Shown: piece after piece, positions 1 through 38,161 of the stretch | Layout of the letters: each line of letters starts with the position of its first letter | How positions within the stretch are numbered: position 1 is the first letter of the stretch | Assembly: GCA_903847315.1 (NCBI GenBank) | Contig: CAINDG010000005.1 | Coordinates: forward strand, 1 to 38,161 | From: an uncultured Planctomycetota bacterium | Lineage (GTDB): Bacteria > Planctomycetota > Phycisphaerae > Sedimentisphaerales > UBA12454 | Direction of reading: 5' to 3' | DNA length: 38,161 bases | Position numbers and translations under genes: made by a program | Notes under the pieces: model-generated | Seen by the model: the letters and a program-made list of their open reading frames with translations, nothing else | Told to the model about the DNA's origin: nothing | The model's database searches: none

Positions 1-586
<586 letters not shown>

Positions 587-594
587 AGGAAAAC

Positions 595-620
595 TTTAAT
601 CTCCCTCATAGGAGATTAAA
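595..620 (+). other. Hairpin in 16S trailer
   Basis: A perfect 10-bp stem, TTTAATCTCC (595-604) with GGAGATTAAA (611-620), has a 6-nt loop and begins 12 nt after the 16S 3' end. There is no T-run behind it, so it is more likely a processing or spacing structure in the trailer than a terminator (inference). It also carries a CTCC/GGAG pair resembling the Shine-Dalgarno/anti-Shine-Dalgarno sequences. Confidence 0.5.
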
Positions 621-664
621 AAGTCAGACATTTTCGCTGCCGTGGAACAACTGTTAGTGATATT

Positions 665-697
665 AAAGGCCTGTCCGCAAGGACAGGCCTTTTTTTA
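665..697 (+). terminator. Rho-independent terminator of the 16S transcript
   Basis: A stem of AAAGGCCTGTCC (665-676) with GGACAGGCCTTT (681-692), a GCAA tetraloop, and a T-run through 696 make a textbook intrinsic terminator. It ends the 16S transcript well before any further RNA gene. Confidence 0.93.
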
Positions 698-713
698 TGC
701 GCAAAATCGCTGA

Positions 714-728
714 TCCGCCTACGGCGGA
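714..728. repeat. Short palindromic repeat
   Basis: The palindrome TCCGCC-TAC-GGCGGA sits just after the 16S terminator, flanked by CAAAAT and ATTTTG that extend the inverted symmetry. A degenerate relative (CCACCTACGGCGGA) lies near 2022-2036. It looks like a short dispersed intergenic repeat. Confidence 0.6.
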
Positions 729-844
729 CAATTTTGGTTGAGTTTGAAAAGATAAAGAGATAAAATTTTGTCAGACAATGAGAAGCAACAGAGGAAAATT
801 AAATATCAAATATCAAAAAGTAAAATGACATATTAAAAATTAAA

Positions 845-1927
845 ATGAGTAGAAAACAAAAAATATTTCTGCTGGTTTCTATCTTTTGCTTTGTTGGTCT
901 GATTTTGGGACTCCACTTAAGCAATTGGAATGTGCAATTGGTAGGGCAGATACTATGGCAGGGCAGTACAAAATTTCATCTGCCTAAAGATTATTCAACA
1001 CTTCGTAATACGGACAAGATTGGTTTCTGGGTAACTATAGCCGGAGCTGTTCTTACGACATTTTTTGGTATTATCAGCCTTCATAATCCTACAAAAAAAT
1101 TGGGTAAGAAAATTGATGTGATGAGTAGTACACTGGGGCGAATAGACAAGCAGTTGCAAGATGACCAAGGTGAACAGGATAAAAGTAAAAGCGAGCAGCA
1201 AGTTTCCACGCCGAAACAGGGAGAAGTCCTGCGTCTCATGTTTGACGACAAATATGCCCCGGTTGGTGGTCGCTACGCAGTGTCCCTATTCATGAACGAC
1301 CTGTCGCGAATTCATGCCCGCACAGGCTCCATGCCGTCCTACGAGATAAACGTCAAAGGCTACACCGACACCCGCTTAGAACTCGAACATCTCGAAGACA
1401 ACCTGTCCAACAACGCGGACGCACAAACCCGGCGATTCGAGTTGCGCCGGGCCGTGGACAATAAACGAGTAAGCGGAGGTCTTCCCGTTGATCTTTACAT
1501 CGCAGAGGCAATCGGCATTTCGGCGCGACAATTGAGGCCAGGCCGACTAGTGTGGATTAATAAACACGAGCAATATGTGGACTCTTTCATGACGTTCATC
1601 TCCCTACTTGCGGATGGATGGCCGCAGCCAAGCGATCCGTTCGACATCTTCCCTCTTGAGGAAACCGGTAACTGGTATGCGCGTATGTACTTAACAGAGC
1701 CAGAAATCGATACACTATTGAGCACTGAGGGTTGCCCCAGCGTGCATCATCTGACACGCGAATGGGGATTGCGCGTAATGGACTGCCCTATGGATATAGT
1801 TCAGAAACGTGTCATCCCCGGCCTTCTTCAGTCCTATCTTTTCTGGAGGTCAAGTCGACCGGAGCAACTTCCGGATGAGGATCAGTACTTTAGAGATATG
1901 TCGAAGTACGGCATTGGTTTGCATTAG
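845..1927 (+). CDS. Unrecognised membrane-anchored protein
   Basis: I do not recognise this 360-residue protein. Two hydrophobic segments are visible (about residues 7-25 and 58-80), followed by a polar linker rich in K, D, Q and E (about 98-125) and a soluble domain to the C-terminus. The likely topology is two membrane helices with a large soluble C-terminal part. There is no Shine-Dalgarno sequence, and the ATG follows an AT-rich low-complexity stretch (785-844), so the start is uncertain. The first 350 nt are AT-rich while the soluble domain from about 1200 is clearly richer in G+C, which hints at a fusion of two sources. The stop is TAG, showing that TAG serves as a normal stop here. Confidence 0.65.
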   Translation: MSRKQKIFLLVSIFCFVGLILGLHLSNWNVQLVGQILWQGSTKFHLPKDYSTLRNTDKIGFWVTIAGAVLTTFFGIISLHNPTKKLGKKIDVMSSTLGRIDKQLQDDQGEQDKSKSEQQVSTPKQGEVLRLMFDDKYAPVGGRYAVSLFMNDLSRIHARTGSMPSYEINVKGYTDTRLELEHLEDNLSNNADAQTRRFELRRAVDNKRVSGGLPVDLYIAEAIGISARQLRPGRLVWINKHEQYVDSFMTFISLLADGWPQPSDPFDIFPLEETGNWYARMYLTEPEIDTLLSTEGCPSVHHLTREWGLRVMDCPMDIVQKRVIPGLLQSYLFWRSSRPEQLPDEDQYFRDMSKYGIGLH

Positions 1928-1982
1928 GGTCGGTGTTTGCCTTTTTCTGCTGTTATACGGCTTCGCCTTAAAACAAACGAAC

Positions 1983-2115
1983 CCTGCCAAGGTGTTGGCA
2001 GGCCTAACCACGACACGAATATTCCACCTACGGCGGATAAATCTCAGTTTTGAGTTGAGGAATGCGACCCCCGCAGTTTCCTTCGCTGCGGCGAAGAAAA
2101 CTAAGCGCGGGGGTC
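1983..2115. repeat. Cluster of palindromic intergenic repeats
   Basis: The 1928-2366 spacer has no intact gene. It holds a perfect palindrome CCTGCCAA-GGTG-TTGGCAGG (1983-2002), a degenerate CCGCCTACGGCGG-type repeat near 2022-2036, and a long nested hairpin with outer arms GACCCCCGC (2066-2074) and GCGGGGGTC (2107-2115) and inner arms around CTTCGC/GCGAAG. None is followed by a T-run on the plus strand, so they look like dispersed repeats rather than terminators. Confidence 0.6.
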
Positions 2116-2133
2116 TGCGCTGTGGCTCCGACA

Positions 2134-2283
2134 GCGGAAAACACAAAAAATGGAAGGCGACGCTTTGCCATAAGGGAAGGAAAATACATTTAGGATACTT
2201 CGAAAATGAAATAGACGCGCGATAAGGCGGCGAAACTGTTTAGAGGTAAATTCGCGGTTTTAAACTTTGAAGACGAAAAGTGA
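2134..2283 (+). pseudogene. AP2-domain protein fragment, frameshifted
   Basis: Reading 2134-2222 gives a stretch containing KWKATLCHKGRKIHLGYF, which matches the start of an AP2/ERF-type DNA-binding domain (beta strands, HLGYF motif). The frame then hits TAA at 2223. The next frame from 2221 continues the same domain as DKAAKLFRGKFAVLNFEDEK and ends with TGA at 2281. The expected AxAY segment between the halves is missing, so a small deletion plus frameshift broke it. In bacteria such domains usually belong to mobile HNH endonucleases or integrase-like proteins. Nothing recognisable remains upstream. Confidence 0.7.
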
Positions 2284-2366
2284 GAAGAGTGTGAAAAGTA
2301 AGAAAGGTGTGAAAAGGAGACAATTTTGGATTACAAATTCGGGAGAAATCTGATAAATTGTCCGTT

Positions 2367-4451
2367 ATGAGCAGGATACGATTGAAATCCAGAAGAGAAA
2401 TAGGTTGGGAACTTGTGCCGGATAAGGCAACAGGCAATATCAAACTGCTGGTGATTCTGTCGGCAGTTGTTTGCATCGCAGTTCTTGGGGCGCACTGGCG
2501 GGCGCTGTCGGCACAGGCGATAACATTCGACGACAATCAGTATTTTACCGAGAATCCTCTGGTGCAGAATCCAAGTCCGGCCTCGGCAAGGCGATTTCTA
2601 TCGGAGGTATTAAAACCATCGACCGTGGATGGTTATTATCAGCCGCTTACAATGATTTCACTGATGTTTGATTACGCGCTCGGCGGACGGGAAAATAATT
2701 TACTGCCGGTTCATCGCACAAGTTTAATTCTGCATATTATAAACACCGCACTGGTAATTATTTTTATTTATCTTTTGTTCGGCGTGCCGTGGACAGCGGC
2801 GGCTGCGGGATTGCTTTTCGGACTGCATCCTATGACAGTCGAGACAATCGCGTGGGTTGGTGAACGAAAGACGCTGCTGGCGGCGTTTTTTGCGCTGTGG
2901 AGTCTTATTTTTTATGTTCGATTTTCGCGCAAATATAGTTTGAAATTTTATTTCGGCTGTCTTGCTGCGTACATACTGGCGTTGATGTCCAAGCCTACCA
3001 GTGTTCCATTGCCGATGCTGATGGTGCTGCTGGATTACTGGCCATTGAGACGATTGAGTTGGCGGACAATTATAGAGAAGATACCGCTTTTTGTTATTGG
3101 CGGAATCTTTGCGATAATAACTGTTATCTCGCAGAAAAGCACCGCGGCTTTAGTAACACCAGGCGGATATGATTTGCAGCGTATTGTATTGATTCTTTGC
3201 CATAACATAATTTTTTACCCGGCCAAAATGCTGTGTTCTGTCAATTTATCGTCGAATTATATTTTTCCGGAGCCAATGAATTTATCAAATCCGGCGGTGC
3301 TTTTTGGCGTTATGGGGACTTGTGTTCTTATTCCTTTACTGCTGATTTCGCTGCGGTGGACGCGAGGGGCTGTAACAGGTTGGTTATTTTTCTTTATAGC
3401 GATTTTACCAACTATGCAGATACTGCGGTTCAGCAACGTTATCGCATCGGATAAGTTTGCGTATCTGCCTGCAGCCGGACTACTGGCAGCACTGGCGGCA
3501 TTTCTCGGCTGGTTTTGTAATGCCGGCGGTGCCGGTAAGTATAACAAACGATGTCTGGCAACGGTGCTGGTTGTATTGATATTGGGCGGCGCCGAGGCGA
3601 CTGCCACAGTGAAATATCTGGGAGACTGGCGTAATACAATTAGTCTTTATGAACATATGTTGTCTCTGACACCGAACTCACCGTCGCTACACTTCGATAT
3701 TGCTAATGCACTTGTGGAACAGGGCAGGACGGAGGAATCTATTAGTCATTATCGTCGTGCACTGGCAATCGAGCTTGAAACGCCTGAGTCTGTGCCGCCG
3801 GATTTTTATATTACAGCCCATTTCAATCTGGCAAATACTCTTAAATCGATTGGCAAAGCTGAAGAAGCCATTTACCACTACAATCAGGCCATAGGTTACT
3901 ATCGCCGAGCGATTCTGGTCCAGCCGAATAAACAAAAAATCCCGGTCAAGCTGGCCAGGGTTCTGACTAATTTGGCCAATTTATATTCGGAGCAGGGAAA
4001 ATCACAGGAAGCGATTAAGTACTGTCGTGAGGCGATACAATTCAACCCTAACTCGGCCATTGCTTACAATAACCTGGGGTGGGAACTGAAAAACATAAAA
4101 GAACCTAATGAAGCGGTGGTATATTTTCGCAAGGCATTGAGTCTGAATCCTGAGATGGTGCCTGCCCTGGTTGGTATGGCCCAGATTCTTTCAACGCATC
4201 CAAAACCACAAAACCGTGAACCTGAAAGTGCAGTTGGTTTTGCGGCGCGGGCGGCAGAAATAACGGGATATCGTGAAGTTCCGGTTTTGGAAACATTAGC
4301 CTCGGCTTACGCGGCGGCAGGCCGATTCGACAAAGCCGTGGAAATCATACAAAAAGCTCTTGAGTTAGCGATTAACAGACGTGATGATATTATGGCCAAC
4401 CGTATTCGTGAACAGCTCAAGCAGTATCAGCATTCTGAGAAAGGAAACTAA
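2367..4451 (+). CDS. Membrane protein with TMTC-like N-terminus and TPR repeats
   Basis: About the first 420 residues are a multi-pass membrane domain and the rest (from about residue 434) holds five or six tetratricopeptide repeats. The N-terminus has an aspartate pair after the first membrane helix (FDDNQYFTENP), a HPMTVETIAW loop and a KPTSVPLP loop, the pattern of the TMTC/DUF1736 group of GT-C-like proteins, some of which are O-mannosyltransferases in animals. A glycosyltransferase role is therefore possible but unproven here. ATG at 2367 is preferred over the in-frame TTG at 2358; a clear Shine-Dalgarno sequence is missing in either case. Its stop codon overlaps the start of the next gene by one base, so the two are probably translated together. 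Confidence 0.8.
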   Translation: MSRIRLKSRREIGWELVPDKATGNIKLLVILSAVVCIAVLGAHWRALSAQAITFDDNQYFTENPLVQNPSPASARRFLSEVLKPSTVDGYYQPLTMISLMFDYALGGRENNLLPVHRTSLILHIINTALVIIFIYLLFGVPWTAAAAGLLFGLHPMTVETIAWVGERKTLLAAFFALWSLIFYVRFSRKYSLKFYFGCLAAYILALMSKPTSVPLPMLMVLLDYWPLRRLSWRTIIEKIPLFVIGGIFAIITVISQKSTAALVTPGGYDLQRIVLILCHNIIFYPAKMLCSVNLSSNYIFPEPMNLSNPAVLFGVMGTCVLIPLLLISLRWTRGAVTGWLFFFIAILPTMQILRFSNVIASDKFAYLPAAGLLAALAAFLGWFCNAGGAGKYNKRCLATVLVVLILGGAEATATVKYLGDWRNTISLYEHMLSLTPNSPSLHFDIANALVEQGRTEESISHYRRALAIELETPESVPPDFYITAHFNLANTLKSIGKAEEAIYHYNQAIGYYRRAILVQPNKQKIPVKLARVLTNLANLYSEQGKSQEAIKYCREAIQFNPNSAIAYNNLGWELKNIKEPNEAVVYFRKALSLNPEMVPALVGMAQILSTHPKPQNREPESAVGFAARAAEITGYREVPVLETLASAYAAAGRFDKAVEIIQKALELAINRRDDIMANRIREQLKQYQHSEKGN

Positions 4452-5443
4452 TGGCGGGGAAAATACGATGGGGGATTGTCGGGACCGGGCGAATAGCGCA
4501 TCTGTTTGCGCAGGGACTCGGCGCGCTTAAAGATGCTCAAATTATGGCGGTATCGTCACGGACGAAAGAGACGGCTGAGAAATTCGCTGCGGAATTCGGC
4601 GTTCCAAATCGGCATATCGGGGCAGAGTCCCTGGCACTGGATAAAGACGTTGATGTTGTCTATATAGCGACGCCGCACCCGATGCATAAGGACGATACTA
4701 TCAAGTGCCTCAAAGGCGGCAAGGCGGTGCTGTGCGAAAAAGCGTTTGCGATGAATGTTTCGGAAGCGACGCAAATGATTGGGGCCGCGAAAGAAAAAGG
4801 GTTGTTTCTGATGGAGGCGATGTGGATGTATTTTTTCCCTGCGATGGCGGAGATTCGCCGGTTTGTCGCGGCAGGGGCTATCGGGGAAATCCGGCTGGTG
4901 CAAGCCAACTTTTGCTTTCGGAAGGAATGGCAGCCGCAAGGCGCAAAGCTGAATCCGGCACTCGGCGGCGGGGCGCTGCTCGATGTCGGCGTTTATAATA
5001 TCGCACTGGCTCAAATGATATACGGCAAAGAACCTGTGCGAATAAGCAGTATGGCGCATATAGGGCAAACAGGCGTCGATGAGCAATCGTCAATGATTTT
5101 CGGATATGAGGGTGGGGCAATGGCGGTGCTGACGTGCGCGGTTCGTACGGAAACGCCTCTTGAGGCGGCGATTTATGGAACCAATGGCTATATAAAAATA
5201 CCGCATAAGTTTTTTCAGCCTGATAAAATCATTGTGAAGGCAGGACAGGAGCGGGAGAAAGAAATCAAATTCGAACGGCTCGGAAACGGCTATAATTACG
5301 AGGCCGCGGAAGTTATGCAATGTCTGCGCGAGGGCAAAATGGAAAGTTTAATTATGCCGCTGGATACGAGCATGGCTATTATGAGGACAATGGACAGTAT
5401 CCGGCAGCAGTGGAATCTTGTCTATCCGATGGAGAAAAATTAA
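4451..5443 (+). CDS. Gfo/Idh/MocA family NAD(P)-dependent oxidoreductase
   Basis: This 330-residue protein has the family's Rossmann fold at its start (GIVGTGRIA, residues 8-16) and the conserved lysine motif as CEKAF near residue 95, where most members have EKP. The C-terminal half has the usual alpha/beta dimer domain with GGGALLDVGVY. The arrangement is closest to the dihydrodiol/sugar dehydrogenase branch, which oxidises or reduces cyclic polyols and sugars with NAD(P). The substrate cannot be told. It starts at the ATG of TAATG, overlapping the upstream TPR membrane gene by one base, and ends 3 nt before a convergent gene. Confidence 0.9.
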   Translation: MAGKIRWGIVGTGRIAHLFAQGLGALKDAQIMAVSSRTKETAEKFAAEFGVPNRHIGAESLALDKDVDVVYIATPHPMHKDDTIKCLKGGKAVLCEKAFAMNVSEATQMIGAAKEKGLFLMEAMWMYFFPAMAEIRRFVAAGAIGEIRLVQANFCFRKEWQPQGAKLNPALGGGALLDVGVYNIALAQMIYGKEPVRISSMAHIGQTGVDEQSSMIFGYEGGAMAVLTCAVRTETPLEAAIYGTNGYIKIPHKFFQPDKIIVKAGQEREKEIKFERLGNGYNYEAAEVMQCLREGKMESLIMPLDTSMAIMRTMDSIRQQWNLVYPMEKN

Positions 5444-5446
5444 AAG

Positions 5447-5656
5447 CTATTTCGAGAAATAATTGGCCCTGACCCAGTTAAAGTTCAAAATAAAGTGCAG
5501 GGCAAGGAGACCAATAAAAATCGCCCCGCCGGTCTTGTGAAAGATTTCAAATGCCGAGGGAGAGAGACTATCGCGGAATATTACGGTTATCGCCTGGTTG
5601 ACGAAAAAGACCAGCAGAATGGGATTGAGAATTTTAAGCGCAGTATTTCTCTTCAT
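5447..5656 (-). CDS. Small membrane protein, DUF4405-like
   Basis: This 69-residue protein has two hydrophobic helices (about 8-26 and 41-60). A histidine (HKTGGAIF) stands before the second helix and another inside it (LHFILNFNW), resembling the DUF4405/cytochrome b-like minimal unit where histidines may bind haem. The start has AAGGA about 9 nt upstream. It lies 23 nt downstream of the SPFH gene on the same strand and probably shares its transcript. The assignment rests on pattern only. Confidence 0.6.
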   Translation of the reverse strand: MKRNTALKILNPILLVFFVNQAITVIFRDSLSPSAFEIFHKTGGAIFIGLLALHFILNFNWVRANYFSK

Positions 5657-5679
5657 AGCCGTTATCCTTCAATAAACAA

Positions 5680-6543
5680 TTATTCATTCCCCGGTTTTTT
5701 AATCGGCAGGACGCCCGCCATTTCGCCGATAACGTTGACCAGTTCGCAATTCGAAGGAATGACAATCTTTGCATTATTCTTCAGCGCCTTTTCAACCATT
5801 TCAAGCTTTCTGAGTATCTGGGCGTTGCCTATGAAATATTTATCGGCGGCATCGTTAACGAGCCTTATGGCCTCGGCTTCGCCTTCGGCGGCAAGAATCT
5901 TTGCCTGTCTTATGCCTTCGGCTTTCTTAATCTCGGCTCTTTTTTGGCCGTCGGCTTCTCTTTCCATCGCATTTGCAAAATCGAGGGCGGCAACTTTTTC
6001 ATTCTCGGCCTTGACGACCTTGTTCATTGTTTCCTGAACGTCTTTGGGCGGGTCGATTTCCTTCAGTTCGGTACGCACAATTTCCATACCCCAGCTTCCT
6101 GTTTCCTTTGCAAGTGTGGAAAGAAGCTCGCCGTTGATTTTGTCTCTTTCGCTGTTGGCGGATTTGAGCGTCAATGTGCCTATGATGTTTCTCAGGGTTG
6201 TTCTGGCAAGATTGACAATCTGCCACTGATAATTATAGACATTGTATTGAGAACTTTTGACGCATTCCTCATCGGCTTTGACTTTATAGTAAACCTGCGC
6301 ATCGACCTTTGCGTTGAGGTTATCGTTGGTGATTATTTCCTGAGGCTGAGCATCCACCATTTGCTCGGTAATATTTACCTGAATCATTCTCTCTATTCCG
6401 GGAAGGACCCAGTTAAAACCGGGGCTGGCAAATCTGTTATATTTACCGAATCTTTCGATAAGTCCTCTGTGAGTGGGGCGAACAATTCTTATGCCGGCCA
6501 GGAAAAGAAATACGACAATACCAATTGGAATAACCCAAACCAT
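5680..6543 (-). CDS. SPFH-domain (stomatin/prohibitin) membrane protein
   Basis: The 287-residue protein starts with one membrane helix (residues 1-20), followed by the SPFH/band 7 domain. Landmarks are RPTHRGLIERFGKY, SPGFNWVLPGIERM and the TLKSANSERDKING region. A charged coiled coil rich in Ala, Glu and Lys follows (about 160-225). This is the layout of stomatin/QmcA-type proteins, which form large membrane-bound rings and organise membrane microdomains or restrain proteases. The start is firm: AAGGAGG lies 5 nt before the ATG. It sits 42 nt downstream of the DUF4139 gene, probably in one operon. No NfeD partner is adjacent. Confidence 0.93.
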   Translation of the reverse strand: MVWVIPIGIVVFLFLAGIRIVRPTHRGLIERFGKYNRFASPGFNWVLPGIERMIQVNITEQMVDAQPQEIITNDNLNAKVDAQVYYKVKADEECVKSSQYNVYNYQWQIVNLARTTLRNIIGTLTLKSANSERDKINGELLSTLAKETGSWGMEIVRTELKEIDPPKDVQETMNKVVKAENEKVAALDFANAMEREADGQKRAEIKKAEGIRQAKILAAEGEAEAIRLVNDAADKYFIGNAQILRKLEMVEKALKNNAKIVIPSNCELVNVIGEMAGVLPIKKPGNE

Positions 6544-6585
6544 AAAAGCCTCCTTAAAATTTTTATTTAAATATTTAATTCATTA

Positions 6586-7977
6586 TTACCATTTTTGAGT
6601 CGCGGAATATTCGAGAGTCGCGACTGTATTAGCGGCGATTTCAACTGTAAAGCGAGCAGTCGTTGCATCTTTTTTGATATTCTTATGAGTCGAGTCCTCT
6701 ATTTTCCAGTTGACCCAGGAAGGAAATTTCTCATCGACAAAAACTGTTACGGCTGAATCCTTGCGATTTCGTAATTCGATTGAGTGCTTTTCCCATCGCA
6801 TTCTGCGGTCGACCTTACTGTCAACAAGTTTGTATTCAGCGGCGATATCGAATGCATCGCCGATATAAAGCGACAGTTTTTCATCTTTAGGTGTATGGTC
6901 TATCAGGTCTTCGCCGACAAATTCGAGAGAACCGTCGGTGTCTTTCTTAAAGACGCGAACTTTGCCTTTGGGCAGGGCAATGCCGAGGCCGTGTTCCTTT
7001 TTATTTTCAAACTCAAATTTTATCTGAACTTTTTTGTCATTCTTGTCTCGTTCATAGAGGTAAATTTTCTTCGCGGGAATGTTTTGGACGGGAGTTATAA
7101 ATTCAATCTGTTTAGTCTGATTATTATTTATTGTGCTCGTGCGGCCGAGCGTATAAATATGATATTCCATAAAAGGCTTTTCCTCAAAGGCCTGCTCGCT
7201 AAGGGGCATTCCCGCCGCTTTATACATATACGTCCTTATCGGCGGCGGAGACGCTTCGATACGTCTTACATCGCCGGCGATAAGTTTAATTGTCGCGTCT
7301 TTATATGTTGCGCCGCTTCTGTTATCGATTGTTACCCAGCCGCTGAGGTCGAGCATATTATCAGAGGCGTTAAGAATCGCTGAATAATCCGCGTTCCAGC
7401 CGATGTCGGCCGTGGTATATGCAACCTGACAGTTTTCTTTGCCGGCGGTTTCGGATTGTGCCAGCCAGATAAGCGTCGGCTTTGTAACCAAATCGTTGGG
7501 GAGCTGCTGGAGAGAAATGTTGTCAATACCGCTTTGTGAAATTATCTCTATCAGGCCGCTTTCATTTTTGATTATCAGATTATTGTCTCTTGCGGCCAAA
7601 AGAACGCCGCCCACATCCTTACCCTGGTCGGCGCCGCTGCCTTTGATTGAGACGACAACCGGCTTGTCTATATAACGCTTCAGCAGGCTTTCTGTTCCGA
7701 CGAGGTCGTATTCGTAGTTCTGCTCAAGGATAGATATTTTGCCCGGCGACGAAATGCACTGAAAACTTACACTGGTCGGGTCGATAGACGAGGCGACATC
7801 GGTAAATCTTATTGTGTTAAGACCTTTGTCGAAAACTATGGGACGATGCTCCTTGATGACAGCAAAATTGCTGTTATAGACGGTAACCGCTACGGAATTG
7901 CCTTCCGGCGAGGATTCTTTAGCTGCCAGAGGAGCGGAAAGAATAAGAATTATCAGTAATGAAAGTATTGTTCTCAT
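6586..7977 (-). CDS. DUF4139 domain-containing exported protein
   Basis: The 463-residue protein has a signal peptide (about residues 1-19, ending LAAKE). It then shows the pattern of DUF4139 proteins: an N-terminal VTVYNSNFAVIKE strand, a central WNADYSAILN segment with VTIDNRSGATYKDA, and a C-terminal beta domain with KVDRRMRWEKHSIELRNRK. Members of this family are secreted or periplasmic and their biochemical role is not established. The start has GGAGGT 6-7 nt before the ATG. It is the first gene of the set DUF4139, SPFH, DUF4405-like and lies 73 nt after the polyprenyl synthase gene, with which it might share a transcript. Confidence 0.85.
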   Translation of the reverse strand: MRTILSLLIILILSAPLAAKESSPEGNSVAVTVYNSNFAVIKEHRPIVFDKGLNTIRFTDVASSIDPTSVSFQCISSPGKISILEQNYEYDLVGTESLLKRYIDKPVVVSIKGSGADQGKDVGGVLLAARDNNLIIKNESGLIEIISQSGIDNISLQQLPNDLVTKPTLIWLAQSETAGKENCQVAYTTADIGWNADYSAILNASDNMLDLSGWVTIDNRSGATYKDATIKLIAGDVRRIEASPPPIRTYMYKAAGMPLSEQAFEEKPFMEYHIYTLGRTSTINNNQTKQIEFITPVQNIPAKKIYLYERDKNDKKVQIKFEFENKKEHGLGIALPKGKVRVFKKDTDGSLEFVGEDLIDHTPKDEKLSLYIGDAFDIAAEYKLVDSKVDRRMRWEKHSIELRNRKDSAVTVFVDEKFPSWVNWKIEDSTHKNIKKDATTARFTVEIAANTVATLEYSATQKW

Positions 7978-8050
7978 TTTTTGTACCTCCGTGAATTATC
8001 GCAGATATTCTTACACAAAAGAGAACAGGCGTAAAGAAAAATCCGGAGGA

Positions 8051-9028
8051 CTAAATGGGCAATTGTGTTGCACAAGAGATCAGTTCCTTCAGTGCTCCAG
8101 CGGAAGGATGAGAGCCAAAACGGTCAAGGGCCTGGAGGGCTTTTTGCCGGTATTGGACGGCCTGGGATTTGGCGAAGTCGATGCCTTTTACGGAATCGAG
8201 AATTGATAATATGCGGTCTATTGGCGGGGTCTGGGCGGTAAATAACGCGGTAAGCTCCTTTTTTCCGGCAGGAGACAGACGGCCAAGGGCAAAAATGACT
8301 GGCAGCGTCAGGATTTTATTGCTGAAATCCCTGCCGCCGGTCTTGCCGGTTTCGGTTTCCGTCGCGGCAATGTCGATAAGGTCATCGATTATCTGGAAAG
8401 CCAGGCCCAGATTCAGGCCGAAGTCGTATAATCCGCTGCAGGCGTTTTCGTCGGCGCCGGATATGGTTGCGCCAAGATAGGCGCAGTTGGCGAAAAAGAC
8501 AGCAGTTTTTTTTTCGATAATGTCAAGGTATTGCCCCTCGGTCAGGGCGAAATCTCCGGAACAGGTATTCTGAAGCATTTCTCCCTGGCAGATTGTCGCT
8601 GCTGTTTCGGCAAGTATCTGATTGATATCATTTCTTTGCAGAGGCGCCGCGGCCAAAAAAGCCCTGCTTAAAAGGTAATCGCCCAGCAGCACAGCGAAAT
8701 TTGCGCCCCAGAGATTATTTGCCGTTGCGTGGTGTCTGCGTCTGCAGCCATCGTCTATTACGTCGTCGTGCAGAAGCGTCGCGGCGTGAATCATCTCAAC
8801 GACCGCGGCAATTTTGATATGTATGTCGGTTATGCCGCCGAATAATCTGCTGCTTAAAAGCAGAACGGAAGCGCGAAGCATTTTGCCCTGCAGGCCGCTG
8901 ATGTAATCGATGAACGGACTGAGCCTGTCGTCGGGAGACTGGAGCTGTTTGGACAGAAAATCCCGCGTTTGCGCAAGCTCGTTGGTTATAAGCAAGGAAT
9001 ATGCGGGCGATGAATTCTGCACGGTCAT
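8051..9028 (-). CDS. Polyprenyl (long-chain isoprenyl) diphosphate synthase
   Basis: This trans-prenyltransferase condenses isopentenyl diphosphate onto an allylic primer. Both aspartate-rich motifs are visible: DDVIDD (residues 88-93) and DDLID (215-219), with RRRHHATANN after the first and GKMLRAS (48-54) carrying the substrate-binding Arg region. Its 325-residue length fits octaprenyl/nonaprenyl synthases that make quinone side chains, but chain length cannot be fixed from motifs alone. The ATG comes one base after the stop codon of the aminotransferase gene (TAAAATG), so translation is probably coupled. It is the last gene of the LolCDE-like operon. Confidence 0.92.
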   Translation of the reverse strand: MTVQNSSPAYSLLITNELAQTRDFLSKQLQSPDDRLSPFIDYISGLQGKMLRASVLLLSSRLFGGITDIHIKIAAVVEMIHAATLLHDDVIDDGCRRRHHATANNLWGANFAVLLGDYLLSRAFLAAAPLQRNDINQILAETAATICQGEMLQNTCSGDFALTEGQYLDIIEKKTAVFFANCAYLGATISGADENACSGLYDFGLNLGLAFQIIDDLIDIAATETETGKTGGRDFSNKILTLPVIFALGRLSPAGKKELTALFTAQTPPIDRILSILDSVKGIDFAKSQAVQYRQKALQALDRFGSHPSAGALKELISCATQLPI

Positions 9029-9029
9029 T

Positions 9030-9896
9030 TTATTTCGACCGGCCGTTAGCGTAATCGAAAAATTTCTTTCTCAAGCGTTTAGTAACAGGGCCGGGCTTGC
9101 CGTCTGAAATCTGCCTGCCGTCAATCTCGACGACGCCGATAACCTCGGCAGCGGTGCCGGTAAGGAAGAACTCATCGGCAACGTAGAGGTCGAAACGCGT
9201 CAGATTTTTTTCGATGACTTCGATTTTTTCCTGTGCGGCAAGGCGCATAACAACCGCCCTTGTAACGCCTTCAAGGGAACCGGCCTGAATCGGCGGAGAA
9301 CAAAGAACGCCGTCCTTAAGAATAAAAACATTATCGCCAGAGGCTTCGGCAACGAAACCCATGTGGTTATACATTATCGCCTCCGGCACGCCGGCATCGA
9401 CAGCTTCGATTTTGGCCAGAATATTATTGAGATAGTTAAGGCTCTTGACCTGCGGCGGTAAAGACAGAGGATGGTTGCGGATAGTGCAGGCGCTGATAAC
9501 CCTCAAACCCTTTTCATACAATTCTTCCGGATAAAGCTGGATGTTGTCGGCGATAATAATTACCTGAGATTTTTCACAGACAAACGGATTAATACCCAGG
9601 CAGCCGACGCCTCTTGTAACAACCAGACGGATATAGCCGTCAACGATGTTGTTCGCCTTGACGGTTTGTTTGACCGCATCTGCAAGATGCCCGATGGTCA
9701 TACCGATATTTAATCTGATGACTTTTGCGGATTCGTAAAGCCTTCTAAGATGCGCGTCAAGCTCGAAGACTTTCGAGCTGTAAACACGAATGCCTTCGAA
9801 GACGCCGTCGCCGTAAAGCAGACCGTGGTCGAAGACGCTGACTTTAGCGTCCTTCTCATCCACGAGCCCGTCGTTAATCCATATTTTTAAAGCCAT
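9030..9896 (-). CDS. ilvE: Branched-chain amino acid aminotransferase
   Basis: This class IV PLP-dependent aminotransferase makes the last step of Val, Leu and Ile synthesis, exchanging amino groups with glutamate. It shows the DHGLLYGDGVFEGIR motif (residues 23-37), the PLP lysine in QVKSLNYLNN (Lys151), the EASGDNVFI strand and the GSLEGVTRAVV phosphate-binding turn. I chose ATG at 9896 because GGGAG lies about 7 nt upstream; an upstream in-frame TTG (9902) has no support. It follows the lolD-like gene by 17 nt and precedes the polyprenyl synthase by one base. A D-amino-acid transaminase of the same fold is the main alternative. Confidence 0.92.
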   Translation of the reverse strand: MALKIWINDGLVDEKDAKVSVFDHGLLYGDGVFEGIRVYSSKVFELDAHLRRLYESAKVIRLNIGMTIGHLADAVKQTVKANNIVDGYIRLVVTRGVGCLGINPFVCEKSQVIIIADNIQLYPEELYEKGLRVISACTIRNHPLSLPPQVKSLNYLNNILAKIEAVDAGVPEAIMYNHMGFVAEASGDNVFILKDGVLCSPPIQAGSLEGVTRAVVMRLAAQEKIEVIEKNLTRFDLYVADEFFLTGTAAEVIGVVEIDGRQISDGKPGPVTKRLRKKFFDYANGRSK

Positions 9897-9913
9897 AAAC
9901 AACTCCCTAATAT

Positions 9914-10615
9914 TTACGCCGAGGCGATTCTGCCGTCGGCAAGCCTGATAATTCTCGAGGCTTTTTCGGCAATCCGGTCATCGTGAGTAACCATTACAAT
10001 CGTCTGGCCGGCACTATGCAGTTTTTCAAAGACCTTTAGAATATCATTTCCTGTCTTAGAGTCAAGGTTTCCTGTCGGCTCATCTGCCAGAATTATATCC
10101 GGCTGGTTTATCAATGCCCTTGCGATTGCGACCCGCTGGCGTTCTCCGCCGGACAACTGATAAGGCCTGTGTTCGGTCCGATCGGAAAGACCAAGCTCTC
10201 CCAGCAGCTGCCGAGCCGTCTTTTTGACCTTTGCCGAATGCAGCAGCCAGCCGATTGTGCCGGACTGCACCATCGGGGCAATTAAAACATTCTGCAATAC
10301 TGTTAATTCGTCAAGCAAATGATAAAACTGAAATACAAAACCAATTTTTTTGTTCCTGAACTCGTTGATTTTTCTGCCGCTGAACGCGGAAAGATTTTTA
10401 TCTTCAAAAAAAACGCCGCCTTTATCGGGCTTATCGAGCGCGCCGAGTATATGCATAAGCGTGCTTTTGCCGCTGCCGGAGGCGCCTTTAATGGCGACAA
10501 ATTCGCCTTTCGCTATGTTAAGGTCGATGCCCTTGAGAACGTCAAGACGGGTAGCGCCCATCCGGTAGGATTTAAAAATCTGCTGACAGGTCAATATATA
10601 ATTATTTAGTTTCAT
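9914..10615 (-). CDS. lolD: ABC transporter ATPase, LolD-like
   Basis: The ATPase has Walker A GASGSGKS (44-51), Q-loop FQFYHLLDELT, signature LSGGERQ (154-160), Walker B IILADEP (174-180) with the TGNLDS D-loop typical of the LolD/MacB/FtsE group, and switch His in MVTHDD. It should power the two permeases encoded just upstream, pulling lipoproteins out of the inner membrane toward the outer membrane. The start MKLNNY (10615) is chosen because its ATG overlaps the permease TGA as ATGA; the longer reading frame is spurious. A MacB-type exporter is an alternative, but a MacB permease is normally fused to its ATPase. Confidence 0.9.
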   Translation of the reverse strand: MKLNNYILTCQQIFKSYRMGATRLDVLKGIDLNIAKGEFVAIKGASGSGKSTLMHILGALDKPDKGGVFFEDKNLSAFSGRKINEFRNKKIGFVFQFYHLLDELTVLQNVLIAPMVQSGTIGWLLHSAKVKKTARQLLGELGLSDRTEHRPYQLSGGERQRVAIARALINQPDIILADEPTGNLDSKTGNDILKVFEKLHSAGQTIVMVTHDDRIAEKASRIIRLADGRIASA

Positions 10616-11964
10616 ATCTGATTTACCCGCAGAATATCGACACAATTTTGTCTTGCGGCCCTGATAGTCGGAAACATCGCGCCAAGCAGACAAGCAACAA
10701 CCGCCGCCGCGGCGATTTCAATCGGCAGGGCAAAACCAGGCTGGCTCGGTATTTCGCCTATCGCGTAAATTTCCCTGTTCCACATCTGAAAGCCGAATTT
10801 AACGTACAGCCAGTTTTCAAGGCCGTTGATATTATCCAGAAATATCAGCGCGCCGGCGATGCCGACCGCTGCACCGACAAGGCCGGTCAAAATCGCATAT
10901 CGCAAAAAGACACGCATAATACCGATACGGGAAGCGCCGACACTTTTCAATATGCCGATGTCCCTGCTCTTTGCGCCTACAATCATATAGAAAATGACGA
11001 AAATAATAAAGACAGTAATCAGGCCGACAAGCAGAAAAAGCAAAAGCAGCATTAACTGCTCTTTTTCCATTGGGGCAATCGATTCTCTGCGGTAACTTCT
11101 GAAATCCTGTACATTTACGGTTTTAAACAGGTCGGAAACCACAGGGTCGGGCGTCCGAGCGACAAAATCTTTCCATAAGGCCGCGGTTTTTTCGATGGAT
11201 TTGTCGGAGTTGAAACCTTTTTTGAATTTTATGAATATCGCACTGGTTCTTTTGGGGCCGATGTCCATACCGGTCAAAGACTGTAATTTCTCGAACGGCA
11301 GATAGACAACGGTGCTGTCGATTTTGGCAAGGCCCGAATTCGAATTGTCGCTGTAATAAAATGTTCCGGTATTGGCGGAAACCATAGTTCCGGTTTTTAC
11401 GAGCGTTCCTTTTGGCGTCAGCGGAAAACAGGTAATGCCGTAAGACCATCTCGGCAGATACGGCATCTGCCTATATTGTCCCCATTGGTCGCGTTCCACG
11501 AGAAGGTCAACGCCAATCACACAGCCCTGCAATTGAGGATTGTACGAAGGCGAAAAGGCGAGCGAAGGATTGTCTTTGCGGTAATACAGGCTCTGCGCAA
11601 AATCTGTTGTCTTTGTGTGAGAATCAAGGACGATGCCCATAAGACTGAGGGCGGCGCTTTTGCCGGAAGAATCGGATTTCACAAGGCCGAAAGTATTTAT
11701 GACAGGTGAGACGCTATCGACGAAATCGCACGAACGCAGAGATGTTATAAATTCGTCATAACGGCCGAAGCCGACAAGTGAATCTGTCGAGATGATACAG
11801 TCGGAGAAAAAGGTGTGGTTCTTGTCTATGAAATCGACCACAAGGCCGTTCATTACCGTCATTACCACAATGACGACAAAAACGCAGACCGCCACTGCCG
11901 CGACGGCAAGGATTGTCAGTCTGCTGGATTTGAATAATTTTAAAGGCAGTATTACGTCGTACAT
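10612..11964 (-). CDS. ABC transporter permease, LolC/LolE-like (second)
   Basis: The 450-residue permease has one N-terminal membrane helix (about 14-38), a large periplasmic domain, and three C-terminal helices with the FtsX-type segment MIVGAKSRDIGILKSVGASR between them. That is the LolC/LolE fold. The start MYDVIL is chosen because it lies 2 nt after the stop of the preceding permease; the longer frame only reads into that gene. It overlaps the ATPase gene by 4 nt. It pairs with the 11967-13301 permease, probably as a heterodimer. Confidence 0.88.
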   Translation of the reverse strand: MYDVILPLKLFKSSRLTILAVAAVAVCVFVVIVVMTVMNGLVVDFIDKNHTFFSDCIISTDSLVGFGRYDEFITSLRSCDFVDSVSPVINTFGLVKSDSSGKSAALSLMGIVLDSHTKTTDFAQSLYYRKDNPSLAFSPSYNPQLQGCVIGVDLLVERDQWGQYRQMPYLPRWSYGITCFPLTPKGTLVKTGTMVSANTGTFYYSDNSNSGLAKIDSTVVYLPFEKLQSLTGMDIGPKRTSAIFIKFKKGFNSDKSIEKTAALWKDFVARTPDPVVSDLFKTVNVQDFRSYRRESIAPMEKEQLMLLLLFLLVGLITVFIIFVIFYMIVGAKSRDIGILKSVGASRIGIMRVFLRYAILTGLVGAAVGIAGALIFLDNINGLENWLYVKFGFQMWNREIYAIGEIPSQPGFALPIEIAAAAVVACLLGAMFPTIRAARQNCVDILRVNQI

Positions 11965-11966
11965 TT

Positions 11967-13301
11967 TTATTCGTACCTCAGAATCTTTACCGGCGATGTC
12001 CTGGCGGCGGTTATTGAGGGCAAAAGTGCACCGAGAACCGAAGCGACGACAGCGGCGATAAAGAAACAGATTGCCCAGTACCAGTCGAAATGGCTGGGAA
12101 TTTTCGTGAACATATAAATACTGCTGCTCCACAGCTTAAGCCCGAAAAGCCGGCTGATAAACTGCTCGAAGGCGTTTACATTGATGGTGACGACAAAGCC
12201 GATAGCTACGCCGGCGGATGCGCCGATAAGACCGATGAAAAGGCCGAACAGCAAAAAGACAGAAGTAATGTCAGCGGATGAGCCGCCGATGGATTTTATT
12301 ATCGCAAGGTCTTTCTGTTTGGCTTTGACTATCATATAGAAGATACAGAAGACGAGAATGACGATGCCTGTGCTTATGATTCCGAAAATCAATAACAGAA
12401 CGCCCATTTGCTTTCTAAGCTCGGCGGCGTAGCGGGCCTGTTTTTCGACAGAAGTCAAAATCTCGGTGTCAGCGGTGTAAAACGTCGGCCAGTTGAGCTG
12501 CTGGGAGGCGAAGTCCGACCATATCTGACGCACGACAGAAATTGCCTGCTGCGGGGCGACGCCGGCGGCGCATTTAATATGAATGATACTTGCCGATTTA
12601 TTGTCCGAAGGAAATAAAAGGTTCGCCAGCGCGTCTATCGGCATAAAGACAAATCTTTTGTCTATATCATAGACGGATGTAAAAACTACATCGGCGATGA
12701 CTACCTGGGCCGAACGGGAATGAGCTAAATTTGTCGGCGAATTGCTGTCGGATTCCGTTGTGCCGGTGGTTATCACCGCTTTTTTGCCGATGAAACTTTC
12801 GGCAAAAGCAAAATCATACTGGTCGGTTTTCGGGTCCGGCTCCGAAAGGGCGGCAATGCCTATGAAAATCGGCGTATTATTTGCGTCGCCGTATTTAAAC
12901 AGCGTTTCTTGGGGCGACGATTTCTGCCTGAGAAGATTGCTCTTGAAATTGGTAACGCGGCATCGGCTGACAGGCTCTATGCCCCAGATTGTAACGGCTT
13001 TTACATTTCCCGCCCCAAGGTGCACAAGGCCGCTTGCGGAAAGTACGGGCGTGGCGGAATCGATTTCTTTGGCCTGGCAGAGTTTCTTAATGAGAATATC
13101 ATAATTAGAAAATCTCGCGGGAGGTTCAAGAACTATATCGCCGAGATACTCCGATGCGCTTAGCTCGATAGCGCTGATGAACGCGGTAAAGAGACTTGCT
13201 ACCGTAACGAGCAGCGCCGTGGAAAGAGTTACCGCTGCGATACTGAGGAAGACAATTTTCCGCTTCTTAAGATAACGCAGTGCCAAAAAAAACTTGAGCA
13301 T
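11967..13301 (-). CDS. ABC transporter permease, LolC/LolE-like (first)
   Basis: This 444-residue permease has the same layout as its neighbour: an N-terminal helix (about 15-40), an extracytoplasmic domain of some 250 residues, and three C-terminal helices with MIVKAKQKDLAIIKSIGGSS, the FtsX-family coupling loop. The two are similar in order but clearly different in sequence, as expected for LolC and LolE. It is the first gene of the five-gene operon running to the polyprenyl synthase. AAAGG lies about 9-10 nt before the ATG. The spacer to the upstream lipoprotein gene (13302-13366) is AT-rich and shows no clear terminator. Confidence 0.88.
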   Translation of the reverse strand: MLKFFLALRYLKKRKIVFLSIAAVTLSTALLVTVASLFTAFISAIELSASEYLGDIVLEPPARFSNYDILIKKLCQAKEIDSATPVLSASGLVHLGAGNVKAVTIWGIEPVSRCRVTNFKSNLLRQKSSPQETLFKYGDANNTPIFIGIAALSEPDPKTDQYDFAFAESFIGKKAVITTGTTESDSNSPTNLAHSRSAQVVIADVVFTSVYDIDKRFVFMPIDALANLLFPSDNKSASIIHIKCAAGVAPQQAISVVRQIWSDFASQQLNWPTFYTADTEILTSVEKQARYAAELRKQMGVLLLIFGIISTGIVILVFCIFYMIVKAKQKDLAIIKSIGGSSADITSVFLLFGLFIGLIGASAGVAIGFVVTINVNAFEQFISRLFGLKLWSSSIYMFTKIPSHFDWYWAICFFIAAVVASVLGALLPSITAARTSPVKILRYE

Positions 13302-13366
13302 TTATCACGCCTTTTGAAATATTAAACATTGAATAGCTAAAGATTAAAAATTTTAAAAACTTTTTT

Positions 13367-14335
13367 TTAATCTTTATTCTTCTCTTCAATCTTAATCTTT
13401 CGCAGAATATCAGTGTCATCGATAAAAAGGTTCACTATTTGGTATTTATTATTATTCTTCATATAATGATAACTGAACAACTCACCCTTGCCATCTTCAC
13501 CTGCGGAGATCCATTGTGGCTTACCAATCAACTCTATTATAGCATCTTTTGTGGTTTGGTTTTCTTTTAATAAAGATAGCTTCTCAGGCTCAATGTAGTC
13601 GCCTATATCGGAATCTATGATAGCTGTTCTGTGTAATACACCATAGTTGCCTTGATAATAACTATGTCCCGCAGTCCATTCGTGTATTTTTGTGGGTGTA
13701 TCACATACAGAGACTTTCTTTAAAATACCGGTATCATCAATAAACAAAACGACTGCTTGGCGGTTCATATTCTTGGTAACAACACCAGCATTATCACTGC
13801 TCACAATATGTTCTTTAGGGTCTATATAGTAGTATGTAAGATTTTCACCCTTACCTCCTTTACCGGGATGTATGTCGAACGGATTACCAATTAATTTCAT
13901 TACCTCTGCCTTGGTCATTTGGTTTACTTTCGATTCTAACAAGGCAAGTTTTTCCTGTTCTATAAATGGAGTGTAGAAATTATAATTTAGCAGCGTTCTT
14001 TCGTTTATGGAGATTTTCTTCAAAATACCAGTATCATCAATAAACAGGTTGACTGTCTGACAATCCTTCTTGCTTGAAAATAAATCGGTATTTACATAAT
14101 CATAAGTAACGATTTCGCCTTTGCCGTCGTACTCATTTTGGGTACGCAACGGTTTGCCTAATAACTTTATTACTTCGGGTTTAGTAGTCTGATTTTCCTT
14201 TAATAAAGAAAGTTTTTCCTGTGGAACATAGCTACTTCCCGCAGTGATGCAACCGGATGTCGGCATCATCAAGCATGCAAGGAGTAATGCGATTGAAATT
14301 TCAAGAAATGCCGATTTTCCCTTAAATTTTTTCAT
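13367..14335 (-). CDS. Lipoprotein with three BamE/SmpA-like units
   Basis: The protein starts with a lipoprotein signal peptide ending TSGC (Cys29). The mature part repeats one unit three times (about residues 36-112, 125-210 and 250-318). Each unit begins EKLxLLxxxxxTKxxxxxLxGxP, then GKGExxxYxY, then VxLFIDDTGILKKI. The TKxEVxxLLGxP helix followed by two or three strands is the SmpA/OmlA (BamE) fold, whose best-known member is a small single-domain lipoprotein of the Bam outer-membrane assembly complex. GAGGTG before the ATG fixes the start. Whether it works in Bam is unknown; other two-layer lipoproteins share this fold. Confidence 0.8.
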   Translation of the reverse strand: MKKFKGKSAFLEISIALLLACLMMPTSGCITAGSSYVPQEKLSLLKENQTTKPEVIKLLGKPLRTQNEYDGKGEIVTYDYVNTDLFSSKKDCQTVNLFIDDTGILKKISINERTLLNYNFYTPFIEQEKLALLESKVNQMTKAEVMKLIGNPFDIHPGKGGKGENLTYYYIDPKEHIVSSDNAGVVTKNMNRQAVVLFIDDTGILKKVSVCDTPTKIHEWTAGHSYYQGNYGVLHRTAIIDSDIGDYIEPEKLSLLKENQTTKDAIIELIGKPQWISAGEDGKGELFSYHYMKNNNKYQIVNLFIDDTDILRKIKIEEKNKD

Positions 14336-14410
14336 TTTAGTATCACCTCTTATTTGCTAATAGGCCGGTTTAACATATTTTTAAAATCTTCAATTTTTGT
14401 GCCTTTGCGG

Positions 14411-15904
14411 CTATTTTTCCGGTTTTAACAATGGGAACAAAATAACATCCCTTATATTTGTAGTGCCGGTAAGCAGCATAATAAGTCTGTCGATGCCGAT
14501 GCCCAGTCCTCCGGCAGGCGGCATTCCATATTTAAGGGCATTAATGAAATCCTCGTCGAGACTGCGAAAAACATTTTCGTCCTCGCCGGCGCCTTTTACC
14601 TGCGATGTAAAGTTTTCATACTGCACCGCCGGGTCGTTCAGCTCCGTATAAGCGTTTGCGACCTCTATCGCCCCCATATAAAGCTCGAACCGCTCGGCAA
14701 AATCCTGATTCGACTTGCTGCGTTTGGTAAGCGGGCACAATTTGCCGGGATAATCAATTACAAAAGTCGGATTGATAAGGTTCGATTCCACTTTTTCTTC
14801 GAAAAGCTTGTTTATAACGACCTCATCATCCATTTTCGCCTCGTCAATGCCGGCAGCTTTCGCATTTTTGCGAATGGCGGCAATGTCGTGTATGCCGCAG
14901 CCGCAATACTGACTGAAAAGCTCGGCGTATGGAATCTTCTTCCATGGACGCGAGAAATCAATCATGTAATCGCCGAATTGCAGTTTAGAGCTTTCGCAGT
15001 GCTTCTGAACAATCGTACTGATAAGCTCTTCGGTAAGTTCCATCATTGTATTGTAGTCCGCATACGCCTGGTAGATTTCCATCATAGTAAATTCGGGATT
15101 GTGACGCGGGCTCAAGCCTTCGTTGCGGAAATTACGGTTTATCTCGAAAACTTTTTCTATGCCGCCGACGAGCAGTCTTTTTAAGAACAATTCCGGCGCG
15201 ATTCTCAGGTACAAATCAATATCGAGGGCGTTATGATGAGTAACGAACGGTTTTGCCGCCGCTCCGCCGGCGATGGTCTGCATCATCGGCGTTTCAACTT
15301 CGTAAAAACCTTTTTCCCGCAGAAAATCACGAATCGTCGATACTATCGCGATTCGTTTTTTAAATCTCAGCATTACTTCTGGATTCGCCCAGAGGTCAAC
15401 ATACCGCTGACGGTATCTCAGGTCTGTATCCGCAAGGCCGTGGAATTTTTCCGGCGGTTGCAAAATCGATTTGGCCAGGAGCGTGATTTTGTCGGTCCAT
15501 ATAGTAAGCTCGCCAGTTTTTGTAAGGCCGAGCTGGCCTTCGGCGCCGATTATGTCGCCAAGTTCAATTAATTTTATAAGTACCCACTGGCTTTCGAGAA
15601 GTTTTTTACTCAGACCAAGCTGGATTATACCGCTGCCGTCTCGGAGAGTTATAAAAATGAGTTTTCCTATGTCGCGAAGCAGGACTATTCTGCCTGCGCA
15701 GATTGCTCTTTGCGGCGGCCCGCCAGATGGCGAGGTCTCGCCGGGGGCGGACTGTAATTTTTCGTCGAATTTCGCTCTTACCGCCTGAGTAGATTCGGCG
15801 TTGTCGAAACGGGAGCCATAAGGGTCGATTCCAAGCTGTTTTATGTGCTCGAGTTTTTCTTTCCGCTGCTGCTCTAATTTTCCGATATCCTCTTGTTCTG
15901 TCAT
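14411..15904 (-). CDS. lysS: Lysyl-tRNA synthetase, class II
   Basis: The enzyme charges tRNA-Lys in two steps using ATP. At 497 residues it has the family's normal length. An N-terminal OB-fold anticodon domain (about 60-150) is followed by a class II catalytic core with motif 2 FRNEGLSPRHNPEFTMME, the lysine-site segment ELYMGAIEVANAYTELNDP and motif 3 GGLGIGIDRLIMLL (about 468-481). Its ATG overlaps the stop codon of ctpA by 4 nt (ATGA), so the two are translationally coupled. The 3' flank carries a short repeat of the GCCTTTGCGGCTATTTTT type. Confidence 0.97.
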   Translation of the reverse strand: MTEQEDIGKLEQQRKEKLEHIKQLGIDPYGSRFDNAESTQAVRAKFDEKLQSAPGETSPSGGPPQRAICAGRIVLLRDIGKLIFITLRDGSGIIQLGLSKKLLESQWVLIKLIELGDIIGAEGQLGLTKTGELTIWTDKITLLAKSILQPPEKFHGLADTDLRYRQRYVDLWANPEVMLRFKKRIAIVSTIRDFLREKGFYEVETPMMQTIAGGAAAKPFVTHHNALDIDLYLRIAPELFLKRLLVGGIEKVFEINRNFRNEGLSPRHNPEFTMMEIYQAYADYNTMMELTEELISTIVQKHCESSKLQFGDYMIDFSRPWKKIPYAELFSQYCGCGIHDIAAIRKNAKAAGIDEAKMDDEVVINKLFEEKVESNLINPTFVIDYPGKLCPLTKRSKSNQDFAERFELYMGAIEVANAYTELNDPAVQYENFTSQVKGAGEDENVFRSLDEDFINALKYGMPPAGGLGIGIDRLIMLLTGTTNIRDVILFPLLKPEK

Positions 15905-18066
15905 TGCTGAGGTCCTGATTCAACAAGTTTTGTTTTTGCGACAAGAATCGCCACGGCAAGCTGACTATCGGCCTGCAATGTTTCTTCTAGACTGTGTTTT
16001 TTCAGCTTTTGTTTATTATGGTCGTGGTCGGGCGCTGCGAGAACATCGTTGTCCCGCTGCATATCGAACGTCTTTTTGATTTCGTCGGTGGTCAACTCAA
16101 CCTTTACATTCGGCATAATGCCCCAGTCTTTTCTATTCTGCTTCTGCATCGCCCAGCGGTCGTTGACTCTTTGTCCGGAAGGCAGATGGTAATATGCCAT
16201 AGTGTATTTAAGCTGTGCGCCGTCGCCGGGGAATTTGGTAACTTGCTGAACGCTGCCTTTGCCGTAACTTTGCTCTCCTACGAGAGTCGCCCTTAAAAAT
16301 ACTTTATCGGAAAGGGCGCCGGATACTATTTCAGATGCACTTGCCGAACCTGAATTAATCAATACCACAACCGGATAATTGGGATGAGTTCCTTTTTTTA
16401 CCGCCGTCTCCCATGTCGGCAGCCCGACTCGCGGCTGAGTACTCACCATCACACCTTTTTCGACAAACAAATCCACGACATCAGCCGCGGTCTGAAGAAA
16501 GCCGCCGGTATTATATCGCAAGTCCATAATAAGCGCCTTCATTCCCGCGTTTTCAAGTTGAATAAGAACAGCCTCAAGGTCTGGCGCCGTGGTTTCGGAA
16601 AACTGCGTAATCCTGACATAACCAATCCTGCTTTTTTCGTCAACAAAGTAGAGCCATCTGCCGGTGTCATCTCTGCACCAGCCGCAAGTAGTAGGAACAA
16701 TGATTTTTGCTCTTGTCAGTTCGACGTCTCTTGTCTTTCCATCCCGACGAATCGTAAGCACAACTTTTGTACCCGCCGGGCCTGTGATTTTGGTGACCGC
16801 GCAAGTAATCGACATATCTTTTGTACTTTCGCCGTTAACGGCCTCTATTATATCGCCGGCATCAAGCAGACCGGAATTATAAGCGGGCGTGTTAGGCACA
16901 AGACTTGCCGCCTTTAAAGGGCCGTCTTCTTTGGATATCTGAACGCCTATCCCCGTAAATTCCTGCGTCATATTCTTTTGAAAATCTTCCACCTCTTTGG
17001 GCCAGACAATCATCGTATGCGGGTCAAGCGTATCCAGCGAAACGTCAGCGATGTGCCAGATAATAATCTGTTCGGGCAGTTTTATTGTCGCCGAGTTGAG
17101 AGCGAGGATATGTTTGACAAAATTTATGAATTGTTCCTTGTTTACGCCGACAAGTTCAGTTTTATAAGAGTTCTCCAGGCCGGAAAGCCCGGCAACAAAA
17201 GGTTGTATTTGGTCTTTTTCAAAATGAATTTTAAAAGTCTTGTCGAAATTCTGCGAAAGACTTAGTACTTCCGCCAGGTACTTGCATCGCTTAAGTGATT
17301 TTTCAACCATATCGCTGTATTTAAAAGGTTCGATGTAGCCGTACTCGAGCGCGTCAAGAGTGCGGGTAAACATCTCAAGTTTTACTTTTACGTACCGGTC
17401 AGTAGATGTCTCGCAGGGGCTGTCCAGCAGCGAAGCCTTGACAGTGGCTTTTTCCTCGAGCTGTTCTTTTTTCTCCGAGTAGGTTTTATCGTCCGGATAG
17501 AGAACGGCCAGCCAGCTGTAGCAATAAAGCATAGCGTCTATCCACTCGCCTTTGGCCTCGTAATCTTCGGCGGCTTTTTTGGCTCTTGTTATTGTTGCCT
17601 GTACATACGGCTTGGCTAAAACCTCCGCCTTGCGGCTTTCCTCGGCGGATTCACGAGCCTTTAGAATCACAGGAAACACATCAAACAGGTTCGGTTCGTT
17701 TGTCTCCGGACGGGATTTGAATTTTTCGAGCTCGGCAAGCTGTTTTTCGAATGTTTCCTTTTTTGCCTGCCCTCTTGCCTGCTGAATCTTATTGTATTGC
17801 GATATTATTTCCGCAATCGCGGCCGAAGCCGGATTATTGCCGTCAGTTTTTTTAATAGTCCGTTCGGCAGCGGCGAAATTGCCATCGCATATTTCATGCG
17901 CCGCGGATTTAACGGGGCTTGTTGTATTACCATCGGCGGGCTGCGATGCCGCGCCCGCGGGGGCAGTGTTTGGCGGTGAATGAGAAACTACGCCGGGGTT
18001 TGACATCGAAGATGCCGACCAAATCGGAAGAAACAGTACGAAGACGAATACTATAATTTTTTTCAT
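15901..18066 (-). CDS. ctpA: Carboxyl-terminal processing protease, S41 family
   Basis: This periplasmic serine protease has a signal peptide (about residues 1-20), a long N-terminal helical region (to about 330), a PDZ domain (FTGIGVQI to VELTRAKI) and the S41 catalytic core. The nucleophile lies in NSGSASASE (about 572-580) and the general-base lysine in SYGKGS (about 603). Such enzymes trim or degrade envelope proteins from their C-termini. The N-terminal part is longer than in short CtpA proteins and closer to Prc-type tail-specific proteases. I start it at the ATG of MKKIIV (18066), where the signal peptide begins; a GTG nine codons upstream is the alternative. It overlaps lysS by 4 nt. 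Confidence 0.9.
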   Translation of the reverse strand: MKKIIVFVFVLFLPIWSASSMSNPGVVSHSPPNTAPAGAASQPADGNTTSPVKSAAHEICDGNFAAAERTIKKTDGNNPASAAIAEIISQYNKIQQARGQAKKETFEKQLAELEKFKSRPETNEPNLFDVFPVILKARESAEESRKAEVLAKPYVQATITRAKKAAEDYEAKGEWIDAMLYCYSWLAVLYPDDKTYSEKKEQLEEKATVKASLLDSPCETSTDRYVKVKLEMFTRTLDALEYGYIEPFKYSDMVEKSLKRCKYLAEVLSLSQNFDKTFKIHFEKDQIQPFVAGLSGLENSYKTELVGVNKEQFINFVKHILALNSATIKLPEQIIIWHIADVSLDTLDPHTMIVWPKEVEDFQKNMTQEFTGIGVQISKEDGPLKAASLVPNTPAYNSGLLDAGDIIEAVNGESTKDMSITCAVTKITGPAGTKVVLTIRRDGKTRDVELTRAKIIVPTTCGWCRDDTGRWLYFVDEKSRIGYVRITQFSETTAPDLEAVLIQLENAGMKALIMDLRYNTGGFLQTAADVVDLFVEKGVMVSTQPRVGLPTWETAVKKGTHPNYPVVVLINSGSASASEIVSGALSDKVFLRATLVGEQSYGKGSVQQVTKFPGDGAQLKYTMAYYHLPSGQRVNDRWAMQKQNRKDWGIMPNVKVELTTDEIKKTFDMQRDNDVLAAPDHDHNKQKLKKHSLEETLQADSQLAVAILVAKTKLVESGPQQ

Positions 18067-18086
18067 TTGTGTTTTTCTCAAAAATT

Positions 18087-18167
18087 TAGCCACTAAGGCG
18101 CCAAGGCTCTGAAATTTAAAATCTCAAATTTGAAATTTCAAATTATGTCTTTATGCCTTCGTGGCTA
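18087..18167. repeat. Inverted repeat with AT-rich core, possible fba terminator
   Basis: TAGCCACTAAGGC (18087-18099) and GCCTTCGTGGCTA (18155-18167) are complementary except at one position. Between them lies a palindromic AT-rich core (CAAATTTGAAATTTCAAATT). On the minus strand the structure follows fba and is trailed by AAATTTTTG, so it may act as a terminator before ctpA. The GCCTTCGTGGC arm is of a type that recurs near 14398 and 36145. Confidence 0.6.
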
Positions 18168-18180
18168 TTTTTAGTAATTT

Positions 18181-19143
<963 letters not shown>

Positions 19144-19182
19144 TTAAAAAAGTTTGTAAACTACATCACAATATAGGGTAAT

Positions 19183-19211
19183 GATATAACCCCGCACCTC
19201 TTTTAAGTCAA
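19183..19211 (-). promoter_or_regulatory. Sigma-70-type promoter of fba
   Basis: On the minus strand TTGACT (19206-19211) stands 17 nt before TATATC (19183-19188). Transcription would start near 19176 and give a leader of about 45 nt before the fba ATG. A GATAAAGCGTT motif lies just upstream of the -35 box. Confidence 0.6.
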
Positions 19212-19327
19212 GAATTATTTAACAAACGCTTTATCTGGTTTTGCCTTCTTTTTTCAAGCTCCTGCTCTGTCAGATGTGGAGTTTTTCGCAGTGTTTTTTA
19301 TCTATTTAAATGTGTGTTTGACCCTGA

Positions 19328-19414
19328 TTAAATGCGATGTTTTTTACTCAAAACCAATCCGCCTAAGCCGAGGAGTAAAAGCGTGGCGGGCCTGCCCGAC
19401 GTAGCAATGATTTA
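19328..19414 (-). pseudogene. Orphan PEP-CTERM C-terminal tail
   Basis: The minus strand reads GRPATLLLLGLGGLVLSKKHR before a TAA at 19328. This is the hydrophobic helix plus basic tail of a PEP-CTERM sorting signal, but the PEP motif is altered to GRP. It has no start of its own and is out of frame with the HAF gene just upstream. It looks like the leftover end of a second sorted protein. The rest of the 19132-19424 spacer holds only the fba promoter and no gene. Confidence 0.55.
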
Positions 19415-19424
19415 TATTGTCAAC

Positions 19425-19583
19425 TTATCGTTGTTTGCGTTTCAAAGCAATGAATAGACCAGCCAGAGTCATTATCGTTGCGGAGGCGGGTTCAGGAACT
19501 GGTGTCATCAGGTAAGCATGCGTCTGACCATTAATAGTACCCTCTCCCACAATTTGACCTAAATCATTAATACCTTTGGCATC
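19425..19583 (-). pseudogene. Severed C-terminal end of the HAF-repeat protein with PEP-CTERM signal
   Basis: Directly after the TAG at 19584-19586 the same frame stays open for 52 codons. It encodes one more HAF repeat (KGINDLGQIVGEG...HAYL) and a full PEP-CTERM signal: PVPEPASAT, a hydrophobic helix (MTLAGLFIAL) and a basic end (KRKQR). It ends with TAA at 19425. Repeat phase and frame are kept, so a single codon change separates it from the main gene. Confidence 0.8.
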
Positions 19584-20498
19584 CTATAATACCCAGCCGC
19601 TGCCTGTTGGCAGCAAGGCATTTAAATCAATCATTGCAGCCTCATCATACAAATAGGCGTGGTAGGCAGAATCTCCAGTAATAAAACTTCTCCCTACAAC
19701 CTGACCACTGTCATTGATACCGGAAGCTTCCGACAAACTTCCCCCTAAAGTTCCAAGGTCATTCATTGTAATGCCATCATACAAAAAGGCGTGGTAGGCA
19801 GAATTTCCAGTAATATTACTAAGCCCTACAACCTGACCGCTGTCATTGATGCCGTAAGCTTGAGAGTGACTTCCCCCTAAAGTTCCAAGGTCATTCATTG
19901 CAGTGCCATCATACAAAAAGGCGTGGTAGCTAAAACTTCCAGTAGTTTCACTGTACCCTACAACCTGCCCGCTGTCATTGATGCCGTTAGCATAAGAGTA
20001 CCATCCACGTCCTAAGGCCCCAAGATCCTTCATTGTAGTGCCATCATACAAAAAGGCGTGTTTGGTTAAGAGCCAAGTAGAAGCGTTCCCTATAATCTGA
20101 CCACTGTTATTGATGCCGAAAGCATAAATTCCAGGCCCAAGGCCTTCCATTTTAGTACCATTATACAAAAAGCCAAAATTGGCAGAATTTCCAGTAGTAT
20201 CACTGCACCCTACAACCTGCCCGTCGTTATTGATGCCGGTAGCATAAGAGTTACTTCCTCCTAAAGTTCCAAGGTCTTTCATTGTAGTGCCATCGTATAA
20301 AAAGGCGTGGTAGCTGGAATTTCCAGCAATCTCACTTTTCCCTACAACCTGCCCGCTGTTATTGATGCCGGTAGCATAAGAGGTACTTCCCCCTAAAGTT
20401 CCAAGGTTGGTAATTGTATATTGTGTTACAGCCGTCACCTGCTCAGAGCCGACTAACATTAAAATACCGGCCATCATAATAATAAACTGCTTTTTCAT
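19584..20498 (-). CDS. HAF-repeat exported protein, truncated by in-frame TAG
   Basis: A signal peptide (about residues 1-23, MKKQFIIMMAGIL...) is followed by tandem repeats of about 40 residues with the pattern DLGTLGGxxSxAxGINDSGQVVGxS...HAFLYDGTxM, the HAF repeat. Six repeats precede the stop and one follows it. Such proteins are predicted beta-propellers exposed on the cell surface. The stop falls within GSGWVL-stop-DAKGIND, mid-repeat, leaving the protein without the PEP-CTERM signal needed for sorting. I start at MKKQF because the signal peptide begins there; longer in-frame starts exist up to 20594. The repeats are similar at DNA level, so they can recombine. Confidence 0.8.
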   Translation of the reverse strand: MKKQFIIMMAGILMLVGSEQVTAVTQYTITNLGTLGGSTSYATGINNSGQVVGKSEIAGNSSYHAFLYDGTTMKDLGTLGGSNSYATGINNDGQVVGCSDTTGNSANFGFLYNGTKMEGLGPGIYAFGINNSGQIIGNASTWLLTKHAFLYDGTTMKDLGALGRGWYSYANGINDSGQVVGYSETTGSFSYHAFLYDGTAMNDLGTLGGSHSQAYGINDSGQVVGLSNITGNSAYHAFLYDGITMNDLGTLGGSLSEASGINDSGQVVGRSFITGDSAYHAYLYDEAAMIDLNALLPTGSGWVL

Positions 20499-20727
20499 TT
20501 TCTTATTTCGCACCAAAAATTTGCGCAATGATACCGCTGGGTTGTGAACGAATGGGAAATCCTCCAATAACTTCTCATTTTCTTCCTTCTCCAAAAATAA
20601 CTTACTCTATTATAGATATTTCCTGCCGGAAATCAAGAAAAAAACGCTGCAAATAGGTTATCAATCAGAACGAAAATAGGTGCGATTTTTAGTGCCGTCC
20701 CGCTTCGACTCAGCGAGGCGAGCAGGA

Positions 20728-23715
20728 TTAGTAATTACGGTCTTTTGGGGCATCCAGACCCATATATGTCTTAGAACCGAATCCCAGTTCTCCGATTCCT
20801 TCCGGCCATATATTAAGGATAACAGCCCGTCTCTTAAGTGACTCGTCAACACTGTAAGTAAGACCGTAACAAAGCCTGTGATATCGCCTGATAAGTGTAA
20901 CCTGGCTGGCTATTGTTCTGTTTCGTTCGAAATCATACTGATGGGCGAAAGAAATCATATAACGAGGACTAAGTTTGTATGTCATAGCAAAGGTAAAGGC
21001 GTTCGAGCCTGTTTTGCCGTCAACTTCCACATTTTTCAGATATCGGGTGCCGACATAATAACTCAGGTCCGGCCAGACGAGTCGGGAAAATCCTATGTTG
21101 AACTGCTCAATCTCATTGTTGGTTGTGTTGTAACTGAGGTCGCTCAGGATTGCCGTTGTGTCGCTCAGACGCCAGAGGTAATCCGCGTTAAAACTGTCGT
21201 GCTGCGGACCGAAAAGTTCAAACTGCCGATAGCTGCTCAAATCGCCGTTGAAAATTCCCGGCATTGAGTAAACTGAAAGCGGTACAAGCGAATCGTTCCA
21301 GAGAGTCCTCTCGGGTCTTTTTATATCCTTGTCCGCGTTGCTGACCTTCGTGTATTGCATATCCAATCGCATCCAGTCGAGAATCCTGCTCTTTTCTCCG
21401 ACGCCGCGTTTAGTCTGGAACCGCTGCAAAAGACCGAGGGTGTAAACATCTTTCTGGTCAATCACGTCGCTGCTTTTGGCAAAAACCGCCGCGTTGGCAT
21501 AAGGCTTTACGATATGACGAATGCCGTCAAGGTCCCAGAATACGGAGCGGACATTGTTGTAAGTCTTCCAGTACTGCGTCGAAGCCCTGGCGCCTACCTC
21601 GCCTATAAAAATATCTTTTGTGCCGAAATCAGAGCTTTCTCCGATGGCTGCGTCTCTGTTAAAGCCAGTTCCATCATCATAGCCGAAAGTGCCGGCTGCG
21701 TAAGGTACAATATTGCCGGCCGTGAACTTCATCGGCATATCAAGCTCTGTGCGGGTCGAGCCGAACGTGAAATAGTCTTGTGAAACATTTAGAACGTGGT
21801 CTTTGCCGATTCGCTGACGGAATCTGCCAAGGGTACTGTCGTTATATAAAGTGAACTTGTCGTTGAAAAGCGACTGTCCCTCTAAATGATACTGTGCCGA
21901 GGGAAGCTGCTCGGTCTCGTCGGCAAAATCGTTTATCCGCCATTTGCCCAGCAGCGCAAATGCCTGGTTGTCTTTTATCCATTTCAGCTGTATGGCTGTT
22001 TCCCGCTGCATACTGGTCAGGAATTTGTTTCGCTGGAAAGATTCGAGAAAATTTTCGTCGGATTCATAGTCAGTTTCCAGAGTAAGCTGCCAGTGATACG
22101 GCAGGAACTGCCTGTGCTGGAAACTAAATATACCTCTTAATGCCTTGTCGGGTTCGAGATTCTGCCTGTCTCTGCTCAGGTCGTCTTGGCCGCGGTCGCT
22201 GATTATATAACCGTTAATATTGCCGAAGTAAGTATCTCTTTTATAATTTATATCAGCGCCTATACCTGTGCCGCGTTTGGAATAGTAATCGTACGCAAGA
22301 GTCGAATCGACGCCGTGCGGCTCGCGAAGGCCGAGAACCCTCGCAAGATACCATTCAGTCTCAATGGACGTGCCGAAAGTATTGTCGTGAGCGAACTGCA
22401 GTTTTTTGATGGGAAGGTCGGGTCTTTCAAAATTGCCCCGCATGCCGGGCCAGTAAAATATTGTATGGTTATCGACCTTCAGCTTTACGTCTTTCATCAT
22501 CGCGTCATAGCTGTGCTTGTCGAGCTTTCCGGCCTCCTGGTCGATAGTTGTAGTGTCGGCGATATAAATTTCCGAAACTGTCGCCGAAATTTTTGGAACG
22601 TAAAACTCACTGCTGGTCAGTGTAACATTTTTGCCTGCGAATTTATTCTCACCGACCTGTTTGAGTTTGGCCGCTCTTACATAAATCGGGATTCCGCGCG
22701 TCGGCTCGAAAGTCCGCATCACGGTATTTACAGCCAACGCCTGCTTTTTCTGAAAATCATAATAGACCTCGTCAGCGCGAATCGTTCTGTTGCCTTCGGT
22801 CATAATTATATCGCCGCGAAGATAGACAGCCTTGACAGTATTGTCGACCGGCAGAAGATCGGCGGTTTTATTCGGCTCATTTGTCCTGCGGGAATAAAAA
22901 ATTACCGCCGCGTCGGCCTGGAACTCAAGCAATCTGCCGCTTTCGTCCTGCTTTTGCCACAGGTAGAACCTGTTCAGCACCGTCGATATGCTTGTGCCGT
23001 CGGTGAGATTTTCATTTGTGATTTTTACAGGCGTGTCAGTTGCGCTGCTTATATTGACGGGATACTGGAATTTGGCTGCCGGTGCTTCCGGAGTCGTCGT
23101 TGCCGCGGGCTGCCGCTGACCGGTTTTCTCCGTGCCGAAAACTTTTTCAAGGACATTCGGCTTGGCAGGAGCCTGCTGCTGAGCAATAGCGGCTTTTTCC
23201 TCTGCGGGCAATGCCGCCTGACCTGTCGCGACAAGCGCGTTATGGTAAATCGCACTTGCGCGAGGGTCTTCTTCGATTCGCTTGTCGGCTGTTACGAGAA
23301 TTTCGCCGGCCACCGCAAATTTCGCGACCAGCGATTCTGCTCCCTCGATTACGGGCTTGCTGACGTCAACGCCCGATGTTTTCGAACCCGGGCCGGAGAC
23401 TGCCGTTACCTTGTCCTGCAGATAAACCGTTATTTTGTACTCGATATCTTTACCGCCGCGATATTCGGTAGTGACGGTGTTCAGCCAGACAACAGCCTGT
23501 CTGCTTTTGAGTTCATTATCACCGAGAGTGAGATTAAAGCCGTCGCTGAATACGAGAATGTTGTCGCCGCCGGCGATTTGGAAACTTGTCACCGACCCGC
23601 CGCGCAGATGAAGGTCGTCGGCGCCGAAAAACCGCGCCTCACCGGACTCAATCGCCCAGAGACAATCCGTGCCGAAAAGCAATACCAATATAAGGCAGAT
23701 AAGTTGTTTGCGCAT
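20728..23715 (-). CDS. lptD: LptD-like outer-membrane LPS-assembly protein
   Basis: After a signal peptide (MRKQLICLILVLLFG...) comes a long region with OstA/LptA-type beta-jellyroll strands, recognisable around GDIIMTEGNRTIRADEVYYD. It continues into a C-terminal region of alternating aromatic and polar strands that fits a large beta-barrel (about the last 550 residues). This is the layout of LptD, which inserts lipopolysaccharide into the outer leaflet of the outer membrane. A Pro/Ala/Gln-rich linker interrupts the N-terminal part. The start at MRKQ (23715) is preferred because a TATAAT box lies 31 nt upstream and a longer start at 23778 would lie above that promoter. No LptE gene is adjacent. 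The assignment is by pattern and the sequence is divergent. Confidence 0.75.
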   Translation of the reverse strand: MRKQLICLILVLLFGTDCLWAIESGEARFFGADDLHLRGGSVTSFQIAGGDNILVFSDGFNLTLGDNELKSRQAVVWLNTVTTEYRGGKDIEYKITVYLQDKVTAVSGPGSKTSGVDVSKPVIEGAESLVAKFAVAGEILVTADKRIEEDPRASAIYHNALVATGQAALPAEEKAAIAQQQAPAKPNVLEKVFGTEKTGQRQPAATTTPEAPAAKFQYPVNISSATDTPVKITNENLTDGTSISTVLNRFYLWQKQDESGRLLEFQADAAVIFYSRRTNEPNKTADLLPVDNTVKAVYLRGDIIMTEGNRTIRADEVYYDFQKKQALAVNTVMRTFEPTRGIPIYVRAAKLKQVGENKFAGKNVTLTSSEFYVPKISATVSEIYIADTTTIDQEAGKLDKHSYDAMMKDVKLKVDNHTIFYWPGMRGNFERPDLPIKKLQFAHDNTFGTSIETEWYLARVLGLREPHGVDSTLAYDYYSKRGTGIGADINYKRDTYFGNINGYIISDRGQDDLSRDRQNLEPDKALRGIFSFQHRQFLPYHWQLTLETDYESDENFLESFQRNKFLTSMQRETAIQLKWIKDNQAFALLGKWRINDFADETEQLPSAQYHLEGQSLFNDKFTLYNDSTLGRFRQRIGKDHVLNVSQDYFTFGSTRTELDMPMKFTAGNIVPYAAGTFGYDDGTGFNRDAAIGESSDFGTKDIFIGEVGARASTQYWKTYNNVRSVFWDLDGIRHIVKPYANAAVFAKSSDVIDQKDVYTLGLLQRFQTKRGVGEKSRILDWMRLDMQYTKVSNADKDIKRPERTLWNDSLVPLSVYSMPGIFNGDLSSYRQFELFGPQHDSFNADYLWRLSDTTAILSDLSYNTTNNEIEQFNIGFSRLVWPDLSYYVGTRYLKNVEVDGKTGSNAFTFAMTYKLSPRYMISFAHQYDFERNRTIASQVTLIRRYHRLCYGLTYSVDESLKRRAVILNIWPEGIGELGFGSKTYMGLDAPKDRNY

Positions 23716-23745
23716 ATCTTCCAGTAAAATCCCTTTAACGCAGTG

Positions 23746-23751
23746 ATTATA
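23746..23751 (-). promoter_or_regulatory. -10 box of the lptD-like gene
   Basis: A perfect TATAAT lies on the minus strand 31 nt before the preferred ATG at 23715. The -35 region is weak (TCTGGA at 18 nt spacing). It supports the shorter start. Confidence 0.45.
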
Positions 23752-23930
23752 GCTATGCCAAACTATAAATCCAGACATAAATTCGTAAAAACCTTAATAT
23801 TAGTATTGATATTAACGATGTATAACTTATAGTCCGATAAAGCGTTATGGAAAAAAGCCGATGGTGTTGATTGTCAGGGGGCGGTTGTAACTTCTTATTA
23901 AATAGAACGATATGGAAATGAGCCGTTGAA

Positions 23931-24197
23931 ATGGGCAAGGAATACAACGATTATCAGAAAAAAGTCATAAAGGATTATTACGGCAGCCTTGACAAAATCG
24001 CCCTTGCCAAGCTTCAGGAGCTAACAGGCGAAATTTATCTTGCCCAAAGCGATGGGCAGAAAACAAAACTGTGGAAAAAGGTCGAATCGGCATTGAAGCA
24101 GTTGAAAATTCCGCAGGCAATCGCCGAACATATACTGAAGCAAAAAGACCCGCAAATCCTGGCAAAAAACATAAACGATTGGATGGAATCTTATTGA
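23931..24197 (+). CDS. Small helical protein of unknown function
   Basis: I do not recognise this 88-residue protein. It is charged, lysine-rich and apparently all-helical, with no membrane segment or signal. A basic N-terminal helix (NDYQKKVIKDYYGSLD) is followed by a helical pair ending NDWMESY. Codon use and the clean frame suggest a real gene, although no good Shine-Dalgarno sequence precedes the ATG. It is divergent from the lptD-like gene, and the -35 box of the next gene overlaps its stop codon. Confidence 0.6.
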   Translation: MGKEYNDYQKKVIKDYYGSLDKIALAKLQELTGEIYLAQSDGQKTKLWKKVESALKQLKIPQAIAEHILKQKDPQILAKNINDWMESY

Positions 24198-24222
24198 ATC
24201 CTGCCCGTTAGCGTCCTATAAT
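24194..24222 (+). promoter_or_regulatory. Promoter giving a nearly leaderless transcript
   Basis: TTGAAT (24194-24199) and a perfect TATAAT (24217-24222) are 17 nt apart. A start 7-11 nt after the -10 box would fall at 24229-24233, at or just before the ATG of the PEP-CTERM gene (24233). No Shine-Dalgarno sequence is present. Confidence 0.6.
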
Positions 24223-24232
24223 AAAATCTGTT

Positions 24233-24874
24233 ATGGACAAATATCAAAGCAAAGGACTGCGTTTATTAGCAGCGGCGGGCGGGGTGCTTCTCATTTTATC
24301 TCAGGCGGTCTTTGGCACAACTTACTATTCTTTCGGTAAGAAAGTTAACCAGTCTTTCGGGCCGGCGAATACCAAAAGCTGGACCTCTGCGGAAATTTTT
24401 GTGCCGGCCAGCGGAAACATTCTCAATCTTGACCTTGCTCTTAATATAGAACATACAAGTTTCTGCAACCTTCAAATTTATATCGACAGTCCGCAGGGTA
24501 CCACGGCGTGCATCAACTACTACGATAGGGACAATTTCGTCAAAGACAGAAAATGTCTTGGCTGGATGGTGCTTGACGAAGAAAGCCTGTTTGGTATAGA
24601 CCAGGCACAGGACCTTTATATGGGGCTTTTCAAACCGAACGGGCCGGACAGGCTAAGTATGTTTTATGGCCAGCAAAGTCTTGGTAAGTGGACTGTGCGA
24701 ATTTACGATGCTGTATATGGCGATACAGGGATACTAAGAGATGTAAGAATAGATATGGCCATAGCCCCTAAACTTTCGACAGCGATATTTATTCCCGAAC
24801 CATCGACCATTTTTCTGGCAGCAGCATCAGTTGTGTTTTTGCTCAAAACACAACGGCGGCAAATCAATTGTTAG
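24233..24874 (+). CDS. PEP-CTERM protein with proprotein-convertase P-domain-like fold
   Basis: The 213-residue protein has a signal peptide (about 1-28, ending QAVFG). A beta-rich domain follows with the pattern of the P/Homo B domain: NILNLDLALNIEHTSFCNLQIYIDSPQGT early and GKWTVRIYDAVYGDTGILRDVRIDM late. It ends in a PEP-CTERM signal (FIPEPSTIF, hydrophobic helix, KTQRRQ). The protein should be exported, sorted by the exosortase system and held at the cell surface or in exopolymer. There is no protease domain, so the P-domain stands alone, perhaps as a binding module. Expression appears to be from a nearly leaderless mRNA. Confidence 0.85.
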   Translation: MDKYQSKGLRLLAAAGGVLLILSQAVFGTTYYSFGKKVNQSFGPANTKSWTSAEIFVPASGNILNLDLALNIEHTSFCNLQIYIDSPQGTTACINYYDRDNFVKDRKCLGWMVLDEESLFGIDQAQDLYMGLFKPNGPDRLSMFYGQQSLGKWTVRIYDAVYGDTGILRDVRIDMAIAPKLSTAIFIPEPSTIFLAAASVVFLLKTQRRQINC

Positions 24875-24986
24875 GCTGGAGAAAAACATTATATTTTGCC
24901 GATAAAGTTTTATGCGGCATTAGGGAAATTTGTGTCTATAACGCAGGAAAATGCTTTTTTATAGGACTTTAAAAAATTTTGTGAGG

Positions 24987-25096
24987 TTCACCCCCACACC
25001 AAAGCGTTGGCGTGAGGGGAGATATTAAATAAAAAAATGAAAATAAAATTCTTATTAGAAATAGACTATTTAAAACTTCTTTGGTGTGGAGGTGAA
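24987..25096 (+). promoter_or_regulatory. ftsK leader with Shine-Dalgarno-sequestering inverted repeat
   Basis: TTCACCCCCACACCAAAG (24987-25004) is complementary to CTTTGGTGTGGAGGTGAA (25079-25096) at 17 of 18 positions. The second arm contains the ftsK Shine-Dalgarno GGAGG (25088-25092) and touches the ATG. The first arm can instead form a local hairpin with TTGGCGTGAGGG (25007-25018), with CCAA/TTGG and CCC/GGG ends and two mismatches. The two folds exclude each other, so this could switch translation. No ligand or protein is suggested. The remainder of 24875-25095 is AT-rich with no gene. Confidence 0.5.
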
Positions 25097-27540
25097 TGTT
25101 GAATAAGACGGTGAACTTAAGCTCGAAAGCTATACAGATAATTGGTCTGGCATTTATAGCGATGCTGTTCTTTAGCTGTATGAGTTTCAATATCGGTGAT
25201 TTTCCCAGCAGATATACCTGGCCTAACAATCATCCCGCGGCGAACTGGTGCGGCACTGTCGGCGCTTTTTTAGCGTATTACCTGATGTACTATGTCGGGC
25301 CGGGAGTGTTCATTGTGCTTATAGCGGCGGCGTCCGTTATTTTTGTAAAACTTGCCGACCAAAAAATCAGCCAGATGTACTTGCGGGCCGTCGGAATGAT
25401 ACTCGTAGCGACGACAATCTCGGCGATTATTTATATGCTCCGCCGGCATAGCGAATCGGTTCTGCCGACCGGTGGAGGCGGAATTCTCGGGGCCGCGGCG
25501 GTATTATTCTTAAAGAAAAATTTCTCGCTGCTCGGCACTGTGATTATTGTTCTGAGTGGCTTTGTCGTAGGTGCGATTCTTTTCGCAGATTCGCTTGTAA
25601 TGGGATTTTTGCACGTAAGCGGCGCGCTGTTTATGAAGACACTCAACACGATTATGCCCGCATGGGCTGCCGCGAGACTGCGCTCGAAAAGGCTTTCGGA
25701 AATATGGAAAAAATTGAGCGTTAAAAAAGCCGAGCCTACAGTAGCGCAGCTTCTTGCCGTCGAGGCGCAGCAAACTGTCCAGCAGCAACAGCAGCAGGTA
25801 GAAGTAAAAGCTGATGAGGCGATTGAAAGCCATCTGGAAGCCAAACCTTCGCCTGTGGCAACACAGCAGCAGGGCGATGCCGATGTCGAACCGATTTATG
25901 AATCGGAAAGTTTCGACAACTATCAGCTTCCGCCGCTGGATATGCTTATGGAGCCCGAATACAGTTTCGGCGCCGTGCAGGAAAAAATCATCAAGGCAAA
26001 ATCCGCCGCCCTCGAACAGGTGCTGACGGAATTCGGTATCGAAGCCCACGTTGTTGGTTCAGACCCGGGGCCTACGATAACGATGTTCGAACTGGCACTT
26101 GCGCCGGGCGTTAAGGTAAGCCAGATATCCAATCTCTCGAACGATATAGCGCGTGCACTCGGAGCGCAGGCGGTACGCATCGTCGCGCCTCTGGCGGGCA
26201 GACATACAATCGGAATTGAAGTGCCAAACAGCCAAAAAGAAATCGTCCGCCTTAAAGACCTTATTATGCGGGCAGGCGATTCTTATAAGCAGATGGAACT
26301 GCCGCTGTTTTTGGGCAAGGACTCTTCAGGCCAGGCAATTGTCAGCGACCTGACGACTATGCCTCATCTGCTTATCGCGGGTACAACAGGCTCCGGAAAA
26401 AGCGTATGCATAAACAGTATTGTTATGAGCATTATGCTCACGAAACGGCCTGACGAGGTAAAACTTGTTCTTGTTGACCCCAAGATGGTCGAGATGACGG
26501 CCTTTGCCAAGATTCCGCACTTGATGGCGCCGATAATTACTGAAATCAGCAAGGCCGAGCAGATATTCGAATGGGCCACGATGAAAATGGACGAGCGGTA
26601 CGCCCTGTTTGCAGAGGCAGGCGTGAAAAATATCGCAGGTTACAACTCGCTCGGCACCGAGGAAATTATCCGCAGGTTTAATCCGCAAAGCCCCGAAGAA
26701 GAAGCGAAAATTCCAAAACGTCTGCCGTATTTTATGATAATCGTCGATGAACTCGCAGACCTTATGATGACTTCTTCGAAAGAAATAGAAGGCTATATCG
26801 TCCGTATCGCCCAAAAGAGCAGGGCGGTTGGAATTCATATTGTTCTTGCCACGCAGCGGCCGCAGGCGACCGTTGTTACAGGCCTTATCAAGGCCAATCT
26901 GCCGAGCAGGATAAGTTTCCGCGTCGCATCTCGAATGGACAGCAGAATTGTGCTCGACCAGAACGGCGCAGAGACGCTGCTGGGTCAGGGCGATATGCTC
27001 TTCCTCAAGCCCGGCACGAGCGACCTTGTCCGAGCACAGGGAGCTTTTGTTGATGAAGCGGAAGTCCACAGAGTCGTGCAGCATCTCATCGAGCAGGCCG
27101 AGCCGCAGTTCCATCCTGAACTTATGCAGCTTAATCGCATCGACGCCGGCCAGGCGTGCAAAGATGAAATGTTCGACCAGGCCGTACGAATTATTCTCGA
27201 ATCTCAGCGAGGCAGCGTTTCGCTTCTGCAGAGAAAACTCAGCATCGGCTATGCCCGCGCAAGCAGAATTATTGAGGCGATGGGTGCTTCTGGAATTCTG
27301 GGCGAATACAAAGGCAGTCAGGCTCGCGAAGTGCTGATGACCATTGAAGAATATGAACGCCTCAAAGAGCGGATGGACGCCGACAAACAGGCCGGCTACA
27401 CGGACATGCAGGACGACCAGCAGCCGCCGGATAATGATAATAGCCAGGACGAACCGTCGGACAAATCGCCACATAGCGTTAAGGAAGTCGATTATAATTA
27501 TGCTCCTGCCCCACAGCAGCAGGATATTGTAAATACCTGA
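25096..27540 (+). CDS. ftsK: DNA translocase FtsK/SpoIIIE
   Basis: This septum-located, ATP-driven double-stranded DNA pump clears and aligns chromosome ends during division. The 814-residue protein has about four N-terminal membrane helices (within residues 1-180), a Gln/Glu-rich linker (about 215-275), an alpha domain, the motor with Walker A GTTGSGKS (about 431-438) and Walker B IIVDELAD (about 548-555), and a C-terminal gamma winged helix (SLLQRKLSIGYARASRIIEAMG) that reads orientation sequences. GGAGG precedes the ATG by only 3 nt; the TTG next to it would have better spacing, so the true start may be 25099. The gene downstream follows after 4 nt. Confidence 0.96.
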   Translation: MLNKTVNLSSKAIQIIGLAFIAMLFFSCMSFNIGDFPSRYTWPNNHPAANWCGTVGAFLAYYLMYYVGPGVFIVLIAAASVIFVKLADQKISQMYLRAVGMILVATTISAIIYMLRRHSESVLPTGGGGILGAAAVLFLKKNFSLLGTVIIVLSGFVVGAILFADSLVMGFLHVSGALFMKTLNTIMPAWAAARLRSKRLSEIWKKLSVKKAEPTVAQLLAVEAQQTVQQQQQQVEVKADEAIESHLEAKPSPVATQQQGDADVEPIYESESFDNYQLPPLDMLMEPEYSFGAVQEKIIKAKSAALEQVLTEFGIEAHVVGSDPGPTITMFELALAPGVKVSQISNLSNDIARALGAQAVRIVAPLAGRHTIGIEVPNSQKEIVRLKDLIMRAGDSYKQMELPLFLGKDSSGQAIVSDLTTMPHLLIAGTTGSGKSVCINSIVMSIMLTKRPDEVKLVLVDPKMVEMTAFAKIPHLMAPIITEISKAEQIFEWATMKMDERYALFAEAGVKNIAGYNSLGTEEIIRRFNPQSPEEEAKIPKRLPYFMIIVDELADLMMTSSKEIEGYIVRIAQKSRAVGIHIVLATQRPQATVVTGLIKANLPSRISFRVASRMDSRIVLDQNGAETLLGQGDMLFLKPGTSDLVRAQGAFVDEAEVHRVVQHLIEQAEPQFHPELMQLNRIDAGQACKDEMFDQAVRIILESQRGSVSLLQRKLSIGYARASRIIEAMGASGILGEYKGSQAREVLMTIEEYERLKERMDADKQAGYTDMQDDQQPPDNDNSQDEPSDKSPHSVKEVDYNYAPAPQQQDIVNT

Positions 27541-27544
27541 TAAT

Positions 27545-28246
27545 ATGGCCGAATACAGACCATCGCCGCCGAATTTGCCGCAAGGCACCAAGCAATGCCC
27601 CTATTGCGCAGAGATAATTCTTACCGCCGCGATAAAGTGCCGTTACTGCGGCGAGTTTCTTAACAAACCCGTTAAAACAGCGGACGAATCTTCCGAAAGA
27701 AAATCGCCCGATGATAAGAAGAAAAAAGAACTGCTTTTCCAGGCGTCGCCTTCGGTGTGGATACTTACTCCGAATTTTTTAAAGACGGCTTTTATGGTTG
27801 CGGTTTTCGGGTGCCTGGCGTTTTGGCCGGCCGACAAACTATTGGCGCAACTTAAGATTGATCCAGGCAAATTTACGGTAATAAATAAATACAGAGTTAT
27901 TGTGGGTCTTTCGCTAATGGCTGTCGCAGTAATTATCTTTCTATTCAAAATCATCAAGCTCAAAAGTGTCCGCTACCGTGTATCCGCCGACAGGATTGAA
28001 TGGGCAAGGGGACTATTCGAAAAGCGCATCGACAATATTGATATGTTTCGCATTGTGGATATGAGTCTGCATCGCAGTTTTTCAGATTGTCTTGTCGGAA
28101 TAGGTACGGTTGTGCTTATCACCACCGATAAGACCGACCCTGAATTCAGGTTCGAGAAAATAGGCAAACCAAAACAGCTCTACGATATCATCAAAAGCGC
28201 AAGTCTCGACGCCGACAGCAAAAGAAGCGTCGTCCACCTCGAATAA
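27545..28246 (+). CDS. Zinc-ribbon and PH-domain (bPH2/YdbS-like) membrane protein
   Basis: The N-terminus holds a double CxxC zinc ribbon (CPYC at about residues 18-21, CRYC at about 33-36). A charged linker follows, then two membrane helices (about 78-96 and 115-135) and a bacterial PH-like domain with YRVSADRIEWARGLFEKRIDNI, a pattern typical of the YdbS/YdbT bPH2 family. The role of this family is not established; a membrane-associated binding function is likely. It starts 4 nt after the ftsK stop codon, so it is probably co-transcribed and may relate to division or envelope stress (inference). Confidence 0.83.
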   Translation: MAEYRPSPPNLPQGTKQCPYCAEIILTAAIKCRYCGEFLNKPVKTADESSERKSPDDKKKKELLFQASPSVWILTPNFLKTAFMVAVFGCLAFWPADKLLAQLKIDPGKFTVINKYRVIVGLSLMAVAVIIFLFKIIKLKSVRYRVSADRIEWARGLFEKRIDNIDMFRIVDMSLHRSFSDCLVGIGTVVLITTDKTDPEFRFEKIGKPKQLYDIIKSASLDADSKRSVVHLE

Positions 28247-28256
28247 AAACCATCCG

Positions 28257-28285
28257 CGGACGGCTGTTCGCCGACCGTTATTTTT
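28257..28285 (+). terminator. Probable terminator after the ftsK operon
   Basis: CGGACGGC (28257-28264) pairs with GCCGACCG (28270-28277), with one A-A mismatch and a TGTTC loop, followed by TTATTTTT. It lies 10 nt after the stop codon of the PH-domain gene. Confidence 0.6.
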
Positions 28286-28287
28286 CC

Positions 28288-28316
28288 TTTACTTTTCGCC
28301 TCTGCCTAAATAGAAT
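28288..28316 (+). promoter_or_regulatory. Promoter of citramalate synthase gene
   Basis: TTTACT (28288-28293) and TAGAAT (28311-28316) are separated by 17 nt. The transcript would start near 28323, giving a leader of about 29 nt before the ATG at 28352. Confidence 0.5.
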
Positions 28317-28351
28317 TGTATGGGTGTTTGTTTATTAAAAGCAGGCAGAAT

Positions 28352-29929
28352 ATGGAAAAAATCAAAATCTACGATACGACTCTTCGCGATGGAATGCAGG
28401 CCGAGGGCATCAGCTTTTCGCTGGACGATAAAGTCCTGATAGCAAAGCACCTCGATGAGATGGGCTTCGATTATATCGAAGGCGGCTACGCATCGAGCAA
28501 TCCCAAGGAAATGCAGTTCTTTCTGGCCATCGCGGAATCGGGCCTGAAAAACTCCAAAATCGCCGGCTTCGGCAATACTCGCAGAGCGGACGCCACCTGC
28601 CAGACGGACGCATCGTTAAACGCGATTCTCGCCTGCAAAACTCCGGCAGCGACTCTCGTCGGCAAATGCTGGGATTTGCACGTGACCGAAGTGCTCCGGT
28701 GCAGTCTCGATGATAATATCAAAATCTGCGCCGAGTCCGTGCAGTATATGAAATCGAAAAAACTGGAAGTTATCTTTGACGGGGAGCATTTTTTTGACGG
28801 CTTCAAGAAAAATCAGAATTACGCGATGAAAGTTCTCGCCGCCGTTATTGATGCCGGTGCCGATGTAATTGTGCTGTGCGAAACCAACGGCGGATGTCTG
28901 CCGAACGAGGTTTTCGAAATAACAAAAACCGTAAAGCAAAAATTCGGCAATATATCAATCGGCATTCACTGCCACAATGATACCGATTGCGCAGTCGCGA
29001 ATTCTCTTGCCGCCATTCACGCAGGCGCCCGCCACGTGCAGGGCACTATCAACGGCCTTGGCGAAAGAACCGGCAACGCGAATCTGTGTACGATTATTCC
29101 TAATCTCGCTCTGAAGATGGGTTATGAAGTTTTAAGTCCGGACAAAATAAAAATGCTGACGGAAATGTCGCGTTTTGTCTCCGAGATTGCAAATTTGTCG
29201 CCGGCTACAAATATGCCTTACGTCGGCGAAAGCGCATTTGCGCACAAAGCGGGTCTGCATGTCGATGCCCTGCGCAAAAACAAAAAAACTTATGAGCACA
29301 TCGACCCATCGCTTGTCGGAAACGAACGAAGATTTCTCATCTCCGAGCTTTCAGGCAAAGCCAACATCCTTGCCAAACTCGAAAAAGCGAATATCACCCA
29401 GGACCCGCAGCTTGCCCGTAAAATCCTCAACGAAGTCCAGAACCTCGAAAGCAAAGGCTATCAATTCGAGGCCGCAGAAGCCAGTTTCGAGCTGCTTGTC
29501 AAAAAAATAATGGGCACTTACAAACCGTTTTTCAAACTGGAAAAATTCCACGTTGCAGTTGAGAAAGACCTCTACGGCAAAATGGTCAGCCAGGCCACCG
29601 TCAAGCTCGTTGTCGATGGCTCCACCGAACATGTCGTAAGCGAAAGCGACGGTCCCGTCGATGCTCTCTACAGCGCACTATGCAAATCGCTCGAAAGATT
29701 TTATCCGACCGTCCGCGAAATGCACTTAATTGATTATAAAGTCCGCATCGTCAATCCCGCTGCCGCCACCGCCGCCACTATAAGAGTTGTTATTGAGACA
29801 CGCGACAAGGATGCCATCTGGGGCACCGTCGGCGTTTCGGAAAATATCATCGAGGCAAGCTGGCAGGCCCTTGTTGACAGTGTCGAATACAAACTCCTCA
29901 AGGACGGCAAAACCCCACAAAGCGCCTGA
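28352..29929 (+). CDS. cimA: (R)-citramalate synthase
   Basis: This enzyme condenses pyruvate with acetyl-CoA to citramalate, the first step of the threonine-independent route to isoleucine. The 525-residue protein has the DRE-TIM metallolyase core: YDTTLRDGMQAEG near the start, the metal-binding GIHCHNDTDCAVANS (about 205-219), the GTINGLGERTGNANL loop and HKAGLHVDA. A LeuA-type allosteric domain fills the C-terminal 130 residues. The longer form with EGGYASSNPKE near residue 50 is typical of CimA rather than isopropylmalate synthase. The start at 28352 is supported by the promoter position. Together with ilvE (9030-9896) it serves branched-chain amino acid synthesis. Confidence 0.92.
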   Translation: MEKIKIYDTTLRDGMQAEGISFSLDDKVLIAKHLDEMGFDYIEGGYASSNPKEMQFFLAIAESGLKNSKIAGFGNTRRADATCQTDASLNAILACKTPAATLVGKCWDLHVTEVLRCSLDDNIKICAESVQYMKSKKLEVIFDGEHFFDGFKKNQNYAMKVLAAVIDAGADVIVLCETNGGCLPNEVFEITKTVKQKFGNISIGIHCHNDTDCAVANSLAAIHAGARHVQGTINGLGERTGNANLCTIIPNLALKMGYEVLSPDKIKMLTEMSRFVSEIANLSPATNMPYVGESAFAHKAGLHVDALRKNKKTYEHIDPSLVGNERRFLISELSGKANILAKLEKANITQDPQLARKILNEVQNLESKGYQFEAAEASFELLVKKIMGTYKPFFKLEKFHVAVEKDLYGKMVSQATVKLVVDGSTEHVVSESDGPVDALYSALCKSLERFYPTVREMHLIDYKVRIVNPAAATAATIRVVIETRDKDAIWGTVGVSENIIEASWQALVDSVEYKLLKDGKTPQSA

Positions 29930-29944
29930 TAGGCGAAAAGGCTG

Positions 29945-32900
29945 CTATTTCGACAACTGAAAATTGTTTGTCCCCAGAAGCTGTTCCATCTGTCGGCAAA
30001 AATCCGTCGTAGGATTGACCGCCAGATTTCTGCCCGCCATAGTTTTTACTTTTACCCCTGTATTTGTTTTGACTGTTATATAAACCGGGCTCTTGCCGCG
30101 ATGAGCGCAGCAGATACTTTTTAAGCTGGCGATTTTTTCCTTCGTTGCCTGCGCCTCATCGAGCAGAATATTTACCGTCGCGGCCAATTTCTCCGCCGCA
30201 TGCTCAAGCTCAATAAGTTCATCGCAGATAAGCTGCGGCGATTCCCTTGTCAGGTCGACTCTGCCCTTGACGAACAAAATCTTATCGACCGCGAGCATTT
30301 GCCCGAACACCGCGTAGCAATCCGACCACATCACAACCTCGCAGTTTCCCTGCAAATCCTCGAGCGTAAACACCGCCATTTTCGCGCCTGCGTTTCTGCC
30401 GTTGCGGGTAACGATATTGCGGACTTTCTGAATCATACCGCCGATGACGACGATTTGTCCCGCTCGGTCTTCCAAAAGTTCCGAAGTGTTCGCTGTGCTG
30501 TAAACGCTGATAGTATCGGCGTGTTTGCTCAGCGGATTTTTCGTTACATAAAGTCCGAGTACCTCTTTTTCGTAAGCCAGCATTTGCGCCTCCGGCCATG
30601 CAGGCACATCGGGCAGCTTTTGGTGGTCTTTTTCGCAATCTTTTTTTATCTCGCCCGAGTCGAACAAGCCCTTCTGTCCGTTCGCGCGGTCGGTCTGCGT
30701 ATTCGCCCCGGCCTTCATTAATGTTTCAACTCCCGCCATCATTTGCGCTCTGCTGCCGCCCAGTTTGTCGAACGCGCCTGCTTTTATGAGCGATTCGATT
30801 ACCTGTTTATTGACGAGCCGCAAATCGGCATTTTCGCAGAAATGAAACAGGCTGTGGAATTGCCCCACTCTTTCTCTGGCCGCGATAATCTGCTCGACCG
30901 CTTTTTCGCCGACACCCTTAACCGCCGCCAGCCCGAAACGTACAAGCCTGCTGTCGGCCTTGTGCTCGTGCTGCTGCTGATAGATTACTGTAAAATCCGT
31001 GAAGCTCTCGTTTATGTCCGGCGGGGCGACCTCGATTCCCATCTGCCGACATTCGCCGATATATTCCGCCACCTTATCGGCGTCGCCTTTTTCGAAAGTC
31101 AGCAGCGCCGCCATAAATTCCATCGGCCAATACGCCTTCAGATACGCCGTCTGAAATGCGATGATTGAATATCGCGTCGCATGGCTCTTATTAAAGCCGT
31201 AGCCCGCGAATCTTTTAATCAGCTCGAAAATATCGTCGGCCTTCTGTTCGGCCAGCCCCTTATTTTTGCACCCCTCGATAAATTTCTGATGCTGCTTGGA
31301 AATTACCGACCCTTGTTTTTTGCTTATCGCCTTGATAAGCGAATAAGCCTGCCGTAGCGGTATATCGCCCAGCCGGTTGCAGATTCGCATCACCTGTTCC
31401 TGGTAAACCATAATGCCGAACGTCTCTTCGAGAATCTCCTGCATTATCTGGTGCGGCACATTCCATTTCGCTCCGTGTTTCCTGTCCACAAAATCGCCGA
31501 TTAGCGCCATCGGCCCCGGCCTGTATAGCGCATTTGCCGCGATAAGGTCTTCTATGCGGTCCGGTTTCAATCGCATAAGCAAATCCTGCATCCCGCCCGA
31601 TTCAAACTGGAACACGCCCTTTGTTTTGCCCGATGAAAATATCTCGAAAACTTTCGCGTCGGCAAGTTCGATTTTATCGATATCTATTTTTACATTGTGA
31701 GTCGCTTCCACCAGTTCGCAGGTTCGCTGAATAACGCTCAGTGTCCGCAGGCCCAGAAAATCCATTTTCAAAAGCCCGATTTTATCTATCAAAGGCCCTT
31801 CATACTGCGTAACGATATCTTCCGACTTCGAATCCCGGTACAGCGGAACGAAATTCGTCAACGGCTCATCGGCAATCACGACTCCGCATGCGTGAACCGA
31901 TGCGTGCCGTGTAAGGCCTTCGAGCCTTTTGCCGATATCGATAACCCTTCTCGTCGCCGGATTGGTGTCGTATGCTTTTTTAAGGTCAGGCTCCTGCTTA
32001 ATCGCGTCCTCAAGCGTAATATTTAAAGTCGAAGGCACAAGTTTCGCCAGCCTGTCAGCCTCGGCCAGCGGAACGTCCAGAACCCTGCAAACGTCGCGTA
32101 TTACCGCGCGGGCCTTCATTGTTCCGAAAGTTATTATCTGCGCGATATGACCGTATTTATTTTTAACATAATCTAAAAGTTTCGCCCTGCCGTCCTGGCA
32201 GATGTCGATATCGATATCAGGCATTTCGTTCCGCTCAGGGTCCATAAACCGCTCGAACAGCAAATCGTATTTAATCGGGTCAACGTTGCACAGCCCCAGG
32301 CAGTATCCGACAACCGTTCCGACTCCGCTGCCCCTTGCCCCCGTCGGTATATTATTTTCCAACGCGTATCGGCAGAAATCCCATACAATCAGAAAATAGC
32401 TCGAAAATCCCTTGCTCTCGATAACTTCAAGTTCATGGTCAATCCTCTGTTTTATTTCGTCCGTGATTTTGCCGTATCGTTTTTCCGCGCCTTCGTAGCA
32501 GAGTTTCGTCAGGAATTTGTCGGGTGTCGTGCCGTCGGCAGGCTTAAAGCTCGGCGCATGCCGGTGCTTTGTATCGATTTCGACATTGCACCTATCAGCG
32601 ACAAGCAGAGTATTATCGCACGCCGATGGTACGTCGGCGAATAACTGCCGCATCTCCTGCGCACTTTTTACATAGACATCATTCGGATAATGCATCCTGT
32701 CCGTATCGCCAACTTTTTTGCCTGTGCTTATGCACGTCAGCGCGTCGTGCGCCTCGTAATCGGATGCGTCCAAGAAATGACAATCGTTTGTCGCCAGTAA
32801 AGGCAGCGACATTTTTTGTGCCAAATCTATTATCGCCCCCCGAACGTGCGGAGCGTCGGTCGGCTCGTGCTGCTGAATCTCGAGGAAAAATCGTTTATCG

Positions 32901-33442
32901 CCGAATATTTTCAGATAATCTTCAACTGCTTTTTTAGCCGCCTCAATATCCTGTCTTGCGAGCATCACATTGACCTCGCCCTTCAGACAGGCAGTCGAGC
33001 AGATAAGCCCTTCGTTCAATTCAGCGAGGATTTGCTTGTCAATTCGAGGCCGGTAGTAAAAACCTTCCGTATATCCGATACTTGCCAATTTTAAGAGGTT
33101 GTGATAGCCGGTATTATTCTCGGCAAGCAGGATAAGATGATATGCGGCATCGGATATGGACGATTTTTGCCTGTTAAATCGATTGTCCGGCGCGACATAA
33201 GCCTCGATTCCGATGATTGGTTTGATATTGGCGCTCTTTGCCGCAAGGTAGAAGTCGATTACGCCGAACATATTGCCGTGGTCGGTGATGGCGGCGCTGG
33301 TCTGTCCGTCAGTGAGGCATCGGGCGAATAATTTCTCCGGCACAATCGCCCCATCCAGCAGCGAATACTGCGTATGCAAATGTAAGTGGGCGAAGCCCTT
33401 GCTATTTGCCGATGCGGTTTTATTTATTTGTTCATCTGGCAT
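29945..33442 (-). CDS. dnaE: DNA polymerase III alpha subunit
   Basis: This is the replicative polymerase. The 1165-residue protein has the PHP domain (HLHLHT at 19-24), the polymerase core with catalytic PDIDID (about 410), ALYRPGPM and the YQEQVMRI/GYGFNKSHA fingers region, a helix-hairpin-helix (about 850-880), and a C-terminal OB fold (GMIQKVRNIVTRNG to FTLEDLQGNCEVV). The start at 33442 has AAGGA about 10 nt upstream and agrees with other DnaE N-termini; an in-frame ATG at 33487 belongs to a duplicated copy of the start region. The gene ends 15 nt from the convergent cimA, with no room for separate terminators. Confidence 0.97.
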   Translation of the reverse strand: MPDEQINKTASANSKGFAHLHLHTQYSLLDGAIVPEKLFARCLTDGQTSAAITDHGNMFGVIDFYLAAKSANIKPIIGIEAYVAPDNRFNRQKSSISDAAYHLILLAENNTGYHNLLKLASIGYTEGFYYRPRIDKQILAELNEGLICSTACLKGEVNVMLARQDIEAAKKAVEDYLKIFGDKRFFLEIQQHEPTDAPHVRGAIIDLAQKMSLPLLATNDCHFLDASDYEAHDALTCISTGKKVGDTDRMHYPNDVYVKSAQEMRQLFADVPSACDNTLLVADRCNVEIDTKHRHAPSFKPADGTTPDKFLTKLCYEGAEKRYGKITDEIKQRIDHELEVIESKGFSSYFLIVWDFCRYALENNIPTGARGSGVGTVVGYCLGLCNVDPIKYDLLFERFMDPERNEMPDIDIDICQDGRAKLLDYVKNKYGHIAQIITFGTMKARAVIRDVCRVLDVPLAEADRLAKLVPSTLNITLEDAIKQEPDLKKAYDTNPATRRVIDIGKRLEGLTRHASVHACGVVIADEPLTNFVPLYRDSKSEDIVTQYEGPLIDKIGLLKMDFLGLRTLSVIQRTCELVEATHNVKIDIDKIELADAKVFEIFSSGKTKGVFQFESGGMQDLLMRLKPDRIEDLIAANALYRPGPMALIGDFVDRKHGAKWNVPHQIMQEILEETFGIMVYQEQVMRICNRLGDIPLRQAYSLIKAISKKQGSVISKQHQKFIEGCKNKGLAEQKADDIFELIKRFAGYGFNKSHATRYSIIAFQTAYLKAYWPMEFMAALLTFEKGDADKVAEYIGECRQMGIEVAPPDINESFTDFTVIYQQQHEHKADSRLVRFGLAAVKGVGEKAVEQIIAARERVGQFHSLFHFCENADLRLVNKQVIESLIKAGAFDKLGGSRAQMMAGVETLMKAGANTQTDRANGQKGLFDSGEIKKDCEKDHQKLPDVPAWPEAQMLAYEKEVLGLYVTKNPLSKHADTISVYSTANTSELLEDRAGQIVVIGGMIQKVRNIVTRNGRNAGAKMAVFTLEDLQGNCEVVMWSDCYAVFGQMLAVDKILFVKGRVDLTRESPQLICDELIELEHAAEKLAATVNILLDEAQATKEKIASLKSICCAHRGKSPVYITVKTNTGVKVKTMAGRNLAVNPTTDFCRQMEQLLGTNNFQLSK

Positions 33443-33530
33443 AATTATTGCGTCCTTGCCTGCAGAAAGATGGGCGAAGTCCCGCATCTTTGCCGATGTG
33501 ATTTCGATTTATTTCTTCTTCATCTGCCAT
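33432..33530 (-). CDS. Upstream mini-ORF 2 of dnaE (32 codons)
   Basis: The ATG of the second start-region copy opens a 32-codon frame beginning MADEEEINRN and ending NNYAR, whose TGA lies 8 nt inside dnaE. It overlaps the dnaE ATG out of frame. If translated, ribosomes would stop next to the dnaE start and could reinitiate. It may equally be a decayed duplicate with no role. Confidence 0.3.
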   Translation of the reverse strand: MADEEEINRNHIGKDAGLRPSFCRQGRNNYAR

Positions 33531-33539
33531 AATATTTGT

Positions 33540-33602
33540 TCATTCCCTGCAAATCTGCCGTTTTTTAGCAAAGGTGCGGGGACTAAATCCCTTCTCCGCC
33601 AT
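33540..33602 (-). CDS. Upstream mini-ORF 1 of dnaE (20 codons)
   Basis: The ATG of the third, shortened copy opens a 20-codon frame (MAEKGFSPRT...) that stops 9 nt before mini-ORF 2 begins. Together they form a chain of short frames leading to dnaE. Translation is unproven. Confidence 0.2.
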   Translation of the reverse strand: MAEKGFSPRTFAKKRQICRE

Positions 33603-33632
33603 AGCTTATAACCTTATGAATGATAAACGTTA

Positions 33633-33680
33633 GGTCATTCTGAACGAAGTCCCGTTTCGGGACGGAGTGAAGAATCTCTA
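33633..33680. repeat. Dispersed intergenic repeat with hairpin
   Basis: The spacer 33603-33897 has no gene. It holds a GTCATTCTGAACGAAGT...GAGTGAAGAATCT repeat of a kind seen between genes in many environmental bacteria, here with an inserted perfect hairpin GTCCCG-TTT-CGGGAC (33649-33663). An AT-rich run follows at 33715-33770. Confidence 0.6.
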
Positions 33681-33776
33681 CTTCAATTCGTTCAGTATGA
33701 TGTTCAAAGTGCCATTATAAAAACAAAAAACGAAAATAAAAAAGGAAAATAATATTTGTTTTATTTCGTTGGTTAG

Positions 33777-33797
33777 CCCCCGGACCTGTGCCGGGGG
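33777..33797. repeat. GC-rich hairpin
   Basis: CCCCCGG (33777-33783) pairs with CCGGGGG (33791-33797) across a 7-nt loop. It lies about 100 nt beyond the end of the minus-strand gene at 33898 and has no T-run on that strand, so a terminator role is doubtful. Confidence 0.5.
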
Positions 33798-33897
33798 GCG
33801 GGTTTTGTTTCGGGGGTTCGTCGTTCTATCTCATCGGGGTCATTGCTCAACTGTTTTACGTTATTTCTCTCCTGCTCAACCTTCTACTGCTTTTGGT

Positions 33898-34791
33898 TCA
33901 GGCAATTCTATCCGCATTGTTCAGTGAACTTAATAGAAGTTGAATTAACGCAAACAAGCGATGAAACAAATAATCGATATGCTTACTATCTTCAAGCCTT
34001 GTTTGTGACACCTCGGTATGTCTGATATGGAATGTATTACCTATATCAGTGAGAGACTTTGCTTCGTTATTGAGCATAGAGCGAAAATTATCGTCTGCCG
34101 ATACTCTTTCTATCAACGACAAGACCGACTGTTTCTTATTCGCTGGATTATCCAAGGTTTTTATTCGTTCCCATGAGTCCCAGAGCCTTTCTAATGCCTC
34201 GCGTCTAACCACTATATCTGGGTTTAAGAATTTTTTTCGACTTTCCTCTAACATTTCATCAAGGGTTGTATCTCCGGTTCTAAATACAGCTGAACAAAGA
34301 TGCTCGTCTAAGACTGGTGGGGAAAGCCTAACAATATTACCATCTTTATTTAACTGGTAAGCCAGACCATTTCTTGAAAAAATACGGTTTACTTTTTCTA
34401 TAAATTCAATTCGGCCTGCTTCTCTATCAAACCTAAGGTGGTAATGCCTAAAAAAACTGTGATAGCTGCCCTGAATTGGTTTTGATGCAGCTCTATAACA
34501 AAATTGAATAAGGTCAAGAGCTATCAGTGTATCAGGCTCATAGGAGTCCTTTGGTAGGGGCCAAGGAATATTGGGGATCTCCGACTTTAAGACTAGAGAA
34601 AATGCACTTGCATCTGTTCCAATCGGGCATTGTCCGTCTGGACAGGTATCTGGAAAATCTTCCCCAAACGCTCCCGATGAAATCATCGACTGAATAAGCG
34701 CAACAATCCCTCCCCAAACATTCGATGAAATAGTTTGTTGGGTTCGTGCGATTGGTCCTTTTTCTTTTTCGCTGAAATATTCCATTTGCAT
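33898..34791 (-). CDS. Unknown protein, possibly abortive-infection (Abi)-like
   Basis: The 297-residue protein is soluble, with a Cys-containing loop (DTCPDGQCP, about 50-58), a middle domain with FIEKVNRIFSRNGLAYQL, and a helical C-terminus with DIGNTFHIRHTEVSQ and HIDYLFHRLFALI. That C-terminal pattern resembles helical domains found in AbiJ-type or STM4504-like proteins, but I cannot confirm the family. The start at ATG 34791 is preferred because GGGGGGAG lies 8 nt upstream; GTG at 34797 is too close. It follows the small membrane gene by 69 nt on the same strand, probably in one operon. The pair lies in a repeat-rich zone, consistent with accessory DNA. Confidence 0.55.
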   Translation of the reverse strand: MQMEYFSEKEKGPIARTQQTISSNVWGGIVALIQSMISSGAFGEDFPDTCPDGQCPIGTDASAFSLVLKSEIPNIPWPLPKDSYEPDTLIALDLIQFCYRAASKPIQGSYHSFFRHYHLRFDREAGRIEFIEKVNRIFSRNGLAYQLNKDGNIVRLSPPVLDEHLCSAVFRTGDTTLDEMLEESRKKFLNPDIVVRREALERLWDSWERIKTLDNPANKKQSVLSLIERVSADDNFRSMLNNEAKSLTDIGNTFHIRHTEVSQTRLEDSKHIDYLFHRLFALIQLLLSSLNNADRIA

Positions 34792-34860
34792 GCTCACTTC
34801 TCCCCCCTCAGTTGTCCACTGCTGGCAAGCTGCGTTCCAATTTAGTCTATCCTTAACATA

Positions 34861-35295
34861 TCAACTATTATTCTCGTACTTTTCTCCCATAAATTTTTGT
34901 GATTTAATGACACCTATTAAGCCTTGTAAAATTAAGTTTACTATCAGAAATATAATTAGCAACAATCCTACCTCTGAACATCCAATCCTTCCGCTTTGTG
35001 CGCATCTAATCCCATCGCTGACAAGAATAAGTAAAAACCAGAGAATGATTATAACGAAAAAGGTAATTGCAGCCTTTTGCTTTTTTTGCCTTAGCGCCCA
35101 AGCAAATCCCCCTAAAATCGAAACAAAGGGTAACACGATTATATAATTCAAGAGTAAAAAAATTATGCCTTGCTTTAAGGTAACATCTGTACCTGCTGTT
35201 TCTACATATAAAAATAGAGGTGGATATATTAGAAGAAGAACCAACAACGCAATCGCAGTTATTCTACCAATTCTTAATTGTGTTTCTGGCTTCAT
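34861..35295 (-). CDS. Small membrane protein with about four helices
   Basis: I do not recognise this 144-residue protein. Hydrophobic segments at about 10-30, 42-65, 72-92 and 105-128 suggest four membrane helices, with short charged loops (RQKKQK) giving cytoplasmic ends. GAGG lies about 9 nt before the ATG. It precedes the possible Abi-like gene. A membrane partner next to a soluble effector is a common defence layout, but nothing else supports that here. Confidence 0.6.
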   Translation of the reverse strand: MKPETQLRIGRITAIALLVLLLIYPPLFLYVETAGTDVTLKQGIIFLLLNYIIVLPFVSILGGFAWALRQKKQKAAITFFVIIILWFLLILVSDGIRCAQSGRIGCSEVGLLLIIFLIVNLILQGLIGVIKSQKFMGEKYENNS

Positions 35296-35373
35296 TTTCT
35301 ATTGCCTCACTTTGTTTTTCAAAAATTCTACTCTTTTTCTTCCCAAACTCAATGGTTCGACTTTGCTCACCAT

Positions 35374-35403
35374 CCTTCGAACCATCCTGAGCGTAGTCGA
35401 AGG
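35374..35403. repeat. Dispersed repeat hairpin
   Basis: CCTTCGA (35374-35380) pairs with TCGAAGG (35397-35403) around CATCCTGAGCGTAG, a widespread type of intergenic repeat in environmental genomes. The 35296-35744 spacer contains this, the 188-bp element and a 20-bp palindrome, but no gene. Confidence 0.6.
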
Positions 35404-35506
35404 ACCTAATTTTGTCCACCCTCTTTTCACAACCTTGTTTGTCTACATAGCAAAAATCGCGCAAGTGGTAGCGCTCACGAAACGCCCAAACTCCTAAAAA
35501 ACACGG

Positions 35507-35694
35507 AAAAAAATCCGATTTTTACGGATTTGTAAGCAAAATATTCGAAATCTGTAGCAAAAAACATCCCCATTTTTGGTCAACTTGCGCGTTTGGCTGA
35601 AGAAACTGCGCTTTTGACTGAAAAAAATCGCCATAACTCTTTATTTTTTAAAATAAAATAAGAACTTATGAAAAATTTCCCAACGTAAACAAAC
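35507..35694 (+). repeat. 188-bp element, copy A
   Basis: This stretch aligns without net gaps to the reverse complement of 36812-36999; I count about 148 of 188 identical positions by hand. Best blocks are AAAAAAATCCGATTTT (35507-35522), CAACTTGCGCGTTTGGCTGA (35581-35600), GAAAAAAATCGCCATAAC (35620-35637) and the final AACGTAAAcAAAC. It contains two tandem units of the form CTKGCGYxTTTGxCTGAARAA. Confidence 0.85.
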
Positions 35695-35702
35695 ACCCGT
35701 AC

Positions 35703-35722
35703 AGACGCACGGCCGTGCGTCT
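35703..35722. repeat. Perfect 20-bp palindrome
   Basis: AGACGCACGGCCGTGCGTCT is its own reverse complement. It directly follows the 188-bp element copy A and precedes the 3' end of ridA. On the minus strand it could fold downstream of ridA, but no T-run follows. Such palindromes are known as dispersed repeats in other bacteria. Confidence 0.75.
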
Positions 35723-35744
35723 CTATCTTTTCACTCGAACATTA

Positions 35745-36128
35745 CTATTTAACGGCTATTACGGCTATTTCAACTCTTCCATCTTTCGGCAGAGCCTTCA
35801 CTGCTACTGTTGCACGAGCCGGATAAGGCTCGGAAAAATATGTCGCGTAAACCTCATTCATTTTTGAAAACTCATTCATATCAGCAAGATAAACATCTGT
35901 CTTTACGACACTTGCAAGGCTGCATCCAGCCGCCGTTAAAACTGCTTTGATATTTTCAAGTGCTTGTTTCGTTTCAGCCGCGATTCCTCCCTCAGCCAGT
36001 TTTCCAGTTTGCTTATTAAGTCCTAACTGGCCAGAGAGATAGATTGTGTTTCCTGCCGAGATGCCTTGCGAATAAGGCCCTATTGCTGCAGGTGCGTTTT
36101 CCGTAGTTATTTTTTTAATCGTTGTCAT
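35745..36128 (-). CDS. ridA: RidA-family enamine/imine deaminase
   Basis: RidA hydrolyses reactive 2-aminoacrylate and related imines released by PLP enzymes, protecting targets such as branched-chain aminotransferase. The 127-residue protein has the normal length and motifs: APAAIGPYSQ, YLSGQLGL, the CSLASVVKTDVYL strand, and PARATVAVKALPKDGRVEIAVIA with the key Arg of PARATV. Its ATG overlaps the stop codon of ogt (ATGA), so the pair is co-translated. Functional link to IlvE and CimA in the window is plausible, though they are far apart. Confidence 0.95.
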   Translation of the reverse strand: MTTIKKITTENAPAAIGPYSQGISAGNTIYLSGQLGLNKQTGKLAEGGIAAETKQALENIKAVLTAAGCSLASVVKTDVYLADMNEFSKMNEVYATYFSEPYPARATVAVKALPKDGRVEIAVIAVK

Positions 36129-36721
36129 TTCTTTACTCCTATCACTTTGTGTCTTCGTGACTTAGCTGAAGCGCAGCGGAAGTCCCGACGCATCGGGATT
36201 GCTATCAAATTTTCATATTCGAGCATTTTCTTTTTTGTTTTGCTTCCGCCTGCCGCGCTGAAGTTTCCTATTTTTCCATCAGAACGAATTACTCTATGGC
36301 AGGGAACAAGTAATGGCAATGGATTTTTAGCAAGTGCGCTTCCAACGGCCCTTGCAGCTTTTGGAAAACCGGCTTTTTTCGCAAGCAGGGCATAAGTGAT
36401 TTTTTCGCCTGGCATTATTTGCCGGCAGGCATTAAAGACCTTTTTTGAAAAATCTGTGAGTTTTTCCCAGTTTAACGCAAATTTTGCCTTTTTAAAATTT
36501 GTATAACTGCCGTTATAATAAGCCTTTATGCTTTTTTGCAGTTCAGGACACAATCCTTTGTCTTCAGTGGAAATCCCTGATATACCGACCAGTAGGTATC
36601 TTCGGGTTGTCTTGAATGTATTTGTTGGCAGAATTGTGCGTAAAATGCCGTTTTTGTTGGCTAAAAGTCCGAAAAAACCCCAATTTGTCTTAAAAATAAC
36701 GTATTTTAGGTCATTTTTCAT
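36125..36721 (-). CDS. ogt: Methylated-DNA--protein-cysteine methyltransferase
   Basis: This suicide repair protein removes alkyl groups from O6-alkylguanine. The active site PCHRVI (Cys141) lies in LLVPCHRVIRSDGKIGNFS, preceded by the helix-turn-helix segment (ALLAKKAGFPKAARAVGSAL) with the Arg finger. The N-terminal domain is short and poorly conserved. Normal members end shortly after KKKMLEYE; here about 27 extra residues are encoded by a repeat sequence (36138-36200) that runs into the ridA start. No Shine-Dalgarno sequence is evident before the ATG at 36721, so the start is less sure. Confidence 0.92.
   Translation of the reverse strand: MKNDLKYVIFKTNWGFFGLLANKNGILRTILPTNTFKTTRRYLLVGISGISTEDKGLCPELQKSIKAYYNGSYTNFKKAKFALNWEKLTDFSKKVFNACRQIMPGEKITYALLAKKAGFPKAARAVGSALAKNPLPLLVPCHRVIRSDGKIGNFSAAGGSKTKKKMLEYENLIAIPMRRDFRCASAKSRRHKVIGVKK
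36138..36200. repeat. Dispersed repeat inside the 3' end of ogt
   Basis: CTTTGTGTCTTCGTGACTTAG is of the type found at 18146-18167 and 14396-14417, followed by a TCCCGA-CGCA-TCGGGA hairpin (36183-36198). It encodes the extra C-terminal residues of Ogt. Confidence 0.55.
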
Positions 36722-36811
36722 ACTTTTTACATTTTGCCGGATTTCGGGAGAATGTTCAAAGGGAAAAACGAAGTAATTGAAAATAAGAAAGAACGTATCT
36801 ATTCATAAGTC

Positions 36812-36999
36812 GTTTATTTACGTTGGTAAATTTTTCGTAACTCTTTATTATTTTTAGAGAATAAATGGGTTATGGCGATTTTTTTCGGCCAAAAGCGCAA
36901 TTTTTTCAGCCAAACGCGCAAGTTGGGTCAAAAAGAGGACACTTTTTGCCACAGAATTGGAATATTTTCGCTTAAAATTGGGGAAAATCGGATTTTTTT
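36812..36999 (-). repeat. 188-bp element, copy B (inverted)
   Basis: This is the inverted partner of 35507-35694, with the same internal spacing throughout (blocks at 36984-36999, 36905-36925, 36869-36886 and 36812-36836). It lies upstream of ogt, so the two copies bracket ogt-ridA. On the minus strand copy B keeps an open frame encoding LARLAEKIALLAEKN, a heptad-like peptide. The frame is closed elsewhere in copy A. The 36722-37301 spacer holds this element, a hairpin and a broken gene fragment. Confidence 0.85.
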
Positions 37000-37028
37000 C
37001 GGGGTTTTTTGGCTTTTTTGGGGTTTTG

Positions 37029-37047
37029 CGCGCAGTGGCTCTGCGCG
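37029..37047. repeat. GC-rich hairpin next to copy B
   Basis: CGCGCAG-TGGCT-CTGCGCG is a perfect 7-bp stem with a 5-nt loop, followed by TTCGTGAAGCGTGAAGAG, itself a repetitive-looking sequence. Confidence 0.6.
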
Positions 37048-37129
37048 TTATTCGTGAAGCGTGAAGAGTATCCACCAATCCACCAGAGGCGGTTAAAGGG
37101 CAGACAAGTCTCGTATCTTGCAGATGAAA

Positions 37130-37302
37130 TCGGTTGAGTTTGAAAAGAAGCAGGGATATAATGTCGCGGCGAAGGTCAATGGCAGGATGTCGCCACAGCA
37201 ATCGATACAGAATCCACTTTGGTTAACCAGCCAAAAGGCGCGGAATTCGAATATCGTGTTATAGCAATAAATAAACCTACGAAGGACAGCCGAGCAATAT
37301 AA
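37130..37302 (+). pseudogene. Fibronectin type III-like domain fragment
   Basis: From about 37136 one frame reads VEFEKKQGYNVAAKVNG. From 37180 a second frame continues WQDVATAIDTESTLVNQP and KGAEFEYRVIAINK, and a third frame carries YEGQPSNI near 37278-37301. Joined, these give the C-terminal strands of a fibronectin type III domain (EYRVIAINK...EGQPSN). At least two frameshifts and the lack of a start show it is a remnant. It ends exactly where the next gene begins. Confidence 0.55.
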
Positions 37303-37598
37303 TGAAAAAGATTTTTCGACGAGTTGTTTTTGTATCTGCGGCTATCTGTTTTATTTTGACGGCTACAAACATTGTCCTCTTTGTTCATCTGGCTGGACAT
37401 GAGAAATCCGGGCAACACGACTGCAACCATTGTCCGATTTGTCAGAATTTAATTATAAATAAGAATCCGATTCTTTTATCTCCCCCCGTAACAATCAACG
37501 GATTTGATAAAATTGCCTATACAATCAATTATATTGTTGCTTTTTCACCACCAACTATTCAATTTCAATCGCCTTATTTAAGAGCGCCTCCTCTTTAA
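37302..37598 (+). CDS. Small membrane protein with HxCxxCxxC motif (DUF2946-like)
   Basis: The 98-residue protein has one N-terminal membrane helix (about 8-31) followed by GHEKSGQHDCNHCPICQNLI, whose His and three Cys could bind a metal ion. This resembles DUF2946-type proteins that often sit next to metal transport genes, which fits the substrate-binding protein gene 108 nt downstream. AAGGA lies about 18 nt upstream, a long spacing. The family assignment is tentative. Confidence 0.6.
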   Translation: MKKIFRRVVFVSAAICFILTATNIVLFVHLAGHEKSGQHDCNHCPICQNLIINKNPILLSPPVTINGFDKIAYTINYIVAFSPPTIQFQSPYLRAPPL

Positions 37599-37706
37599 TC
37601 CCCGCTTACATCTCCAGAAGAAATTTATTTCATCGTATACTTGATCGAAGATGTTTTGCAGAAGCCCAATTTTATTACTTTGTTTATTATATTGGAGTGT
37701 AACATT

Positions 37707-38096
37707 ATGAAAAGAAACATTATGAAAAAAATGCGGCTATATTTTTTAATAACGATATTTACAGTACTGCCATTGAATTACGAATGGTGTGATGGGGAAA
37801 GTGGTGCCACGCAGAGCCGAATACTTGCATCATTTTATCCTATGTATATTATGGCGATTAATGTCGCAAAGGACGTGCCGGGTGTTACCGTGGCGAATCT
37901 AACTGGGCCGCTTACCGGCTGCCTGCATGATTATGCATTAACCACCAACGATATGAAGAAGTTTGTCGATGCGAATATTTTTATCGCAAATGGCGCGGGC
38001 ATGGAGTCCTTTCTGGACAGAGTGACGGCTCAGTATCCTCATTTAAAAGTTTTTAAATTATCAGAGGGCATTCCTTTAATAAAAGGCGTTATATGA
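37707..38096 (+). CDS. ZnuA-like metal ABC transporter substrate-binding protein, truncated
   Basis: After a signal peptide (about 1-28) comes the start of a cluster A-I metal-binding protein: RILASFYPMYIMAINVAKDVPGV, then LTGPLTGCLHDYALTTNDMKKFVDANIFIANGAGMES, where the His of CLHDYAL is a metal ligand. Such proteins capture Zn or Mn outside the inner membrane. The frame ends at TGA 38094-38096 after only 129 residues; homologues run to about 300. It is either frameshifted or joined to foreign sequence. ATG 37707 is chosen because GGAG lies 9 nt upstream. Confidence 0.8.
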   Translation: MKRNIMKKMRLYFLITIFTVLPLNYEWCDGESGATQSRILASFYPMYIMAINVAKDVPGVTVANLTGPLTGCLHDYALTTNDMKKFVDANIFIANGAGMESFLDRVTAQYPHLKVFKLSEGIPLIKGVI

Positions 38097-38161
38097 AGGC
38101 GAAGAACTGGACTGGCAGGCGGAGAAGGTCCTGATAGGCGCGATGAGGGTGAAAGACGCGC
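38085..38161 (+). other. Open frame after the znuA-like break, unidentified
   Basis: The plus-one frame across the znuA-like stop reads LYEGEELDWQAEKVLIGAMR to the window edge. It looks protein-like but not like the His-rich loop and metal-binding half expected of ZnuA. The last 70 nt are also richer in G+C than the gene before. I cannot tell whether this is a new gene, a frameshift continuation or an assembly junction. Confidence 0.25.

Follow-up and report, generated by a model that had tools for sequence, protein, structure and literature searches.

An extra HAF-repeat gene copy with an apparently replaced PEP-CTERM tail, interrupted by an in-frame TAG

The HAF-repeat gene on the minus strand of the window (i.e. 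the whole 38,161-nucleotide stretch of DNA that was analysed, contig C5 of a 2.44 Mb genome in 54 contigs, 97% complete) appears to be a lineage-specific extra copy with a replaced C-terminal tail. Both features go beyond what was seen by the earlier note on this DNA, which was concerned with an in-frame TAG that cuts the gene off from its PEP-CTERM sorting signal. In the scenario that we favour, and which as a whole we consider probable, a gene for a HAF-repeat PEP-CTERM protein would have been copied and, promoter and leader included, inserted at a site flanked by fba and a conserved gene. About 100 bp carrying the 3′ end of another PEP-CTERM gene would then have entered at the PEP codons, displacing the original tail, which would persist as a relic downstream; finally, a nonsense mutation, probably a recent one, would have produced the TAG, 28 codons ahead of the PEP-CTERM signal. 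Most likely, the gene is at the start of decay, as a duplicate that would be dispensable with its role covered by an intact paralogue. The features of the sequence from which we infer this order of events are an extra copy at a site that is empty in relatives, a 100-bp gap with repeats, a tail-like piece, the TAG and conservation at the level of a profile past the TAG.

The claim of the earlier note that the frame is intact on both sides of the stop holds. The TAG at 19584-19586 is the sole interruption of 20498-19425 (minus strand), the translation of which gives 304 residues, the TAG, 52 residues and a TAA, so that as a matter of sequence the frame finding is real. The part through the TAG (19584-20498, minus) encodes an N-terminal hydrophobic stretch, the N terminus (MKKQFIIMMAGILMLVGS) resembling a signal peptide as judged by eye, and HAF repeats, which match the repeat model TIGR02913 in six stretches with 255.6 bits (curated cut-off 22.65). 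The 52-codon frame past the TAG (19425-19583, minus; TAA at 19425-19427) includes the last, partial HAF repeat (19506-19580, minus; residues 2-26, TIGR02913 31.8 bits) and, starting 28 codons after the TAG, the PEP-CTERM sorting signal that is currently in frame (19428-19499, minus; TIGR02595 20.6 bits, cut-off 16). The proposed location of both elements past the TAG was thus supported at the NCBIfam cut-offs, the PEP-CTERM match scoring below that of Pfam (PF07589, 18.5 bits, cut-off 20.7).

In having a PEP motif, a hydrophobic helix and a basic end, the window gene resembles the proteins of the PEP-CTERM/exosortase (EpsH) system (TIGR02595, PF07589), and its genome likewise has many members, with 63 PEP-CTERM matches (62 of which exceed the cut-off), and an exosortase (PF09721, 182.3 bits, C31:111910-112692). 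By contrast with those proteins, its signal comes after a stop, and has seemingly been replaced via a small insertion, with the old one left. Similarly, its body matches the repeat profile of the HAF-repeat proteins (TIGR02913; Pfam DUF3466, PF11949), from which it differs in that its last repeat lies past the TAG. With the PEP-CTERM signal located past the in-frame stop, the translated product is without the C-terminal PEP motif, helix and basic end. Because neither the last repeat nor the exosortase signal is part of the 304-residue product, the truncated gene as it stands should give an exported protein that is released and not sorted. Recently formed pseudogenes and gene copies that carry one premature stop are a known kind, and the window gene is like them in having one nonsense codon in a well-kept duplicate, with an intact paralogue present. 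It is unlike them in that the loss falls just before the sorting signal, and the predicted product is therefore released rather than missing.

The HAF protein matches four places in its own genome. The nearest paralogue, L002 (C47:77880-78926), is intact and 69% identical to the window protein in amino acid sequence; at the DNA level the homology (79%) begins some 155 bp ahead of the start codon and extends to the PEP codons. The window copy is located between a conserved 1016-aa gene on its upstream side (20728-23778, minus; no Pfam match), which we take to be LptD-like, and fba, encoding a class II fructose-bisphosphate aldolase (PF01116, 335 bits), on its downstream side (18181-19131, minus). 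A comparison of 24 fba match rows from 23 genomes, one row being the window's own, found the upstream neighbour 89-292 bp from fba in 14 rows, five of them from the same genus, while in nine rows the neighbour was absent from the stretch examined. In all 14 relatives in which the pair adjoins, no HAF match is present between fba and the upstream neighbour. Because the interval in relatives is so short, and holds no HAF gene, the HAF gene is most likely, as judged from these sequences, an insertion in the window's lineage. A single scan of the contigs of other genomes for same-species copies, from which records of the same genome may have been left out, gave two loci, with 58% and 56%.

The gene is preceded by a conserved leader (20508-20640, minus), comprising a sigma-70-like promoter (20636-20609, by match to the consensus) and a short frame, EKEENE..EDFPFV.NPA..LRK. 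This leader of about 130 bp is common to the window, L002, L016, L032, L086, L181-L183, L186 and L189. The leader peptide has 14 matches, in four of 59 genomes, with a PEP-CTERM gene then following in nine of the 14 (the window gene included). Across the ten aligned copies, in two of which the leader frame is not intact, differences from the window number 43, 24 and 68 at the first, second and third codon positions, respectively, a dominance of the third position that favours a short peptide. The leader was also considered as a structured RNA, a candidate that was rejected, none of 17 predicted pairs having changes on both sides in five sequences; an Rfam search of 19150-20750 gave no family at E values up to 1.

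At the 3′ end of the gene, homology with L002 ends at a CCCGCC (19490-19485) and restarts at a second CCCGCC (19390-19385), 100 bp on. The 100-bp insert relative to L002 (19385-19484, minus) supplies the helix, the basic end and the stop, plus 40 bp more. The left direct-repeat copy (19485-19490, minus) provides Pro-Ala codons at the PEP motif and the right copy (19385-19390, minus) lies 100 bp beyond it; the 6-bp repeat fits either a target duplication or microhomology. The coding part of the insert agrees with the tail of an unrelated PEP-CTERM gene (C12:39310-39381) at 45 of 60 bases, compared with 31 of 60 before the insert and 10 of 40 after the stop; taken with the PEP codons, the present tail is 79% identical to the C12 tail over 76 bp. 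Downstream, PATLLLLGLGGLVLSKKHRI plus a stop (19328-19390, minus), located in an open frame of 27 aa that lacks a gene body, matches the L002 tail at 86.5% over 52 bp, the best match among the loci compared, and scores 15.7 bits alone, and 16.3 bits with its neighbours, on the PEP-CTERM profile (cut-off 16). Since the coding part of the insert matches the C12 tail and the downstream piece matches the L002 tail, the present sorting signal appears to have been acquired, the presumed original tail surviving downstream as a relic, outside the frame.

The same picture could have arisen if a second PEP-CTERM gene had once adjoined the HAF gene and had lost its body by deletion, the relic being what is left of its end, in which case the present tail would be the HAF gene's own. 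PEP-CTERM genes are often side by side in this genome, and short stretches of the relic match other tails (L061, 82% over 51 bp; L086, 93% over 29 bp), as might be expected on such a route. However, the gene and its paralogue align colinearly on either side of the 100-bp gap, each end of which bears CCCGCC, and it is the tail of the HAF paralogue that the relic matches best, whereas the tail now in frame shares just 53% identity with that of the paralogue. Deletion is thus the less likely route to the observed arrangement, and we regard loss of a second gene as rather unlikely; an insertion, and not a deletion, would then have given the gene its present tail.

The insert was also considered as a mobile element and rejected as such; beyond its own place and the C12 tail, the matches listed in the 59 genomes had E values of only 0.003 or worse. 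Short motifs from its right end were absent from the other stretches of its own genome that were compared (286,448 bases, overlaps included), except for one 8-base motif that was present once. Within 400 bp downstream of the 63 PEP-CTERM frames of the genome, the window's was the only old-tail relic, the single other match being a neighbouring annotated tail. At L084 2339-2395 (C9), an open frame of 34 aa contains a further orphan tail that is PEP-CTERM-like, EPATLLLLGLGAVIIRRRRTS, and that is possibly a second relic.

With regard to the age of the TAG, the stretch that lies between the TAG and the PEP motif was compared with intact C-terminal segments (14 rows from 32 HAF loci, plus L035), selected with a pattern in which a PEP-like motif was obligatory. 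A profile built from 14 of the intact segments, L002 being left out, gives the window segment 74.3 bits, compared with 50.6-73.9 bits for the 15 intact segments scored leave-one-out. Neutral simulations of the L002 segment reached 74.3 bits in none of 1000 runs at 16, 12 or 8 substitutions, and in seven of 1000 at 4 substitutions. A plain count of amino acid changes separates the window from neutrality weakly, the runs with no more changes than the window numbering 23, 292, 965 and 1000 per 1000 (16, 12, 8 and 4 substitutions, respectively). Because the post-TAG segment scores like its intact homologues, and at a level rarely or never matched by the neutral simulations, the TAG looks recent; probably, the frame was translated to the tail until recently, or the TAG is an error. 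On the profile score, a recent nonsense mutation is hence the best supported of the three options that the earlier note had offered, with the qualification that the branch counts hint at the opposite. In a three-way split with L035, the window branch has about 6 nonsynonymous and 1.5 synonymous changes over the 32 post-TAG codons, and the L002 branch 2.5 and 6, which hints at an earlier relaxation and thus against a recent stop, the numbers being too small to decide.

Should the TAG be a consensus error or a minority variant, the gene would be intact in the population, and its protein sorted by means of the acquired tail. Both the post-TAG segment and the acquired tail look functional, as this would predict, and the number of contigs (54) is compatible with what we presume to be a metagenome assembly. 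Lone base errors that make an in-frame stop are, however, uncommon in an assembled consensus, and we consider an artefact or variant of this type to be unlikely.

The ratio dN/dS between the window gene and L002 is 0.67 before the TAG and 0.29 beyond it (32 codons); relative to L035 it is 0.33 both before the TAG and beyond. Because of the ratio of 0.67 between the two paralogues, the 304-residue pre-TAG part may still be under selection. It can be envisaged that the truncation is stable and itself selected, the duplicate providing a HAF protein that is released without sorting, in addition to the sorted paralogue. The complete frame, promoter-like site and leader that the pre-TAG part keeps are consistent with such a role, as are its dN/dS ratios below 1 relative to both the paralogue and L035; those ratios, however, may mostly reflect the time before the TAG, and a selected truncation seems distinctly unlikely. 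The early decay of a dispensable duplicate, following a probably recent nonsense mutation, remains the preferred reading.

The genes at 845-1927 (plus) and 5656-5447 (minus) both end in TAG, as the earlier note had pointed out, and TAG closes 12 of the 63 PEP-CTERM frames of the genome and six of 24 large window ORFs (hand-picked). RF1 is present (prfA, 446.4 bits, cut-off 423.25, intact 369-aa frame), and no CUA anticodon is found among the 45 tRNAs found in the genome, a set in which a divergent suppressor could be missed. The opinion that genome-wide recoding is unlikely is thus sustained, TAG being a common stop with an intact RF1. The suggestion that stop codon readthrough might yield a mix of released and sorted forms finds a point in its favour in the frame and signal that are kept past the TAG. 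Against it, aside from RF1 and the tRNA set, the RNA that follows the TAG shows no unusual folding (z 0.10 and 0.11) and the column of the TAG is variable, with sense codons in the paralogue and in the compared relatives. Further, internal stops are present in only two of 118 homologous match rows from 59 genomes, i.e. in the window gene and at G055:C55. Since TAG serves as an ordinary stop in this genome, with RF1 present and no UAG-reading tRNA among the 45, programmed readthrough is unlikely, and a programmed mixture of forms is in our estimation highly improbable. A release-factor-like match elsewhere in the genome (L179, C12:36967-37260; 50.8 bits, below the prfA cut-off, with two internal stops listed) may represent a fragment or else some related small protein.

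The tail replacement was viewed in the light of other PEP-CTERM genes with homologous bodies. The own genome has 17 such pairs among 62 frames, the relic being left out, and random tail pairs average 54% identity. In 11 of the 17 the tails are less than 62% identical, and in nine of those 11 the 60 bp before the tails are 65-90% identical; the remaining pairs comprise two with tails of 64-65% and four with tails of 72-94% identity. One own-genome pair, C23/C26, is situated at the ends of contigs and may have arisen through assembly. In the 11 pairs with low tail identity the 3′ flanks are 37-62% identical, except for one at 77%. The 3′ flanks thus for the most part diverge as well, so that the majority of the cases have the look of bodies attached, at the PEP codons, to resident tails. 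Two relatives of the same genus gave related results. In G003 (29 sites, eight pairs) the drop occurs in four of the eight pairs, the other four, including that with the most similar bodies (94%), having tails of 78-94%. In G004 (100 sites, six pairs) it occurs in three of the six, one pair being 97% identical before the PEP motif and 57% after. The pairs in these genomes have members in common and do not count as independent.

It may be that sorting signals are swapped at the PEP codons in the form of small DNA cassettes, either when a body that has been copied to another place in the genome joins the tail of its landing site or when a short insertion brings a new one; the window gene would then have been caught midway, having a new tail in frame while its former tail survives as a fossil. 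We put this forward tentatively, as a proposal that falls somewhat short of an even chance. If it is correct, a cell could quickly retarget or release its surface proteins, and, if the tail classes differ in cutting or anchoring, exchange would constitute a testable route to new surface-protein repertoires. The stop itself is ordinary in kind; what is rare is a legible series from copy, through tail replacement with a fossil, to tail loss. The replacement with its fossil, together with recurrent exchange, is more interesting than the TAG, and may show how exosortase-sorted surface proteins diversify.

In the parts of Haft et al. (2006, PMC1569441) considered here, the PEP-CTERM tail is described as modular, a domain that has expanded by paralogy within each lineage, and its carriers as being among the fastest evolving proteins. 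The terms 'recombination', 'gene conversion' and 'shuffl' are absent from the main text of that paper, and exchange of tails between paralogues is not stated in those parts. Among the titles and starts of abstracts listed, no PEP-CTERM literature on tail exchange was found, nor was literature found that joins PEP-CTERM with the HAF repeat, a premature stop codon or gene conversion.

The window has a second PEP-CTERM gene (24233-24874, plus), which is intact, encodes a proprotein convertase P-domain and has TAG as its stop. Bodies that are 82-94% similar, with tails that are unrelated from the PEP motif onwards, are seen in the own genome (C26:120036/C40:127601 and C29:14689/C47:37178), in G004 (C97:29206/C97:30402) and in G003 (C13:53570/C17:2688). 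A run of 16 PEP-CTERM matches is present at C26:118345-132252 of the own genome, for 13 of which there is a partner tail that is 85-89% identical in DNA, the residues that precede these tails being, by eye, mostly dissimilar.
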